NCBI RefSeq assembly: GCF_900101625.1
Contig: NZ_FMYZ01000002.1
Location: 186,001-250,000, forward strand
Direction: 5' to 3'
From: Cupriavidus sp. YR651
Lineage (GTDB): Bacteria; Pseudomonadota; Gammaproteobacteria; Burkholderiales; Burkholderiaceae
DNA length: 64,000 nt
The notes below the pieces were generated by a model. It saw only the letters and a list, made by a program, of their open reading frames with translations, was not told the DNA's origin and made no database searches. Positions 1 to 64,000 of the stretch are shown here, in pieces; the stretch's first letter is position 1, and each line of letters opens with the position of its first letter. The translations under genes and the position numbers were made by a program.

Positions 1-2
1 CG

Positions 3-986
3 TTCGCCGCCATCACCTGCGGCCTGATCATCGGCGCCTTCGCCGAGCGCGCCAAGTTCTCCGCCGTGCTGGTGTTCGTGGTGCTGTGGTTCACGTTCGC
101 CTACATCCCGATGGCCCACATGGTCTGGTTCTGGCCGGGTCCGGATGCCTACACCGACGCCGCGGCCGGCACTGCCGCCACGGCCAAGGCGGGCTGGCTG
201 TTCCAGAAGGGTGCGCTCGACTTCGCTGGTGGCACCGTGGTGCACATCAACGCAGCCGTGGCCGGCCTGGTGGGCGCATTCATGTTCGGCAAGCGCATCG
301 GCTTCGGTCGCGAAGCGATTCGTCCGCACAGCCTGACCTTCACGATGGTGGGTGCCTCGCTGCTGTGGTTCGGCTGGTTCGGCTTCAACGCCGGTTCGGC
401 CCTGGAAGCCAACGGCGGCGCCGCCCTGGCCTTCGTCAACACGCTGCTGGCCACCTGCGGCGCCGTGCTGGCCTGGACCTTCGGCGAGTGGATCGGCAAG
501 GGCAAGCCCTCGATGCTGGGTGGCGCATCCGGCGCGGTGGCCGGCCTGGTGGCCATCACCCCGGCAGCCGGCTTCGTCGGTCCGATGGGTTCGATCGCGA
601 TCGGCCTGATCGCCGGCCTGCTGTGCCTGTGGGGCGTGACCGGCCTGAAGCGCATGCTCGGCATGGACGACTCGCTGGACGTGTTCGGCGTGCACGGCGT
701 GGGCGGCATCCTCGGCGCGCTGCTGACCGGTGTGTTCGCATCGCCCAGCCTGGGCGGCACGGGCATCTATGACTACGTGGCCAACAAGGTGGCTGACGAC
801 TACTCCATCGCCGGCCAGGTCTGGATCCAGTTCGAAGGCGTGCTGACCACCATCGTGTGGTCGGGCCTGGTGGCCCTGGTGGCCTACAAGCTGGTCGATA
901 TGCTGATTGGCCTGCGCGTTCCGGAAGAAGAAGAGCGCGAAGGTCTGGATATCACCTCCCACGGCGAAACCGCCTACGAGGTCTGA
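3..986 (+). CDS. amtB: Ammonium transporter AmtB, 3' part (5' end outside window)
   Basis: Inner-membrane ammonium channel of the Amt/Rh family. The reading frame is open from the first bases of the window, so the N-terminus is missing; 327 residues remain of the usual 400 or more. Visible family features are the FAERAKFSA segment, the pore region HINAAVAGLVGA, a second pore histidine in GVHGVGGILGALLTG, and about eight remaining hydrophobic helices. The C-terminal tail contains an EEEEREGLD stretch before HGETAYEV; in other AmtB proteins this cytosolic tail contacts the PII protein GlnK. A strong terminator follows directly. glnK, which normally precedes amtB, would lie outside the window. 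Confidence 0.95.
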   Translation, partial: FAAITCGLIIGAFAERAKFSAVLVFVVLWFTFAYIPMAHMVWFWPGPDAYTDAAAGTAATAKAGWLFQKGALDFAGGTVVHINAAVAGLVGAFMFGKRIGFGREAIRPHSLTFTMVGASLLWFGWFGFNAGSALEANGGAALAFVNTLLATCGAVLAWTFGEWIGKGKPSMLGGASGAVAGLVAITPAAGFVGPMGSIAIGLIAGLLCLWGVTGLKRMLGMDDSLDVFGVHGVGGILGALLTGVFASPSLGGTGIYDYVANKVADDYSIAGQVWIQFEGVLTTIVWSGLVALVAYKLVDMLIGLRVPEEEEREGLDITSHGETAYEV

Positions 987-1042
987 TATCAACGAAAGTG
1001 TTGTGCTGGAGAGCTGATTGGGAATCTTCTCTCAGGAGTTTT

Positions 1043-1067
1043 GCCCGGCCACGTGCCGGGCTTTTTT
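1043..1067 (+). terminator. Rho-independent terminator of amtB
   Basis: Perfect 7-bp stem GCCCGGC/GCCGGGC with a CACGT loop followed by six T residues, about 55 bp after the amtB stop codon. Confidence 0.9.
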
Positions 1068-1104
1068 CTGCCTGCGAGGGGCGCCAGCCAAGCGTTGTCA
1101 AGGG

Positions 1105-1271
1105 GCCGCGGGATATTCGCAGGGTGCTTAAATCGGATCTTAAAAAGTCTCAATTGTCTTTAAGGGGGAGCGCACATACAGTGCCAGTGAGGCAGTTTCC
1201 TCCACCTGCAGAACGCTCCCCGTATCTGTCAGGCCATTTGAAAGCGCGGCGCCATGCCGCGCTTTTTTTTT
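1105..1271 (+). ncRNA. Candidate small RNA between amtB and gshA
   Basis: The 499-bp gap between amtB and gshA holds a second strong terminator (GCGCGGC/GCCGCGC stem at 1244-1262, nine T residues to 1271), although the amtB terminator lies 175 bp upstream. No coding frame with a Shine-Dalgarno fits between the two terminators. The stretch in front is structured: GGGGAGCG at 1165-1172 pairs with CGCTCCCC at 1214-1221, enclosing a smaller hairpin at 1187-1205. A free-standing transcript ending in a terminator is the simplest reading. I cannot see a clear -35/-10 promoter, so the 5' end is a guess, and I recognise no known RNA family (it lacks the conserved 4.5S RNA loop). Confidence 0.4.
1241..1271 (+). 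terminator. Second terminator in the amtB-gshA gap
   Basis: Stem AAAGCGCGGC/GCCGCGCTTT with GCCAT loop and a run of nine T. It is not needed for amtB and lies about 215 bp before gshA, so it must end another transcript, probably the small-RNA candidate just upstream. Confidence 0.85.
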
Positions 1272-1442
1272 GCCCCCCGCGCTCCGCCGCACCCTGACCC
1301 ACCCGGCCGCGCAACCCCGGCGATCCCGGCATCGCCAGCCCGCCCTTTGAATTTCCCGGAGCCGTCCCCATATCGTTATCCCTTATGCCGGCTGCTGCAT
1401 ATGCTTATGTATGGCCTGCCTGCAGCCAGTTGGCCGTTCCTC

Positions 1443-1448
1443 TACAAT
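1443..1448 (+). promoter_or_regulatory. Possible -10 element for gshA
   Basis: TACAAT 37 bp before the chosen gshA start. No good -35 element sits 16-18 bp upstream, so this is a weak assignment. The rest of 1272-1442 shows nothing I can recognise. Confidence 0.35.
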
Positions 1449-1485
1449 CGGGGCGGACAACAAAAGATGATTAATTAGGATGGAT

Positions 1486-2781
1486 ATGGTCCCGCATCTC
1501 ATCACCGCGCTGAACGGTCCGCTGCTCGAACTGGAAAAGAAGATCCTGGACGCCACGCCGTCCATCGAGCGCTGGTTCAGGCTGGAATGGCAGGAACATA
1601 CCCCGCCGTTCTACTGTTCTGTCGACCTGCGCAACGCCGGCTTCAAGCTGGCGCCGGTCGACACCAACCTGTTCCCCGGCGGCTTCAACAACCTGGCGCC
1701 CGAGATGCTGCCGCTGGCCGTGCAGGCCGCGATGGCCGCCATCGAGAAGATCTGCCCGGATGCCAAGAACCTGCTGCTGATCCCCGAGCGTCACACCCGC
1801 AACATGTTCTACCTGCAGAACGTGGCGCGTCTGTCGCTGATCATGCGCCAGGCGGGCCTGAACGTGCGCCTGGGATCGCTGTCCGAAGACATCACCGAAC
1901 CAACGCCGATCGAATTGCCCGACGGCCAGACGCTGGTCGTGGAGCCGCTCGCGCGCCTGGGCACCAAAGGCCGCCGGCTGGGGCTGAAGGACTTCGATCC
2001 CTGCTCGATCCTGCTCAACAACGACCTCTCGGCCGGCATTCCGCCGATCCTCGAGAACATCAACGAGCAATACCTGCTGCCGCCGCTGCACGCGGGCTGG
2101 TCCACGCGCCGCAAGAGCAGCCACTTTGCCGCCTATGACGAGGTGGCCAAGAAGTTCGCCAAGCTGATCGACATCGACCCGTGGATGGTCAACCCGTACT
2201 TCGCGCGTACCACCGGCGTGGACTTCCACGAGCGTGTGGGCGAGGAAGAGCTGGCCGATGCCGTCGAGGGCGTGCTCAAGAAGATCGCCAAGAAGTACCG
2301 CGAGTACGGCATCAAGGAAACGCCCTACGTGGTGGTCAAGGCGGATGCCGGCACCTACGGCATGGGCATCATGACCGTGCGGGACCCGTCCGAGGTGAAG
2401 GGTCTGAACCGCAAGGAACGCAACAAGATGAGCGTCGTCAAGGAAGGCCTTGAGGTCAGTGACGTCATCATCCAGGAAGGCGTGCACACGTTCGAGAAGG
2501 TGAACGAGGCCGTGGCCGAGCCGGTGGTCTACATGATCGACCGCTACGTGGTTGGCGGCTTCTACCGCGTGCACACGGGTCGCGGCAACGACGAGAACCT
2601 GAATGCGCCCGGCATGCACTTCGTGCCGCTGGCGTTTGCCCCGAATGGCATTCCGGACAGCCACGCCAAGCCGGGCGCGGCCGTGCCCAACCGCTTCTAC
2701 ATGTATGGCGTGGTGGCGCGGCTGGCGCTGCTGGCGGCATCGCTGGAACTCGAGAAGACCGACCCGAATCCGATTCTCTGA
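1486..2781 (+). CDS. gshA: Glutamate-cysteine ligase, proteobacterial type
   Basis: Catalyses the ATP-dependent joining of glutamate and cysteine, the first step of glutathione synthesis, in the cytoplasm. The sequence matches the roughly 430-residue betaproteobacterial family, which is unrelated in length and sequence to the E. coli GshA; recognisable blocks are HTPPFYCSVDLRNAG and VDTNLFPGGFNNL near residues 35-70 and KADAGTYGMGIMTV near 285. Two in-frame ATGs exist at 1480 and 1486. The Shine-Dalgarno-like AGGA at 1477-1480 overlaps the first and sits 5 bp before the second, so 1486 (431 aa, starting MVPHL) is preferred. gshB follows 78 bp later, so the two pathway genes probably form one operon. 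Confidence 0.93.
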   Translation: MVPHLITALNGPLLELEKKILDATPSIERWFRLEWQEHTPPFYCSVDLRNAGFKLAPVDTNLFPGGFNNLAPEMLPLAVQAAMAAIEKICPDAKNLLLIPERHTRNMFYLQNVARLSLIMRQAGLNVRLGSLSEDITEPTPIELPDGQTLVVEPLARLGTKGRRLGLKDFDPCSILLNNDLSAGIPPILENINEQYLLPPLHAGWSTRRKSSHFAAYDEVAKKFAKLIDIDPWMVNPYFARTTGVDFHERVGEEELADAVEGVLKKIAKKYREYGIKETPYVVVKADAGTYGMGIMTVRDPSEVKGLNRKERNKMSVVKEGLEVSDVIIQEGVHTFEKVNEAVAEPVVYMIDRYVVGGFYRVHTGRGNDENLNAPGMHFVPLAFAPNGIPDSHAKPGAAVPNRFYMYGVVARLALLAASLELEKTDPNPIL

Positions 2782-2859
2782 TCCGCGGCTTGCGCCGCCT
2801 GCCGTCCGGGCATCTCCCGCCCGGACGTTTCCTTTCTGACGCGAACGCGACGAATCATC

Positions 2860-3813
2860 ATGCGCATCCTCTTCATTACCGACCCGCTGGAGACCTTCAA
2901 GACGTACAAGGACTCCACCTACGCCATGATGACCGAGGCCGCCGCGCGTGGGCATGACCTGTTCTTCTGCCTGCAGTCGCAGTTGTCGCTGTCGGCCAAC
3001 GTGGTCGAGGCCGTGGCGCAGCCGCTGGCTCTCACGGAAGACGCGCACGACTGGTTCCGCCTGGGCGAAGCCGCGCTGATGCCGCTGGGCACGTTCGATG
3101 CGGTGCTGATGCGCAAGGACCCGCCGTTCGACATGGAGTACGTGACCAGCACCTGGCTGCTGGAGCTGGCCGAGTCACAGGGCGCACGCGTCTTCAACAA
3201 GCCGCGCGCCATTCGCGATCACTCGGAAAAGCTGGCAATCGGCCAGTACCCTCAGTTCATCACGCCCACGCTGGTCACGCGCGACGCGGGACGCATCCGC
3301 GCGTTCCATGCCGAGCACAAGGACATCATCGTCAAGCCGCTGGACGGCATGGGCGGCATGGGCATCTTCCGCGTGGGCGCGGACGCCATGAACCTGGGCG
3401 CGATCGTCGAGACGCTGGGCGACAACGGCGCCCGCACGCTGATGATCCAGCGCTACATTCCAGCCATCAAGGACGGTGACAAGCGCATTCTGCTGATCGG
3501 CGGCAAGCCGGTGCCGTATTCGCTGGCGCGCATTCCGCAAGGCAGCGAGATCCGGGGCAACCTGGCCGCCGGTGGCCTGGGCCGGGCGCAGGAACTGAGC
3601 GCGCGCGATCGCGAGATTGCCGAGACGCTGGCGCCGGGCCTGTGGAAGCAAGGGTTGCTGCTGGTGGGACTGGATGTGATCGGTGACTGCCTGACCGAGG
3701 TAAATGTGACGAGTCCGACCTGTTTTCAGGAAATCACCCAGCAGACGGGGTTCCCCGTGGCGGCCATGTTCATCGACGCGCTGGAAGCAGCCGTCGCCGC
3801 TGACCGACGCTAA
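2860..3813 (+). CDS. gshB: Glutathione synthetase
   Basis: Adds glycine to gamma-glutamylcysteine using ATP, completing glutathione synthesis. At 317 aa it has the normal length. The N-terminal domain begins MRILFITDPLETFKTYKDS; the ATP-grasp part shows KPLDGMGGMGIFRV near residue 155, DGDKRILLIGGKPVPYSLAR near 205-225 and the C-terminal metal-binding segment LTEVNVTSPTCFQE near 280. Located directly after gshA on the same strand. No strong Shine-Dalgarno is visible before the ATG. Confidence 0.96.
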   Translation: MRILFITDPLETFKTYKDSTYAMMTEAAARGHDLFFCLQSQLSLSANVVEAVAQPLALTEDAHDWFRLGEAALMPLGTFDAVLMRKDPPFDMEYVTSTWLLELAESQGARVFNKPRAIRDHSEKLAIGQYPQFITPTLVTRDAGRIRAFHAEHKDIIVKPLDGMGGMGIFRVGADAMNLGAIVETLGDNGARTLMIQRYIPAIKDGDKRILLIGGKPVPYSLARIPQGSEIRGNLAAGGLGRAQELSARDREIAETLAPGLWKQGLLLVGLDVIGDCLTEVNVTSPTCFQEITQQTGFPVAAMFIDALEAAVAADRR

Positions 3814-3870
3814 CGCACCACAATCGTCCATACCCGGGCAATCATGGGAAGGGGCCGCTGGGCTGCCTGC

Positions 3871-3876
3871 TACAAT
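3871..3876 (+). promoter_or_regulatory. -10 element upstream of the PTS cluster
   Basis: TACAAT inside CTACAATTC, 27 bp before the EIIA start and after the gshB stop. The -35 region is weak. It suggests that EIIA-HPr-EI has its own promoter. Confidence 0.4.
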
Positions 3877-3902
3877 TCGGGCAGTCCAACGGATTCACCA
3901 TC

Positions 3903-4358
3903 ATGGCAGGAATTCTGATCATCGCGCATGCGCCACTGGCTTCGGCGCTACGCGATTGCGCTGCCCACGTCTACTGCGGCCAGCCGCCGCGGCTCGAGGC
4001 CATCGACGTCATCCCTGACGCCGACCCCGCCGCCGTGCTGGCCGAGGCGCGCAGCCGCCTTGCCACCGTGTGCGAGGAAAACGGCGCCCTGGTGCTGACC
4101 GATATTTTCGGCGCCACGCCCGCCAATATTGCGGCGCGCCTGGCGGAGCCGGGCCGCGTCAAGGTGCTGGCCGGCGTCAACCTTCCCATGCTCGTGCGGG
4201 CTATCTGCTATCGCACCGAAAAGCTCGACCAGCTGGCGACCAAGGCGCTGGCAGGCGGCGCGCAAGGTGTACTGCAGGTCGGTACGACCACCGTCCAGAA
4301 CCAAACCGCAAATCATCCCGACAAATATGCTGCAGAGGGACACAACCATCATCAATAA
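3903..4358 (+). CDS. PTS system mannose/fructose-type EIIA component
   Basis: Single-domain EIIA of the mannose PTS family (151 aa). The N-terminus MAGILIIAHAPLASAL carries the phospho-accepting histidine (His9 in IAHAPL), and the family segment TDIFGATPANIAARL lies around residues 60-75. It would take phosphate from HPr. The usual IIB, IIC and IID membrane components are absent here and elsewhere in the window, so a regulatory rather than transport role is inferred. Its 3' end overlaps the HPr gene by 32 bp in another frame, implying translational coupling. Such genes are sometimes called manX or ptsL. Confidence 0.9.
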   Translation: MAGILIIAHAPLASALRDCAAHVYCGQPPRLEAIDVIPDADPAAVLAEARSRLATVCEENGALVLTDIFGATPANIAARLAEPGRVKVLAGVNLPMLVRAICYRTEKLDQLATKALAGGAQGVLQVGTTTVQNQTANHPDKYAAEGHNHHQ

Positions 4359-4596
4359 GCTCGGGCTGCATGCTCGTGCCTCCGCCAAGCTCACGCAACT
4401 GGCGGGCAATTATGTGAGTCAGGTCAAGATGTCCCGCAACGGTCGCCAGGTTGATGCCAAGAGCATCATGGGCGTGATGATGCTGGCGGCGGGCATTGGC
4501 TCCACGGTCACGATCGAAACCGACGGCCCCGACGAGCAGGAGGCAATGGACGCGCTGCTGGCGCTGATTGCCAACCGCTTCGGCGAGGGCGAGTGA
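4327..4596 (+). CDS. ptsH: Phosphocarrier protein HPr
   Basis: Carries phosphate from enzyme I to EIIA proteins. With the start at ATG 4327 the protein is 89 aa and the landmarks fall at standard positions: His15 in GLHARAS is phosphorylated by enzyme I, and Ser46 in DAKSIMGV is the target of HPr kinase. That correct numbering decides the start. The hprK gene at 56601-57572 makes Ser46 phosphorylation plausible. The start codon lies inside the preceding EIIA gene and has no clear Shine-Dalgarno, which suggests coupled translation. ptsI follows 49 bp downstream. Confidence 0.96.
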   Translation: MLQRDTTIINKLGLHARASAKLTQLAGNYVSQVKMSRNGRQVDAKSIMGVMMLAAGIGSTVTIETDGPDEQEAMDALLALIANRFGEGE

Positions 4597-4645
4597 GATT
4601 CGACGACACAACCCGCATTCTTAAACGTTCCTGACGGAGCGGTTC

Positions 4646-6403
4646 ATGCCCTTTGCCTTGCACGGCATTCCGGTCTCGCGTGGGGTCGCCATCGGGCGTG
4701 CCCACATCCTGGCGCCGGCTGCGCTCGACGTTTCGCATTACCTGGTCGACGAAGACCGGCTGGATGCGGAGGTCGAGCGTTTGCGCGCGGCGCGTGCCGC
4801 CGTTCGCGCCGAGCTGATCGCGCTCAAGCGCGACCTGCCGCGCGATGCGCCCGAGGAGATGGGGGCATTCCTCGACGTGCACACGATGATCCTCGACGAC
4901 GAGGCGCTGTCGCGCGAGCCGGAGGAGCTGATTCTCCATCGCCGCTACAACGCGGAGTGGGCGCTGACCACACGGCTCGAAGAGCTGATGCGGCAGTTCG
5001 AGGAAATCGAGGACGAGTACCTGCGCGAACGCAAGGCCGACATCCAGCAGGTGGTGGAGCGGATTCTCAAGGTGCTGGCCGGCGCGCCCGTGCTGGCGCC
5101 CGCACCGGTGCCGGCGCTGGCTGCTGACGGCGTGCCAGCACCAGGCGTGATCGTGGTGGCCCACGACATCGGCCCGGCGGACATGCTGCAATTCCGCCAC
5201 ACCGTTTTCCACGGCTTCGTGACGGATCTGGGCGGGCGCACATCGCATACCGCCATTGTCGCGCGCAGCCTGGACATTCCGGCCGCCGTGGGCGTGAAGA
5301 GCGCCAGCGAGCTGATCCGGCAGGACGACTGGATCATCATCGACGGCGATGCCGGACTGGTTATCGTGGACCCGTCGGCGATCATCCTCGAGGAATACCG
5401 TCACCGCCAAAGCGAGCGGGTGCTGGAGAAGAAGCGCCTGCAACGGTTGCGGCATACGCCGGCCGTTACGCTGGACGGGCTCGAGATCGAGCTGCTGGCC
5501 AACATCGAAATGGCCGAGGATGCCGGCGCGGCGCTGGCCGCCGGGGCGGTCGGGGTGGGGCTGTTCCGTTCCGAATTCCTGTTCATGAACCGGCGCGGCG
5601 AACTTCCGGACGAGGAAGAGCAGTTCACCGCCTATCGGGGCGCCGTGGAGGCCATGCACGGCCTGCCGGTGACGATCCGCACGATCGACATCGGCGCGGA
5701 CAAGCCGTTCGACGGCCGCGGTGACGACTTTGAGACTGCGCTCAACCCGGCGCTGGGGCTGCGGGCGATCCGCTGGTCGCTGTCCGAGCCGGCGATGTTC
5801 CTGACCCAGCTGCGCGCCCTGTTGCGAGCCTCCGCGTTCGGTCCGGTGCGGCTGCTGATTCCGATGCTGGCCCACGCGAGCGAGATCGACCAGACGCTGG
5901 ATCTGATCGCCCAGGCCAAGCGCCAGTTGGACGACCGCGGCCAGCCATACGATCCGGGTGTGAAGATCGGCGCGATGATCGAGATTCCGGCGGCGGTGCT
6001 GATGTTGCCGCTGTTCCTGCGGCGCATGGACTTCCTGTCGATCGGCACCAATGACCTGATCCAGTACACGCTGGCCATCGACCGGGCCGACAACGCGGTC
6101 GCGCACCTGTACGACCCGCTGCATCCGGCCGTGCTGCAATTGATCGCCCGCACGATCCGCGATGCCAATCGCGCCGGCGTACCGGTGGCCGTCTGCGGCG
6201 AAATGGCCGGGGACCCCCTCATGACACGCCTGCTGCTGGGCATGGGCCTGCGCGAGTTTTCCATGCATCCGGCGCAATTGCTGCGGGTCAAGCAGGAAGT
6301 CATCCACGCGCACTGCGAAAGCCTGGGTCCGATCGTTGATCGGGTGCTCAATGCCTACGAGCCCGATGAACTTGCCGCAGCGCTGAAGCAGCTGTCGGCG
6401 TAA
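4646..6403 (+). CDS. ptsI: PTS enzyme I (phosphoenolpyruvate-protein phosphotransferase)
   Basis: Takes phosphate from phosphoenolpyruvate and passes it to HPr in the cytoplasm. At 585 aa it is full length. Visible parts are the N-terminal swivelling domain with the active-site histidine in GGRTSHTAIVARSL (about residue 195), the TIM-barrel PEP-binding domain with LFRSEFLFMNR (about 308-318), the SIGTNDLIQYTLAIDRAD signature (about 466-483) and the catalytic cysteine in VAVCGEMAGD (about 515). A CGGAG Shine-Dalgarno precedes the ATG. Third gene of the EIIA-HPr-EI cluster. Confidence 0.97.
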   Translation: MPFALHGIPVSRGVAIGRAHILAPAALDVSHYLVDEDRLDAEVERLRAARAAVRAELIALKRDLPRDAPEEMGAFLDVHTMILDDEALSREPEELILHRRYNAEWALTTRLEELMRQFEEIEDEYLRERKADIQQVVERILKVLAGAPVLAPAPVPALAADGVPAPGVIVVAHDIGPADMLQFRHTVFHGFVTDLGGRTSHTAIVARSLDIPAAVGVKSASELIRQDDWIIIDGDAGLVIVDPSAIILEEYRHRQSERVLEKKRLQRLRHTPAVTLDGLEIELLANIEMAEDAGAALAAGAVGVGLFRSEFLFMNRRGELPDEEEQFTAYRGAVEAMHGLPVTIRTIDIGADKPFDGRGDDFETALNPALGLRAIRWSLSEPAMFLTQLRALLRASAFGPVRLLIPMLAHASEIDQTLDLIAQAKRQLDDRGQPYDPGVKIGAMIEIPAAVLMLPLFLRRMDFLSIGTNDLIQYTLAIDRADNAVAHLYDPLHPAVLQLIARTIRDANRAGVPVAVCGEMAGDPLMTRLLLGMGLREFSMHPAQLLRVKQEVIHAHCESLGPIVDRVLNAYEPDELAAALKQLSA

Positions 6404-6407
6404 GACA

Positions 6408-6431
6408 ACCCTAAGACAACTGGGGTTTTTG
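6408..6431 (+). terminator. Weak terminator-like hairpin after ptsI
   Basis: AACCC and GGGTT arms followed by a short T run just after the ptsI stop. The stem is short, so this is tentative. A further inverted repeat, CCAACGCC at 6449-6456 with GGCGTTGG at 6476-6483, follows without a T run. Confidence 0.3.
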
Positions 6432-6541
6432 TCTGCGGATCTGCAACGCCAACGCCGCGTTTCGGGCCGAAAAGTGGCGTTGGAAATCCATTCGAAAACC
6501 GTTTTGTGATCCTTCCGATACGGATTCCCGATGTGGCTTAA

Positions 6542-6576
6542 TGGGAATTGTTATCATTTTCGATCTCTGATATTCT
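6542..6576 (+). promoter_or_regulatory. bfd promoter overlapped by a Fur box
   Basis: TGGGAATTGTTATCA at 6542-6556 matches the 7-1-7 Fur consensus TGATAATNATTATCA at 11 of 14 arm positions. A sigma-70 promoter overlaps it: TTGTTA (6548-6553), 17-bp spacer, TATTCT (6571-6576). The first gene downstream is bfd, an iron-release ferredoxin, which fits iron-dependent repression. The AGGAGG Shine-Dalgarno of bfd is at 6619-6624. Confidence 0.7.
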
Positions 6577-6629
6577 GCCTCTCATCGCGTTCGGCATGCC
6601 GGTGCCGACGCTGCCCCCAGGAGGCTTTT

Positions 6630-6935
6630 GTGTACGTCTGCATCTGCAATCAGGTCACCGATCATGAAATCCACGGCGCCGCCCACCTTGGCGTGTCGAC
6701 GATGGACGAGCTGGCGGAAACGCTCGGCGTTGGGACTTGCTGCGGCCGTTGCCGCGATTGCGCGCAGCAGGTGCTGTGCGAAGGCGTGGCCGCCGTACAG
6801 AACATGAAGGCTTCCACGATCTCGACCATTCAGGTTGTCGAGATTTCGACCTGTTCCACGGCCACGTCACGTGCCATAATGGACACTCGGGACCCGGCAG
6901 TCGCGAATGACCAGCGTACCGAGCTGGTCGCCTGA
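6630..6935 (+). CDS. bfd: Bacterioferritin-associated ferredoxin Bfd
   Basis: Small [2Fe-2S] protein that helps release iron from bacterioferritin. The BFD-like domain spans residues 1-60: paired cysteines in YVCICNQVTDHEI, then CCGRCRDC about 30 residues later. The start is GTG at 6630, set by a perfect AGGAGG five bases upstream; upstream in-frame codons lack this. At 101 aa it is longer than typical Bfd (about 65-75 aa), with an unconserved C-terminal tail after about residue 65. bfr lies 153 bp downstream, separated by two hairpins, so the two iron-storage genes are adjacent but may be transcribed partly independently. Confidence 0.88.
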   Translation: MYVCICNQVTDHEIHGAAHLGVSTMDELAETLGVGTCCGRCRDCAQQVLCEGVAAVQNMKASTISTIQVVEISTCSTATSRAIMDTRDPAVANDQRTELVA

Positions 6936-6964
6936 AATACACCGAATAACGCGTGCATTGAGAA

Positions 6965-7002
6965 GCGCGCCCACGGACTGGCAAGTCCGCGGCGCGCTTT
7001 TT
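6965..7002 (+). terminator. Terminator between bfd and bfr
   Basis: Outer stem GCGCGCC/GGCGCGC, inner stem GGACT/AGTCC with GGCA loop, followed by TTTTT. It should end or attenuate the bfd transcript. Confidence 0.8.
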
Positions 7003-7026
7003 GTTGCATTCGTGATTTCCGACTGC

Positions 7027-7050
7027 ACGGGGCGTCTTCGGACGCCCCGT
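7027..7050 (+). other. Very stable UUCG hairpin before bfr
   Basis: Perfect 10-bp stem ACGGGGCGTC/GACGCCCCGT closed by a TTCG tetraloop, ending 38 bp before the bfr start. Only a short TTTT lies downstream (CGTGCTTTTA), so it could be a second terminator or a 5'-leader stabiliser. Confidence 0.6.
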
Positions 7051-7088
7051 CGTGCTTTTACGCGGGCCCGTTGCAACAGGAGCCCCGA

Positions 7089-7568
7089 ATGAAAGGTGAC
7101 AAGAAGGTCATCCAGCATCTGAATGCCCAGCTCAAGAATGAGCTGACCGCCATCAACCAGTATTTCCTGCACGCCCGCATGTACCGCCATTGGGGCCTGA
7201 AGAAGCTGGGCGACGTGGAGTACAAGGAGTCGATCGGCGAAATGAAGCACGCCGACCGCCTGATTGACCGCATTCTGATGCTCGATGGGCTGCCCAACCT
7301 GCAGGACCTGCACAAGCTGCTGCTCGGCGAAGATACGCCCGAAATGCTCAAGTGCGACCTGAAGCTGGAGCAGACCGCCCACGCCACCGTAAAGGAAGGC
7401 ATCGCATATTGCGAATCCGTTGGCGATTACGTCAGCCGCGAGATCCTGGTCGATATCCTCACGGACACCGAGGAGCATATCGAGTACCTGGAAACGCAGC
7501 TGGACCTGATCGACAAGGTCGGCCTGCAGAATTACCTGCAGTCGCAGATGGAGCCGGGCGCGCAGTAA
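7089..7568 (+). CDS. bfr: Bacterioferritin
   Basis: Heme-containing 24-subunit ferritin that oxidises and stores iron in the cytoplasm. It is 159 aa, the normal length. The ferroxidase ligands are all at canonical numbers: Glu18 ([11 protein letters not shown]), Glu51 and His54 (GEMKHADR), plus a glutamate near 94 and the EEHIEYLE motif near 127-134. Met52, the heme ligand, is present. The ATG at 7089 is preceded by AGGAG at 7078-7082; an upstream in-frame start is not supported. Downstream of bfd, its iron-release partner. Confidence 0.96.
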
Positions 7569-7885
7569 GCGCGCAGGCGACGTCAGCAAGGAATATGCGC
7601 CAGCCGCTGCCAGGGAAGTGAGGCGGTGGCCGGCGATCCGCGTGGCGTTGCATGACGCCACGTCCGAATGCGAGGCCGGTCATTAACCGTTCTCATTCGG
7701 ATTCTTGTCTTCATCCAGTCGAATCGCGTCGGCTTGAGTGACTCAGCGGGGATGGGCTCCGCCGCATGGGTTGCTCGGGTCGATGCCGCGATGGCTGGCC
7801 CCAGGGCTCGCTTGAAGGGCCCGCCGCAACGCCACGATTCTGCGGGCGCTTCTTGGTGGCTCCCACGGTACCCAGCAGTGCCCCA
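7569..7885. other. 317-bp gap between converging bfr and moeB
   Basis: No coding frame I trust. It holds a perfect 8-bp hairpin CGTGGCGT/ACGCCACG (7641-7662) and a nested hairpin with arms TCCGAATG (7663-7670) and CATTCGGA (7694-7701) followed by TTCTTGTCTT, which may terminate bfr. I see nothing in 7712-7885. Confidence 0.5.
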
Positions 7886-8635
7886 TCAATGGTGGCCGCA
7901 AACCTCGCAGTCCGGGGTGCGGGCCAGCCGCATCGTCGTCCACTCCATCGTCATCGCGTTGACCATCAGCAGCCGCCCAGCCAGGGTTTGACCGACGCCA
8001 GTCAGCAGCTTCAGGGCTTCCGCCGCCTGCACCGTGCCGACGATGCCGACCAGCGGCGCAAACACGCCCATGGTCGCGCACGCGGCCTCGGGCGCCGGCT
8101 CGGAGGGCGGGAACAGGCAGGCATAGCACGGCGCGTCCGGATGGCGCAGGTCGAATACGCTCACCTGGCCGTCGAAGCGCAGCGCAGCGCCCGAGACCAG
8201 CGGCTTGCGGTGCCGCAGGCAAGCGCGGTTCACGGCCTGGCGCGTGGCAAAGTTGTCGCAGCAGTCCAGCACCACATCGGCCAGCGCGACCAGTCCATCG
8301 AGTTCGGCATCGCCAACGCGCTGCGGTATGAGGGTGACGTCGACGCCCGGATTGATGCGCAACAGTCCTTCCTTTGCCGACTCCACCTTGGGGCGGCCGA
8401 CATTGGCCGTCGTGTGAAGGATCTGGCGCTGCAGGTTGGTCAGATCGACGTCGTCGTTGTCAACGATCGTGATCCGCCCCACGCCGGCCGACGCCAGGTA
8501 GGGCAGTGCCGCTGCCCCCAGTCCGCCCGCGCCGATGACCAGGGCATGCCCGGCCAGCAGGCGTTCCTGACCTTCGATACCGAGTTCATCCAGCAGGATA
8601 TGGCGCGAGTAGCGCAGAAGCTGATCGTCGTTCAT
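7886..8635 (-). CDS. moeB: MoeB/ThiF-family adenylyltransferase (E1-like)
   Basis: E1-like enzyme that adenylates the C-terminal glycine of a small sulfur-carrier protein (MoaD or ThiS type). The nucleotide-binding loop is VIGAGGLGAAALPYLASAG near residues 36-54, followed by the acidic DNDDVDLTNLQRQ segment. Zinc-binding CxxC pairs are CYAC (near 170) and CEVC at the C-terminus; the conserved cysteine expected in the crossover region is in PEAACATMG. ATG at 8635 (249 aa) is preferred over an upstream TTG. No moaD or thiS is nearby, so substrate choice cannot be settled here. A terminator hairpin separates it from ctpA upstream. Confidence 0.85.
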   Translation of the reverse strand: MNDDQLLRYSRHILLDELGIEGQERLLAGHALVIGAGGLGAAALPYLASAGVGRITIVDNDDVDLTNLQRQILHTTANVGRPKVESAKEGLLRINPGVDVTLIPQRVGDAELDGLVALADVVLDCCDNFATRQAVNRACLRHRKPLVSGAALRFDGQVSVFDLRHPDAPCYACLFPPSEPAPEAACATMGVFAPLVGIVGTVQAAEALKLLTGVGQTLAGRLLMVNAMTMEWTTMRLARTPDCEVCGHH

Positions 8636-8647
8636 GGTGCCCGTCAA

Positions 8648-8683
8648 ACAAAAGCGGCCCGTCGGTCGTGCACCGCGGGCCGC
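8648..8683 (-). terminator. Terminator of ctpA (minus strand)
   Basis: 8-bp GC stem GCGGCCCG/CGGGCCGC followed on the minus strand by TTTTGTTT. It lies between the ctpA stop and the moeB start. Confidence 0.7.
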
Positions 8684-8709
8684 GCAGGGGAGGGGTGGAA
8701 AAACGCCGC

Positions 8710-10311
8710 TTAGCGGTTCTTGCCGGTCGGCGTGCCGAGCGGATCGCCGATCGGGGCGCTTGCCGGCGGCTGGCTGGCCGGCTTGGGCGCCGCGGCCGGT
8801 TTGGCGGCCGGCTTGGCCGGGGCCTTGTCCGATACCTTTTCCTTGTCCGGCTTGCCCGCGGACTGGGCCGCCTCCAGGCGCGACTTCGAGCGCTGGACCG
8901 GCTTGCCGTTCAGTTGCGCGATCGCCTGCTGGAGCATGAAGTCATCCGCGGAGCCAAACTCCACCGGCTTCTTGCGGCGATCCTTCTCGCGCTCTTCCGG
9001 CGTCTTCTTCGCGTTCTCTTCTTCCAGGCGGCGCAATTCTTCCACGCGGCGCTGCTCGCGCTCGTTCATTTCCGGCTCTTCCGACTCCTGCTTGTTGTGC
9101 AGGTGGCGCTCGGTGTCGATCTCGCGCGTGATCAGCGCGTCGTCCGGATCGCCCTCGGGAGTCTGGTCGACCGGAATGTCCGGACGGATGCCCTTGGCCT
9201 GGATCGACTTGCCCGTCGGCGTGTAGTAGTACGCGATGGTCAGCTTGATGCCGGTGTCGTTGGTCAACGGGCGCACGGTCTGGACCGAGCCCTTGCCGAA
9301 CGTCGTCTTGCCCATGATCAGCGCGCGGTGGTGATCCTGCAGCGCGCCCGCCACGATTTCCGACGCCGATGCCGAGTAGGCGTTGGTCAGCACGACCATC
9401 GGAATCTTCTTGAACGTTGCCGGCAGGTCCTTGAGCGGATCGTCCTCGATCGACGACAAGCGGTAGTTGTTGAACGATGCCTTGTAGACGCGCTTGGCGT
9501 CCGGCACCTGGCCGTTGGTGGAAACCACCGTGGCATCGTCCGGCAGGAACGCCGCGGCCACGCCGACCGCGCCTTGCAGCACGCCGCCGCCGTTGTTGCG
9601 CAGGTCCAGGATGATGCCCTTCAGGCCGGGATTCTTGTCGGCCATGTCCTTCAGGCGGCGCCCCAGGTCGGACACGGTGCGCTCCTGGAAGCTCGTCAGG
9701 CGCACCCAGCCGATGGTGTTGTTGTCGAGCATCTTGGTCTTGACCGACTGCACGCGGATTTCCGCGCGGGTGATCGAGACCGGGAACGTGCGTTCCTCGC
9801 TCTTGCGGTAGATGGTCAGCGTGACCTTGGTGCCGGGCTCGCCGCGCATGCGCTTGACCGCCTGCTCCAGCGGCAGGCCGCGCACGGGTTTGTCGTCGAT
9901 GCGGGTGATCAGGTCGCCCGGCTGGATACCGGCGCGGAACGCGGGGGTATCCTCGATCGGGTTGATGACCTTGACCAGGCCTTCTTCCTGCGAGATCTCG
10001 ATGCCCAGGCCGGCAAAGCGGCCGCGCGTGCCTTCCTGCAGTTCCTTGAAGTCCTTCTCGTCCAGGTAGGCCGAGTGGGGGTCGAGGCTGGCGACCATGC
10101 CCTTGATGGCTTCGGTCAGCAGTTTCTTGTCGTCGACCGGCTCCACATATTCGCGCTTGATCTGCCCGAAGATGTCCGACATCAGCCGCAGCTGGTCGAG
10201 CGGCAGCGGCCCGGACGAATTCTGGGCCGTCGCCGAGATCTGCAGCGTGGCGAGCACGCCGGCAACGACGCCGACTGAGACGAGGCTAATGTTCTTGAGC
10301 GTCTTACGCAT
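8710..10311 (-). CDS. ctpA: Carboxy-terminal processing peptidase, S41 family
   Basis: Periplasmic serine protease that trims or degrades proteins from their C-termini. Start ATG at 10311 gives 533 aa beginning MRKTLKNIS, with one N-terminal membrane or signal segment (about residues 7-27). A PDZ domain around residues 85-165 contains GRFAGLGIEIS and GDLITRIDDKPV. The S41 catalytic core shows the nucleophile in NAYSASASEIV and the lysine in GKTTFGKGSVQT. The C-terminal 120 residues are a charged then Ala/Pro/Lys-rich tail typical of betaproteobacterial CtpA. gpmA lies upstream on the same strand. Confidence 0.93.
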   Translation of the reverse strand: MRKTLKNISLVSVGVVAGVLATLQISATAQNSSGPLPLDQLRLMSDIFGQIKREYVEPVDDKKLLTEAIKGMVASLDPHSAYLDEKDFKELQEGTRGRFAGLGIEISQEEGLVKVINPIEDTPAFRAGIQPGDLITRIDDKPVRGLPLEQAVKRMRGEPGTKVTLTIYRKSEERTFPVSITRAEIRVQSVKTKMLDNNTIGWVRLTSFQERTVSDLGRRLKDMADKNPGLKGIILDLRNNGGGVLQGAVGVAAAFLPDDATVVSTNGQVPDAKRVYKASFNNYRLSSIEDDPLKDLPATFKKIPMVVLTNAYSASASEIVAGALQDHHRALIMGKTTFGKGSVQTVRPLTNDTGIKLTIAYYYTPTGKSIQAKGIRPDIPVDQTPEGDPDDALITREIDTERHLHNKQESEEPEMNEREQRRVEELRRLEEENAKKTPEEREKDRRKKPVEFGSADDFMLQQAIAQLNGKPVQRSKSRLEAAQSAGKPDKEKVSDKAPAKPAAKPAAAPKPASQPPASAPIGDPLGTPTGKNR

Positions 10312-10468
10312 GGGCAGCCTGAACGTGTGAGGATGTTGCAATATATCGCCCGGGCGCGGCCTGGGGGGCAGGCCGGGGCCGGATTCGAACCGACAGTATA
10401 AGAGGGTGCGCAGAAAAAGACCTGTGCGCCGCAAATCCGAGGTGGGCGCGGCCACACAAGCAGTCGGC

Positions 10469-10495
10469 GCCTACCCGGAGGACCCCCGGGCAGGC
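10469..10495 (-). other. GC-rich hairpin downstream of gpmA
   Basis: 10-bp stem (GCCTGCCCGG/CCGGGTAGGC on the minus strand, one G-T pair) with a 7-base loop and no T run, 22 bp after the gpmA stop. It may mark the gpmA mRNA 3' end. Confidence 0.4.
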
Positions 10496-10516
10496 ACTTC
10501 TACGCCACACGGACGG

Positions 10517-11263
10517 TCAGCGGGCCTTGCCCTGGTTGGCCACGGCGGCCAGCGATGCGGCGATGGCTTCCTGGTCGCCCAGGTAGTAATGGCGCAGCGG
10601 GCGCAGGTTGGCGTCCAGCTCGTACACGAGCGGGGTGCCATTGGGAATGTTGAGGCCGACGATGTCGTCATCCGAAATCTGATCCAGGTACTTCACCAGC
10701 GCGCGGATACTGTTGCCATGGGCGGCGATGACCACGCGCTTGCCGGATTGGATGTCAGGAGCGATCGATTCGTTCCACAGCGGCAGCACGCGGGCCACGG
10801 TGTCCTTCAGGCACTCTGTCAGCGGGATCAGCTCGCGCGGCACATTGGCATAGCGCGGGTCGTTGAACGAAGCACGTTCATCGGTCGCTTCCAGCGCCGG
10901 GGGCGGGGTGTCGTAGCTGCGGCGCCAGACCAGCACCTGCTCGTCGCCGTACTTCTTGGCGGTTTCCGCCTTGTTCAGGCCGGCCAGCGCACCGTAGTGG
11001 CGTTCATTCAGGCGCCATTCATTGCGCACGGGAATCCACATCTGGTCCATTTCGTCCTGCACGTGCCAGAGCGTGCGGATGGCGCGCTTGAGCACGGACG
11101 TGTAGGCCACATCGAAGGCGAAACCGGCTTCCTTGAGCAGCTTGCCGGCCAGGGTGGCCTGGGCGACGCCCGTATCGGTCAGGTCGACGTCGACCCAGCC
11201 GGTGAAGCGGTTTTCGAGATTCCACGTGGATTCGCCGTGGCGGATGAGAACGAGCTTGTACAT
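10517..11263 (-). CDS. gpmA: 2,3-bisphosphoglycerate-dependent phosphoglycerate mutase
   Basis: Interconverts 3- and 2-phosphoglycerate in glycolysis and gluconeogenesis. 248 aa, the standard size. The N-terminus [15 protein letters not shown] carries the phospho-histidine RHGE motif, and [13 protein letters not shown] (about 82-94) and the second active-site histidine in [14 protein letters not shown] (about 183-196) are intact. ATG at 11263 is the natural start; an upstream extension would run across the divergent promoter region. Divergent from the rhodanese gene. Confidence 0.97.
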
Positions 11264-11356
11264 GCTGCTTCCAGGGAGTAAGTGACCTGCGGCGCCCCTG
11301 CCTGGCCGGCTGGCGGCCACCGACAAATATCGGCGCGGGCGCGAAACCGCGTATTT

Positions 11357-11362
11357 TATAAT
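11357..11362 (+). promoter_or_regulatory. -10 element for the rhodanese-grxC-secB-gpsA cluster
   Basis: Perfect TATAAT in the gpmA/rhodanese divergent gap, 31 bp before the rhodanese start; the -35 is weak. Confidence 0.5.
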
Positions 11363-11392
11363 GCCGCCGACCCAACCCAACGGAATGCCAAC

Positions 11393-11806
11393 GTGAATTT
11401 CTTCGCCGATTACAACAACCTGGCCCTGATCGCCATCGCCGTGGTCTCCGGCGGCCTGCTGGCCTGGCCGCAGATCAAGGCTGGCACGGGCGGCAAGCGT
11501 GTCAATACGGCCGCCGCGACCCAGCTGATCAACAAGCGCAATGCCGTGGTGGTGGACATCCGCGACGCCGCCGAGTACGCCAAGGGCCACCTGCCGCAAG
11601 CGAAGAGCGCGCCCCTTGCCGACCTTCCCTCGCGGGCGCCCGGACTCGCAAAGGACAAGTCGGTCCCCATCATCGTGATCTGCCAGACCGGCCAGCGCTC
11701 GGGCAAGGCGCAAGCAGCCCTGAAGGAAGCCGGGTACAGTGAGGTCTACGCGCTGGAGGGCGGCATGGCTGCCTGGCAGCAGGCCGGCCTGCCGGTCATC
11801 AAGTAA
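11393..11806 (+). CDS. Rhodanese-like protein with N-terminal membrane anchor (YibN type)
   Basis: Rhodanese-domain protein, a possible sulfurtransferase. The start is best placed at GTG 11393 (137 aa), which leaves the hydrophobic anchor [16 protein letters not shown] at residues 8-23. The rhodanese domain follows, with [15 protein letters not shown] (about 52-66) and the catalytic cysteine loop CQTGQRSG (about 98-105). The neighbours grxC, secB and gpsA form the same order as E. coli yibN-grxC-secB-gpsA. There is little Shine-Dalgarno support for the start. Confidence 0.86.
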
Positions 11807-11897
11807 CCCAGTCAACGTCCAGTAATCATTGCAGTCACGGCGCGGATCCGCCCATGGCGGTCCGCGTCGTTGCATTTCAAAGTCAAGGAGAACACGC

Positions 11898-12155
11898 ATG
11901 GCCCGCGTCGTCATGTACAGCACGGTGGTGTGCCCCTATTGCCAGATGGCCGAGCGCCTGCTGAAGCAACGTGGGGTCGGTGAGATCGAAAAGATTCTGA
12001 TCGATCGCGAACCCGGCAAGCGCGAGGAAATGATGACGCGAACCGGCCGCCGGACCGTGCCGCAGATCTACATCGACGAGACACATGTAGGCGGCTTCGA
12101 CGACCTCTCCGCGCTGGACCGCCAGGGCGGCCTCATGCCCCTGCTGGCGGCCTGA
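11898..12155 (+). CDS. grxC: Glutaredoxin 3
   Basis: Small glutathione-dependent dithiol oxidoreductase (85 aa). The CPYC active site is at residues 12-15 ([11 protein letters not shown]), the conserved TVPQIYIDE loop is near 52-60, and GGFDDLSAL near 64-72 contributes to glutathione binding. ATG 11898 is preceded by AAGGAG at 11885-11890. It lies between the rhodanese and secB genes and is followed by a strong terminator. Confidence 0.95.
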
Positions 12156-12159
12156 CAGC

Positions 12160-12190
12160 GCCCCGGCCCGCGCCCGTGGGCCGGGGCTTC
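12160..12190 (+). terminator. Terminator after grxC
   Basis: Perfect 10-bp stem GCCCCGGCCC/GGGCCGGGGC followed by TTCGTC; the T run is poor. Confidence 0.65.
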
Positions 12191-12373
12191 GTCTAGGAAG
12201 ATTCTGATTCCGCTGGCGCCGGGTGAATTCGCCATCCGCGTCATGTACCATATGCGTTTTCCCAACCGGGCGCCGGCCCGCGCCGAAACGGCTCCGCCCC
12301 AGGCGTGGCTGTCCGTTCGCGTTGCCGGCCTCCATGGCGCAGTGCGCCCAAACCGACCATCCGGAAGCCTCAT

Positions 12374-12889
12374 ATGAGCGACCAGCAACAAGCCACCCAG
12401 CAGGACGACCAGCCCTTCTTCAACATTCAGCGCGTGTACCTGAAGGACATGTCGCTGGAGCAGCCGAATTCCCCGGCCATCTTCCTGGAATCGGAAGCGC
12501 CGTCGGTGGAAGTGCAGGTCAACGTGGCCGCCGCCCAACTGCAGGAAGGCATCTTCGAAGTGGTGGTGACGGGCACCGTGACGACCAAGGTGCAGGACAA
12601 GGTGGCATTCCTGGTGGAAGCGCACCAGGCTGGCATCTTCGACATCCGCAATGTGCCCGCGGAGCAGCTTGACCCGCTGCTGGGCATCGCCTGCCCGACC
12701 ATCCTCTATCCGTACCTGCGCGGCAACGTGGCAGACGTGATCACGCGTGCGGGCTTTCAGGCCATCCACCTGTCGGAAATCAACTTCCAGGCGCTGTACG
12801 AGCAACGCCTGCAGGCTGCCATGCAGGAAGCCGGTCAGGGTGGCGAGTCCGGCATCGTCATGCCCGACGGCAGCCAGGCCCGCCACTGA
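12374..12889 (+). CDS. secB: Protein-export chaperone SecB
   Basis: Cytoplasmic tetrameric chaperone that holds preproteins unfolded and delivers them to SecA. 171 aa; family segments are [19 protein letters not shown] (about 14-32), [13 protein letters not shown] (about 48-60) and [22 protein letters not shown] (about 110-130). ATG 12374 matches the usual polar, Gln-rich N-terminus. gpsA follows, as in E. coli. The 218 bp upstream contain the grxC terminator. Confidence 0.97.
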
Positions 12890-12919
12890 TCGGGACGACT
12901 GACCGCGGTCATCGCAAGA

Positions 12920-12940
12920 ACGGGGCTTCGGCCCCGTTTT
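12920..12940 (+). terminator. Terminator after secB
   Basis: ACGGGGC/GCCCCGT stem with TTCG tetraloop followed by TTT, about 30 bp after the secB stop. Confidence 0.8.
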
Positions 12941-12995
12941 GGCTTTCTTTGACGTCCATACTGTCTTCATGACAGCGCCAACCGCCAGACCTGCC

Positions 12996-14015
12996 ATGAA
13001 ACTGACCTTCCTCGGAGCCGGTGCGTGGGGTACCGCCCTTGCCAGCCATGCGGCCGCCGTGCACGACGTGGTGCTTTGGGGCCGCGATCCCGAACAGCTT
13101 GCCGGCATCGCCCGGACGGGCACGAACGCGGCCTATCTCCCCGGAGTACCGCTTGCGCCGAAGCTGGCCTGTGAGCCGGACTTCGACCGGGCCGTCGACC
13201 ATGCGCTTGCCGATCCGGATGGCCTCGTGATCGTGGCGACGCCAGTGTCCGGCCTGCGCGAGATGACGCGCCGGCTGGCGGCGCGCCGCAAGGGGCCGCT
13301 GGCGATGCTCTGGCTCTGCAAGGGCTTCGAGGCCGAGACCCACGCGTTGCCGCACCAGATGGTGCGGGAGGAACTCGATGCGCTGGGCGTCGCCGCCGGC
13401 GAGATCGAATACGGTGTGCTGACCGGCCCGAGCTTTGCGAAGGAAGTGGCCCAAGGCTTGCCATGTGCGCTGACCGTGGCCGGGTCTGCGCACATGCTGG
13501 CGGATCGCGCGCAGGCGGCGTTCCACCACCACGCGATGCGCATCTATGGCAGCGACGACCTGACTGGCGTCGAAGTCGGCGGTGCCGTGAAGAACGTGCT
13601 GGCGATTGCCACGGGCGCGAGCGATGGGCTCGGACTCGGCCTGAACGCCCGCGCGGCCCTGGTCACGCGTGGCCTGGCCGAAATGACCCGGCTTGGGCTG
13701 GCACTGGGCGGCCGCCTGGAAACCTTCATGGGCCTCGCAGGCATGGGCGATCTGATCCTGACGGCCACGGGTGACCTGTCGCGCAACCGCAAGGTCGGCC
13801 AGCAACTGGCCAGCGGCAAGACCCTTGACCAGATCCTGGCGGACCTCGGCCATGTGGCCGAAGGCGTGCGCTGCGCGCAGGCCGTGGCCGCGCTAGCTGC
13901 CCGGCACGGCGTGGACATGCCGATCACGCGCGCCGTCTGCGCGGTGTTGTTTGAAGGCCTGAATGCGGCCGATGCCGTCGCCCGTCTGCTGCAACGCGAC
14001 GCCCGAGACGAATAA
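12996..14015 (+). CDS. gpsA: Glycerol-3-phosphate dehydrogenase [NAD(P)+]
   Basis: Makes sn-glycerol 3-phosphate from dihydroxyacetone phosphate for phospholipid synthesis. The Rossmann motif is [11 protein letters not shown] at residues 5-15. The catalytic lysine is in [19 protein letters not shown] (about 185-203), and [14 protein letters not shown] (about 208-221) and [16 protein letters not shown] (about 248-263) are family hallmarks. The start MKLTFLG at 12996 gives 339 aa; an in-frame ATG at 12969 would add nine residues and cannot be excluded, as neither has a clear Shine-Dalgarno. Confidence 0.95.
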
Positions 14016-14026
14016 ATCCCCCTCCC

Positions 14027-15019
14027 ATGACTTCACGCCGCCGCGCCCTCGGGGCGCTCCTTGCCGCCTCCGCTACCGCCGCCGTCGCAGCCTGGGCGCC
14101 CGCCGCGCTTGCCGACACCTGGCCCGCGAAGCCGATCCGCATGATCGTGCCGTTCCCGCCCGGCTCGTCGCCGGACCTGATGGCGCGCCTGGTGACGGAG
14201 AAGCTGGCCGCCGTGCTCGGGCAGCCCGTGGTGATCGAAAACCGGCCCGGCGCCGGCGGCAATATCGGCACCGGCATGGTGGCCAAGGCGGCACCCGACG
14301 GCTACACGCTGCTGTTCACGATCAACGGTCCGCTCGTGACCGCGCCGTCGCTCTATCGCCATCTCAGCTATGACCCGGTGCGCCAGCTGGCGCCTGTGAC
14401 GCTGGTGGCGACATCGCCAAACGTGCTGGTCGTCGATGCGCGCCTGCCCGTCCACAACCTGCGCGAGTTCGTGGCGTTGGCCAAGTCGAAGCCGGGCACA
14501 CTGAACTACGGGTCGGTGGGCAACGGCAGCGCGGCCCATCTGGCGATGGAGCAACTCAAGACGATGGCCGGCATCGACCTGCAACATGTGCCGTATCCCG
14601 GCTTTCCGCAGATCACGACCGCCATGGTCGGTGGTCAGGTACAGGCCGGATTCATGGTCCCGGCGATCGCCATGCCGATGGTGACGGCTGGCAAGCTGCG
14701 GATACTGGCCGTGACCACGACGGGCCGCACTGCCGTGCTGCCTTCGGTCCCGACGGTAGCGGAATCCGGCTATCCGGGATTCGAGGCGATTTCCTGGCAG
14801 GCCGTGCTGGCCCCGGCCGGCACGCCGGCACCGATCATCGACCGGCTGTATCGCGAGCTGGTGGCCATCATCGGCAGCGACGACGTGCGGGAGAAGATGC
14901 GTGCGCAGTACTTCGTGCCAGCGGGCACGGCGCCGGCATCGCTGCGGCAGACGATGGCGAGCGAGAAGGTGCGTTGGGACAAGGTGATTCGCGCCGCCGG
15001 CGTGCAGCCGGAGGGTTGA
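14027..15019 (+). CDS. Tripartite tricarboxylate transporter substrate-binding protein (Bug/TctC family)
   Basis: Periplasmic solute-binding protein of the large Bug family (330 aa), which usually binds carboxylates. The signal peptide has an Arg-rich start (SRRRALGALL) and a cleavable segment ending ALADTWPAKP near residue 30. Family motifs are IRMIVPFPPGSSPDLMAR (about 36-53), VVIENRPGAGGNIG (about 70-83) and LNYGSVGNGSAAHLAME (about 155-171). The two membrane partners TctA and TctB are absent, as is common for orphan Bug proteins in Cupriavidus and Bordetella. The ligand cannot be inferred. Confidence 0.9.
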   Translation: MTSRRRALGALLAASATAAVAAWAPAALADTWPAKPIRMIVPFPPGSSPDLMARLVTEKLAAVLGQPVVIENRPGAGGNIGTGMVAKAAPDGYTLLFTINGPLVTAPSLYRHLSYDPVRQLAPVTLVATSPNVLVVDARLPVHNLREFVALAKSKPGTLNYGSVGNGSAAHLAMEQLKTMAGIDLQHVPYPGFPQITTAMVGGQVQAGFMVPAIAMPMVTAGKLRILAVTTTGRTAVLPSVPTVAESGYPGFEAISWQAVLAPAGTPAPIIDRLYRELVAIIGSDDVREKMRAQYFVPAGTAPASLRQTMASEKVRWDKVIRAAGVQPEG

Positions 15020-15032
15020 GCGCGACGCAGCG

Positions 15033-15503
15033 TCAGGCGCCGCCGGCGAAGCCGTTCTGGCGCCACGCCTCGAACACGACCACGGCCACCGTGTTCGACA
15101 GGTTCAGGCTGCGGTTGTTGGGGCGCATCGGCAGGCGGATGCGCTGCGCGGCGGGAAACCACTCGCGGCGTTCAGGCGCCAGCCCGCGCGTCTCCGAGCC
15201 GAACACAAACCAGTCGCCCGGCGCAAAGCTAACCTGGCCGAACGGCGTGGCGCCATGCGTGGTGAGCGCGAACATGCGCGTCGGGTCGGGCTGCTCGGTG
15301 GCCATCAATGCGTCCCAGCTCTCGTGCACGCGCATCGTCGCGTACTCGTGATAGTCCAGCCCGGCGCGGCGCATGCGCGCGTCTTCCAGTGGAAATCCCA
15401 GCGGTTTGACCAGATGCAGCTGCGCGCCCGTGTTGGCGCACAGGCGGATCACGTTGCCAGTGTTGGGCGGGATTTCGGGTTCGACGAGGACGACGTTAAA
15501 CAT
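15033..15503 (-). CDS. trmL: tRNA (cytidine(34)-2'-O)-methyltransferase
   Basis: SPOUT-class enzyme that 2'-O-methylates the wobble base of some leucine tRNAs. 156 aa from ATG 15503. Family motifs are FNVVLVEPEIPPNTGNVIRL at the N-terminus, FGSETRGL near residue 100 and the C-terminal knot segment LPMRPNNRSLNLSNTVAVVVFE. It converges with the Bug gene and lies downstream of comF on the same strand. Confidence 0.93.
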   Translation of the reverse strand: MFNVVLVEPEIPPNTGNVIRLCANTGAQLHLVKPLGFPLEDARMRRAGLDYHEYATMRVHESWDALMATEQPDPTRMFALTTHGATPFGQVSFAPGDWFVFGSETRGLAPERREWFPAAQRIRLPMRPNNRSLNLSNTVAVVVFEAWRQNGFAGGA

Positions 15504-15617
15504 GGGATCTGGGGCTGGAAAACCGGAGCGCAGCTTACCGTGCGGCGCAGTGGCTGTCACGGAGCGACAGCCACCGGATCATTGTCACCGTTGTCACGGT
15601 TGTCACCGAATGCCCGG

Positions 15618-16412
15618 TCAGGGCGTGCGCAAGGCGGGGAGTGCGGTGACCCGCGACGCCCCGTGTGCCTTGAGCACACGGGCGGCTTCCCGCAGCGTGG
15701 CGCCCGTCGTCATGACATCGTCGACCAGGCCGATATGCAATCCGTCGAGCCGCTCATGGTGTCTGACCGCGAATGCGTCGCGCAGGTTGGCCCGGCGCGC
15801 CGGCAGGTCCAGTGTGCGTTGCGTGACGGTGTCGCGCCGGCGCGCCAGCAGTGTGGCGTCGGCGCGGATGTCGAGCCGGAGCGAGAGCGGGCGGGCGATC
15901 TCCCACGCCTGATTGAAGCCGCGTGCCGCCAGCCGCTGCGGCGACAGCGGCACGGGCACGAGTACGTCGGGAATGGTGTCGGACGCGGCGCAAAGGCGAT
16001 CGGCCAGCCGGGCGGCGATCCATTCCGCCAGGGGCAGCGCGGCCCCGAACTTCAGGCGGAGCACCAGGGTGTCGAGCGGGCCCGCGTAGTCCCCGAGCGT
16101 CAGCGTCGCATCGAGCGGATCGTCGTCGACACAGGCGAGGCAGGCATGGCAAGCGAGCCCAAGTCCGCGGACATCGCCCGGACTGGCGCAGCGCGGACAG
16201 CGCGGCGTTGGCTGAAGCGCGATCTCCGCACACGCCGCACAGACCACTTCCGACTGCACGGCACCGCACAGCGCGCAGGCTGATGGCAGCAAGGCGCGCC
16301 ACAGGCCGGCCACCAATCGCTGGCTGATGCCGCTGCCGGCACCCCCGGCAGCCTGCGCGGCGGGCGCGTATACTTGCGCTCCTGTTGCCGGCGCGCCATG
16401 CGTGGCCGACAT
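15618..16412 (-). CDS. comF: ComF family protein (phosphoribosyltransferase-like)
   Basis: ComF proteins are linked to DNA uptake and have a phosphoribosyltransferase fold. 264 aa from ATG 16412. The N-terminal part has a zinc-finger-like cysteine cluster: CALCG, CAAC, CPRCAS and CHACLAC. The C-terminal domain has FNQAWEIARPL and the PRPP-binding loop LVDDVMTTGATLREAARVL. Its 5' end overlaps the 5' region of the divergent methyltransferase gene unless the latter starts at about 16470-16476. Confidence 0.85.
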   Translation of the reverse strand: MSATHGAPATGAQVYAPAAQAAGGAGSGISQRLVAGLWRALLPSACALCGAVQSEVVCAACAEIALQPTPRCPRCASPGDVRGLGLACHACLACVDDDPLDATLTLGDYAGPLDTLVLRLKFGAALPLAEWIAARLADRLCAASDTIPDVLVPVPLSPQRLAARGFNQAWEIARPLSLRLDIRADATLLARRRDTVTQRTLDLPARRANLRDAFAVRHHERLDGLHIGLVDDVMTTGATLREAARVLKAHGASRVTALPALRTP

Positions 16413-16475
16413 TTTTCCGCGTGCGACACTTTGTCGCAGCGCCCGCCGATCCGTCTCTTGTTGCCCAGCTTGTCC

Positions 16476-17414
16476 GTGTCCCTGCATGCCACCGATTCCC
16501 CTGATGCCTGGTTGCCGCCTGCGCGGCTGACCCGGCTTGCCTTTGATCGCCGTAGCGCCAGGTTTGGTCAGCTCGATTTCCTGCTGGGCGAGATTGGCCA
16601 GCGCATGCAGGAGCGGATGGAAGTCATCCGGCTGGCACCGCGCCGGGCGCTCGATATCGGCTGCGGTCATGGCCAGGGCCTGGCGGGGCTGCGCGCACGC
16701 TTTCCTGATGCCCAGATTGCGGGACTGGATGTGTCAGGCGAGATGCTGCGGCAGGCCGGACAGCGTGATCCGCAGCGCAGGCCCGGCTGGATCGGACGCA
16801 TGCTCGGCAAGCGCCCCATGTTCGACCTGGTGCAGGGCGATCTTGCCACACTCCCCTTCGACGCCGCCAGCTTCGACCTGCTCTGGTCCAACCTGGCATT
16901 GCACTGGCATCCGGAGCCACATCGCGTGTTCCCGGAATGGCATCGCGTCACCCGCGACGAGGGCCTCGTGCTGTTCTCGCTATTCGGCCCTGACACGCTG
17001 CGTGAACTGCGCGCGGCGTTTGGCGAGGTGGACCTCGATGCGCACACGCTGCGCTTCGTCGACATGCATGACATTGGCGACATGCTGGTCCACAGCGGCT
17101 GGTCGACGCCGGTGATGGACATGGAGACGCTGACCGTGACCTATGAATCGCCCGAAACGCTGCTGCGCGAAGTCCAGGCGTTCGGCGGCTTCCGCCGTCC
17201 CGGCCCGGTGGGCCTGCGCGGACGCCGCTGGCATGCCGCCGTGCTGGCCGCGCTGGATCGTCAGCGCAATGCCGACGGCGTGATCCCGCTGACGTTCGAA
17301 ATTGTCTACGGCCACGCGTGGAAGCTGGCGCCGCGTGGCAAGCAGGCGGTCGACGACCAGGGGCGCGCCGTCGTGCCGGTCGACAAAATCGGTCGCGCGC
17401 AGCCGCGCCGGTAA
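16476..17414 (+). CDS. SAM-dependent methyltransferase, BioC-like
   Basis: Class I methyltransferase of about 312 aa. SAM-binding motif I is ALDIGCGHGQGLAGLR near residue 50, followed by IAGLDVSGEMLRQAG and the motif-IV region LLWSNLALHWHPEPHRV. The overall pattern resembles BioC malonyl-ACP methyltransferase, but no other biotin genes are present, so the substrate is open. The start is uncertain: GTG 16476 (VSLHATDSPDAW) and TTG 16470 are both possible, and a more upstream ATG would extend into comF. Divergent from comF. Confidence 0.8.
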   Translation: MSLHATDSPDAWLPPARLTRLAFDRRSARFGQLDFLLGEIGQRMQERMEVIRLAPRRALDIGCGHGQGLAGLRARFPDAQIAGLDVSGEMLRQAGQRDPQRRPGWIGRMLGKRPMFDLVQGDLATLPFDAASFDLLWSNLALHWHPEPHRVFPEWHRVTRDEGLVLFSLFGPDTLRELRAAFGEVDLDAHTLRFVDMHDIGDMLVHSGWSTPVMDMETLTVTYESPETLLREVQAFGGFRRPGPVGLRGRRWHAAVLAALDRQRNADGVIPLTFEIVYGHAWKLAPRGKQAVDDQGRAVVPVDKIGRAQPRR

Positions 17415-17518
17415 TCGGTCGCCCGACAATCCGCTGGCATCGATTGTGTTGACTATCGCGCGCGTCGAGGTCATGCACAAAAATTTGAATAGCGCAAGCG
17501 CTGCGGTCAAATCCGGCC

Positions 17519-17547
17519 TTGTTCGAGTATGCGAAGCGCCATATAAT
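17519..17547 (+). promoter_or_regulatory. Sigma-70 promoter of the cytochrome oxidase cluster
   Basis: TTGTTC (17519-17524), 17-bp spacer, perfect TATAAT (17542-17547). It lies about 115 bp before the DUF2244 gene that heads the oxidase cluster. The -35 is imperfect. Confidence 0.6.
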
Positions 17548-17663
17548 GCGCCAGTTTGTCGCAGTGGTCCCCTGGCACAAGAACGCCCCCGGAATGCACT
17601 TCGCACGTGCCGGACGGGAGCGCCATTCGTCCCGGGTGTGCATCCGATGCAGAGTGGTTGGCG

Positions 17664-18179
17664 ATGCAAGACTTGGGTATCGCATTCCAGACGGCAGTAG
17701 GTGACTCCGGCGGAAATCTCGACGGACGACCTCCCTTGCCGAGCAACGACTGGCTGATGAAGCGAAATTGCTCGCTGTCTCCACGCCAGGTCGGCTGGTT
17801 TTACTTCTCCATCGTATGTTTCTCGACTGCCATCGCGGTGTTTCTTGCCGTGTGGCAGGGGGCCTGGCTCGTGCTGCCGTTTGCCGGGCTGGAGCTGCTC
17901 GGGCTGGGGATTGCCCTGCTGGTGTATGCGCGCCATGCGGCGGATTATGAACGCGTGAGTGTGACTGACGGGATACTGGTCGTGGAGACAGCCAGTGCCA
18001 CGCGGGTCACGCGTGAGGAATTCAACCCGCGCTGGGTGCGGGTCGAACTGGGTGAATCGTTCCGGGCGCTGGTGGTCTTGCGGTCGGACAAGCGAGCCGT
18101 GCGGGTGGGGTGTTATCTGGACCCGAGGCGGCGACGCAAGTTCGCGCAGGAACTCGCAGCGGCCTTGCATCGCGTCTGA
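17664..18179 (+). CDS. DUF2244 membrane protein at the head of the oxidase cluster
   Basis: Function unknown. 171 aa from ATG 17664. After a polar N-terminus there are two hydrophobic segments (about residues 48-67 and 72-91: FYFSIVCFSTAIAVFLAV, then WLVLPFAGLELLGLGIALLV), then a soluble beta-rich domain with VTREEFNPRWVRVEL and a basic C-terminus. This matches the DUF2244 family, often found next to coxB. It lies 61 bp before ctaC on the same strand, so a link to oxidase assembly is plausible but inferred only from context. Confidence 0.82.
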   Translation: MQDLGIAFQTAVGDSGGNLDGRPPLPSNDWLMKRNCSLSPRQVGWFYFSIVCFSTAIAVFLAVWQGAWLVLPFAGLELLGLGIALLVYARHAADYERVSVTDGILVVETASATRVTREEFNPRWVRVELGESFRALVVLRSDKRAVRVGCYLDPRRRRKFAQELAAALHRV

Positions 18180-18240
18180 AAGGACGGGGTGCCGGGCAGG
18201 GCGGGGACAGATTTGAATCTGTAAATTGGGTAGATAAACA

Positions 18241-19518
18241 ATGAAAATGTGGAAGAAGGCATCCGCAGCATGTCTGGCAGGCGCGTCCCTGCTTGTCAGC
18301 CAGGCGGCCTCCGCGGTCAGTGACATGCCAGGCGGCCCCGCCGTCCGACAGCTGAACCTGACCGAACCCGTTACAAAGATCGCCGAACAGATTCACTGGC
18401 TGAACTGGATGATGCTGATCATCTGCACGGTGATCTTCGTCGCCGTGTTCGGCGTGATGTTCTATTCCATCTTCACGCACCGGAAGAGCCGCGGCGCCAA
18501 GTCGGCATCCTTCCACGAAAGCATTACCGTCGAAGTTGTCTGGACCATCGTCCCGTTCCTGATCGTGATTGCGATGGCGCTGCCGGCCACCAAGACCGTG
18601 GTCGCGATGAAGGACACCACCAACTCCGACATCACCATCAAGGCCACCGGATACCAGTGGAAGTGGGGCTACGACTACCTGAAGGGCCAGGGCGAGGGGA
18701 TTTCCTTCGTGTCCACGCTGACCACGCCGCGCGAGCAGATCAACAACCAGCAGGAAAAGTCGAACACCTACCTGATGGAGGTGGACAACGAGCTGGTGGT
18801 GCCGGTCAACAAGAAGATCCGCATCGTCACGACGGCCAACGACGTGATCCACGCGTGGATGATCCCGGCGTTCGGCGTCAAGCAGGACGCCATCCCGGGC
18901 TTCGTGCGCGACACCTGGTTCAAGGCCGAGAAGACCGGCATCTACCGCGGCCAGTGCGCGGAGCTGTGCGGCAAGGAACACGCCTTCATGCCGATCGTCG
19001 TGCGCGTCGTGTCTGACGCCGACTACACCAAGTGGGTCGACGAGAAGAAGAAGGCCCTGGCTGCGGCGGCGGATGATCCCAACAAGACCTGGACGCTCGA
19101 CGAGATGAAGGTCCGGGGCGAGAAGGTCTATGCGTCCAACTGCGCGGTCTGCCACCAGCCGAACGGCAAGGGCGGCGGCGCGTTCCCGGCGCTCGACGGC
19201 TCCAAGGTCGTGAACGGGCCGAAGGCCGGCCAGATGCACATCCTGCTGGAAGGCAAGGGCGGCATGCCGTCGTGGAAGCAGCTCTCCGATACCGAGCTGG
19301 CCGCGGCCATGACGTACACGCGCAACAGCTGGAGCAACCGGACCGGCGAGGTGATCCAGCCGGCTGACTTCGTGAACGCCCGTGCGGGCAAGTTCCCCGA
19401 GGGCGGTGGCGCACCCACGGCCGGCGCAGGCGATGCCTCGCCCAAGGCCCAGGCCAAGCCGGCCGCCGCATCCACTGACAAGCAGGCCAGCCTCGCGGGC
19501 AACCGCGTCGCAGGCTGA
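18241..19518 (+). CDS. ctaC: Cytochrome c oxidase subunit II with fused cytochrome c domain
   Basis: Electron entry subunit of the aa3-type terminal oxidase (425 aa). A signal peptide (about residues 1-25) and two membrane helices (about 55-80 and 98-118) lead into the periplasmic CuA domain, with the aromatic GYQWKWGYDY near 138 and the copper ligands in CAELCGKEHAFM near 240. A C-terminal class I cytochrome c domain carries CAVCHQ (about 301) and a methionine in GGMPSWKQL. The Ala/Pro/Lys-rich tail of about 45 residues is unconserved. Confidence 0.97.
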   Translation: MKMWKKASAACLAGASLLVSQAASAVSDMPGGPAVRQLNLTEPVTKIAEQIHWLNWMMLIICTVIFVAVFGVMFYSIFTHRKSRGAKSASFHESITVEVVWTIVPFLIVIAMALPATKTVVAMKDTTNSDITIKATGYQWKWGYDYLKGQGEGISFVSTLTTPREQINNQQEKSNTYLMEVDNELVVPVNKKIRIVTTANDVIHAWMIPAFGVKQDAIPGFVRDTWFKAEKTGIYRGQCAELCGKEHAFMPIVVRVVSDADYTKWVDEKKKALAAAADDPNKTWTLDEMKVRGEKVYASNCAVCHQPNGKGGGAFPALDGSKVVNGPKAGQMHILLEGKGGMPSWKQLSDTELAAAMTYTRNSWSNRTGEVIQPADFVNARAGKFPEGGGAPTAGAGDASPKAQAKPAAASTDKQASLAGNRVAG

Positions 19519-19559
19519 CCCGCGGAAGCACCCGCATCAGGAATTCAGGAGTCATCGCG

Positions 19560-21167
19560 ATGAGTACCGCTACCCCGGAAGCACTGGGTCATCCGCACGA
19601 TCACGCCCACGATGATCACGCACACGATCATCCGCACGGCTGGCGCCGCTGGCTGTTTGCCACCAACCACAAGGACATCGGTACGCTGTACCTGCTGTTC
19701 TCGTTCACGATGCTGCTCTCGGGCGGCGTGCTGGCCCTGCTGATCCGCCTGGAGCTGTTCGAGCCGGGCCTGCAGTTCTTCCGCCCGGAACTGTTCAACC
19801 AGTTCACCACCATGCACGGCCTGATCATGGTGTTCGGCGCGATCATGCCGGCCTTCGTCGGCTTTGCGAACTGGATGATCCCGCTGCAGATCGGCGCATC
19901 CGACATGGCCTTTGCCCGGATGAACAACTTCAGCTTCTGGCTGATGCCGCCCGCCGCGCTGCTGCTGGTCGGATCGTTCTTCGTCCCGGGCGGCGCCACC
20001 GCCGCCGGCTGGACGCTGTACGCGCCGCTGTCGGTGCAGATGGGCCCCGGCATGGACATGGCCATCTTCGCCATGCACATCATGGGTGCATCGTCGATCA
20101 TGGGCTCGATCAACATCATCGTGACCATCCTCAACATGCGCGCGCCCGGCATGACGCTGATGAAGATGCCGATGTTCTGCTGGACCTGGCTGATCACCGC
20201 CTACCTGCTGATCGCCGTGATGCCCGTGCTGGCCGGCGCCATCACCATGGTGCTGACCGATCGCCACTTCGGCACGAGCTTCTTCTCGGCCGCCGGTGGC
20301 GGTGACCCGGTGATGTACCAGCACATCTTCTGGTTCTTCGGCCATCCCGAGGTCTACATCATGATTCTGCCGGCGTTCGGGATCGTCTCGCACGTCGTGC
20401 CGGCCTTCGCGCGCAAGCGCCTGTTCGGCTACAGCTCGATGGTGTACGCCACGGCCTCCATCGCCATCCTGTCGTTCATCGTGTGGGCCCACCACATGTT
20501 CACGACCGGCATGCCGGTGACCGGCCAGCTGTTCTTCATGTACGCGACGATGCTGATCGCGGTGCCGACGGCCGTGAAGATCTTCAACTGGATCGCCACG
20601 ATGTGGCGCGGCTCGATGACGTTTGAGACCCCGATGCTGTTCGCGATCGGCTTTATCTTCGTGTTCACGATCGGCGGCTTCACGGGCCTGATGCCGGCCG
20701 TCGCCCCGATCGACATCCAGCTGCAGGACACGTACTTCATCGTGGCGCACTTCCACTACGTGCTGGTGGCCGGTTCGCTGTTCGCGCTGTTCGCGGGCTT
20801 CTACTACTGGGGGCCGAAGTGGAGCGGGTTCATGTACAACGAGACCCGCGGTCAGATCCACTTCTGGGGTTCGCTGATCTTCTTCAACGTGACCTTCTTC
20901 CCGATGCACTTCCTGGGCCTGGCCGGCATGCCGCGTCGTTATGCGGACTATCCGACCCAGTTCACGGACTTCAACGCGATCGCGTCGATCGGCGCGCTGG
21001 GCTTTGGCCTGATGCAGGTGTATTTCTTCTTCTTCGTGGTGCTGCCGTCGTACCGTGGCGGCCAGCAGGCCGGCGACAAGCCGTGGGATGGCGCCGAAGG
21101 CCTGGAGTGGACCGTGCCGTCGCCGGCCCCGTTCCACACCTTCGAAGAGCCGCCGCGGGTCAGGTAA
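19560..21167 (+). CDS. ctaD: Cytochrome c oxidase subunit I
   Basis: Catalytic heme-copper subunit that reduces oxygen and pumps protons (535 aa, twelve membrane helices). A His-rich cytosolic N-terminus (DHAHDDHAHDHPHGW) precedes helix I. Active-site markers are TMHGLIMVFGAIMPAF (low-spin heme ligand), WFFGHPEVYIMILP with the CuB histidine-tyrosine pair, WAHHMFTTG, and HFHYVLVAGS with the last heme histidines. The K-channel lysine region TAVKIFNWIATMW is present. It lies 42 bp after ctaC. Confidence 0.98.
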   Translation: MSTATPEALGHPHDHAHDDHAHDHPHGWRRWLFATNHKDIGTLYLLFSFTMLLSGGVLALLIRLELFEPGLQFFRPELFNQFTTMHGLIMVFGAIMPAFVGFANWMIPLQIGASDMAFARMNNFSFWLMPPAALLLVGSFFVPGGATAAGWTLYAPLSVQMGPGMDMAIFAMHIMGASSIMGSINIIVTILNMRAPGMTLMKMPMFCWTWLITAYLLIAVMPVLAGAITMVLTDRHFGTSFFSAAGGGDPVMYQHIFWFFGHPEVYIMILPAFGIVSHVVPAFARKRLFGYSSMVYATASIAILSFIVWAHHMFTTGMPVTGQLFFMYATMLIAVPTAVKIFNWIATMWRGSMTFETPMLFAIGFIFVFTIGGFTGLMPAVAPIDIQLQDTYFIVAHFHYVLVAGSLFALFAGFYYWGPKWSGFMYNETRGQIHFWGSLIFFNVTFFPMHFLGLAGMPRRYADYPTQFTDFNAIASIGALGFGLMQVYFFFFVVLPSYRGGQQAGDKPWDGAEGLEWTVPSPAPFHTFEEPPRVR

Positions 21168-21207
21168 TGCCCGGCCAGGTATCACGCAGCAGACAGTAAC
21201 TGGCAAC

Positions 21208-21236
21208 GGGTGCGTGGGCAGGATGCCCATGCACCC
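21208..21236 (+). other. Intercistronic 13-bp hairpin after ctaD
   Basis: GGGTGCGTGGGCA pairs with TGCCCATGCACCC (one G-T pair) around a 3-base loop; there is no T run. Its position just after ctaD suggests mRNA processing or stability control rather than termination. Confidence 0.6.
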
Positions 21237-21257
21237 GGCGCCCGAGCAGGTATCGAC

Positions 21258-21404
21258 ATGCAGCCCTCAGAAAAAAGCCCGTCACAGCAGGACCGTCAAG
21301 CCACGCAGCAAGCCGCCAATCGCCGGCTGGGCCTGATCCTCCTGTCCATCGTGGTGGTCTTCTTCCTGGGATTCTTTGCCAAGATGGTGTTCCTTGGCGG
21401 CTGA
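21258..21404 (+). CDS. Small single-helix cytochrome oxidase assembly protein
   Basis: 48-aa protein: a polar N-terminus (MQPSEKSPSQQDRQAT) and one membrane helix, LGLILLSIVVVFFLGFFA, at about residues 24-41. Proteins of this kind between ctaD and ctaG in betaproteobacteria are annotated as small cytochrome oxidase assembly proteins. ATG 21258 is preferred because the upstream extension crosses the intercistronic hairpin. The precise role is unknown. Confidence 0.75.
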   Translation: MQPSEKSPSQQDRQATQQAANRRLGLILLSIVVVFFLGFFAKMVFLGG

Positions 21405-21443
21405 AACCTTCAAGTCGTAGCAGTACGGAAGCAGGAGACTGGC

Positions 21444-22037
21444 GTGGACGCGCAGGACAAGGCTCTCGAGAAGCGCTTCAACCGCGGCATGCTGTTGCGG
21501 CTGCTGGTGGTGGTGGGTCTGATGTTCAGCTTTGGCTATGCGCTCGTGCCGCTGTACAAGAAGATTTGCGACCTCACCGGCCTCAACGTGGTGACCACGC
21601 GCGATCTGTATGGCGGATCGGTGAAGAACACGCAGATCGACAAGAGCCGGACGATCACCGTCGAATTCGATTCCAACGCGCGCGGCCCGTTTGCGTTCCG
21701 CCCCGTGAAGAATTCGATGGAGGTCCATCCGGGCGAGCTGACGACGATCGTGTACGAAGTGGCCAACGGGCAGTCGCGCGATATTTCCGCGCAGGCAATC
21801 CCGAGCTACGCGCCAAAGCAGGCGACGGAGTACTTCAAGAAGGTGGAGTGCTTCTGCTTCAAGCAGCAGACGCTCAAGGCCAACGAGGCGCGCGAGATGC
21901 CGGTGGTGTTCGTGATCGATCCGAACCTGCCGAAGGATGTGAAGAACATCACGCTGTCGTACACGTTCTTCGAGGTCGGCACGCCGGTCGCGCAAGCGCC
22001 GCAGGGCGAGCTGGACGCCCCGCGGCAGGGTAGCTGA
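21444..22037 (+). CDS. ctaG: Cytochrome c oxidase assembly protein CtaG/Cox11
   Basis: Copper chaperone that inserts CuB into subunit I. 197 aa from GTG 21444, with an AGGAG-like site upstream. One N-terminal membrane helix (about 15-35, LLRLLVVVGLMFSFGYALVP) anchors a periplasmic beta-sandwich. The copper-binding pair is in VECFCFKQQTL (about residues 132-142), and LYKKICDLTGLN follows the membrane helix. It lies 39 bp after the small assembly protein gene. Confidence 0.95.
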   Translation: MDAQDKALEKRFNRGMLLRLLVVVGLMFSFGYALVPLYKKICDLTGLNVVTTRDLYGGSVKNTQIDKSRTITVEFDSNARGPFAFRPVKNSMEVHPGELTTIVYEVANGQSRDISAQAIPSYAPKQATEYFKKVECFCFKQQTLKANEAREMPVVFVIDPNLPKDVKNITLSYTFFEVGTPVAQAPQGELDAPRQGS

Positions 22038-22047
22038 GGTGGGCAAC

Positions 22048-22251
22048 ATGGATGATCCGGTGCATCGCAAGGCATCGTTCATGCAGACCGTGCGGGCGGT
22101 GCTCTGGTCGTTCGTCGGGTTGCGCAAGGGGTCGGAGCATGAGACCGACATGGCGCGCCTGAATCCGGTGCACGTGATCATCGCCGGGCTGATTGCCGCG
22201 GCGGTGTTCGTGGCGATACTGATCGGCATCGTGCGCGCCGTGGTGGGGTAG
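22048..22251 (+). CDS. DUF2970 small membrane protein
   Basis: 67 aa with one C-terminal hydrophobic helix (VIIAGLIAAAVFVAILIGIVRA) and a basic N-terminal half containing AVLWSFVGLRKG, typical of DUF2970. The start at ATG 22048 is set by GAGG at 22036-22039, eight bases upstream, which overlaps the ctaG stop; GTG 22039 would place the site inside the start. It is found between ctaG and ctaE in related species. Function unknown. Confidence 0.82.
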   Translation: MDDPVHRKASFMQTVRAVLWSFVGLRKGSEHETDMARLNPVHVIIAGLIAAAVFVAILIGIVRAVVG

Positions 22252-22382
22252 GAGACCGCGGTCGCACGCGGAGCAGGGTTGGACAGAAGATAAGAAAGTA
22301 GAGCACGCCGCCGGCCAGCCGTTGGGGCCGGATGTGCGGATAACGACCACTGAATCAAAGACTCTGAGCTGGAGATAGAAGA

Positions 22383-23243
22383 ATGAGTGCGAATCGCGCA
22401 AACGCTCCGTACTACTTCGTACCGGGCCCGTCGCGCCATCCGATCACGGCGGCATTCGGCCTGCTGATGACTGGCGCCGGCGCTGCCGGTTGGGTCAACG
22501 GGCAACCGTGGGCGCCGTATTTGTGCGGTTTCGGCCTGCTGTGGTTCCTGTTCGTGCTCAAGAGCTGGTTTGGCGATGCCATCCGCGAGTCCGAAGGCGG
22601 CCTGTACGGCAAGAACATCGACGTATCGTTCCGCTGGTCGATGGGCTGGTTCATCTTCTCGGAGGTGATGTTCTTCGCGGCGTTCTTCGGCGCGCTGTTC
22701 TATGCCCGCACCATCGCCATGCCGTGGCTGGGTGACCTGAACAACAAGATCATCTGGCCGGATTTCGCGGCCGTGTGGCCCAACGTCGGCCCGGCGGGTA
22801 CGGTGGAGAGCTTCCAGACGATGGGCCCGTGGCCGATCCCGACGATCAACACGGCGCTGCTGCTGACCTCGGGTGTAACGCTGACCTGGGCGCACCACGC
22901 GCTGCTGGCCGGCAAGCGCAGCCAGCTGATCCAGGGCCTGGTGCTGACCATCCTGCTGGGCGCGATCTTCATGTGCCTGCAGGTCTACGAGTACATGCAC
23001 GCGTACCACGAACTGAACCTGAAGCTGACCTCGGGTGTCTATGGTTCGACGTTCTTCCTGCTGACCGGCTTCCACGGCTTCCACGTGACGATGGGCGCGA
23101 TCATGCTGGCGGTGGTGCTGGGCCGCGTACTGCGCGGGCATTTCACGCCGGAGCATCACTTCGCGTTCGAAGGCGCCGCCTGGTACTGGCACTTCGTGGA
23201 CGTGGTCTGGCTCGGTCTCTACGTGGTGGTGTACTGGCTGTAA
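22383..23243 (+). CDS. ctaE: Cytochrome c oxidase subunit III
   Basis: Third core subunit of the aa3 oxidase (286 aa, about seven membrane helices). Family markers are YYFVPGPSRHPITAA at the N-terminus, GWFIFSEVMFFAAFFGALFYA (about 84-104), LTGFHGFHVTMGAIML (about 229-244) and the C-terminal WYWHFVDVVWLGLYVVVYWL. The last gene of the plus-strand run before a bidirectional terminator. The 131-bp gap before it shows no obvious terminator. Confidence 0.97.
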   Translation: MSANRANAPYYFVPGPSRHPITAAFGLLMTGAGAAGWVNGQPWAPYLCGFGLLWFLFVLKSWFGDAIRESEGGLYGKNIDVSFRWSMGWFIFSEVMFFAAFFGALFYARTIAMPWLGDLNNKIIWPDFAAVWPNVGPAGTVESFQTMGPWPIPTINTALLLTSGVTLTWAHHALLAGKRSQLIQGLVLTILLGAIFMCLQVYEYMHAYHELNLKLTSGVYGSTFFLLTGFHGFHVTMGAIMLAVVLGRVLRGHFTPEHHFAFEGAAWYWHFVDVVWLGLYVVVYWL

Positions 23244-23319
23244 GCCGTCGACACGACGGATTGCAACCGATTGCGGCGGATGGCGGGAGATTCTCCCGCG
23301 CCCGCTGTGCATGCAGTAC

Positions 23320-23365
23320 AAAAAAGAAGCGCCGCGAGAGACCTCCTCAGCGGCGCTTCTTTTTT
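23320..23365. terminator. Bidirectional terminator between ctaE and the DUF2909 gene
   Basis: Perfect 16-bp inverted repeat: six A, then GAAGCGCCGC, a 14-base loop, GCGGCGCTTC and six T. It terminates both converging transcripts. Confidence 0.93.
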
Positions 23366-23381
23366 GCGGAGCCTGCAACGC

Positions 23382-23591
23382 TCACGGCGACATCTGGATG
23401 CCGGTGCTTTGTATCCATCCCATCCAGTGCGAAAACAGGATGAACAGGAACAGCGCCACGGAGAAGCCGACGCGGAACATCAGCGATCGCATCATGTTGG
23501 GCGTGCGGCCCCGGTCGCGCATCATGAAAAATAGCGCGGAGGCAAGGCTGCCGATGATCAGGATGAAGGCAACGACGATGACGAAGCGCAT
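23382..23591 (-). CDS. DUF2909 twin-transmembrane small protein
   Basis: 69-aa protein with two hydrophobic helices (VIVVAFILIIGSLASALFFM and VGFSVALFLFILFSHWMGW) separated by a short basic loop RDRGRTPNMMRS. This is the DUF2909 twin-TM family that recurs in oxidase clusters. It is the only gene in the cluster on the minus strand, sitting back to back with SURF1 and using the shared terminator with ctaE. Function unknown; a role in oxidase assembly is inferred from context. Confidence 0.8.
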   Translation of the reverse strand: MRFVIVVAFILIIGSLASALFFMMRDRGRTPNMMRSLMFRVGFSVALFLFILFSHWMGWIQSTGIQMSP

Positions 23592-23657
23592 GGGGGCCGT
23601 GATGGGGTCCGCTCTCGGAAGTGGTCATTATCGCACCGTGGTGGCCGGGGGGAAGTC

Positions 23658-24404
23658 GTGACGACCCGCAGGGGGTGGCGTGCACCGGGTCCGGTGCCGA
23701 TGGTGGCGGCGCTGGTGGTGATCGCCGTCACGTGCGCGCTGGGCAACTGGCAACTGAAGCGCGCGCACGAGAAGATCGACCGTGCCGCACGCCTGGCCGC
23801 GCTGGCGGCGCAGCCGCCGGAGGAACTCGGCGCGGGCAATCGGGATGTGAGGCAACTGGCTGACCGCCGCGTTCGCGCGCGTGGCCGTCTCGATGCGGAA
23901 AAGACCGTGTTGCTGGACAATCGCCCGCACGGCAATGGCACCGACAGTCGCGCCGGCTTCCTCGTGCTGACCCCGCTGCAGCTTGCGGGCGGCGGGGGCA
24001 GCGTGCTGGTATTGCGGGGCTGGCTGCCGCGCGATGTACAGGACCGTACGCGCATCGCGCCGTTTCAGACGCCGTCGGGCGAGATCACGCTGGAAGGCAC
24101 CGCGCTGGCGGCGGTTCCGCGCGTCTACAGCCTCGGGCAGGACGCTTCCGCCGAGGCCGGGCGAAAGATCCGTCAGAATGTCGACCTGGACGCGTATGGC
24201 AAGGAAATCGGCGCACCGCTGCTGCCGCTCGTGATCGAGCAGGCCACGGATAATGGCGACGGGCTGGCGCGCGACTGGGCACCTGCCGATCTTGGTGCCG
24301 ATCGCCACTACGGATACGCCTTCCAGTGGTTCGGCCTGGCCGCGCTGACCGCGGTGCTGGTGGGCGTGCTGGGCTGGCGCCGCGCGCGGCGCGGCGAGAA
24401 CTGA
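23658..24404 (+). CDS. SURF1 family cytochrome oxidase biogenesis protein
   Basis: Helps assemble heme A into subunit I. 248 aa from GTG 23658, with GGGGG upstream. Two membrane helices flank a periplasmic domain: the first at about residues 12-28 (VPMVAALVVIAVTCALGNWQLKRA) contains the family GNWQLKRA signature, the last near the C-terminus (HYGYAFQWFGLAALTAVLVGVLGW) contains YAFQWF. Between them are LDNRPHGNG and VLVLRGWLPRD. Divergent from the DUF2909 gene. Confidence 0.9.
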   Translation: MTTRRGWRAPGPVPMVAALVVIAVTCALGNWQLKRAHEKIDRAARLAALAAQPPEELGAGNRDVRQLADRRVRARGRLDAEKTVLLDNRPHGNGTDSRAGFLVLTPLQLAGGGGSVLVLRGWLPRDVQDRTRIAPFQTPSGEITLEGTALAAVPRVYSLGQDASAEAGRKIRQNVDLDAYGKEIGAPLLPLVIEQATDNGDGLARDWAPADLGADRHYGYAFQWFGLAALTAVLVGVLGWRRARRGEN

Positions 24405-24414
24405 CAACCGAACG

Positions 24415-25071
24415 ATGAACGTACAGACGAACTCCATGTCGCAGCAAGACCCTACGGCCCCGCCGGATTCCCGCATCGACGCGCGCACGCGCCGTGGCCG
24501 CCTGCAGATGCTGATGCTGCTGCTGGTCTGCGCATCGCCAGTGATCTTTTCGTACTTCACGTTCTACGTGATCAAGCCGACTGGTGGCAGCACCAACTAC
24601 GGCACGCTGATCGATCCGCAACGGCCCATGCCGGCCGTCCAGGTTGCCAACGAGCGCGCCGAGTCGGTGCCGCTGGCGGCGTTCCGGGGCAAGTGGCTGA
24701 TGGTGATGACGGACCCGTCCGCCTGTGACGAAGCCTGCGCGAAAAAGCTCTTCACGATGCGCCAGATTCGCGCGGGGCAGGGCGAAGGCCGCGAGCGGAT
24801 CGTGCCGGTCTGGCTGATTTCCGACAACGGCGCCGTGGACGAGCGGCTCTCCACTGCCTACAACGAACCCTATGCGGGCGTGCGGTTCCTGCGCATGGAT
24901 CGCGAGGCGATCCGGCAGTGGCTGCCGGCGGAGTCCGGCGCGCGCATCGAAGACACGGTATTTCTGGTCGACCCGCTGGGCAACCTGATGATGCGCTGGC
25001 CGAAGGAGCCCGACCCCAAGCAGATGAGCAGTGACCTGAAGAAGCTGCTCAAGTATTCCCGAATTGGCTGA
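24415..25071 (+). CDS. Sco-like thioredoxin-fold membrane protein
   Basis: 218-aa protein with one N-terminal membrane helix (about 36-53, LMLLLVCASPVIFSYF) and a periplasmic thioredoxin-like domain. The segment SACDEACAKKLFTMRQIR (about 102-119) has the CxxxC spacing seen in Sco copper chaperones, and VFLVDPLGNLMMRWP (about 182-196) is the usual last strand, but the Sco metal-binding histidine before this strand is not visible. Conserved between SURF1 and ctaA in this group. It could be a thiol reductase for the CuA site; this is inference. Start 24415 or 24436. Confidence 0.72.
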   Translation: MNVQTNSMSQQDPTAPPDSRIDARTRRGRLQMLMLLLVCASPVIFSYFTFYVIKPTGGSTNYGTLIDPQRPMPAVQVANERAESVPLAAFRGKWLMVMTDPSACDEACAKKLFTMRQIRAGQGEGRERIVPVWLISDNGAVDERLSTAYNEPYAGVRFLRMDREAIRQWLPAESGARIEDTVFLVDPLGNLMMRWPKEPDPKQMSSDLKKLLKYSRIG

Positions 25072-25077
25072 TTTTCC

Positions 25078-26181
25078 ATGCTGCTCCAACTCGCCATCAT
25101 CGGCATCCTGATCGCGCTGCTGCCGCTGTCCTACGTACTGGTGCGCGGCGACCGCGACAAATACCGCAAGCTCGTCTGGATCACGGCGTTCCTGACGCTG
25201 GACCTCATCATGTTCGGCAGCTTTACCCGGCTGACCGATTCGGGCCTGGGCTGCCCGGACTGGCCGGGCTGCTATGGCCATTCGAATCCGCACGCGGCCA
25301 TGGAGCCGATCCGCGCCGCCGAAACGGCGCTGCCCAGCGGCCCGGTGACGCTGGCGAAGGCGTGGATCGAAATGATCCACCGCTATTTCGCCATGGCGGT
25401 GGGGGTTCTCATCATCTCCCTGATGGTGCTGGCCTGGGTCAAGCGCCGCGAGTTGAAGCAGTCGCCGTGGTTTGCCACGGGCGTGCTGGTGCTGGTCTGC
25501 GTGCAGGGCGCGTTTGGCATGCTGACCGTGACCATGAAGCTGCAACCGGTCATCGTCGTCACCCACCTGCTGCTGGCGATGGCGCTGCTGGCGTCGCTGA
25601 TCTGGCTGGGATCGCGTAACGATCCGCCGCATGTGGTGGCGCCGCAGGCGGCATCGCTGCGGTGGGCGGGCGCAATCGGGATCGTGCTGCTGGTGATCCA
25701 GATCTTCCTGGGCGGCTGGGTCAGCACCAACTACGCGGTGCTGGCCTGCACGGACTTCCCGCTCTGCAACGGGCAACTGGTGCCGGAGATGGACTTCCGC
25801 CATGGCTTCACGCTCTGGCGCCAACTCGGCATGACGGCGGATGGCGACTACATCCCGCATGCCGCGCTGGTGGCCATCCACTGGGTGCACCGCGGCTTTG
25901 CTTTCGTGGTGCTGGGCTACCTGGCGTGGTTCGGCCTGCGCGCCCGCCGGCTTGAGGGGCTCGCCCGTCATGCCAGATGGCTGTTGGCCGTGCTGGCGCT
26001 GCAACTGGCCACGGGGATGTCGAATATCGTGTTCGACTGGCCGCTGGTGGCGGCGGTCGCCCATAACGGCGGAGCAGCCCTGCTGCTGATGCTGTTGCTC
26101 CGTCTCAACTACAATATCGGCCTCGCGACCCGTTTCGCCGGCGCCGCCGCCCAATCGTCCATTGCCGCGCGCGCCACATGA
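25078..26181 (+). CDS. ctaA: Heme A synthase
   Basis: Oxidises the heme O methyl group to the formyl of heme A (Cox15 family), 367 aa, about eight membrane helices. Family signatures: [22 protein letters not shown] (residues about 43-64), [13 protein letters not shown] (about 99-111, heme histidine), THLLLAM (about 162), [15 protein letters not shown] (about 222-236) and [11 protein letters not shown] (about 265-275). The stop overlaps the ctaB start (ATGA), so the two heme genes are coupled. Confidence 0.95.
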
Positions 26182-27116
26182 AGGACAAGATGCCCCCCGT
26201 GGTTACTGCTACCCACCCCCACTCTTCCGTGGGCCGATTACGTCATCTGGCCCGCCAATACGCCGCCCTGACCAAGCCGCGCGTGACCCAGCTTGCGGTC
26301 TTCTGCGCTGTCATCGGCATGTTCCTGGCCACGCCCGGCATGGTGCCCTGGTCCGTGCTGATCGGCGGTGCCGCCGGCATCTGGCTGCTGGCCGGCGCGG
26401 CGTTCGCCATCAATTGCCTGGTCGAGCAGAAGATCGACGCACTGATGCGCCGAACCGCGTGGCGGCCGTCCGCCACGGGCGAGATCACCACCACGCAGAC
26501 GCTGATCTTCTCGGCCATCCTGGGTGGCGCGGGCATGTGGCTGCTGCACGTGTTTGCCAACGACCTGACGATGTGGCTTACCTTCGCCACGTTCCTGGGC
26601 TATGCGGTGGTGTACACGATCCTGTTGAAGCCGGCCACGCCGCAGAACATCGTCATCGGCGGCCTGTCGGGCGCCATGCCGCCCGCGCTGGGTTGGGCCG
26701 CCGTCGCCGGTACGGTGCCGGCCGAGGCCTGGTTCCTGGTGCTGATCATCTTCACATGGACGCCACCGCACTTCTGGGCGCTGGCGCTGTATCGCCGTGC
26801 GGACTACGCCAAGTCCGGTCTGCCGATGTTGCCGATCACGCACGGGGAGCGCTACACGCTGCTCCATATCCTGCTGTACACGCTCGTCATGATCGCCGCC
26901 ACGCTGCTGCCGTTCGTGTACGGCATGTGCGGCTACATCTACCTGGCGGCTGCGCTGGGGCTGGGGCTGGTGTTCCTCGGCTACGCCTGGAAGCTGTTCC
27001 GCAACTATTCGGACGGGCTGGCGCAACGCACCTTCCGCTACTCGATCCTGTACCTGTCGCTGCTGTTCGCCGCGCTGCTGGTGGATCACTACTTCAAGTT
27101 CGTGCCGCAGGTCTGA
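26178..27116 (+). CDS. ctaB: Protoheme IX farnesyltransferase (heme O synthase)
   Basis: UbiA-family prenyltransferase that farnesylates heme B to heme O. 312 aa with about nine membrane helices. The aspartate-rich prenyl-diphosphate site appears as [15 protein letters not shown] (about 78-92), with the family sequence [13 protein letters not shown] (about 33-45) and [19 protein letters not shown] (about 194-212). The start codon overlaps the ctaA stop by four bases. Confidence 0.96.
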
Positions 27117-27249
27117 GCACGGCCCGCAGGGGCCATGTCCTGCGGCATCTTGCCGCGCCCGGAGGCCAGTGCCGGTTCCATCGGCGATACTTCCGGGCAA
27201 CCTTTCCCGACGACCGCGCATGCCGACCTCTTCCCAAGGCCTCCTGGCC

Positions 27250-27834
27250 ATGATCCGCCGCTTCTGCCTGCTGGCGCTCTGCACGGCCTTGCTGGCCGCC
27301 TGCGGGCAACCGAAGCCCTCGTTCCGCAACGTCGATATCTCCGGCGCCACCGAGTTCGGCAAGGACTTCGCCCTGACCGATCCGGCCGGCAAGACCCGCA
27401 CGCTGGCGGATTTCAAGGGCAAGGCCGTGGTGATGTTCTTTGGCTACACGCATTGCCCGGATGTCTGCCCGACCACGATGGCCGAGCTGAAGGCCGTCAT
27501 GGAGCAACTGGGGCCGGATGCGGACAAGGTGCAGGTGCTGTTCGTGACCCTGGATCCGGAGCGCGATACCGGCGCGTTGCTGGGCCAGTACGTTCCGGCC
27601 TTCGATGCGCGTTTCCTGGGCCTGCGCCCTGCCGACGAGGCGGCGCTGAAGAAGGTGACCAAGGACTTCAAGGTCTACTACGCCAAGGTGCCGGGCACGT
27701 CGCCCAACAACTACACGATGGATCATTCGGCGGGGAGCTATGTCTTTGATCCGAACGGCCAGCTGCGCCTGTTCATCCGCCATGGCCAAGGCCCGGAGCC
27801 GATCGCTCACGACCTGAAGCAACTGCTCTCGTAG
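27250..27834 (+). CDS. SCO1/SenC family copper-delivery lipoprotein
   Basis: Periplasmic copper chaperone/thiol reductase for the CuA centre. From ATG 27250 it is 194 aa with a lipoprotein signal ending LLAAC (lipid-attached Cys near residue 17). The thioredoxin fold carries the copper site CPDVC in HCPDVCPTTM (about 71-80) and the histidine in DHSAGSYVFDP (about 159-169). An in-frame ATG at 27220 is an alternative start, but 27250 gives the better signal peptide. Last gene of the oxidase supercluster. Confidence 0.93.
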   Translation: MIRRFCLLALCTALLAACGQPKPSFRNVDISGATEFGKDFALTDPAGKTRTLADFKGKAVVMFFGYTHCPDVCPTTMAELKAVMEQLGPDADKVQVLFVTLDPERDTGALLGQYVPAFDARFLGLRPADEAALKKVTKDFKVYYAKVPGTSPNNYTMDHSAGSYVFDPNGQLRLFIRHGQGPEPIAHDLKQLLS

Positions 27835-27870
27835 AATGTGCAAGCGCCGCCAGGCGCGCGCCAGAAACAA

Positions 27871-27904
27871 GAAGGGCCGGTCACATGACCGGCCCTTCGT
27901 TTTT
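27871..27904. terminator. Terminator between sco and rpoH
   Basis: 13-bp inverted repeat GAAGGGCCGGTCA/TGACCGGCCCTTC followed by GTTTTT on the plus strand. It ends the oxidase transcript and may also serve the converging rpoH. Confidence 0.9.
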
Positions 27905-27919
27905 GCTGCGACGGTGGAA

Positions 27920-28855
27920 TCAGGCGAAAGCCGCCAGCGCACCCTTCATCTTCTTCATCGCGGCCGCCTCGATCTGGCGGATGCGCTCGGCTGAGACGCC
28001 GAATTCGTCGGCCAGCTCATGCAGCGTGGAGCCGCCCGAGCCGTCGTCGTTCACGTCCAGCCAGCGTGCCTCGATGATGCGGCGGCTACGCGCGTCCAGG
28101 CGCTCCAGGGCCTCTTCCAGGCCTTCCACCTGCATGCGGTCCTGGCGCTTGGCCTCCAGCACGCGAGTCGGCTCGTTATGGTTGTCCGCCAGATAGGCGA
28201 TGGGGGCGAATTCCTCCTCGCCGTCGTCGATCTGGCCTTCCAGCGCCAGGTCGCCGCCCGACAGGCGGGTTTCCATCTCCATCACTTCCTCGGGCTTCAC
28301 GTTGAGCTCGCGCGCAACGGCTTCCACCTGTTCGGGTGTGAAGGTGTGAGCACCCTGCTTGTGGCTGCGCAGGTTGAAGAACAGCTTGCGCTGGGCCTTG
28401 GTGGTCGCCACCTTGACCATGCGCCAGTTCTTCAGCACGTACTCGTGGATTTCGGCCTTGATCCAGTGCATCGCGTACGACACGAGACGCACACCCTGAT
28501 CCGGGTCGAAGCGCTTCACGGCCTTCATCAGGCCAATGTTGCCTTCCTGGATCAGGTCCGCGTGCGGCAGGCCGTAGCCCAGGTACTGACGCGCGATGGA
28601 CACCACCAGGCGGAGGTGGGACATCACCAGGCGACGGGCGGCATCGACGGAATCCGTGTCGCGCAGGTCACGTGCCAGACGCTGCTCTTCCTCATGGGTG
28701 AGCAGCGGAATACGGTGGACAGCCTGGATGTAGCTGTCCAGATTTCCCAGCGTACCGGGGAACGTCAGCGCGAAGCTGGCCGCGGCAGTACTCTGGGGCG
28801 CCGTCGGCAGACGGCGGGAAACTTGATTCTGATCGGCAGACAGGACTGCGTTCAC
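27920..28855 (-). CDS. rpoH: RNA polymerase heat-shock sigma factor sigma-32
   Basis: Directs transcription of heat-shock genes. 311 aa from GTG 28855, placed by AAAGGAG seven bases upstream. Region 2 shows YIQAVHRIPLLTHEEEQRLA and the polymerase-binding part ADLIQEGNIGLMKAVKRFD; the RpoH box is in QRKLFFNLRSHKQ (about 155-167); region 4 contains LHELADEFGVSAERIRQIE. A CIRCE operator overlaps its promoter, which implies control by HrcA. Confidence 0.97.
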   Translation of the reverse strand: MNAVLSADQNQVSRRLPTAPQSTAAASFALTFPGTLGNLDSYIQAVHRIPLLTHEEEQRLARDLRDTDSVDAARRLVMSHLRLVVSIARQYLGYGLPHADLIQEGNIGLMKAVKRFDPDQGVRLVSYAMHWIKAEIHEYVLKNWRMVKVATTKAQRKLFFNLRSHKQGAHTFTPEQVEAVARELNVKPEEVMEMETRLSGGDLALEGQIDDGEEEFAPIAYLADNHNEPTRVLEAKRQDRMQVEGLEEALERLDARSRRIIEARWLDVNDDGSGGSTLHELADEFGVSAERIRQIEAAAMKKMKGALAAFA

Positions 28856-28932
28856 TCAATTGCTCCTTTCGCATCCGGCGGTGGGTTGCCGGTGTGTCCC
28901 GTCAAAGGCGAAGGGACACCGCATTGCAACGC

Positions 28933-28962
28933 ATATTAGCACTCAGGCCGGGTGAGTGCTAA
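28933..28962 (-). promoter_or_regulatory. CIRCE element overlapping the rpoH promoter
   Basis: 28936-28962 is a perfect CIRCE operator: TTAGCACTC, nine bases, GAGTGCTAA. On the minus strand the -35 (TTAGCA, 28962-28957) lies in one arm and the -10 (TAATAT, 28938-28933) overlaps the other, with an 18-bp spacer. HrcA binding would directly block the promoter. The rest of the rpoH-pirin gap (28963-29216) is relatively AT-rich with no other recognisable signal. Confidence 0.93.
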
Positions 28963-29216
28963 GTTGGAGAAGTTATAGGGGTGATAGTTCCCGACGATCA
29001 AAAGGCATTTTCAAATAGCGAGAAAACTATCGCCCGAATCGGCATGCCGCGTCCGATAAGGACTTGCGGGCAGGCCGTCTGGGGTACGAGGATTAGAGGG
29101 GAGCGGAGCCCGTCAGTTTCGCTTCGATTCCGGGATTCTGTATTGCGCGATTCGCTACACTCGAGTTGTTTTCTGATCTCACCGACAACGTTTATCTCAT
29201 CCACGGAGTACCCGTC

Positions 29217-30092
29217 ATGTCTGCCATCGAACACTTGCTAAAGCCCCATGTGCGGGACATCGGCGAATTCACGGTGCGGCGCTTGCTGCCCGCCGCCACC
29301 ACCCAGACCGTTGGACCATTCATCTTCTTCGATCACATGGGGCCGGTGGCGATGCCTCCCGGCAATGGCATGGATGTGCGTCCGCATCCTCATATCGGTC
29401 TGGCGACCGTCACCTACCTGTTCGAGGGGGAAATCATGCACCGGGACAGCCTGGGCAGCGAACAGGTGATCCGGCCCGGCGACGTGAACTGGATGACGGC
29501 CGGTCGCGGCATCACGCATTCGGAGCGTTCGCCCGATGGCGCCCGCGAAGCCGGCCCGCGGCTGCATGGCATTCAGACCTGGGTGGCGCTGCCCAAGGGG
29601 CACGAGAACGATCAGCCCTCGTTCCATCATCACCCGGGCGCGACCCTCCCCAAGCTGGAGCTGCCCGGCGTCCGGATGACGGTGATCGCCGGTGACGCAT
29701 TCGGCGCCGAGTCCCCGGTCAGGGTGTATAGCCGGACGCTTTACGTGGCGATCGAGATGGATGCCGGGGCCAGCCTGGTGATTCCGCCCGAGCACGTCCA
29801 GCGGGGTGTCTATCCGGTCGACGGCAACCTGACGCTCGATGGCGAGACCCTGCCGGCCGAGCACCTCGTCGTGCTGGTGCCGGGTGAGAGCGTGACGATC
29901 ACGGCGACGATCCCCTCGCGCGTGATGCTGCTGGGTGGCGATCCGACTGACGGCCGGCGCTTTATCTACTGGAATTTCGTGGCAAGCAGTAAGGAAGCCA
30001 TCGAAGAGGCCGCCCAGCGCTGGCAGGACGACCAGTTTCCGCATGTGCCGGGCGAAACCGAGCGCATTCCGCTGCCGCCGCGCCGGTCATAA
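29217..30092 (+). CDS. Pirin family protein
   Basis: Bicupin of the pirin family (291 aa); members act as quercetinase-like dioxygenases or redox-sensitive regulators. Metal ligands are in RPHPHIGLATVTYLFEGE (about 56-73) with two close histidines, and HRDSLGSEQVIRPGDVNWMTAGRGITHSE follows, carrying the third histidine and glutamate. The C-terminal cupin has PVDGNLTLDGE. ATG 29217 starts the recognisable family N-terminus. No partner gene is nearby; substrate unknown. Confidence 0.9.
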   Translation: MSAIEHLLKPHVRDIGEFTVRRLLPAATTQTVGPFIFFDHMGPVAMPPGNGMDVRPHPHIGLATVTYLFEGEIMHRDSLGSEQVIRPGDVNWMTAGRGITHSERSPDGAREAGPRLHGIQTWVALPKGHENDQPSFHHHPGATLPKLELPGVRMTVIAGDAFGAESPVRVYSRTLYVAIEMDAGASLVIPPEHVQRGVYPVDGNLTLDGETLPAEHLVVLVPGESVTITATIPSRVMLLGGDPTDGRRFIYWNFVASSKEAIEEAAQRWQDDQFPHVPGETERIPLPPRRS

Positions 30093-30111
30093 GCGGACGC
30101 AGGCCGAGCGC

Positions 30112-31122
30112 TCAGACTGGGCTGGCCCACGCCACCCGGGTCGCCTGCTTCAGGCAGTCCTTGATCGTTTCCAACTGGGTGACGATCGGCGCCGGTACTG
30201 GCACGGTGCCATCCATCACCTTGCGGATCCAGGCGGCGGTCTGGGCGGGGTCGTTGCCCGACGGCAGTTCCGGGACCTCGCCGATCGATCCGCCGACCGG
30301 GTCGACCATCGTGCGCTGATGGCCGTCGTGGAGCCAGTCGATGCGGCTGCTGCGGCGCGCATCGGCCACGACTTCGCCCTCGGTGCCGCGCGCCAGCAGT
30401 ACGTTGGCCGGCTCGTGCGAAAAGTAGTCGGTCAGCGTCTCGCGATATTCGGGATGGGTGTAGCTGTAGAGGCGCAGCGCTTCGGCAGGCGTGTGGGCCC
30501 CGATGGGCTGCAGCATCTTGACGATCGTGTGCGACGAATTGCGCAGGCCGATGATCGATCGCTTCTCCAGCAGTCGCGCCAGTGCCGGTGACAGCACCTC
30601 GATCGGCAGCACGGCCAGCGGATTCGCCGCCGCACGCAACTGGTCCTGCGCCGCCTGGGTGGTCGTGCACAGCGGCACGCCCAGCGCTTCGAACAACGTC
30701 ATGCTGGTCACGCGGCCATGAAACTGGCGCGTGCCATGCACCAGCGTCGGCACGCCATCGCGCGCCAGCAGCAATGCCAGCAGTGGTACCAGGTTGGGTT
30801 GCTTGCGCGCGCCGTTGTAGCTGGGAATCACCACCACGGGTTTGTCCGGCGGCGGCGCCAGCGGCGTGCAGTGGCCGTGAGCCGCCTCCAGCATGCCGGC
30901 CAGCTCATGGGGCGCCTCGCCCTTGATCCGGTACGCCATCAGCACGGCGCCCAGTTCGATGTCGGACACACGACCGGCCAGCATGGCATCGAACAGCGCC
31001 TGCGCATCCTCGCGCGGCAGCGCGCGGGCGCCATTCACGCCGCGTCCGATTTCCTTGATGAACTTCGCGGCGGGAAAGCTGTTGCCACCGGGGGTGGCGG
31101 GGGTGTCTGTGGAGGACGTCAT
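30112..31122 (-). CDS. ybiB: YbiB-type anthranilate phosphoribosyltransferase-like DNA-binding protein
   Basis: 336-aa protein with the nucleoside phosphorylase/TrpD fold. An N-terminal helical domain (FIKEIGRGVNGARALPREDAQAL) precedes the larger domain with VVIPSYNGARKQPNLVPLLALLLA (about 96-119). E. coli YbiB resembles TrpD but binds nucleic acid instead of making phosphoribosyl anthranilate. It lies 118 bp after the nitrate-type ABC genes on the same strand, so it may be cotranscribed with them. A direct role in nitrate uptake is not evident. Confidence 0.82.
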   Translation of the reverse strand: MTSSTDTPATPGGNSFPAAKFIKEIGRGVNGARALPREDAQALFDAMLAGRVSDIELGAVLMAYRIKGEAPHELAGMLEAAHGHCTPLAPPPDKPVVVIPSYNGARKQPNLVPLLALLLARDGVPTLVHGTRQFHGRVTSMTLFEALGVPLCTTTQAAQDQLRAAANPLAVLPIEVLSPALARLLEKRSIIGLRNSSHTIVKMLQPIGAHTPAEALRLYSYTHPEYRETLTDYFSHEPANVLLARGTEGEVVADARRSSRIDWLHDGHQRTMVDPVGGSIGEVPELPSGNDPAQTAAWIRKVMDGTVPVPAPIVTQLETIKDCLKQATRVAWASPV

Positions 31123-31240
31123 GGCGCGGCGCTTGGATCGTGGAGTTTGGGGTTCATGATAGCGGAGCGGGGCGGCTTCGCCCACGCCTGCCTGATCCCA
31201 TCGCCGCCGCGTCGGGTTGATCTGGGGTGTGCGGTCCCGC

Positions 31241-32044
31241 CTATGCGGCCTCCTGCAGCGCCGGATTGCGCTGCTTCCGGTACAGGAAGTCCAGCACGGC
31301 CGTGCGGCAAGCGTGGTAGGTCTTGTCGTCGGCCAGCGCCACGCGATCGCGCGGGCGCGGAATATCGACCTTCAGGATCTCGCCGATCGTCGCCGCGGGG
31401 CCGTTGGTCATCATGACGATACGATCGGCCAGCAGCACGGCCTCGTCCACGTCGTGCGTGACCATGACCACCGTGCTCCTGGTGCGGGCGACGATCTTGA
31501 TCAGCTCGTCCTGCAGGTGGGCGCGCGTCAGCGCATCCAGCGCGCCGAACGGTTCGTCCATCAGCAGGACCTTGGGCTGCATCGCCAGCGCACGGGCAAT
31601 GCCTACCCGCTGCTTCATCCCGCCCGAGATCTCGTGCGGATATTTGGCCTCCGCATGCGTCAGGCCAACCAGCGCGAGCGTGTCGTGGGTGCGCGCCTTC
31701 AGCTGCGCCTTGCTTTCGGTGGCGCCGAACACGCGCTCCACGCCCAGGTGCACGTTCTCGAAGCAAGTCATCCACGGCAGCAGCGAATGGTTCTGGAATA
31801 CCACCGCACGCTCCGGCCCCGGGCCAGCGATCTCGCGGCCCGCGCAGATCAGTGCGCCGGAGGTCGGGCTGGTCAGTCCGGCAATCAGGTTCAGCAGCGT
31901 GGACTTGCCGCAGCCGGAGTGCCCGATCAGCGTGATGAATTCCCCCTCGGCGATGGAGAGGTGGATCTCGCGCAGGGCCACGAACGGCCCCTTGCGTGTC
32001 TTGAACGTCTGCCCGACGTTCTCGATGCTGACAAACTTTTCCAT
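31241..32044 (-). CDS. nrtD: Nitrate-type ABC transporter ATP-binding protein
   Basis: ATPase subunit (267 aa). Walker A is GHSGCGKST (about residues 41-49), the Q-loop is VFQNHSLLPWM, the signature is SGGMKQRVGIARAL (about 142-155) and Walker B is VLLMDEPFGALDALT (about 162-176). The subfamily (NrtD/SsuB/TauB type) imports nitrate, sulfonates or cyanate; nitrate is inferred from the adjacent NrtA-type binding protein and NasT. It is 15 bp downstream of the permease gene. Confidence 0.9.
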   Translation of the reverse strand: MEKFVSIENVGQTFKTRKGPFVALREIHLSIAEGEFITLIGHSGCGKSTLLNLIAGLTSPTSGALICAGREIAGPGPERAVVFQNHSLLPWMTCFENVHLGVERVFGATESKAQLKARTHDTLALVGLTHAEAKYPHEISGGMKQRVGIARALAMQPKVLLMDEPFGALDALTRAHLQDELIKIVARTRSTVVMVTHDVDEAVLLADRIVMMTNGPAATIGEILKVDIPRPRDRVALADDKTYHACRTAVLDFLYRKQRNPALQEAA

Positions 32045-32059
32045 GACGTCCGTCCCCGA

Positions 32060-32971
32060 TCAGGTGTTGCCGTAGCTGAAGCGGCGGGCCAGCGCCAGCA
32101 GCAGGTGCTCCAGCACCAGGCCGACCACGCCGATGATGAAGATCGCGATCACGATGTGCTCGACCTTCAGGTTGTTCCATTCATCCCAGAGCCAGAAGCC
32201 GATGCCGGTGCCGCCCGTCAGCATCTCCGCGGCGACGATCACGAGCCATGCCGTACCGATCGACAACCGCACGCCGGTAAGCATGTAGGGCAGCACGGCC
32301 GGGAACAGCACGCGGCGGAATACCTTCCATTCGGACAGATCCAGCACACGCGCCACGTTCAGGTAGTCCTGCGGCACGCGCGTCACGCCCACGGCGGTGT
32401 TGATGATCATCGGCCAGATCGAGCAGATGAAGATCGCCCAGATGGCGGCAGGGTTGGCCGCCTTGAACAGCAGCAGGCCGATCGGCAGCCATGCCAGTGG
32501 CGACACCGGACGCAGCAGGCTGATCACGGGCGCGGCCATCGCGTTCAGGAACGCAAAACGCCCGAGCAGGAAGCCGGCCGGAATGCCGACCAGCGCGGCC
32601 AGGCCAAAGCCCGCCGCCACGCGGGTCAGCGATGCCAGCACGTTCCAGCCGATGCCCTGGTCGTTCGGCCCGTTGCGGTAGAACGGATCGGAGAACAGCG
32701 GCACCGCCGCGTTCCACGTCGCGCCGGGCGTGGGGATGGCCGGGATCATGGTGGCGATGCCGTGCCACACGAGCAGGAACAACACAAAGCCAACCACCGG
32801 CGGTACGGCCTTGAGCACGACGCCGCCGAACGCGTCGCGTCGCGCGGCCTGGCGCTCCTGCGCGGCGATCTCCAGCTTGCGGCGGCGCGTCTGCTCCTTG
32901 ATATCGGGGTCGACGGATTCCGCGTTTATGGCGGTGGCGCCTTCCGGCGCGGCTTGGGCAATTGCGTTCAC
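32060..32971 (-). CDS. nrtB: Nitrate-type ABC transporter permease
   Basis: Inner-membrane permease (303 aa, about six helices). GTG 32971 is chosen because AGGAG lies just upstream; an ATG at 33100 would overlap the nrtA coding sequence. A charged N-terminal stretch of about 45 residues precedes the first helix (PVVGFVLFLLVWHGIATMI). The EAA loop that docks the ATPase appears as SEWKVFRRVLFPAVLPYMLTG near residue 215. Middle gene of the nrtA-nrtB-nrtD operon. Confidence 0.9.
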   Translation of the reverse strand: MNAIAQAAPEGATAINAESVDPDIKEQTRRRKLEIAAQERQAARRDAFGGVVLKAVPPVVGFVLFLLVWHGIATMIPAIPTPGATWNAAVPLFSDPFYRNGPNDQGIGWNVLASLTRVAAGFGLAALVGIPAGFLLGRFAFLNAMAAPVISLLRPVSPLAWLPIGLLLFKAANPAAIWAIFICSIWPMIINTAVGVTRVPQDYLNVARVLDLSEWKVFRRVLFPAVLPYMLTGVRLSIGTAWLVIVAAEMLTGGTGIGFWLWDEWNNLKVEHIVIAIFIIGVVGLVLEHLLLALARRFSYGNT

Positions 32972-33047
32972 GTCTGGCTCCTGAAGGGGCGGGCAGGGAA
33001 AGGTAGGCGGAGCAAGCCGGGCAGGCTGCGCCGCCAGCGGAGCAGCG

Positions 33048-34355
33048 TCAGGCCTTGATCTTGAAGCCGTCGGCGTAGGCCTTCGGGTCCTTGGTCGCAT
33101 CCCACGTCACGCCGTCGATCAGCCGGGCGGTGCGGAAGTCGCTCTTGGGCACCGCTACCTGCGCGGCTGCGGCCGCTTGCTTGAATACGTCGATCCGGTT
33201 CACCTGCCTGGCCACGGCGAGGTAGTCCGGGTGGTCCTTCAGCAGGCCCCAGCGCTTGTGCTGGGTCAGGAACCACATGCCGTCTGAGAGGAACGGGTAG
33301 TTCGCCGTGCCGTCCTGATAGAACTTCATGGAATCGGGGTCGTCCCAGGTCTTGCCCAGGCCGTTGCTGTAGCGGCCGAGCATGCGGTCCAGGATGATGT
33401 CCATGTCGGTATTGACGTAGGACTTGGCGGCGATGGTTTCCGCCGTCTTGCGACGGTTCGAAGCCGATGCGTCGATGTATTTCGACGCTTCCAGGATCGC
33501 GGCCACCATGGCACGCGCCGTGTTCGGATTCTTCTGAACGAAGTCGGCGGTGGTGCCGAGCGTCTTTTCCGGGTGATCCTTCCAGATGGCCTGCGTGGTT
33601 TCCACGGTGAAGCCAATCTTGTCGGCGATGGCGCGCGCGCCCCAGGGTTCGCCGACGCAGAAGCCGTCCATGTTGCCCACGCGCATGTTGGCCACCATCT
33701 GCGGCGGCGGCACCGTGATCGCCTTGGCGTCCTGCATCGGATTGATGCCGTTGGCCGCCAGCCAGTAGTAGAGCCACATCGCGTGCGTGCCGGTGGGGAA
33801 GGTTTGCGCGAACGTGTAGTCGCGCTTCTCCTTGGCCATCAGCGCGCGCAGGCTGGCGCCGTCGCGGACGCCCTTCTCGGACAGCTTGGACGACAGCGTG
33901 ATGGCCTGGCCATTGTGGTTCAGGTTCATCAGCACGGCCATGTCCTTCTTGGGGCCGCCGATGCCCAGCTGCACGCCGTAGATGAGGCCATACAGCACGT
34001 GGGCGGCGTCCAGTTCGCCATTGACCAGCTTGTCGCGCACGGCCGCCCAGGATGCTTCCTTGCTCGGCGTGATCTTGATGCCGTACTTCTTGTCCAGGCC
34101 CAGCGTCGATGCCATGACGACGGACGCGCAATCGGTCAGCGGGATGAAGCCGATCTTCACCTCGGACTTCTCCGGCGCGTCGGAGCCCGCCGCCCAGGCA
34201 CCGCTGCGCACCAGCGGGTCCACCAGCGTCATCACGCTGGCACCGGCGATGGTGGCCAACGCGCGGCGACGGCCGTGGCTCGCGGGGGCCGTTTCGGCGG
34301 CGGCGGATTCCACGGCGGCGCGCGGGGTCTTGGCAATCTTCAGGCGAGAGGGCAT
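33048..34355 (-). CDS. nrtA: Nitrate-type ABC transporter substrate-binding protein
   Basis: Periplasmic binding protein of the NrtA/NasF/CynA family (435 aa). A twin-arginine-type signal (HGRRRALATIAGASVMTL) lies near residues 27-45. Family landmarks are VKIGFIPLTDCASVVMA (about 66-82), DAAHVLYGLIYG (about 115) and MDGFCVGEPWGARA (about 228-241). Substrate nitrate (or nitrite/cyanate) is inferred from the family and from nasT immediately upstream. CTGGAG is the Shine-Dalgarno. Expression is predicted to need sigma-54 and antitermination in the leader (34370-34552). Confidence 0.92.
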   Translation of the reverse strand: MPSRLKIAKTPRAAVESAAAETAPASHGRRRALATIAGASVMTLVDPLVRSGAWAAGSDAPEKSEVKIGFIPLTDCASVVMASTLGLDKKYGIKITPSKEASWAAVRDKLVNGELDAAHVLYGLIYGVQLGIGGPKKDMAVLMNLNHNGQAITLSSKLSEKGVRDGASLRALMAKEKRDYTFAQTFPTGTHAMWLYYWLAANGINPMQDAKAITVPPPQMVANMRVGNMDGFCVGEPWGARAIADKIGFTVETTQAIWKDHPEKTLGTTADFVQKNPNTARAMVAAILEASKYIDASASNRRKTAETIAAKSYVNTDMDIILDRMLGRYSNGLGKTWDDPDSMKFYQDGTANYPFLSDGMWFLTQHKRWGLLKDHPDYLAVARQVNRIDVFKQAAAAAQVAVPKSDFRTARLIDGVTWDATKDPKAYADGFKIKA

Positions 34356-34369
34356 TGCGATGGCTCCAG

Positions 34370-34434
34370 AAAGAAAAAGGCGTCCCGATCCGCATCCCGC
34401 CTTCGCCAGAAATCAGGGTGCAGTTCAGGACGCC
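34370..34434 (-). terminator. Leader attenuator in front of nrtA
   Basis: On the minus strand GGCGTCC (34434-34428) pairs with GGACGCC (34385-34379), enclosing a partial inner stem and followed directly by TTTTTCTTT. The nrtA Shine-Dalgarno starts one base later. Position and form fit a transcription terminator that must be overcome to express nrtA. Confidence 0.7.
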
Positions 34435-34448
34435 GTTGTCCGATGCCG

Positions 34449-34468
34449 CGCGGTCGTCGTTGACCGCG
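34449..34468 (-). promoter_or_regulatory. ANTAR target hairpin P2 in nrtA leader
   Basis: Perfect 7-bp stem CGCGGTC/GACCGCG closing the hexaloop AACGAC, which has A at loop position 1 and G at position 4, the conserved ANTAR signature. Confidence 0.8.
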
Positions 34469-34506
34469 TGCATATGTTGTTCGGTGATGCTTCAGACTTC
34501 GTACCG

Positions 34507-34526
34507 CGCAACCGTCGTTGGTCGCG
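34507..34526 (-). promoter_or_regulatory. ANTAR target hairpin P1 in nrtA leader
   Basis: 7-bp stem CGCGACC/GGTTGCG (one G-T pair) closing the same AACGAC hexaloop as P2. It begins at the predicted sigma-54 start site (about 34527) and lies 38 bases before P2. Confidence 0.78.
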
Positions 34527-34536
34527 ACATCGATAA

Positions 34537-34552
34537 CGCAAGCGACGTGCCA
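34537..34552 (-). promoter_or_regulatory. Sigma-54 promoter of nrtA
   Basis: Minus-strand TGGCACGTCGCTTGCG matches the -24/-12 consensus TGGCAC-N5-TTGC exactly, with GG and GC ten bases apart. Predicted transcription start is near 34527, giving a leader of about 170 bases. rpoN is at 59008-60492 in this window. Confidence 0.88.
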
Positions 34553-34597
34553 GCGGGATGGCGGAGGACGAAACGCGGGAAATTCACCACGCGGATG

Positions 34598-34620
34598 CGG
34601 CACGCTCGCAAGCGGTGCCG
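34598..34620. promoter_or_regulatory. Inverted repeat upstream of the nrtA promoter
   Basis: CGGCAC-CGCT-TGCG-AGCG-TGCCG on the minus strand, symmetric apart from one extra C. It lies about 50-70 bp upstream of the -24 element and may be a protein-binding site. Confidence 0.35.
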
Positions 34621-34719
34621 ACGGCGTACCGCGAACGGGCACGCCGGCTTTGCTGTCGGGCGCGAAGTGGGCGCGAAGTCGTGCGGGACGACCGGCCGGT
34701 GGCGCCGAAATTGTGCATT

Positions 34720-34734
34720 GCACCAGCCGCGTGC
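34720..34734. promoter_or_regulatory. NtrC-like enhancer site
   Basis: GCAC-N7-GTGC, the core spacing of NtrC sites, about 200 bp upstream of the predicted nrtA start. The outer bases match only partly. The rest of the 34356-34749 gap is covered by the leader and promoter elements. Confidence 0.5.
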
Positions 34735-34749
34735 GGCCGGTGCGGGCGA

Positions 34750-35385
34750 TCAGGTCATCACATCGATGACGCGCTGGGCAGCTTCCACCAGCTTGATGCC
34801 GCGCTCCATCGCCATGTTGCGCAGGCGCTTGAAGGCCTCTTCCTCGTTGATGCCGCGCGCCTCCATCAGCAGCCCCTTGGCGCGCTCGACCGTCTTGCGC
34901 TCGGCCAGCTTGAGCCTGGTGGCGTCCAGCTCCGCGCGCAGTTGCTGGTCGAGTTCGAAACGGGCATAGGCAACGTTCAGCACCGTCTTCACGCGCTCGG
35001 CGCGCAGGCCGTCGACGATATAGGCGGTGATGCCGGCGGACAGCGCCCCCTTGATGCGCTGGGCGTCGTCGTTATCCGTGAACAGCACGATCGGGCGCGG
35101 CGCGTGCTGCGTGGAAACGCAGACGTGCTCGATGGTGTCGCGGGCGGCCGATTCGGAGGCAATGATGACGAGGTCCGGCTGGCTGGCGGCGATCACGTCG
35201 GGCAGGCGCAGGTCGGCATCGACGGTCTCCACCTCCGGGAAGCCGGCCTGCGCCAGTCCGGCGCGGATGGTCTCCACGTTGAGCGGATCGGCGTCATGCG
35301 GATCCCGCACCAGCAAGATGCGGAGCTGGCGGGGTGGAGCGGCCGGTGGTGCATTGGCGGATGGGGGCGGGTGGCGGCGGGTCAT
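34750..35385 (-). CDS. nasT: ANTAR-domain antitermination regulator NasT
   Basis: RNA-binding regulator of nitrate assimilation. 211 aa from ATG 35385. The N-terminal receiver-like domain (about 28-140) includes [14 protein letters not shown], but the usual phospho-acceptor position at the end of strand 3 reads LVIIASESA with no aspartate, so control by phosphorylation is unlikely. The C-terminal ANTAR domain (about 150-211) has [28 protein letters not shown]. In studied systems NasT is held by a nitrate sensor, NasS; no separate nasS gene is in the window. Its likely target is the nrtA leader just downstream. Confidence 0.9.
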
Positions 35386-35575
35386 GGCGGTCGCTTGGTT
35401 GCGGTGCAATATGCAAGATTCGCGCCGGGACTACCTGTACTGTATGCCGCGGTACGCAAGGTGTATGCTTTTGCCCTGCTGCGCCGGGCGCGGCGCTCCC
35501 GTGGCACACCTGCCGCGGGAGGTGCCGGATGCGTCCGCCCAGCGTTCCATCAGAAAAAAGAGTCTGGAGAGTTGG

Positions 35576-36277
35576 ATGACCGAGTTCGTATTCGCCCCGC
35601 AAGCCCCCGTCGGCGTTCCCGTGCGAGGCAGCAGCGCCGCGTTTCCTGTGCGCCGTGTCTATTGCGTGGGCCGCAACTATGCCGCACACGCCCGCGAGAT
35701 GGGTTCGGATCCCGATCGCGAACCGCCGTTTTTCTTCTGCAAGCCGTCTGACGCCGTCAGCTACATTGCCGACAACACCGAGGGCACCTTCCCGTACCCC
35801 CCCGGCACCGGCAACTGCCACTATGAAGTGGAACTGGTCGTGGCCATCGGCAAGGGTGGCAAGGACATCTCCGTGGAGCAAGCCGCCAGCCACGTCTATG
35901 GCTACGCCATTGGCCTGGACATGACGCGCCGCGACCTCCAGAACGAATCGAAGAAGACCGGCCGCCCCTGGGAGACCGGCAAGGCCTTCGACAAATCGGC
36001 GCCGATTGGCCCGATCGTGCCCGTGTCCGCCATCGGCCATCCGGAGAAGGGCGCGGTGACGCTGGCCGTCAACGGTGCCGAGAAGCAGCGCGGCGACCTG
36101 TCGGACCTGATCTGGTCGGTGCCGGAGATGGTGTCGTATCTGTCGAAGCTGTTCGAGCTGCAGCCGGGCGACCTGATCTATAGCGGGACGCCTGAAGGCG
36201 TGGGCCCGGTGGTCAAGGGCGACGTCATGCAATGCCACATCGAGGGTGTGGGCGACCTGACCGTCAAGGTGGTCTGA
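35576..36277 (+). CDS. Fumarylacetoacetate hydrolase family protein
   Basis: 233-aa single-domain FAH-family enzyme. Metal ligands and fold markers are [17 protein letters not shown] (about 23-39), [15 protein letters not shown] (about 79-93, the ExE pair), [13 protein letters not shown] and [15 protein letters not shown] near the C-terminus. The next gene, four bases downstream, is a maleylacetoacetate/maleylpyruvate isomerase, so the pair most likely completes ring-cleavage breakdown of gentisate- or homogentisate-type compounds. Which one cannot be told, since no dioxygenase is present. Start ATG 35576 with CTGGAGAG upstream. Confidence 0.9.
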
Positions 36278-36281
36278 CGCG

Positions 36282-36929
36282 ATGCTCAAGCTTTACAGCT
36301 ACTTCCGCAGCTCGGCCTCCTTCCGGGTGCGCATCGCCCTCGGCCTGAAGGGCCTGCCCTATGAGTACGTGGGCGTGCATCTGCTGAAGGAGGGCGGCAT
36401 GCAGCTGAAGCCGGAATACCGCGCGCTCAACGCAGATGGCGTGGTGCCGACGCTGGTCGTCGACGGTCAGCCGCTGATCCAGTCGATGGCGATCATCGAG
36501 TATCTGGACGAGGTACACCCGGAGCCGCCGCTGTTGCCAAAGGATGCGCTGGACCGCGCCATCGTGCGTGGCCTGGCGCAGGAGATCGCGTGCGAGATCC
36601 ATCCGCTGAACAACCTGCGCGTGCTGAAGTACGTGAAGCACAAGCTGGGCGCGACGGACGAGGTCAAGGACGCGTGGTACAAGCACTGGGTCGAGGAGGG
36701 CTTTGCGTCGCTGGAGGTCAACCTGTCGCAGCTCGGCCGTGTGGGCCGGTTCGCGTTCGGCGACACGCCGACGCTGATCGACCTGTGCCTGGTACCGCAG
36801 GTCTTCAACGCGCAACGCTTCAACGTCGACATGAGCCGTTTTCCGACGATCGCGAAGATCAACGATGCGTGCATGGCGCTGGAGGCGTTCCAGAAGGCGG
36901 CACCGGGCGTGCAGCCGGATAGCGAGTAA
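36282..36929 (+). CDS. maiA: Maleylacetoacetate/maleylpyruvate isomerase (zeta-class GST)
   Basis: Glutathione-dependent cis-trans isomerase, 215 aa. The zeta-class active-site segment SSASFRVRIALGLKGLPYE (about residues 8-26) has alanine where many members have cysteine. GVVPTLVVDGQPLIQSMAIIEYLDE (about 48-72) forms the glutathione site. It starts four bases after the FAH gene and fits the same pathway; glutathione would come from gshA and gshB. Confidence 0.93.
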   Translation: MLKLYSYFRSSASFRVRIALGLKGLPYEYVGVHLLKEGGMQLKPEYRALNADGVVPTLVVDGQPLIQSMAIIEYLDEVHPEPPLLPKDALDRAIVRGLAQEIACEIHPLNNLRVLKYVKHKLGATDEVKDAWYKHWVEEGFASLEVNLSQLGRVGRFAFGDTPTLIDLCLVPQVFNAQRFNVDMSRFPTIAKINDACMALEAFQKAAPGVQPDSE

Positions 36930-36960
36930 GCGCGAGCGCGCGCCCAGCGCGAGGCAAGGA

Positions 36961-36990
36961 AAAACCCCGGTAGCGATACCGGGGTTTTTT
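36961..36990. terminator. Bidirectional terminator between maiA and ftsY
   Basis: Perfect inverted repeat AAAACCCCGGTA/TACCGGGGTTTT around GCGA, with A and T runs on both sides. Confidence 0.92.
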
Positions 36991-37028
36991 CTTTCGGTGG
37001 CTTGTGCGGCGCGGCGCGCTATCCCACG

Positions 37029-38330
37029 CTATCCCAGCAGCGCCTCCGCGAACTCGTCGGCCCTGAACGGCTGCAGGTCTTCCACCTTCTCGCCCACGCC
37101 GATGAAATACACCGGCACCGGGCGCTGGCGGGCGATCGCCGCCAAGATGCCGCCCTTGGCAGTGCCGTCGAGCTTGGTGACGATCAGGCCGGTCAGACCG
37201 AGCGCATCGTCAAACGCGCGCGTCTGGGCCAGGGCGTTCTGCCCCGTGTTGGCGTCGATCACCAGCAGGCACTCGTGCGGTGCCGTGGGCATGGCCTTGG
37301 CGATCACGCGCTTGACCTTCTTCAGCTCTTCCATCAGGTGAAGCTGCGTGGGCAGGCGGCCAGCGGTGTCGGCCATCACGACATCGATCTTGCGGGCGCG
37401 CGCCGCGTTCACCGCATCGAAGATCACCGCGGCCGGATCGCCGCTCTCCTGGGCGACCACCGTCACGTTGTTGCGTTCGCCCCAGATGGTCAGCTGCTCG
37501 CGCGCGGCGGCGCGGAACGTGTCGCCGGCGGCCAGCAGCACCGACTGGTGGTAGGCCTGGAAATGCTTGCAGAGCTTGCCGATGCTGGTGGTCTTGCCGG
37601 CGCCGTTCACGCCCGCGATCATCATGACCAGCGGCTGTTCGCGGCCCAGCTCCATCGTCTTCTCGAGCGGACGCAGCAGATCGGTCAACAGGTCCTTCAG
37701 CGCGGCTTTCACGCCCTCGGACGTCTCGATGCGCTCGCTCTTGACGCGGCGGCGCAGTTCGCCCAGCAGGTATTCCGTCGCCTCGACGCCCGCATCGGCC
37801 ATCAGCAGCGCGGTCTCCAGTTCCTCGTACAGGGCTTCGTCGACCTTCACGCCAACGAACAGCGTGCCGATGTTCTTGCTGGTCTTTGATAACCCGGCGC
37901 GCAGGCGCGACATCCAGCCACGTTTGGCCTCAGGCGTCGGCGCGGGCGGCGGGGTCAGTTCCATGTCATCCGCCACCGGCGGATCGAAGGCAACCGGAGC
38001 CGGCCGGGGTGGCGGAACCTGCGCGGGGGCCGGTGCCGGCACTGGTGCTGGCACCGGAGCGAGGGCGGGAATGGGCGCGGGAATGGGGGCCGGAGCGGGA
38101 ATTGGCGCGGGAATTGGCGCGGGAACTGGCGCCGGAACAGGGGCTGGCGAAGGGACAGGTGAAGGGGTTGGGGCCGCCGTCGGCGCAGGCGTGGGAGCCG
38201 GCGCGAGGGTCGGGGCGGGCGCGGGTGCGGCCAGGGGCGCCGGTGCCACGGCCGGCGCGGGCACGGCGGCCGGCGACTCGGCAGGCGCAGGGGCCGGCTC
38301 GGCCTTGCGCTTCTTCCAGAAACTAAACAT
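37029..38330 (-). CDS. ftsY: Signal recognition particle receptor FtsY
   Basis: GTPase that docks ribosome-SRP complexes at the membrane. 433 aa from ATG 38330. A short basic start ([12 protein letters not shown]) is followed by about 105 residues of almost pure Ala-Pro repeats, then the NG domain: [14 protein letters not shown] (P-loop, about 235), [29 protein letters not shown] (G3), [10 protein letters not shown] (G4) and [15 protein letters not shown] at the C-terminus. The Ala-Pro linker replaces the acidic A domain of E. coli FtsY. Divergent from the M16 peptidase genes. Confidence 0.96.
38065..38135 (-). repeat. Short tandem repeats coding the FtsY Ala-Pro linker
   Basis: Imperfect 12-15 bp units of the form GCGCGGGAATTG repeat several times and code PAPIPAPIP-type peptide. 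They are part of a longer low-complexity stretch, about 37995-38300. Confidence 0.75.
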
Positions 38331-38390
38331 TGGGAAAGGGGTCAATACCCCGGTAGAATCAATCGCCAAAATTCTAGCAGACGGGGTCGC

Positions 38391-39944
38391 ATGAACCATT
38401 GCGCTGTCATGTCCGGACCGGGCGCCGCCCGTCCCGAATCGCTGCCCGCCGGCGCCGCCGCACTCGCGCGGCGCATCCATCCCACCATGATTGCCGCCGC
38501 GTTCGCCGCTGCCCTGGCCGGTCTGCCGGCCGGGCCGGCGCTTGCCCAGCCATCGAACGAGACTGCCCGGACGACGTCCGCGCCCGCCCCCCAGTCGCCG
38601 CCCTCGGGCGCCCGCACGGCGGCCGTGGGGCAGCCAGAGGCCGGCACCACGGAATTCCGCTTGTCCAACGGCATGCGCGTGATCGTCAAGGAAGACCATC
38701 GCGCGCCGACGGTGGCGCACCAGATCTGGTATCGGACCGGTGGCATCGACGAGGTCAGCGGAACCACCGGCGTGGCCCACATGCTCGAGCACATGATGTT
38801 CAAGGGGACGCCCAAGGTGCCGGTGGGCGAGTTCTCGCGCCAGATCGCCATGCTGGGCGGACGCGAGAACGCGATGACCAATCGGGACTTCACGCTTTAT
38901 TACCAGCAGATCGCCAAGCAATACCTGCCGAAGATGATGGAGCTGGAGGCCGACCGCATGGCCAACCTCATCATCAAGAAGGATGAGTTCGACCGCGAGA
39001 TGAAGGTCGTGATGGAGGAGCGCCGCCTGCGTACCGACGACTCCCCGCGCGGCACCGTCTACGAGCAGTTGCTGGCCACGGTCTACACGGCCGCGCCGTA
39101 CCGCCACCCGGTGATCGGCTGGATGGACGACCTCGTGAACATGCGGGTCGAGGATGTGCAGGAGTGGTACAAGGCCTGGTATGTGCCCAACAACGCGATG
39201 CTGGTGGTGACCGGCGACGTCCGCCCGGACGAGGTCCGCGCGATGGCCGAGCGCTACTACGGCAAGCTCAAGCCGCGCACGCTGCCGCTGCGCAAGACGC
39301 AGCTGGAGGCCAAGCAGGAAGGCATCAAGCGCATCTGGGTCAAGGCGCCGGCCGAGAACCCGTACATGGTGATGGCCTACAAGGTGCCGCGCCTGCATGA
39401 CGTGGAGAAGGATGTCGATCCGTACGCGCTGGAAGTCCTGTCCGCCGTGCTCAACGGCTACGACAACGCCCGCCTGACGCGCGAGCTGGTGCGCGAGCAG
39501 CGGCTGGCCGACGACGTCAACGTTGGCTACGACAGCATCAATCGTGGCGAATCGCTCTTCGTGCTCGACGGCACGCCCGCCAGCGGTCATACCACCGAGG
39601 AGATCGAGCGCGCGTTGCGCGAGGAAATCCAGCGGATCGCGAAGAACGGCGTGTCCGAAGAGGAGCTGAAGCGCGTGAAGGCGCAGGTCGTGGCCGGCCA
39701 GATCTACAAGCGCGACTCGGTCTTCGGGCAGGGCATGGAAATCGGCGTGGCCGAGATCGCAGGCCTCTCCTGGCGCCAGATCGACCGCATGCTCGACAAG
39801 ATCAAGGAAGTCACGCCAGCCCAGGTGCAGGCCGTCGCCGGCAAGTATTTCAGCGACGACAACCTGACCGTGGCCACGCTGCTGCCGCAGCCGATCGACC
39901 CCAACAAGCCCAAGACCGCGGCCCCCGAGGGCCTGCGTCACTGA
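38391..39944 (+). CDS. M16 family zinc peptidase (catalytic)
   Basis: Pitrilysin/insulinase-family protease of 517 aa. After a signal-like segment (AAAFAAALAGLPAGPALAQP, about 37-56) the M16 domain begins; the inverted zinc motif is HMLEH in GVAHMLEHMMFKG (about 127-139), with the distal glutamate about 75 residues later in the MELEADRM region. The partner gene nine bases downstream encodes a non-catalytic homologue, so they probably form a heterodimer in the periplasm, as with other bacterial M16B pairs. Substrate unknown. Confidence 0.9.
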   Translation: MNHCAVMSGPGAARPESLPAGAAALARRIHPTMIAAAFAAALAGLPAGPALAQPSNETARTTSAPAPQSPPSGARTAAVGQPEAGTTEFRLSNGMRVIVKEDHRAPTVAHQIWYRTGGIDEVSGTTGVAHMLEHMMFKGTPKVPVGEFSRQIAMLGGRENAMTNRDFTLYYQQIAKQYLPKMMELEADRMANLIIKKDEFDREMKVVMEERRLRTDDSPRGTVYEQLLATVYTAAPYRHPVIGWMDDLVNMRVEDVQEWYKAWYVPNNAMLVVTGDVRPDEVRAMAERYYGKLKPRTLPLRKTQLEAKQEGIKRIWVKAPAENPYMVMAYKVPRLHDVEKDVDPYALEVLSAVLNGYDNARLTRELVREQRLADDVNVGYDSINRGESLFVLDGTPASGHTTEEIERALREEIQRIAKNGVSEEELKRVKAQVVAGQIYKRDSVFGQGMEIGVAEIAGLSWRQIDRMLDKIKEVTPAQVQAVAGKYFSDDNLTVATLLPQPIDPNKPKTAAPEGLRH

Positions 39945-39953
39945 GGAGCGACG

Positions 39954-41318
39954 ATGTCCGTATCCGTCATGACGATTGCATCGCCACGCATGGTGCGCCG
40001 GCTGGCTGGCGCCGCCTGCGGGGTGGTCGCGTTCCTCGCCGGTGCCGTGGCCCATGCCGCCATCCCGATCGAGAGCTGGACCGCATCCACCGGGGCAAAG
40101 GTATTTTTCGTGCCGAGCCCGTCGATCCCGATGCTCGACGTCAATATCGACTTCGACGCCGGCAGCCGCTATGACCCGCCGGGCAAGGCCGGGCTGGCAA
40201 CGCTCGCCGCCGCGTTGCTCGACAAGGGTGCCGCCGCGCAGGATGGCCAGCCGGCGCGCAACGAAGCGCAGATCGCCGATGCATTCGCCGATACCGGTGC
40301 CGATTTTGGCGGCGCTGCCGGGGGAGACCGCGGTGGCATCGGCCTGCGGACGCTGACGGCATCGCCTGAACGTGAGCAGTCACTGCGTCTGGCCGGGCAG
40401 CTCATCAAGGCGCCGACCTATCCGGACGCCGTGGTCGCTCGCGAAAAGCAGCGCCTGATCACCGCGATCCGCGAGGGCGATACGCGCCCGGGCGTAATCG
40501 CCGACAAGACCGTGTCGAAGGCGATGTACCCGAACCATCCCTACGGGGTATCGGCCACGCCGGAGTCGGTCGGATCAATCACGCGCGACGACCTGACGAA
40601 GTTCTGGCGCGACACCTACAGCGCAAAGCGCGCCGTCGTGACGCTGATCGGCGCGATCGACCGCAAGCAGGCCGAACAGATCGCCGAAGACCTGACGAAG
40701 GGCCTGCCCGAAGGCGTCGCGCCGCCGGCGATCCCCGACGTGCAGATGACGATTCCGGCCAGCGAGAAGCGCATCCCGCATCCGGCGCAGCAGGCCAGCG
40801 TGGCGATGGGCCAGCCCGCTATCGCGCGTGGCGACCCCGACTACTTCGCGCTGCTGGTGGGCAACTACGTGCTGGGCGGCGGCGGTTTCAGCTCGCGCCT
40901 GACGGATCAGGTGCGCGAGAAGCGGGGGCTGACCTACGGCGTGGACAGCTATTTCGCACCGTCCAGGCAGCCGGGTCCGTTCGGCATCACGCTGCAGACG
41001 AAGAAGGCCAACACCGATGAGGCGCTGACGCTGGTGCGCCAGATCGTTGCCCAATTCGTGGCGCAGGGCCCGACCGACGCTGAATTGCGCGCTGCCAAGG
41101 ACAACCTGGTCAACGGCTTTCCGCTGCGAATCGACAGCAATCGCAAGCTGCTGACCAATGTGGCCAATATCGGCTGGTATGGCCTGCCGCTCGACTACCT
41201 CGACACGTGGACCGCGCAGATCAACAAGATCACGCGCGATCAGGTCCGTGCGGCATTCCAGCGCCATGTTCACCCGGACGCGATGGCCACGGTCATTGTT
41301 GGCGGCCCCGAAAAGTAG
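39954..41318 (+). CDS. M16 family peptidase-like protein (non-catalytic partner)
   Basis: 454 aa with a signal peptide (LAGAACGVVAFLAGAVAHAA, about 18-37). It aligns with M16 proteins (FVPSPSIPMLDVNIDFDAGSRYD; LVGNYVLGGGGFSSRLTDQVREKRGLTYG) but the position of the HxxEH zinc motif reads GLATLAAALLDKG, so it cannot bind zinc there. Its role is likely structural or in substrate binding with the upstream catalytic subunit. Confidence 0.9.
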   Translation: MSVSVMTIASPRMVRRLAGAACGVVAFLAGAVAHAAIPIESWTASTGAKVFFVPSPSIPMLDVNIDFDAGSRYDPPGKAGLATLAAALLDKGAAAQDGQPARNEAQIADAFADTGADFGGAAGGDRGGIGLRTLTASPEREQSLRLAGQLIKAPTYPDAVVAREKQRLITAIREGDTRPGVIADKTVSKAMYPNHPYGVSATPESVGSITRDDLTKFWRDTYSAKRAVVTLIGAIDRKQAEQIAEDLTKGLPEGVAPPAIPDVQMTIPASEKRIPHPAQQASVAMGQPAIARGDPDYFALLVGNYVLGGGGFSSRLTDQVREKRGLTYGVDSYFAPSRQPGPFGITLQTKKANTDEALTLVRQIVAQFVAQGPTDAELRAAKDNLVNGFPLRIDSNRKLLTNVANIGWYGLPLDYLDTWTAQINKITRDQVRAAFQRHVHPDAMATVIVGGPEK

Positions 41319-41406
41319 CCGTTGATCATCGTGCGCCCCATCCGATGGTGGGGCGCGCCGCCCCGCGGCCGGTGTGGCGCGGCGTGGCAGGCTCTACAAT
41401 CACGGC

Positions 41407-43054
<1,648 letters not shown>

Positions 43055-43108
43055 AGCCGGATCGCATCGGCGGTCGACTCGTTGCTCGTTCCGGGCTATC
43101 CGGAAAAG

Positions 43109-43144
43109 AAAAACCCCGCTCAACGCATGTTGGCGGGGTTTTTT
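43109..43144 (+). terminator. Terminator after the ferredoxin gene
   Basis: Long hairpin AACCCCGC-CAAC/GTTG-GCGGGGTT with GCAT loop and six T. Confidence 0.9.
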
Positions 43145-43194
43145 GCTGGCCGCGTGGCGGATTGCTCCGCTCAGGCTTAGGGGATGAGGCGCGA

Positions 43195-43791
43195 TCAGCG
43201 TCCCGTGTGCAGTTCCATCATCGCACGCTCGCTCTCGCCTCGCGCCAGCAGTCCCAGCGGGTCGATGCTGCGGTCGATGGCCTCGTCGATGGCTTGCTGT
43301 TCTTCCTTCCGCGGCGGCTTCAGCACATAGTTCACCACGTCCTCGCGGGCGGCTCCGGCGCCGCCCGGGGCATTGCGCGGATGGCCCACGCCCAGGCGCA
43401 GCCGCCAGTAGTCCTGTGTGGTCAGGTGAGCGGCGATGTCCTTCAGCCCGTTATGGCCGCCCGCACCGCCGCCGCGCTTGAGCTTGACGGCGCCCGCAGG
43501 CAGGTCCATCTCATCATGTGCCACGAGGATTTCGTCCGGCAGGACTTTATAGAAGCGCGCCAGCGATACCACGGCCAGGCCGGAACGGTTCATGAATGTT
43601 GATGGCTTGAGCAGCCAGATGTCCTGGTCCCACAGCCGCGCACGGCCGGCCAGGCCGTGGAAGCGGCCTTCCACGCGTAGCGTTGTGCCACCCATGCGGG
43701 CGAGCTGGTCGACGAGCCAGAATCCGGCGTTGTGCCGCGTGGCTTCGTATTCCGCCCCGGGATTGCCGAGGCCGACGATGAGCTTGATCAT
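43195..43791 (-). CDS. pth: Peptidyl-tRNA hydrolase
   Basis: Releases tRNA from peptidyl-tRNA that has dropped off ribosomes. 198 aa. Catalytic and family motifs are IVGLGNPGAEYEATRHNAGFW (about 5-25, catalytic His in RHNAG), STFMNRSGLAV (about 63-73), LVAHDEMDLPAGAVKLKRGGG (about 89-109) and GHNGLKDI. Downstream of rplY and separated from it by a terminator. Confidence 0.97.
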   Translation of the reverse strand: MIKLIVGLGNPGAEYEATRHNAGFWLVDQLARMGGTTLRVEGRFHGLAGRARLWDQDIWLLKPSTFMNRSGLAVVSLARFYKVLPDEILVAHDEMDLPAGAVKLKRGGGAGGHNGLKDIAAHLTTQDYWRLRLGVGHPRNAPGGAGAAREDVVNYVLKPPRKEEQQAIDEAIDRSIDPLGLLARGESERAMMELHTGR

Positions 43792-43862
43792 GCGTTATAT
43801 CGGGAGTCGGGTGCCTGACGGCACCGGTTGGCGCCAGACAGGATACGCGAAAAATCCGCGCG

Positions 43863-43891
43863 AAAAAAAACCGCCGGCGAACCGGCGGTTT
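43863..43891 (-). terminator. Terminator of rplY (minus strand)
   Basis: AAACCGCCGG/CCGGCGGTTT with a 4-base loop; on the minus strand it is followed by a run of eight T. Confidence 0.9.
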
Positions 43892-43942
43892 CTTCGATGC
43901 AGCAGCGGCGCTGGTCCGCTACGGCACCTGATGCAATGTCGC

Positions 43943-44560
43943 TCAGGCAGCCGGCGTTTCGCCAGCGGCTGCTTCACCGCCTTCAGCTGCCGCCACGCCG
44001 CCGGCCGGCAGCGAGATGTTGGCGATGGCGGGGTTCTCGTCACCGTGGGTGATGGCGGTCACGCCCTTCGGCAGGTTCAGGTCCGACAGGTGGATGGTCT
44101 GGTTCAGTTCGGCCTTGCCCAGATCCACTTCGATGAACTCGGGCAGGTCGCCCGGCAGGCACGACACTTCCAGGTCATTCAGGATGTGGTTGACGATGCC
44201 GTGGCCCAGCTTCACGCCAGGAGCGGATTCCTGGTTCATGAAGTGCAGGGGCACCTTCACGTGGATCTTGTCGGTGGCGGACACGCGCTGGAAGTCGACG
44301 TGCAGCACCAGCGGCTTGAACGGGTGCATCTGGAAGGCGCGCAGCAGGGCCTTCTCGGACTTGCCAGCCACTTCGAGGTCCAGGATCGACGAGTGGAACG
44401 CTTCCTTCTTCAGGGCGTGCCACAGGGCGTTGTGATCCAGCTCGATCATCTTCGGCTCGTTGGCGCCGCCGTAGATGATGCCGGGGGTCTTGCCGGAATT
44501 GCGCAGGCGGCGGCTCGCACCCGTACCCTGTACGCTACGCTCGAAAGCGATAACTTTCAT
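43943..44560 (-). CDS. rplY: 50S ribosomal protein L25 (CTC family)
   Basis: 5S rRNA-binding ribosomal protein of the long Ctc type, 205 aa from ATG 44560. The L25 domain (about 1-95) begins [20 protein letters not shown] and contains [14 protein letters not shown]; the C-terminal beta domain (about 100-190) has [15 protein letters not shown]. The last 25 residues are Ala/Gly/Glu-rich. prs is upstream on the same strand; the leader contains two hairpins. Confidence 0.95.
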
Positions 44561-44580
44561 TGTGAACTCCAAAAGTAAGA

Positions 44581-44638
44581 AGGCTGTCCGCGACCAGACA
44601 GCCTCGACTGGGCGACGCATCTTGAATGGTGCGCCGCC
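44581..44638 (-). promoter_or_regulatory. Two hairpins in the rplY leader
   Basis: 44581-44604: perfect 8-bp stem AGGCTGTC/GACAGCCT with 8-base loop, ending 20 bp before the start codon. 44611-44638: 9-bp stem GGCGACGCA/TGCGCCGCC with one G-T pair and 10-base loop. They could form an autoregulatory r-protein leader. Confidence 0.5.
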
Positions 44639-44706
44639 TGAATCACGTTGACCGCCGATATGGCAGCCAACGCGGTAAAGCCTTGCATTTTAGCAGGATT
44701 CCCCGC

Positions 44707-44737
44707 TCAAATCGCCCGCTCCATGTGAAACGGGCGA
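44707..44737 (-). terminator. Weak terminator of prs
   Basis: TCGCCCG/CGGGCGA stem followed by TTTG on the minus strand, just after the prs stop. Confidence 0.4.
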
Positions 44738-44746
44738 GCGGCCGGA

Positions 44747-45700
44747 TCAGGCGTCGGCAAACAGCGACATGATCGAGTCGCCCTTCACGATCCGGGTAAA
44801 GGTCTCGGCCAGCAGCGGGGCGGTGGAGACCTGGCGGATCTTGCCGGACTGGCGTGCCTCGTCCGACAGCGGGATGGTGTCGCACACCACCACTTCGTCG
44901 AGTTCGGACGCCGCGATGCGGGCGGCAGCGCCGCCGGACAACACCGGGTGGGTGCAGTAGGCGAACACCTTCAGCGCGCCGCGTTCCTTCAGCACCTGGG
45001 CCGCCTTGCACAGCGTGCCGCCGGTGTCGATCATGTCGTCCATGATGACGCAGTTGCGGCCGGCGACTTCACCGATGATGTTCATCACCTCGGCCACGTT
45101 GGCCTTGGGGCGACGCTTGTCGATGATGGCCAGGTCGCAGTTCAGCTGCTTGGCCAGTGCACGGGCGCGTACCACGCCGCCAACGTCCGGCGACACGACC
45201 AGCAGGTCGCCGTAGTTCTTCTCGCGCAGGTCGCCCAGCAGTACCGGGGATGCGTAGATGTTGTCGACGGGGATATCGAAGAAACCCTGGATCTGGTCCG
45301 CGTGCAGGTCCATCGTCAGGACCCGTTCCACGCCGGCGACTTCCAGCATGTTGGCGACGATCTTGGCCGAGATGGCCACGCGCGCCGAACGCGGGCGGCG
45401 ATCCTGGCGGGCATAGCCGAAGTACGGCATGGCGGCGGTGATGCTGCGTGCCGAGGCGCGCTTGAGGGCATCGACCATCACCATCAGTTCCATGAGGTTG
45501 TCGTTGGTCGGCGCGCAGGTCGACTGCAGCACGATGACGTGCTTGCCGCGAACGTTTTCCTGGATTTCGACCTGGACTTCACCGTCGGAGAAACGGCCTA
45601 CCAGCGCTTTTCCCAGAGGAATGCCGAGGTGCTGTACGACAGCCTCCGCGAGTTTGGGGTTGGCGTTGCCGGTAAATACCATCAAGCCTTCGCTGCTCAT
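44747..45700 (-). CDS. prs: Ribose-phosphate pyrophosphokinase
   Basis: Makes PRPP from ribose 5-phosphate and ATP. 317 aa from ATG 45700 (a GTG at 45709 is less likely). Motifs are [32 protein letters not shown] (about 33-49), [11 protein letters not shown] (about 94-104), [12 protein letters not shown] (about 127-138) and the PRPP loop [17 protein letters not shown] (about 215-231). The gene order ispE, tRNA-Gln, prs, rplY, pth is conserved in relatives. Confidence 0.97.
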
Positions 45701-45794
45701 TCGGGGCACCTGTCTTGCTGCTGGGGGAGCTTTGCGCTACCGGCTGGTGCCGGCAGCGATATCTGCGTATCCGTCAGGACACTATAGGAAGTAA

Positions 45795-45871
45795 TGGCAG
45801 GGGAAGAAGGATTCGAACCTTCGAATGCCGGAATCAAAATCCGGTGCCTTGACCAACTTGGCGACTCCCCT
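45795..45871 (-). tRNA. tRNA-Gln (anticodon TTG)
   Basis: 77-nt cloverleaf on the minus strand. Acceptor stem AGGGGAG/TTCCCCT, D arm with AAGTTGGTCAAGGC, anticodon stem CCGGA/TCCGG around TTTTGAT giving anticodon TTG (glutamine, CAA), and T arm with GGTTCGAATCC. CCA is encoded (45797-45795). It lies between ispE and prs. Confidence 0.96.
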
Positions 45872-45938
45872 ACACAACCTTTATCGTCTGTCGCTGCGCC
45901 GTCTGAATACTTCCGGCACTTCGCCAAACGAAAACTTG

Positions 45939-46817
45939 CTATGCGAATGTTGCGAGCGGGTGGTGCGACAAACTTCTGACACACCTGCCATCCCATTCGG
46001 ATGGCAACCGATCCACCACCTGCTGCGCAGTCTGCTCGTCATCAAATCGGGCAAACACGCAGGCTCCGGAACCGGTCATCCTTGCATGCGGACAATATTG
46101 TCTCAGCCATTCAAGGGCTCGGGCAACTTCGCCGAACTTCGCTGTTGCTACCGCTTGCAAGTCGTTGCGACCGAAAGCGAATTTGTTTGTGCAAGCAGCG
46201 AAGTCCGCAATTATGGAGATGGGCGTATTCCTTGTCAAGCGTTCGTCGGAAAAAATTGCAGCAGTGGGGACATGCTGCCGAGGGTGGATGACGACGAACC
46301 AACTCGCGGGCAATTCGACGGCCGTCAGCTCCTCGCCAACACCCTCCGCAAACGCGTTCTGGCCGAATACGAACACGGGCACATCAGCGCCCAGCGCAAG
46401 GCCGATGCGCATCAGTGCGGTGCGTTGCAAGCCCAATCCCCACAGGTGGTTCAGCGCGAGCAGCGTCGTCGCGGCATCCGACGATCCGCCGCCGATGCCG
46501 CCGCCCATCGGCAGCCGCTTGTCGACCGCGATGTCCGCGCCGAAACGCGTTCCGCTGGCCTGCTGCAATGCGCGGGCCGCACGCACGACGAGATCGGTAT
46601 CGGCCGGCACCCCAGGAATATCCGTGGTGCGCGCGATCACGCCATCCTCGCGACGATGAAAGTGCAGTGTGTCCGACCAGTCCACCAGCTGGAAAACGGT
46701 CTGGAGCGTGTGATAGCCGTCGGGGCGGCGTCCCGTCACATGCAGGAACAGGTTGAGCTTGGCCGGCGCGGGGCAGTCGCGCAGTTCGGGCGGTGGCAGG
46801 GGTGTGCCAGCGGTCAT
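45939..46817 (-). CDS. ispE: 4-diphosphocytidyl-2-C-methyl-D-erythritol kinase
   Basis: GHMP kinase of the MEP isoprenoid pathway, 292 aa. N-terminal [22 protein letters not shown] (about 15-36), the ATP-binding glycine-rich loop [18 protein letters not shown] (about 102-119) and C-terminal [14 protein letters not shown] (about 246-259) are intact. Its start overlaps the lolB stop by four bases. The 3' half of the gene is lower in GC (roughly 45-55% against 65% or more in the 5' half) although the protein looks complete. Confidence 0.95.
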
Positions 46818-47428
46818 TGCTTGGTCTCCGGATCGATCACGAGCCGCACGGACAGCGGCGAGTCGGCGCCGTCGCGCGCCATGTCGACGCGACGCGGCCG
46901 CGCGGTGGCCGGTGCAGCACCCTCGGGCGATTCCTGCCAGTCCACATAGCGCACGGTCCAGCCGCTTTGCATCAGGGTATCGAGGCGGCCTTTCGCATCG
47001 CGCGTCGACTTCGATGGCGCGCCGCTCGCGGGCCGGCCATGCAGCCAGTCACGCATGCCGGCCACGGGCAGCGAAAAACCGAGCGCCTGCTCCATCAGGC
47101 TGTCCACCTCGGGCGCGTTACGCGGCGGTTCGTTGGGCAGGTCGAGCGTGGCGCCGGACGGCGTGGACGTCACGACGGCAAGCGTCTGGCCCAGCGGCGA
47201 CACCAGGTCCAGCCGGACATTGCGGCCCTGTTCTTCCCAGCGGAAGCTGCCCTGCACACCCTCGTTGCGGCCGTAGCGGACGTAGTTGGCGGCAAAGCGG
47301 CCGGAATACAGTTCGGCGCGTGCGGTTTCGCCGGCATCGAAGCTGCGGCTAGGCACAACGCTCGCACAGCCGGCGAGCCAGAGCGGGGCGGTCGCGCAAA
47401 GCAGGGCCAGGCGACGGAGTCGGAGCAT
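46814..47428 (-). CDS. lolB: Outer-membrane lipoprotein LolB
   Basis: Receives lipoproteins from LolA and inserts them into the outer membrane. 204 aa from ATG 47428. The lipoprotein signal [15 protein letters not shown] (lipid Cys near residue 21) is clear. The domain contains [36 protein letters not shown] (about 60-84) and [13 protein letters not shown] (about 119-131). It sits between a TPR protein gene and ispE; the lolB-ispE-prs order is widely conserved. Confidence 0.92.
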
Positions 47429-47522
47429 GGTCACGAATGGGTGGGGATAAGTAGATGGGCGATCGGCGCGGCCATCACGCGAGTTGGCATGGCGCGTTGA
47501 CATGGCGGCCCGGCATGGCAAG

Positions 47523-47543
47523 CCCGGGCACGCGGCCCGGGCG
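47523..47543 (-). terminator. Possible terminator after the TPR gene
   Basis: Perfect 8-bp stem GCCCGGGC/GCCCGGGC around 5 bases; on the minus strand it is followed only by TTGCC, so the T run is poor. Confidence 0.4.
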
Positions 47544-47569
47544 CATCATGCTGCGTCGTCGTCCTCGGA

Positions 47570-49420
47570 TTACTTCGACAGCAGCACGTTCTGGTTGTAG
47601 CGACGCAGCGTGTCGAGCAGCGTCTGGTTTTCGGGCTCGGCCTTGGCGGCTTCTGTCCACGTCTTGCGTGCCTCTTCGTGCTGGCCAAGCTGCCAGAGCA
47701 CCTCGCCCAGGTGCGCGCCGATCTCGGCCTCCGGAGCCTTGGCGTAGGCGCTCTTCAGCAGGTCTGCCGCCGGCTGGAGTTCGCCCTGCCGGTACTTGAC
47801 CCAACCCAGGCTGTCCATGATGTAGGGATCGTCCGGGCCGAGTTCGGAGGCGCGTTCGAGCAGCTTGCGGGCCTCCGGCAGCCGTTCGTTGCGATCGGCC
47901 AGCGAATAGCCCAGCGCGTTGTAGCCCTGCTTCTGGTCGGGCTGCAGGTCGATAACCTTGCGCAGGCCGCGCTCCATGCTGTCGTAGCGCTTCTCGCGTT
48001 CGTCCAGCATGGCCAGTTCGTAGACCCAGTCGGCGTTGTCGGGCTCGACCTTGACGCGTTCGTCCAGCAGCTTGCGTGCGCGGTCGTACGCCTTGCTGTC
48101 CATCAGCGTGGCCACCTCGGCCTGGCGGATCGCCGTCATGCGCTGCGCGCGCTGGCCGGGATCGGCGATGTCCTCGGCATCGGCCAGCATGTCGCCGAAC
48201 ACGGCCTGGGCGTCGTCGAGCTTGCCCATGCGCGCCAGCAACTGCGCGCGCTTGGCCTGTGCGGCGGGCGCCAGGCGGCTGTCCTCGATGCGGTCCAGCC
48301 ACTCGATCGCGCCAGCGTAGTCCTTCTTTTCCTCGGCGATCTGGGCCAGATACTGGAAGGCCACGTCGGGGTTGGCGGCCGGCGACTTCGCCGCCATCTC
48401 CAGGTATTCCTTCAGATAGCGCTCGGCGTCATCGTAGCTGCGCGCCTGCAGGCTGGTCAGGCCCAGCGCCAGCGGCACGCGCGGGTCGTTGGGCGCAACC
48501 TTGCGCAGGACTTCGAACTCGGCGCGGGCGGCCTGCATGTCGTTCTTCTGCAGGTACACCCGAGCCAGCGTGATATGGCCATTCACCGACTTCGGCGACT
48601 TCGACAGGAAGCGCTTGAGCACCGCGATGGACTTGTCGGGATCGGACTCGACCTGCATCTCGGCGGCCATCAGCGCGGCGGCCTCCATATCCGGCTTCAG
48701 GCGCAGTGCTTCGTCGAGTTCGGCGAGCGATCCCGCATTGTCGCCGGCAGCTTCCTTGGCGCGGGCCATGGCCAGGTGCGTCTCCGCCAGCTTCATGTCG
48801 TTGGCGGTAACGCGCTGGAGCACGCCCACGGCGCCGGCCGGGTCGCTCGTGCGCGACAGCTGCTGCTGCATCTGCAGGATGGCGTCGCCGCGATGGCCGG
48901 CCGGCGCGCTGGCCAGTTGCTGGACCAGCAGCGGTTCGGCCTCGTCCCAGCGGCCGTTCAGCACGAGCAGCGTCGACAGGACCTGCCTGGCCGCAGGCGA
49001 TGTGGGCGCCAGTTCGGCCCACAGGCGGGCGCCATCCAGCGCCTGCTGCGAGATGCGTGCGTTGAACGCAATCTCCGTGGCGCGCTGGGCCAGGCGCGGA
49101 TCGCGCGTCTGGCGGGCCAGGTCCAGGTATGTGCGGTACGCGGTGCCGACCAGGCCACGCTGCAGCGAGATCTCTGCCGCCAGCACCCGATAGAGGATGT
49201 CCGGCGTCAGCGTCACGTTGGGCAGCGGCGTGCGCGGCGCGCGAGACTTGGCCGCGGATGCCGGGACGTCGATGACTTCGTCTTCGGTCTGAGCAACGGT
49301 GGCGGGTGCGGCGTGCGCCAGCGAGGCAAACGCCAGGCAGGCGGCGACGCCCAGCGCACGCGCGTGGCGGCGGAACCGGGCGGCGGGCGAACCCATTGGG
49401 GCGGCGGCGAAAGCGGTCAT
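47570..49420 (-). CDS. Exported tetratricopeptide-repeat protein
   Basis: 616 aa from ATG 49420, with a signal peptide ending SLAHAAPA (about residue 39). The mature part is a chain of TPR-like helical repeats from about residue 70 to the end, for example ARQVLSTLLVLNGRWDEAEPLL, FQYLAQIAEEKKDYAGAIEWLD and GYNALGYSLADRNERLPEARKLLE. No enzymatic motif is seen. Its place upstream of lolB suggests an envelope assembly function, but this is context only. Upstream in-frame ATGs at 49441, 49471 and 49519 would lengthen the N-terminus and spoil the signal peptide. Confidence 0.85.
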   Translation of the reverse strand: MTAFAAAPMGSPAARFRRHARALGVAACLAFASLAHAAPATVAQTEDEVIDVPASAAKSRAPRTPLPNVTLTPDILYRVLAAEISLQRGLVGTAYRTYLDLARQTRDPRLAQRATEIAFNARISQQALDGARLWAELAPTSPAARQVLSTLLVLNGRWDEAEPLLVQQLASAPAGHRGDAILQMQQQLSRTSDPAGAVGVLQRVTANDMKLAETHLAMARAKEAAGDNAGSLAELDEALRLKPDMEAAALMAAEMQVESDPDKSIAVLKRFLSKSPKSVNGHITLARVYLQKNDMQAARAEFEVLRKVAPNDPRVPLALGLTSLQARSYDDAERYLKEYLEMAAKSPAANPDVAFQYLAQIAEEKKDYAGAIEWLDRIEDSRLAPAAQAKRAQLLARMGKLDDAQAVFGDMLADAEDIADPGQRAQRMTAIRQAEVATLMDSKAYDRARKLLDERVKVEPDNADWVYELAMLDEREKRYDSMERGLRKVIDLQPDQKQGYNALGYSLADRNERLPEARKLLERASELGPDDPYIMDSLGWVKYRQGELQPAADLLKSAYAKAPEAEIGAHLGEVLWQLGQHEEARKTWTEAAKAEPENQTLLDTLRRYNQNVLLSK

Positions 49421-49693
49421 TGGGAAAGAGTCCGGGCGCATGGCCTGAAGGGACGAACGGAAGTCCGGCATGAAATCAATGCTCCGGCGCACGGGGGCGT
49501 AGGAATGGATGAGAGGCATTGTAGCCTGCCGCTACAATGCCCTGCTTGCCCCGAAGGGCCGAAACGTATGAGAGCCCGCACAGCGCGTTGCCGCAAGGCA
49601 TGGCGGCGTGCGGATTCCTGCGTGATTGGAGCGCCAAAGCGGGCAAGTGGTTCTTGAAAGCGGGCCGGATGCCGGCCGGGAGACACGGGCGCG

Positions 49694-50599
49694 ATGCCAG
49701 AATTGCCGGAAGTCGAAGTCACGCGGCGCGGACTGCTGCCGCATGTGGTCGGGCGCCGTATCGTCGACGTGACGGTACGTCATCGTGGCCTGCGCTGGCC
49801 CGTGGAGCCCGAACTCGAGGGCCGGCTGGCCGGACGCGTGATCGGGCGGATCGAGCGACGCGGCAAGTACTTGCTGCTGGAGTGCCTGCCGCCAGTGCAC
49901 GTGGCCGCGAGCGCGAACCGCCCCGAGGGCGATTCCGAAACCGGTTGGCTGCTGGTCCACCTCGGCATGACCGGTACCCTGCGGGTCTATCCGGAGGCGC
50001 CTGCGCCGGGCCCGCACGACCACCTGGACCTGCTGCTGGCAGCTGAACCCGATGACGCCGGGGCCGACCCCCGGCCGGTCGTCCTGCGCTTTCGCGATCC
50101 GCGCCGTTTTGGGGCGATCGTGTGGAGCCCGCTGCCCGAGTCGGACCTCTCCGATCATCCACTGTTGCGCAAGCTTGGCATCGAGCCGTTCGATCCACGC
50201 TTTGACGGCGCGTGGCTGCATCGCCATACGCGTTGGCGCAGCGTGGCCATCAAGACTGCGCTGCTGGCCGGTGACATCGTGGTCGGGGTCGGCAACATCT
50301 ACTGTTCCGAGAGCCTGTTCCGGGCCGGCATCCGGCCGACGACTCCGGCGGGCCGCCTCAGCCTGGCCCGTTGCGAGAAGCTTGCCGTCGCCGTACGCGA
50401 GACACTCGCCGAAGCCATTGCCCGGGGCGGGAGCACGCTGCGCGACTTTGTTGGCAGCGATGGCAGCAGCGGGTACTTCCAGCTGGACTGCTTCGTCTAC
50501 GACCGCGCCGGCGAGCCCTGCCGCGTCTGCGGTAACCCCGTCCGCCAGATCGTGCAGGGACAGCGTTCCACGTTCTACTGCCCGCACTGCCAGCACTGA
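49694..50599 (+). CDS. mutM: Formamidopyrimidine-DNA glycosylase
   Basis: Base-excision repair enzyme for 8-oxoguanine and formamidopyrimidines. The N-terminal [13 protein letters not shown] gives the catalytic proline and glutamate. [13 protein letters not shown] (about 89-101), the helix-two-turn-helix [14 protein letters not shown] (about 200-213) and the C-terminal zinc finger CRVCGN...CPHCQ are intact. At 301 aa it is about 30 residues longer than usual, mainly through an Ala/Pro/Asp-rich insertion near residues 105-130 (APAPGPHDH to DDAGADPRP). Confidence 0.96.
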
Positions 50600-50962
50600 C
50601 CGAGGGGCGGACGTCGGAAGGCGGAAGGCGGCGGCGGCCCTCCCGCGCGTGCCTGAAGCATCACAGCACACGGCAATCCGGTGCAGGGGCATTGTCGTAA
50701 GACATTGCCGATGGGTCGGCGCAACACTCGCTCGTCACGGAAGCAACAAGGGACGCGAATTCCACAAAATCCGGCAAGAAACCTGTATCGTGTGCGCAGA
50801 CATAAAAAGTTACAAAATGCACCGAATCCCACCGATATGACATGGATCCGGTGCGGCGTTTTGTTCCGGTTCCGCAGGGTCAGCGGGCCAAGCCGGGACG
50901 AGACGTGTTCTACGAGCCCGAAACGATAAATCCGAGCCGAACCAGCCAACGCGAACACCTCC
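50600..50962. other. 363-bp gap between mutM and the dynamin-like gene
   Basis: No convincing coding frame. It holds a near-palindrome GGCATTGTC/GACATTGCC around GTAA (50688-50709, one T-T mismatch) and a longer stem-loop at 50819-50854 (11-bp stem with one mismatch, 14-base loop) with TTTTG shortly after and outer complementary ACAAAA and TTTTGT. The AT-rich patch 50755-50817 may contain the promoter, but I cannot place -35 and -10 with confidence. Confidence 0.5.
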
Positions 50963-52906
50963 ATGACGAGCCTCGCCCACCAATTCGAACAATATGGCGC
51001 CTGGAGAACCGGGGTCCTTCAGTCTCTCGCCGAATTCCAGTCCTGGCTGCAACAGTACGACCTCTATGACGCCACTGCGGAAGACCGCGTGCAGCGCATC
51101 CAGAGCGTCCTGAAGAGCGACCGGCTGAAGGTTGCGTTCATTGCCGAGTTCTCGCGCGGCAAGAGCGAACTGATCAACGCTATCTTCTTTGCCGACTACG
51201 GCCGCCGCATCCTGCCGTCGTCCGCCGGGCGGACCACGATGTGTCCGACCGAGTTGCGCTACGACGAGAACGAGCAGCCGTGCATCCGGCTGCTGCCGAT
51301 CGAGACGCGCCTGCAGGATGCATCCACCGCGGACTTCATGGAGCCAGGTTCCGCCGGGTCCCACTGGACCACGGTGCCGCTGGACCCGTCGTCGCCCGAC
51401 GGCATGCTGGCCGCGTTCCAGCACGTGGTGGAAACCACGCGCGTGGCGCCGGCCGTGGCCGAATCGCTTGGCCTGTACAACGAGAGCGACCCTGACGCTG
51501 CCTGGTCCGTCGATGCCGATGGCATGGTCGAGATTTCGCGCTGGCGCCATGCCGTCATCAATTTCCCGCATCCGCTGCTGCGCCAGGGTCTGGTGATCCT
51601 GGACACGCCGGGCCTGAACGCGATCGGTACGGAACCGGAACTGACGCTGCGCCTGATTCCGGATGCGCACGTGGTGGTGTTCGTGCTGGCCGCCGATGCC
51701 GGCGTGACCAAGAGCGACCTGGAACTGTGGCGCAGCCACGTGGGCGCGGGCCATCGCCGCGGCTGCCTGGCGGTGCTGAACAAGATCGACGGCCTGTGGG
51801 ATCCGCTGAAGTCGTCGCCCGAGATCGCCAGCGAGATTTCGCGCCAGGTCCGTTCGACTGCGCAGATCCTTGGCATCGAGGAGCGTCGCGTCTATCCGGT
51901 CTCGGCCCAGAAGGGCCTGGTGGCCAAGGTCACGCATGACCAGCCGCTGCTCGTGCGCAGTAACCTGCCGCAGTTCGAGCATGTGCTTTCGGACCAACTG
52001 ATCCCGCAGCGCCGCGAGATCGTGTCCGATCAGGTCCAGCGGCTCGTGCAGGACATGTCGCGCGGCGCGCAGCAACTGCTGCAGAGCCGCCGTCGCGACA
52101 TCGTCGAGCAGCTCTTCGAGTTGCGCGGCCTGCGCGGCAAGAACCATGCGATGGTCAAGCACATGCTGCTGCGCGTGCAGGGCGAGAAGGAAGAATTCGA
52201 GCAGAGCATCTCCAAGTTCCAGGCCCTGCGTCTGGTGTTTGGCCGCCACAGCGCCGACATCATCAAGAGCCTGCAACTGCGCGACGTGCGCCGCACCATG
52301 CGAGATGCGCGCGAGCAGATGAAGGAGCGATTCTTCTCGCGTGGTCTGCGCGAAGACATGGAGGCGCTGTTTGGCCAGCTCACCGGGCTGATCACGGATG
52401 CCGACCAGAAGATCGCCGGGCTGCACCAGCTCGTGGACAGCATGTATCGCCGCTTCAATGCAGAGCATGGCTTTACGCTGCCGTCGCCGATGCAGTTCGT
52501 GACGTCGCGCTACGTTGCGGAGCTGCAGGAGACGCTGCAACTGGTCAACAATCACTTCGGTGCGGTCAACATGCTCACGCGCTCGCGCCCGCAACTGGTG
52601 CAGAACGCATTTGCGACGATGGCCAGCCGCGTGCTGGAGAACTTCCGCGACCTCAACCGCGATATCGAGATCTGGCTGAAGTCGGTCATGACGCCGCTGG
52701 AGGCCCAGGTGCGCGAGCACCAGAAGCAACTGCGCCGCCGCGTCGATTCGATCGAGCGCATCCATGAGGCGACGGACACGCTGGAGAGCCGCATCTCGCA
52801 ACTGGAGGAAGTGCTCAACGGGCTGGACGAGCGCAGCGGCAAGATCGAGTCGTATGCCAGGAAGCTGGTGGAGCCGCAGGAGGAAGCCAGCGCGCGCGCC
52901 GCGTAA
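50963..52906 (+). CDS. Dynamin-like GTPase
   Basis: 647-aa protein of the bacterial dynamin-related family. The GTPase domain has the P-loop AEFSRGKSELINAI (about 61-74), a G2-like threonine in GRTTMCPTEL (about 88-97), G3 DTPGLNAIG (about 213-221) and G4 NKIDG (about 272-276). The C-terminal 300 residues are charged and helical with coiled-coil character (RISQLEEVLNGLDERSGKIE near the end). No membrane helix or signal peptide is visible. It stands alone, between two oxidised-guanine repair genes. Function unknown: membrane remodelling or stress response would fit the family. Confidence 0.85.
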   Translation: MTSLAHQFEQYGAWRTGVLQSLAEFQSWLQQYDLYDATAEDRVQRIQSVLKSDRLKVAFIAEFSRGKSELINAIFFADYGRRILPSSAGRTTMCPTELRYDENEQPCIRLLPIETRLQDASTADFMEPGSAGSHWTTVPLDPSSPDGMLAAFQHVVETTRVAPAVAESLGLYNESDPDAAWSVDADGMVEISRWRHAVINFPHPLLRQGLVILDTPGLNAIGTEPELTLRLIPDAHVVVFVLAADAGVTKSDLELWRSHVGAGHRRGCLAVLNKIDGLWDPLKSSPEIASEISRQVRSTAQILGIEERRVYPVSAQKGLVAKVTHDQPLLVRSNLPQFEHVLSDQLIPQRREIVSDQVQRLVQDMSRGAQQLLQSRRRDIVEQLFELRGLRGKNHAMVKHMLLRVQGEKEEFEQSISKFQALRLVFGRHSADIIKSLQLRDVRRTMRDAREQMKERFFSRGLREDMEALFGQLTGLITDADQKIAGLHQLVDSMYRRFNAEHGFTLPSPMQFVTSRYVAELQETLQLVNNHFGAVNMLTRSRPQLVQNAFATMASRVLENFRDLNRDIEIWLKSVMTPLEAQVREHQKQLRRRVDSIERIHEATDTLESRISQLEEVLNGLDERSGKIESYARKLVEPQEEASARAA

Positions 52907-53099
52907 GGCTTTTGGCGGGGCGTCCCCGGCAGCATCGGGACGCCCGCGCGGTATCATGTGGCGCCGCCTTCGAGCGGCGCCTTGTTTTTTGGCCCGTCGC
53001 CCCCGGATGTTCGTCCCTGATTCGCCTCTGCGCGTCTGATTGGCCTCCGAGACGCCTCCGATTCGCCCTGGTGCCGCACACCCAACCTGTTCCCACGCA

Positions 53100-54275
53100 A
53101 TGCCCCGCAAGTCCGCTGCCGCCTCTGTTCCCGCTGTCAACACATCGCCCGACATCACCGTGCCACCGGACTTCGGCGCACGCGTGGTGTGCTGGCAGCG
53201 CGATCACGGACGGCATGACCTGCCGTGGCAGAACACGCGCGATCCCTACCGCATCTGGTTGTCGGAAATCATGCTGCAGCAGACGCAGGTCGCGGCGGTC
53301 ATCGAGTACTTCCAGCGGTTTGTCACCGCGCTGCCCACGGTGGCCGCACTGGCCGCGGCGCCAGCGGACGAAGTGATGGCGCTCTGGGCCGGCCTGGGCT
53401 ACTACTCGCGCGCGCGCAATCTGCATCGATGCGCCAGGTCGGTGATGGAAGACCACGGCGGCGTGTTTCCGACCGATCCCGCCGTGCTCGTCACGCTGCC
53501 CGGCATTGGCCGTTCCACCGCGGCTGCCATCGCGGCGTTCAGCGCGGGCGTACGATCGCCGATTCTCGACGGCAACGTGAAACGCGTGTTTGCGCGAGTC
53601 TTCGGCATCCACGGATATCCGGGTGAGCGGGCGATCGAGACACGCATGTGGCAGCTGGCAGAGCTTGCGTTGCCCGCAGCGGGGCCGCGACAAGCGGAAG
53701 ACATGGTTGCGTACACGCAGGGGCTGATGGATCTTGGCGCGACGATTTGCTCGCGCGGCAAGCCCGCCTGCCTGGTCGACGCCGAGGCCTGTCCGCTATC
53801 GGCGGATTGCGTGGCGCGGCGCGATGGCCTGACCGCCGTGTTGCCCACGCCCAAGCCGCGTGCCGCAATTCCCGAGCGGAGCACGGTGATGCTGATCGTA
53901 CGGCATGGGCGCGACGTGCTGGTCTCCCTGCGGCCGGACAGCGGCATCTGGGGCGGCCTCTGGAGCCTGCCAGAGATGGCGGTGACCTCGGTGCCGTTCG
54001 ATGCGGAGGCCGCGGAGCAGGCGGCGCTGGATGCCGCCAGCGCGTTTGGAACACCCACGCGCGCCTGCCTGACCGGCGAACTGACCCACGTATTCACGCA
54101 TTTCCGGCTGCTGATTCGCGCGATCCGCGTCGACCTCGGTGCGCTCGCGCTGCGCAGCGGTGCCGATGATGGCGCCAGCCGGCGCTGGCTGTCACTCGAT
54201 GACCTCGACGCGCTCGGCACGCCGGCGCCCGTGCGCCGGCTGCTTGAGGATCAGGCAAGAATCGGATTGTTCTGA
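53100..54275 (+). CDS. mutY: A/G-specific adenine glycosylase
   Basis: Removes adenine mispaired with 8-oxoguanine. 391 aa from ATG 53100. Markers are WYxxxxR-like DLPWQNTRDPYRIWLSEIMLQQTQV (about 39-63), the helix-hairpin-helix LPGIGRSTAAAIAAF (about 136-150) and catalytic Asp in PILDGNVKR. The cluster cysteines read C-x6-C-x6-C-x5-C (CSRGKPAC then LVDAEA then CPLSADC), whereas the usual MutY spacing is C-x6-C-x2-C-x5-C. The C-terminal Nudix-like domain contains SGIWGGLWSLPE and LTHVFTHFRL. Confidence 0.95.
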   Translation: MPRKSAAASVPAVNTSPDITVPPDFGARVVCWQRDHGRHDLPWQNTRDPYRIWLSEIMLQQTQVAAVIEYFQRFVTALPTVAALAAAPADEVMALWAGLGYYSRARNLHRCARSVMEDHGGVFPTDPAVLVTLPGIGRSTAAAIAAFSAGVRSPILDGNVKRVFARVFGIHGYPGERAIETRMWQLAELALPAAGPRQAEDMVAYTQGLMDLGATICSRGKPACLVDAEACPLSADCVARRDGLTAVLPTPKPRAAIPERSTVMLIVRHGRDVLVSLRPDSGIWGGLWSLPEMAVTSVPFDAEAAEQAALDAASAFGTPTRACLTGELTHVFTHFRLLIRAIRVDLGALALRSGADDGASRRWLSLDDLDALGTPAPVRRLLEDQARIGLF

Positions 54276-54291
54276 AAATGAGCGAGGCGCG

Positions 54292-54945
54292 TCACATGAT
54301 GTGGTGCTGGCGCATGTAGCGATGAACGATCTCGATGCGCATGCCGGCATCGGGCAGGGCCATCAGCATTTGCTTGGCCTTTAGCGGCACGGGCAGCAGT
54401 TCGCAGAGCCGGTTGGCCACCCAGCTCGGGTCGTCCCAGAGGTAGGGTTCGGCAAACGGCATCCTGGACTTGTCGGTCTGCTCCGCGTGGATCGCGGTCA
54501 CGAGGCGGCGCAACGCGGCCAGGCATTCGCCGAGCAACTCCAGCTTGCAATCGATGACGTCCGGCGGGATCAACTCCGCGCGCGCCACGATCAGGCCGTC
54601 TTCGCGCGTTTCGTGCGACAGCACCTGAAAGCGCTGGCGCCCGCGTGCCTCGATCAGCAGCACACCCAGCTGCTCCATGTTGCAGTCGACGATGTCGGCC
54701 AGGCAGCCAATGGGTTCGGGATCGGTGGGGTGGCCGGGACGGCTGACTTCCTCGCCGCTGGCAATCAGGCAGACACCGAACGGGGTGTGGTCGCGCATGC
54801 AGTTGCGCACCATGTCCACGTAGCGCTTCTCGAACACGCGCAACGGCAGGCGGCCATCCGGGAATAACACCGTGTGCAGCGGAAACAGTGGCAGGGCGTC
54901 CAGGTCGGTAGTCCTGGGTGCGGTGTCGGGCGGATGTGACGACAT
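54292..54945 (-). CDS. Lon N-terminal (substrate-binding) domain protein
   Basis: 217-aa protein made of only the LON substrate-binding domain: LPLFPLHTVLFPDGRLPLRVFEKRY (about 18-42), FGVCLIASGEE and the later IEARGRQRFQVLSHETREDGL. The AAA+ and protease domains of Lon are absent. Such stand-alone proteins are common and of unknown role. ATG 54945 is chosen; a longer frame exists upstream. It converges with mutY, with only 16 bp between. Confidence 0.88.
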   Translation of the reverse strand: MSSHPPDTAPRTTDLDALPLFPLHTVLFPDGRLPLRVFEKRYVDMVRNCMRDHTPFGVCLIASGEEVSRPGHPTDPEPIGCLADIVDCNMEQLGVLLIEARGRQRFQVLSHETREDGLIVARAELIPPDVIDCKLELLGECLAALRRLVTAIHAEQTDKSRMPFAEPYLWDDPSWVANRLCELLPVPLKAKQMLMALPDAGMRIEIVHRYMRQHHIM

Positions 54946-55029
54946 GCGGTGCCGGTTCCAGTGGCGGGTCGGCGGCGTCGGTGCGGCGCGCATCGCCGAA
55001 ACCCGGGTACAAAACCTCGGTACAACGCT

Positions 55030-55926
55030 TCAGCTTGCCGGGGCAAGCTCGCGGTGTCTGACCAGCACATTACCATGTGCCCGGAAGTAGTTGGCAAGTC
55101 TTTCCGCAATAAACACCGACCGGTGCTGGCCGCCTGTGCAGCCGATTGCGACGGTCAGGTAGCTGCGGTTATCGGCAATGAAACTCGGCAGCCACTTCTC
55201 CACGTAGGCGCGGATGTCCTCGGCCATGGCCAGCACCATCGGCTGGCTTTGCAGGAAGTCGATCACGGGCGCGTCGCGGCCCGTCAACGGGCGCAGCGCG
55301 AGGTCGTAGTAGGGGTTCGGCAGCGAGCGTACGTCGAATACCAGGTCGGCATCGCTCGGCACGCCATGCTTGAAGCCAAAGGACTCGAACAGCAGCGTCA
55401 GCTGCTGCCTGTCATCGCGGATCAGTTCCTTGATCCAGCTGCGCAGCGCATTGGTGCGCACGTTGCTTGTATCGATGCGGTGCGCCGATTCCGCCAGCGG
55501 GCTGAGCAGCTCGCGCTCCATTTCGATGGCTTCGATCAGCGAGGTATTGATGCGGGTGTCTCCACCCTCCACGCTGTCTGTCGTCGCCAGGGGTGCATCG
55601 GTCTGTGCGGACAGGGGATGGCGGCGGCGTGTCTCCGAATAACGCTGGACCAGCGCATCGGTGCTGGCGGTCAGGAACAGGACCTGGACCTGGTGTTCGG
55701 CGGCCAGGCTGCGCACGGTATCCGGAAGGCGCGCGAGCGATTCGCGGCTGCGGATGTCGGTGGCCACGCCGAGGTGCGTGTAGCCCTGGTCGGCCAGGTA
55801 GCTGGTCAGCTCGGGGATGAACTGGGCCGGCAGGTTGTCGACACAGTAGTAGCCTGCATCTTCCAGGACGTTCAGGGCGACCGACTTGCCGGAGCCGGAA
55901 ATTCCGGTGATGAGAATGATCCGCAT
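55030..55926 (-). CDS. rapZ: RNase adapter RapZ (YvcJ family nucleotide-binding protein)
   Basis: 298 aa from ATG 55926. The N-terminal P-loop kinase-like domain has [20 protein letters not shown] (about 6-25) and [15 protein letters not shown]; the C-terminal domain includes [12 protein letters not shown] (about 205), [17 protein letters not shown] (about 260-276). In E. coli RapZ links cell-envelope precursor sensing to small-RNA decay; here the partner RNAs are unknown. It belongs to the rpoN-hpf-ptsN-hprK-rapZ neighbourhood. Confidence 0.94.
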
Positions 55927-55980
55927 ATCAATGGAAGCATAGCATCGGGTGATGGCGGCGTCATGACAGCGTGACCCAAA

Positions 55981-56012
55981 CAACAAAGGCGAACCGTGTG
56001 GGGTTCGCCTTT
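55981..56012 (-). terminator. Terminator of psiF
   Basis: Perfect 11-bp stem AAAGGCGAACC/GGTTCGCCTTT; on the minus strand it ends in TTTGTTG. It separates psiF from rapZ. Confidence 0.75.
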
Positions 56013-56031
56013 GCTGGAGGGTGGGGACGGA

Positions 56032-56364
56032 TCAGGCTGGCTTGGCCGACAGGCACTCGCTCTGGGCCTTCTTGTATTCGTCGCCCTTCTTGCCCTTGTT
56101 CTGCTTGGCACAGGCCGCCATCTTTTCCTGCTGGGTCTTCGGCTCGGCCGCGGCTGCCGGGCCACTGCCGGACAGGCACTCGCTCTGGGCCTTCTTGTAT
56201 TCGTCGCCCTTCTTGCCCTTGTTCTGCTTGGCGCAGGCCGACATCTTTTCCTGCTGCGCGGTCTTGCCAGATTTCTCTGCGGCCGGAGCCGAAGCGCCTT
56301 GGGCAAATGCAGCCGTGGCGAACAGGGGGGTCACCAGCACACACATCGCGATCAGTTTCTTCAT
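56032..56364 (-). CDS. psiF: PsiF-repeat secreted small protein
   Basis: 110-aa exported protein. Signal peptide MKKLIAMCVLVTPLFATAAFAQ, then two PsiF repeats, each of the form QQEKMxACAKQNKGKKGDEYKKAQSEC with two cysteines. E. coli PsiF is a phosphate-starvation-inducible periplasmic protein of unknown role. The two repeats are nearly identical also at the DNA level (see repeats). GGAGAG precedes ATG 56364. It lies between hprK and rapZ and has its own terminator. Confidence 0.9.
   Translation of the reverse strand: MKKLIAMCVLVTPLFATAAFAQGASAPAAEKSGKTAQQEKMSACAKQNKGKKGDEYKKAQSECLSGSGPAAAAEPKTQQEKMAACAKQNKGKKGDEYKKAQSECLSAKPA
56048..56133 (-). repeat. PsiF direct repeat, copy A
   Basis: 86-bp unit that matches copy B (56171-56256) at all but two positions by eye; period 123 bp. 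Confidence 0.9.
56171..56256 (-). repeat. PsiF direct repeat, copy B
   Basis: Second 86-bp unit; differs from copy A at a synonymous third position and at the codon after the conserved methionine (alanine in copy A, serine in copy B). Confidence 0.9.
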
Positions 56365-56527
56365 GCTTCTCTCCTGGCTGTGGAAAAACATCTTGGCCGC
56401 GCACCATCGTTCTGACACTGAAAGGCTGGCTGGCGGTACCGGACTGGGCTCGATGCCCATTACAGCACAAAACGGGGGGCACCCGTAGACCGTTGACGCA
56501 AGTCAGGCAGGCGCTTGTAAGCAAATG

Positions 56528-56553
56528 AAAAACGCCCGCGAGGTGCGGGCGTT
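56528..56553 (-). terminator. Terminator of hprK
   Basis: AACGCCCGC/GCGGGCGTT stem with 5-base loop followed by TTTTT on the minus strand. Confidence 0.92.
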
Positions 56554-56600
56554 GGCGGGTGTCGGCGGGCGTTTGCCGGTGGCTGGAGCGGCTGGCGTGC

Positions 56601-57572
56601 CTAGAGCAGTCGTCCCTGGCCCCGGGAGACCACGTCGGCCTGCATGGCGGCGCGCTGGCGGTCCATGAAGTCGCGCAGGGTGTCGATGCCACGCAGGCGC
56701 AGGATCGTGTTGCGTACGGCGGCTTCCACCAGCACGGCGAGGTTTCGGCCGGCCGCCACCTGGATCTTCACCATGTGGATCGGCAGGCCGAGCACATCGA
56801 GATACTGCGAGTCGAGCGGCAGGCGTTCGAACTCTCCGTCATTGCGGCGCACCAGTTGCACCACAAGCTTGAGTTTCATCTTCCGGCGGACCGCCGTCTC
56901 ACCGAAGATCGTCTTGATATCGAGCAGGCCCAGGCCGCGCACTTCCAGCAGGTTCTGCAGCAGCGGCGGGCAGCGGCCCTCGATGAAATCGGGACCCAGC
57001 CGGACAAAGTCCACGGCGTCGTCGGCCACCAGCCCGTGGCCGCGCGAGATCAGTTCCAGGCCCAGTTCGCTCTTGCCCAGGCCGGATTCGCCCATGATCA
57101 GCACGCCCATGCCCAGGATGTCCAGGAACACACCGTGCATCGTCACGCGGGGCGCGGAGATGCGCGACAGGTACAGCCGGAGGTGATCGATCACGGCCGC
57201 CGAGGAAACCGGCGTGGTGAACAGTGGCGTGGACGAGCGCGTGCAGCGCAGTTCCAGGTCCGGCGGGGGCTCCATGCCATCGGCCACGACCAGGAACGGC
57301 GGCTCCAGCAGGATCAGTTCGCCCATCTGCCGCTTGCGCGGTTCGTCGTCGAGCCGCTGGTAGTACAGGATCTCGGGCTTGCCGAGCACCTGGATCCGGT
57401 TCGGGTGGATGAGGTTCAGGTGGCCCACCAAATCGGCCGCGGATGTGGCTTCACGGGCGAATTCGACATCGAAGGCACGATCGGCTCCTTCGAGACCGGC
57501 GACCCACGAGAGTTTGATGTCGGCTGCGTTGTCGTCGAAGATCGACTGCGAGGTGACGCCGGTGAGTTCCAT
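56601..57572 (-). CDS. hprK: HPr kinase/phosphorylase
   Basis: Phosphorylates and dephosphorylates HPr at Ser46. 323 aa from ATG 57572. The N-terminal domain contains [17 protein letters not shown] (about 53-69); the kinase domain has the P-loop [20 protein letters not shown] (about 158-177), the [14 protein letters not shown] signature (about 210-223) and the catalytic ADDAVDF region. HPr with Ser46 is encoded at 4327-4596. It lies 84 bp downstream of ptsN. Confidence 0.96.
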
Positions 57573-57656
57573 GCGGGATGACTTTCGGGACTGGCTTTGC
57601 GCGTCAGACGGCGGTGGCCGCGGTGCGCGAGGCGATGGGGCGGGCAATCACGGGGA

Positions 57657-58112
57657 TCAGGGGTGCCACTGCGTCAGTAACTGGTGGACAGCTTCCGGGG
57701 TCGGCAACGTAGCCAGCCCTTCGCGCATGTCGCGGTCCGACAGCAGTTGCGCAATCTCCGAGAGGATTTCCAGATGTTGCTGCGTGGCCTGTTCCGGCAC
57801 GAGCAGGAAGATCAGGAGCGAGACGGGCTTGCCATCGGGGGATTCGAACGGAATCGGCTCGGCCAGGCGCATGAAGCCGGCCAGCGGCTGCTTGAGGCCC
57901 TTGATGCGGCCGTGCGGAATGGCGACCCCGGCGCCGAGGCCGGTCGAACCGAGCGATTCCCGGGCAAACAGGTTATCCGTCACGGTGGCACGCGCCACGC
58001 CATGGTTGTTCTCGAATAAGAGCCCGGCTTGCTCGAACACCCGCTTCTTGCTGGTGACGGTGACGTCGAGGTGGATGTTGCCGGGTGGCAGCAATTTGGC
58101 CAAACGATTCAT
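57657..58112 (-). CDS. ptsN: PTS IIA-like nitrogen-regulatory protein PtsN
   Basis: EIIA-Ntr, a fructose-type EIIA domain of 151 aa with a regulatory role. The phospho-histidine is in GVAIPHGRIKGL (about 64-75), and VSLLIFLLVPEQATQQHLEILSEIA (about 95-119) is the family helix and strand. ATG 58112 fits the usual start MNRLAKLLPPGNI. Located between hpf and hprK. Confidence 0.95.
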   Translation of the reverse strand: MNRLAKLLPPGNIHLDVTVTSKKRVFEQAGLLFENNHGVARATVTDNLFARESLGSTGLGAGVAIPHGRIKGLKQPLAGFMRLAEPIPFESPDGKPVSLLIFLLVPEQATQQHLEILSEIAQLLSDRDMREGLATLPTPEAVHQLLTQWHP

Positions 58113-58523
58113 GGGCGATGCACGAGAAGTCAGGTTAGCGGGCCGGGGCGCATAGGCCGTCCCGCCGCGTGGGGGCAATTCAGGATATCGAGTGCTTTGT
58201 CAGGACGCCCGCATTGGAGCGTCCGGCCATTATAGAGCAGGGTCACACCGCACTTGTGCGATGCAACGCCGGTTCTGCGGGTGGTGCCGCAAGAATTCCG
58301 GCCGGCTTGCCCACCCGTTGCCGCCGCCCGCCACGCATGGTCTCTTGCCGTGCGATATGTCGGTCCGGTGCGCCGGGGCCGTTCTGCCTTGTTTGTATGG
58401 CGCAGCATACACTGAGCGGGACGCGTTGCGAACACCCTGGAGCCTTTGGCCGTGGCGCCAAGGTAACGAATGAAACAAGTGGAATCCGGAGTGCCGGTGG
58501 CGACACAAATCCGCGCGCCCATC
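58113..58523. other. 411-bp gap between ptsN and the hpf terminator
   Basis: No convincing gene. On the minus strand TATAAT (58233-58228) is a likely -10 for ptsN-hprK, with a weak -35. An inverted repeat GGACGC/GCGTCC (58202-58223) lies at the predicted transcript start. I recognise nothing in 58240-58523. Confidence 0.5.
58228..58233 (-). promoter_or_regulatory. -10 element for ptsN-hprK
   Basis: Perfect TATAAT on the minus strand, about 115 bp before the ptsN start; no consensus -35. Confidence 0.45.
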
Positions 58524-58550
58524 AAAAAAGCCGCGCTGATTGCGCGGCTT
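58524..58550 (-). terminator. Terminator of the rpoN-hpf transcript
   Basis: AAGCCGCGC/GCGCGGCTT stem with a 5-base loop, followed by TTTTTT on the minus strand, 54 bp after the hpf stop. Confidence 0.9.
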
Positions 58551-58603
58551 GATCTCTTCTTTTCAGTCCTCTTCAAGGCAACCCGAATGGGGTGCCGGCA
58601 AGG

Positions 58604-58957
58604 CTATTGCTGCTGTAGTTGCGCTTCAGCCATCTGGTACTTGACTGCTTCGCGATCGTGGCCTTGTACGCGGTCCTTGTAGCGGATCACTTGCCGGTCG
58701 AGCTTGTCGACCAGAGCGTCGATCGCCGCATACAGGTCTTCATGATGTGCTTCGACGAAGATGTCCTTGCCCTTGAGATGCAGATTGATTTCCGCGTACT
58801 GACGCCGGTCCTTTTCCTTATGGTTATCCACCGATAGCAGCACACTAACGCCAATGACTTGATCGAAATGCCTGACGATACGCTCCAGTTTCGTTTCCAC
58901 ATACTCACGCAGCGGCGGCGTGATGTCGAGGTGGTGTCCACTGATCTTGAAGTTCAT
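58604..58957 (-). CDS. hpf: Ribosome hibernation promoting factor (sigma-54 modulation protein)
   Basis: Short HPF/YfiA-type protein (117 aa) that binds the 30S decoding region and inactivates ribosomes in stationary phase. [27 protein letters not shown] (N-terminal strand and helix), then [43 protein letters not shown] precedes the ATG. Directly after rpoN, as in E. coli. Confidence 0.95.
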
Positions 58958-58973
58958 AGCGCTTCTCCTTCTG

Positions 58974-59005
58974 AAAGAGCCGCACCAGGCAGGCGGTTGC
59001 GGCTC
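58974..59005 (-). terminator. Weak hairpin between rpoN and hpf
   Basis: GAGCCGC/GCGGCTC stem with a 15-base loop followed by TTTC on the minus strand; it may attenuate read-through into hpf. Confidence 0.35.
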
Positions 59006-59007
59006 GG

Positions 59008-60492
59008 CTACAAAGTCTTGCGGAGATTGACTGCTGGGATCTTGAGCGCTTCGCGGTATTTGGCCACCGTGCGGCGTGCAACCACAAAGCCTTGCTCGCC
59101 AAGCAGTTCGGCGATCCGGCTGTCGGAAAGAGGATTCCTGGGGTCTTCGGCTCCTATCAGTTGCTTGATCAGCGCGCGGATTGCCGTGGATGAGGCCGCG
59201 CCGCCCGTCTCCGTGGAGACGTGGCTGCCAAAGAAGTACTTAAGTTCGAAAGTACCCATTGGCGTGGCCATGTATTTATTCGTCGTGACCCGGGAAATGG
59301 TTGACTCATGTAAACCCAGTGTATCGGCAATCTCCCTCAAAACCAAGGGGCGCATCGCGATTTCGCCGTGCGTGAAAAAGTTCTTTTGACGCTCCACAAT
59401 CGCCTGCGCCACGCGCAGGATCGTGTCGAATCGCTGCTGGATGTTCTTGATGAGCCACCGCGCCTCCTGCAGTTTTTGTTGCAGCCCGGCAGTGCCCGAT
59501 TCCCCTTTTGCACCGCGCAAAATCTGCGCATACATATCGTTGATGCGCAGGCGCGGCATGACGTCGGGATTGAGCTGCGCGATCCATCCACCACCAGTCT
59601 TGCGCACGAACACATCGGGCACGACAAAGTCCGCTTCCGGGCGGCTGTATGCATGACCGGGGTAGGGCGCGAGCGAGCGAATCAGATCGTGCGCTGCCTT
59701 CAATGCTATTTCGTCCACCTGCAGCGCTTTCTTGAGTCGCGTGTAGTCACGGACGGCCAGCAGTTCCAGGTGATGGTTGACGATGGACAGCGCCAGTTCA
59801 CGCTGCGGATGCTGCAGTCGGCGCAGTTGCAGGGCCAGGCATTCCGCGGCATTGCGCGCGCCCACGCCGGGCGGGTCGAAGCTTTGCAGCAGCGTCAGTA
59901 TCGCGTGGACTTCGTCGATCTCGAACTCCAGTTCCTCGGGGAGTTCGGTGCAGATTTCCTCGAGCGACGCGCTCAGGTAGCCGTCGTCGTCCAGCGATTC
60001 GATCAGGAAGATGGCCAGGCCCTTGTCGCGCGTCGAAATCTTGAGCGGCGCAAGCTGTTCCATCAGGTATTCGCGCAGCGTCGGTTCGGCATCGCGCAAC
60101 TGCATCGGCGTCTTTTCGTCCTCGTCGCCCTGGGGGCGGCGGGCAAAGTCATCGAGGCTCCAGTCGTTGCCGTAGTCCTCGCCACCGCTGTCGCTGTAGT
60201 TGTCTTCGTCGCCACCGGACGCGCCTTCAGCGCGGTCCTCGCCGTTGCCACCCTGCTGCTCGGCAGGGGCCGGCGCGGGTGCGCTCTGGAGGTTGACGGA
60301 GCCGTCCGCGCCCACGCGCAGCGGGCTTTCGATCCAGTCGTTTTCGCGTTCCAGCAGGGGGTTCTCGGTCAGCGCCTGCTCCACTTCCTGCTGCAGTTCC
60401 AGCGTCGAGAGTTGCAACAGCCGGATGGACTGCTGCAGCTGCGGAGTCAGGGCAAGGTGCTGGGAGAGGCGAAGCTGAAGCGACGGTTTCAT
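59008..60492 (-). CDS. rpoN: RNA polymerase sigma-54 factor
   Basis: 494 aa. The Gln-rich activator-contact region is at the N-terminus ([23 protein letters not shown]), followed by a long acidic region II (about 50-120), the core-binding domain and a DNA-binding domain ending with the RpoN box [12 protein letters not shown] (about residues 472-483). The predicted target in this window is the nrtA promoter at 34537-34552. lptB is upstream, hpf downstream. Confidence 0.97.
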
Positions 60493-60500
60493 AGCGACCT

Positions 60501-60535
60501 ATTCTATGCGCATCTTTCCGTTGTTGGAACGGAAA
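60501..60535 (-). promoter_or_regulatory. rpoN promoter with overlapping dyad
   Basis: On the minus strand TTCCAA (60529-60524), 17-bp spacer, TAGAAT (60506-60501). A perfect dyad TTTCCGTT-N5-AACGGAAA (60515-60535) covers the -35 element and part of the spacer, an operator-like arrangement. Confidence 0.5.
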
Positions 60536-60588
60536 TTGCTATCGCCTATCGCTTTTGCTTCGTGATCGCCAACCACTGTCGGCGAGCG

Positions 60589-60609
60589 GTCCGCGCGGGG
60601 TGCGCGGAC
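60589..60609. other. GC hairpin between lptB and rpoN
   Basis: Perfect 8-bp stem GTCCGCGC/GCGCGGAC around five bases, just after the lptB stop and without a T run. Confidence 0.5.
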
Positions 60610-60615
60610 GGGGCA

Positions 60616-61407
60616 TCACATGCGGAAATTCTCGCCCAGGTAGACGCGCCGCACGGACTCGTTGGCGATGATTTCCTCGGGCATGCCGGCGGCCAGCACG
60701 GTGCCTTCGCTGATGATGTAGGCGTGGTCGCAGATCCCCAGCGTCTCCCGCACGTTGTGGTCCGTGATCAGCACGCCGATGTTGCGCGCCTTGAGGAAGC
60801 TGACGATGCGCTGGATTTCGCCCACGGCAATCGGGTCCACGCCGGCGAACGGCTCATCCAGCAGGATGAAGCGCGGCGACGAGGCCAGCGCACGCGCGAT
60901 TTCCACCCGGCGACGCTCGCCGCCGGACAGCGACAGCGCCGGATTGTTGCGCAGGTGGGCAATCTGCAGGTCGTCCAGCAGCGCATCCAGGCGGCGGTCC
61001 AGCTCGGCCCTGGATAGCGGCTTGCCGTTTTCCACCTGCAGCTCCAGCACGGCGCGGATGTTCTCCTCGACGTTGAGCTTGCGGAAGACCGACGCCTCCT
61101 GCGGCAGGTATGACAGGCCCATGCGCGCGCGCTCATGGATCGCCAGGCCGCTGATGTGCTGGTCGTCCAGCACGATGTCCCCTTCGTCCAGCGCCACCAG
61201 GCCCACGATCATGTAGAACGACGTGGTCTTGCCCGCGCCGTTGGGGCCCAGCAGGCCGACCACCTCGCCGCTCTTCACGTCCAGCGAGACGTCCTTGACC
61301 ACGGTGCGCGAGCCGTAGCGCTTCTTCAGGTGGCGCACGACGAGGGTGCTGCTGTCGGTGCGGACGGCGGAAGCGTCGGGGGTGGCGAGCGTGGCGGTAT
61401 CGTTCAT
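60616..61407 (-). CDS. lptB: LPS export ABC transporter ATP-binding protein LptB
   Basis: ATPase that drives lipopolysaccharide transport. 263 aa from ATG 61407. Walker A is GPNGAGKTT (about 57-65), the signature [15 protein letters not shown] (about 160-174) and Walker [17 protein letters not shown] (about 180-195). The C-terminal [11 protein letters not shown] is typical. An N-terminal extension of about 18 residues precedes the usual start. It follows lptA and lptC on the same strand. Confidence 0.96.
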
Positions 61408-61451
61408 CTCAGGCAATCATGCAGTGCGTGACGCTGCGGGCAGCGTGTCGT

Positions 61452-62096
61452 TCAGGGCTTGGCGGGCGCGGGCGCCGGCTTCAGTTCGAGGGGCGGGGCG
61501 GCAGGGCCGCTGGCCTGGTCCGCACGCGGCGACAGCACGGCGCGCACGCGGCCGGACGGATTGCCGGTGGACGTATTGTCGCCGCCGCCGGTGGCCGTAT
61601 ACAGCTCGTTGCGGCTGTCGTAGGTGATGACGGCCCCGCGGATCTCGTCGATGATCTTCGCGCCGGTGCCGGCCACACGCGCCGCGCGGGCATGGCCGAT
61701 CAGCTTGTTGATCTCGGCCTTGCCGTCGTATTCGATGCGGTCGCCCCAGCCGTCGATGTACTCGTCCACACCATCGCGCTTCTGGCGGATATAGGCCTGC
61801 CGGCCCGGCTTGGCGGTGGCCACGGCGTACTGGTAGCCCTCGGGGTCGGTGCGGATTTCGGCCGCATCGGACTTCAGCACCATCGTGCCCTTGGTCAGCA
61901 CCACGTTGCCGGTCAGCGTGTAGATCTGTTTGACGTCGTCGTAGCTGGCATTGTTGGCCTCCAGCACCAGCGGCTTGTCCTTGTCCGCGCGTTCGGCAAG
62001 GACCGGCTGGGCCAGGGTCATGCCGAGCGCGGCGGTTGCCGCCAGCAGGGCGGGCGCGATGCGGCGACAGGACAATGTCGTCAGGGATGAAGTCAT
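61452..62096 (-). CDS. lptA: LPS transport periplasmic protein LptA
   Basis: Forms the periplasmic bridge for lipopolysaccharide. 214 aa. Signal peptide (about residues 12-34, ending PVLAERADKDKP), OstA-like beta-jellyroll with LVLEANNASYDDVKQIYTLTGNVVLTKGTM and GYQYAVATAKPGRQAYIRQKRDG. The Pro/Ala-rich C-terminus is unconserved. Between lptC and lptB. Confidence 0.92.
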   Translation of the reverse strand: MTSSLTTLSCRRIAPALLAATAALGMTLAQPVLAERADKDKPLVLEANNASYDDVKQIYTLTGNVVLTKGTMVLKSDAAEIRTDPEGYQYAVATAKPGRQAYIRQKRDGVDEYIDGWGDRIEYDGKAEINKLIGHARAARVAGTGAKIIDEIRGAVITYDSRNELYTATGGGDNTSTGNPSGRVRAVLSPRADQASGPAAPPLELKPAPAPAKP

Positions 62097-62170
62097 GTTT
62101 GGCTAGCGGTGAGAAAGGGACGGCGATCAGGTCGGCACCTGACGGCGCTCTGGCATCGTCGCGGCGATGA

Positions 62171-62800
62171 TTAGGGGGTCTTGGCCTGCCCTGACGGCGG
62201 ATTCATGATGATCGTGCCGCGGACGTTGCCCAGCAATTGTACTTCGCGGGTGACGTTGTTGAAGATCAGGCCGTTGGCGGTCATCACCGACGGGCCGCGA
62301 TGCAGTTCCACCGCCTTGTCGGTCTTGACGATATCGTCATTGACCAGCAACTGGAAATATTGAGAAGCGGCAGTCATGCGCGGGTCCTTGGACGGGTCCG
62401 GGCCGGCCTGCCGCACGACGAATGCATTGCCGTACAGGTCGATGATGGAGCCCTCGGCATTCATCACCCCGCGGTCGGAGTTGGCGGTGACGGGCGGGCG
62501 ATCGGGCTGGTAGGCGCGCATGGCCGGACGGGTCACGTCGTAGGTCTGGTCGTCCTCGAAATGGATCATCTTGATGCCCGTGAAGCGCAGCTTCGTGGTG
62601 CCGTCTTCGGCCAGCTCCGTGGCGGAGAAGCGCTCCATCCAGTAGTCCGGCTCGTGCCGCTTGACGTTCTCGCGGGAGGTGTCTTCGCGCGGCGAATTGA
62701 CCTGGACCAGCCAGAAGGTGCTGCCGGCGACGATTGCCATCAGCAGCAGCGGCAACAGCCGCATGATGAACCCGGTGAGCCTGGCGAAGAGGTCCTGCAT
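62171..62800 (-). CDS. lptC: LPS export system protein LptC
   Basis: Inner-membrane-anchored partner of LptA and the LptBFG complex. 209 aa with one N-terminal membrane helix (about 13-31, MRLLPLLLMAIVAGSTFWLV) and a periplasmic LptC domain containing GTTKLRFTGIKMIHFEDDQTYDVTRP. It starts three bases after the kdsD stop, so the two genes are tightly coupled and no kdsC lies between them. Confidence 0.92.
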   Translation of the reverse strand: MQDLFARLTGFIMRLLPLLLMAIVAGSTFWLVQVNSPREDTSRENVKRHEPDYWMERFSATELAEDGTTKLRFTGIKMIHFEDDQTYDVTRPAMRAYQPDRPPVTANSDRGVMNAEGSIIDLYGNAFVVRQAGPDPSKDPRMTAASQYFQLLVNDDIVKTDKAVELHRGPSVMTANGLIFNNVTREVQLLGNVRGTIIMNPPSGQAKTP

Positions 62801-62803
62801 CGT

Positions 62804-63787
62804 TCAGATGACCTTGGCGCGCGTCAGGTCGTGGATATGCAGGGCGCCCACCAGGCGGCCGTCGCCGTCCACCACCAGCAACTGGTTGATGCGGTTGGCT
62901 TCCATGACCTGCACGGCTTCCACCGCCAGTTGGTCCTGGTTGACCGTGTGCGGGTTGCGGTGCATGACGTCGCCAATCGGCACGGTCCGCCAGTCGCGCG
63001 GGGTTTCCAGCAGCCGGCGCAGGTCGCCGTCGGTGAACACGCCGATGGCATGGCCGTCCGGGTCGACCACGGCCGTCATGGCCATGCCCTTGCGGGTGAT
63101 TTCCATCAGCGCCTGGGCCAGCGGCGTGTTTTCGCGCACTTCCGGCACGCCGTTGCCGGTGCGCATGACGTCGCGCACGTGGGTCAGCAGCTTGCGGCCC
63201 AGCGCGCCGCCCGGGTGGGACCGGGCAAAGTCTTCTTCGCCAAAGCCGCGCGCATCGAGCACGGCCACGGCGAGAGCGTCGCCCAGCGCCAGTGCGGCGG
63301 TGGTGCTGGCGGTCGGCGCCAGGTTCAGCGGGCAGGCTTCCTGGGCCACGGCACCGTCCAGGTGCGCGTCGGCCAGCTTGGCCAGGTTCGACTCCGGATT
63401 GCCGGTCACCGAGATCAGGCCGGCACCGATGCGCTTGACGATGGGGATGATCGACAGCAATTCGGCGGTTTCGCCGGAATTGGAGAATGCGATCAGCACG
63501 TCGTCGCGCGTGATCATCCCCAGGTCGCCGTGGCTGGCCTCGGCCGGATGCACGAAAAACGACGGCGTGCCGGTGGAGGCCAGCGTGGCCGCCACCTTGC
63601 GGCCAATATGGCCCGACTTGCCGATGCCCGACACGACGACGCGCCCCGTGCAGGCCAGGATCATCTCCACGGCCTTGGTGAACGCGGGTGTCAGTCGGCC
63701 GGCCAGCGCGGAAACGGCCTCGGCTTCAATCTGGAGGGTATGGCGGGCGAGCCGGAGTGCTCGATCCGCATCGAAATTGGCTATCAT
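62804..63787 (-). CDS. kdsD: D-arabinose 5-phosphate isomerase
   Basis: Converts ribulose 5-phosphate to arabinose 5-phosphate, the first step of Kdo synthesis. 327 aa from ATG 63787. The SIS domain (about 35-170) has RVVVSGIGKSGHIGRKVAATLASTGTPSFFVHP and DDVLIAFSNSGETAELL; two CBS domains follow (about 205-325). ATG 63787 is preferred over an upstream start that extends into the divergent promoter gap. Confidence 0.95.
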   Translation of the reverse strand: MIANFDADRALRLARHTLQIEAEAVSALAGRLTPAFTKAVEMILACTGRVVVSGIGKSGHIGRKVAATLASTGTPSFFVHPAEASHGDLGMITRDDVLIAFSNSGETAELLSIIPIVKRIGAGLISVTGNPESNLAKLADAHLDGAVAQEACPLNLAPTASTTAALALGDALAVAVLDARGFGEEDFARSHPGGALGRKLLTHVRDVMRTGNGVPEVRENTPLAQALMEITRKGMAMTAVVDPDGHAIGVFTDGDLRRLLETPRDWRTVPIGDVMHRNPHTVNQDQLAVEAVQVMEANRINQLLVVDGDGRLVGALHIHDLTRAKVI

Positions 63788-63935
63788 GGCGACGAAGTAT
63801 ACCAACGAATGCGATGGCGTCTGGCCCGGCTCCCCGCCCGAGGGGCCCCGACGACCGCCGCGCTTGCCGTTTCGCCGGCAGGGCGCAAATGCCGGGACGG
63901 CGCGCGTGCCCGGTCGATCACTCTAAGCCTGCCGA
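63788..63935. promoter_or_regulatory. Divergent promoter region between kdsD and the antiporter gene
   Basis: 148-bp gap that must hold promoters for both directions. I see only GC-rich sequence and no clear -10/-35 pair. Confidence 0.4.
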
Positions 63936-64000
63936 ATGCATTCTCCGCTGGAACTGACCCTGATGCTGCTGGCCGCCGCCGTGCTCGGCGTGGTGGCCTT
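63936..64000 (+). CDS. KefB/CPA2-type monovalent cation:proton antiporter, 5' end only
   Basis: The last 65 bases encode MHSPLELTLMLLAAAVLGVVA, the characteristic start of CPA2-family antiporters in this group, with the first membrane helix. The gene continues beyond the window. In many proteobacteria a cation antiporter gene lies divergent from kdsD, which supports the call. Confidence 0.65.
   Translation, partial: MHSPLELTLMLLAAAVLGVVA

Follow-up and report, generated by a model that had tools for sequence, protein, structure and literature searches.

The leader of the nitrate transporter gene nrtA in Cupriavidus sp. YR651 is, as judged from its sequence, modelled folding and conservation, a real ANTAR-type antitermination leader. 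Leaders of this kind are already known; the new points are its layout with three hexaloops, a bridged sister leader in the same genome and the absence of a detectable NasS. The nrtA leader was located on the minus strand of the window, which is the whole stretch of 64,000 nucleotides that was analysed (Table 1). An earlier note on this DNA had proposed a leader of the ANTAR/NasT type with two hexaloop hairpins. The type was well supported by both sequence and conservation, while the description with two hexaloops had missed a third hairpin, P2.

Table 1. Features of the nrtA leader, its neighbouring genes and the sister leader (positions in the window unless a locus is named).
Feature	Position	Strand	Basis and remarks
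NtrC-like palindrome GCAC-N7-GTGC	34720-34734	minus	putative site, ~180 bp upstream of the promoter
Sigma-54 promoter TGGCACGTCGCTTGCG	34537-34552	minus	sequence match to the -24/-12 element TGGCAC-N5-TTGC
P0 hexaloop hairpin cgcgaccAACGACggttgcg	34507-34526	minus	arms cgcgacc and ggttgcg, loop AACGAC; at the predicted transcript start; in the minimum-energy fold
P1 hexaloop hairpin cgcggtcAACGACgaccgcg	34449-34468	minus	arms cgcggtc and gaccgcg, loop AACGAC; in the minimum-energy fold
P2 hexaloop hairpin ggacAACGGCgtcc	34428-34441	minus	found by hexaloop scan; overlaps the terminator 5' arm
Intrinsic terminator stem, base GGCGUCCUGA / UCGGGACGCC	34379-34434	minus	predicted fold; 10-bp base
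Terminator U tract TTTTTCTTT	34370-34378	minus	sequence
nrtA ribosome-binding site TGGAG	34364-34368	minus	sequence; ATG at 34355
nrtA, nitrate-binding protein	33048-34355	minus	NMT1_2 3.6e-106; 2g29 NrtA 3.7e-84; behind the leader
nrtB permease	32060-33100	minus	ntrB profile, above cut-off
nrtC/D-type ATPase	31241-32044	minus	ntrCD profile, above cut-off
nasT	34750-35409	minus	ANTAR 3.1e-19; receiver-like domain, Response_reg 20.8 bits, below the Pfam cut-off of 30.2
narK-nirB-nasA leader, same genome	L074, P2 at ~8774-8787	minus	P0, plain hairpin and P2

Hexaloop hairpins and terminator of the nrtA leader

The two hairpins with AACGAC loops claimed in the earlier note, P0 and P1, were both present in the predicted minimum-energy fold of the leader, and the P1 stem was lengthened by AUGC/GCAU to 34473-34443. 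The fold, which the same note had called for, had a free energy of -72 kcal/mol (z = -4.2), and none of 200 shuffled sequences was equally stable. A scan for hexaloop hairpins, defined by a six-base loop whose first base is A and whose fourth is G (A1/G4), C:G closure and a stem of at least 4 bp, revealed the third hairpin P2, with a linker of 7 nt to P1; the gap between P0 and P1 was 38 nt. Among 2000 dinucleotide shuffles of the leader, none contained three such hairpins and 2 contained at least two. Single hexaloop hairpins were frequent by chance, with 38 on the plus strand and 25 on the minus strand of the window, and one further pair 3-16 nt apart was found in the window, on the plus strand near 49487.

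In the published studies, the ANTAR target consists of two closely spaced A1/G4 hexaloops, the second of which overlaps a terminator (PMC3369931, PMC8934654, PMC7496416). The linkers of eut leaders measure 5-12 nt, a linker of 14 nt drastically lowered induction (PMC3369931), and lengthening of the linker by 20 nt abolished antitermination (PMC8934654). SELEX with NasR yielded loops that are each closed by a C:G pair (PMC7496416). P1 and P2 are neighbouring hairpins with A1/G4 hexaloops, and their linker falls within the eut range. This pair thus fits the published ANTAR target, with P0 as an apparent addition. P0 and P1, which had been put forward as the target, are too far apart for that range and were rejected as the canonical pair; it is the overlooked P2 that overlaps the terminator. 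A search of the window with Rfam at gathering scores gave no match at the leader and found only a tRNA.

The terminator of the earlier note was recovered as a stem with a U tract ahead of the nrtA ribosome-binding site. The seven bases GGCGUCC (34434-34428) are the last seven of P2 and also the first seven of the terminator 5' arm; because these bases are common to both, P2 and the intrinsic terminator are mutually exclusive in the predicted structures, an arrangement that matches known ANTAR targets. In the folds predicted for growing transcripts, P2 was present once the RNA had reached 34428 and persisted up to the emergence of the terminator 3' arm at ~34380. P2 alone comprises 4 bp with -4.0 kcal/mol, against -35.1 kcal/mol for the terminator alone. 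With P2 so much weaker than the terminator, the predicted switch must act during transcription.

Conservation of the leader in the genus

Conservation of the hexaloops and stems in relatives, on which the earlier note had made its proposal depend, favoured the leader. The aligned set comprised 32 nrtA leaders of the genus, namely the 30 loci fetched with NasT together with L050 and L058; the rule for recognising leaders yielded none at 9 of 60 loci. All 30 loci fetched with NasT contained the sigma-54 site, P0 and P2, and P1 was found at 25 of the 30 under the strict 4-bp rule. The A1/G4 loop bases were kept in 32/32 aligned leaders for P0, 31/32 for P1 and 32/32 for P2, and the C:G closure of each of the three loops was present in all 32. 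The stem cells were paired in 96.3% (P0), 87.4% (P1) and 100% (P2) of cases, the pairing of P1 being imperfect with one pair open in 19 of the 32 leaders. Double-sided changes were observed in 4 of 8 pairs of P1 and 1 of 5 pairs of P0; the P2 stem was invariant in all 32 leaders and hence showed no covariation. The loop-to-loop spacing was tight between P1 and P2 (18-21 nt) and loose between P0 and P1 (27-69 nt).

When the leader alignment was compared with 500 shuffles, its pairing, its doubly changed cells and its covariation score each lay above all of them, and two measures did not go beyond the shuffles, namely the pairs with double changes (reached in 56/500) and the further pair types (185/500). 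The seven outer pairs of the terminator were standard in 98.2% of cells over the 32 leaders; shuffles equalled its five measures between 7 and 142 times of 500, with two of the measures at 142/500.

Promoter and predicted transcript start

The perfect sigma-54 site that had been claimed upstream of the leader was present, and TGGCACGTCGCTTGC(G) at 34552-34537 was the sole match to TGGCA[CT]N5TTGC in the window when both strands were scanned. A site of the form TGG[CT][AC]..T[TG]GC was found at 30/30 nasT-nrtA loci of the genus. From the position of the promoter, the transcript is predicted to start at ~34526. The palindrome further upstream is a putative NtrC-like site. Its loose form (GCAC-N7-11-GTGC at most 220 bp upstream) was found with 25 of 48 nrtA-type leaders and with all 30 narK leaders of the genus, these being raw counts. 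Because of the palindrome upstream of the promoter, a double gate for transporter synthesis, by NtrC/sigma-54 and by NasT antitermination, is plausible. An Ntr-type promoter precedes nasF of Klebsiella oxytoca. In Ralstonia solanacearum, rpoN1 mutants showed no growth on nitrate (PMC4371752).

NasT and its exchange in relatives

The next gene upstream of the leader was nasT, as the earlier note had stated, and no other gene of the genome gave an ANTAR match. Its product carries a receiver-like and an ANTAR domain, as does NasT of NasS-NasT systems, the receiver lying below the Pfam cut-off. The receiver Asp was replaced, with VIIAS where other proteins have VIID, and it was also replaced in NasT of L035, L053 and L059. 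In the NasT alignment (17 loci named, 15 long enough), the Asp was kept in all 10 rows whose loci have a NasS-type gene close by, and also in Duganella L139, which has NrtA-NrtB in place of the NasS-type gene; loss of the Asp therefore does not simply track loss of NasS.

Among 60 genomes of the genus, 54 encoded a near-full-length NasT, one a NasT apparently in two pieces (G028 contig 1, 583528-584183) and four only distant ANTAR matches, and one incomplete genome gave no match. All four relatives without a close NasT (L041, L051, L230, L231) carried a NIT-ANTAR protein of the NasR type, as assigned by Pfam. In L041, the neighbour of the NIT-ANTAR gene was a formate/nitrite transporter gene by Pfam.

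Proposed mechanism

The leader is very probably a transcription attenuator of nrtABC in which P1 and P2 form the pair bound by NasT and P0 is an extra NasT site. Sigma-54 polymerase, presumably activated by NtrC under nitrogen shortage, would start at ~34526 and produce P0 first. The emerging RNA would then fold P1 and next P2, which would occupy bases of the terminator 5' arm. Without help, the terminator 3' arm (~34380) would displace P2, and transcription would end at the U tract before nrtA. Active NasT would grip P1 and P2 as the recruitment and antitermination pair and keep P2 folded, so that the polymerase could pass. P0 would be an additional 5' NasT site, most likely raising the local concentration of NasT, since its distance from P1 is free to vary.

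The sister leader and the possible role of P0

The P2 pattern GGACAANGRCGTCC had two matches in the genome, one in the nrtA leader and the other in a leader before narK-nirB-nasA. The reversed GGACAANGRCGTCC control pattern had four matches; the count alone therefore proves nothing, and it is the context of the matches that identifies them. The narK leader has in common with the nrtA leader the sigma-54 site, a P0 near the start, an identical P2 and a terminator, and differs in its middle hairpin, which is non-hexaloop, and in the gap of 46 nt between P0 and P2, within which this helix lies. NasT presumably also controls narK-nirB-nasA through the leader composed of P0, the plain hairpin and P2.

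The sigma-54 site, the P0-type loop, the middle hairpin and P2 were present in all 30 narK leaders read in the genus. The P0-type loop had the form CAA[CT]G..G in 30/30, on an uninterrupted stem of merely 3-5 bp, and began at +3 to +6, compared with the predicted +1 in the nrtA leaders. The middle hairpin was without an A1/G4 loop closed by C/U:G in 27 of the 30, and the other three each had one conflicting 3-bp candidate. An alignment of 29 of these leaders, from which L103 was dropped as its terminator end was not recognised, showed that the middle hairpin covaries, with double changes in 6 of 10 pairs. The score of the whole narK structure was above all 500 shuffles, and the number of further pair types was reached by 23/500. 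In three relatives with a NIT-ANTAR protein, the narK leaders read (L076, L088 and L090) had retained the same kind of structure.

These observations bear on the possibility that NasT works on P0 and P2 as its pair and that P1 is a spacer hairpin which draws these two close to each other, its hexaloop being incidental in nrtA leaders. Such a pair is conceivable, though we do not consider it probable. It would suit the narK leaders, all of which have a P0-type loop and P2 around a hairpin that covaries yet mostly has no A1/G4 loop, and also the nrtA leaders of two NIT-ANTAR relatives without a close NasT, in which P0 and P2 were retained but the intervening stretch had no A1/G4 hexaloop, although these two may represent one event. 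The loop bases of P1 are nevertheless kept in all but one of the 32 nrtA leaders, and the tight spacing is that between P1 and P2. The effects of longer eut linkers (PMC8934654, PMC3369931) argue against a pair with a gap of 46 nt, unless this gap is reduced by the helix within it. Moreover, the leaders of genus g24 (Ralstonia-like, the name being inferred) have just a single upstream hairpin, which lies 2-3 nt from P2.

It is unlikely that P0 serves only to stabilise the transcript at its 5' end, has no role in NasT binding and carries a hexaloop by coincidence. Hairpins at the 5' end can protect RNA, and P0 lies at or within a few bases of the predicted start in both kinds of leader, but the A1, G4 and C:G closure of its loop are found in every aligned nrtA leader, and the corresponding loop was present in all 30 narK leaders, although on uninterrupted stems of only 3-5 bp. 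P0 as an additional NasT site beside the P1-P2 pair is the reading we prefer.

A pattern scan of named genomes found the layout of sigma-54 site, P0, gap and P2 in Paraburkholderia, Caballeronia, Massilia, Xanthomonas, Rhizobium and others, among the matches listed, and the layout recurs in further beta/gamma-proteobacteria. The scan yielded at least 118 stretches, of which 80 were analysed for leader structure; the NrtA/NasS comparison described below used all fetched loci. The 80 analysed loci contained 87 layout matches; in 83 of them the P0 stem had 3 bp or more, and 81 of these 83 started at -1 to +6. By best match, the first gene behind the layout was narK in 32, of the nirB type in 24, cobA in 8, nrtA in 8, nasA in 1 and unassigned in the remaining 14. 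As the loop bases of P0 and P2 and limits on their spacing were built into the scan, it shows the breadth of the layout and not its independent conservation. At several loci, for example L054, L116 and L118, a cobA/cysG-type gene adjoins nasT-nasS.

NrtA, the search for NasS and the sensing of nitrate

The NrtA of the window was 87-91% identical to NrtA of the named Cupriavidus loci. Its start is putatively of the twin-arginine type, as judged by its motif. An internal start of nrtA at Met42, which would give a form without the signal, was rejected, as L214 has ATC and L222 has GTC at this codon. A separate cytoplasmic NasS was not found in the genome, in which NrtA was the sole close NrtA/NasS homologue. 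The genome also gave nine weaker matches to NMT1_2, none of them above 90 bits; seven of the nine were compared with NasS and had at most 27% identity beyond short stretches, and a second NasS was rejected as far as this search extended, these seven being only distantly NasS-like. A second NrtA/NasS homologue with 37-38% identity was present in 4 of 60 genomes of the genus. The two of these four that were read look CynA-like and pair in the tree, and one of them adjoins a cyanase gene.

A tree was built from 55 NrtA/NasS proteins, 8 of 63 having been dropped as duplicates or as frames started too far upstream, and was rooted by midpoint only. In 34 of the 55, nasT is closely followed by the gene for an NrtA/NasS-type protein without an evident signal start, which is the NasS arrangement. 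The window NrtA grouped with the NasS proteins of beta/gamma type, apart from alphaproteobacterial NrtA (support 100/99). In AU tests, from which one long row was omitted, a single NrtA clade was weakly rejected (p 0.025), and a single beta/gamma NasS clade was not rejected (p 0.43). The NasS-type proteins of Massilia and Pseudoduganella (L159, L162, L219, L195 and L113) begin near the expected start of mature NrtA, as if one form had come from the other when the signal was gained or lost.

Since the searches revealed no separate NasS, it cannot be assumed that nitrate acts through NasT, and the question is raised of what signals nitrate to NasT. One candidate answer is that NrtA has replaced NasS as the sensor of NasT in the genus, the folded protein holding NasT before export when nitrate is absent. 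This is suggested by the grouping of NrtA with beta/gamma NasS, by its Tat-type start and by its being the only close candidate in the genome, and Tat proteins fold before export; we nonetheless regard it as rather doubtful. If it were true, read-through of the three-hexaloop leader would be governed by the binding protein of the transporter itself. Quite unlikely, in turn, is a NasT blind to nitrate, with read-through whenever NasT is present and nrtABC regulated by NtrC/sigma-54 only. The missing NasS and the lost receiver Asp of NasT would agree with it, but a terminator and a P2 conserved in 32/32 leaders would be pointless without regulation, and the relatives without a close NasT have an ANTAR protein with a nitrate-sensing NIT domain.

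Finally, an ordinary terminator beside chance hairpins, of which the two strands of the window hold 63, can safely be dismissed, given that no shuffle contained three in one leader and that the three loops, when looked at in relatives, proved to be conserved, with covariation in the stems.

Comparison with known systems

One strain thus contains a leader with three hexaloops and a sister leader whose two hexaloops are bridged by a plain covarying hairpin, with one ANTAR protein for both. Because two layouts are combined with a single ANTAR protein, the use of successive hexaloops by an ANTAR dimer can be tested within one strain. Neither a three-hexaloop ANTAR leader nor a Cupriavidus NasT leader was found in the open-access literature searched.

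The eutP leader and EutV of Enterococcus faecalis have in common with the nrtA leader a dual hexaloop of P1 and P2, a P2 exclusive with the terminator and a short linker; EutV is activated by phosphorylation and uses two hexaloops, compared with three here (PMC3369931, PMC8934654). In Paracoccus denitrificans, NasT binds the leader RNA of the nitrate operon (nasA), as is predicted here, and a cytoplasmic NasS retains NasT as long as neither nitrate nor nitrite is bound (PMC3795266). In contrast to that organism, the sole close member of the NasS/NrtA group here is NrtA with its apparent twin-arginine-type start. The nasF leader and NasR of Klebsiella oxytoca also serve a nitrate assimilation operon and combine C:G-closed A1/G4 hairpins before a terminator with an ANTAR regulator (PMC7496416). 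That system relies on the one-component NIT-ANTAR protein NasR and on two hairpins, whereas the leader described here has three hexaloops and is associated with NasT, no NasS having been found in the genome.
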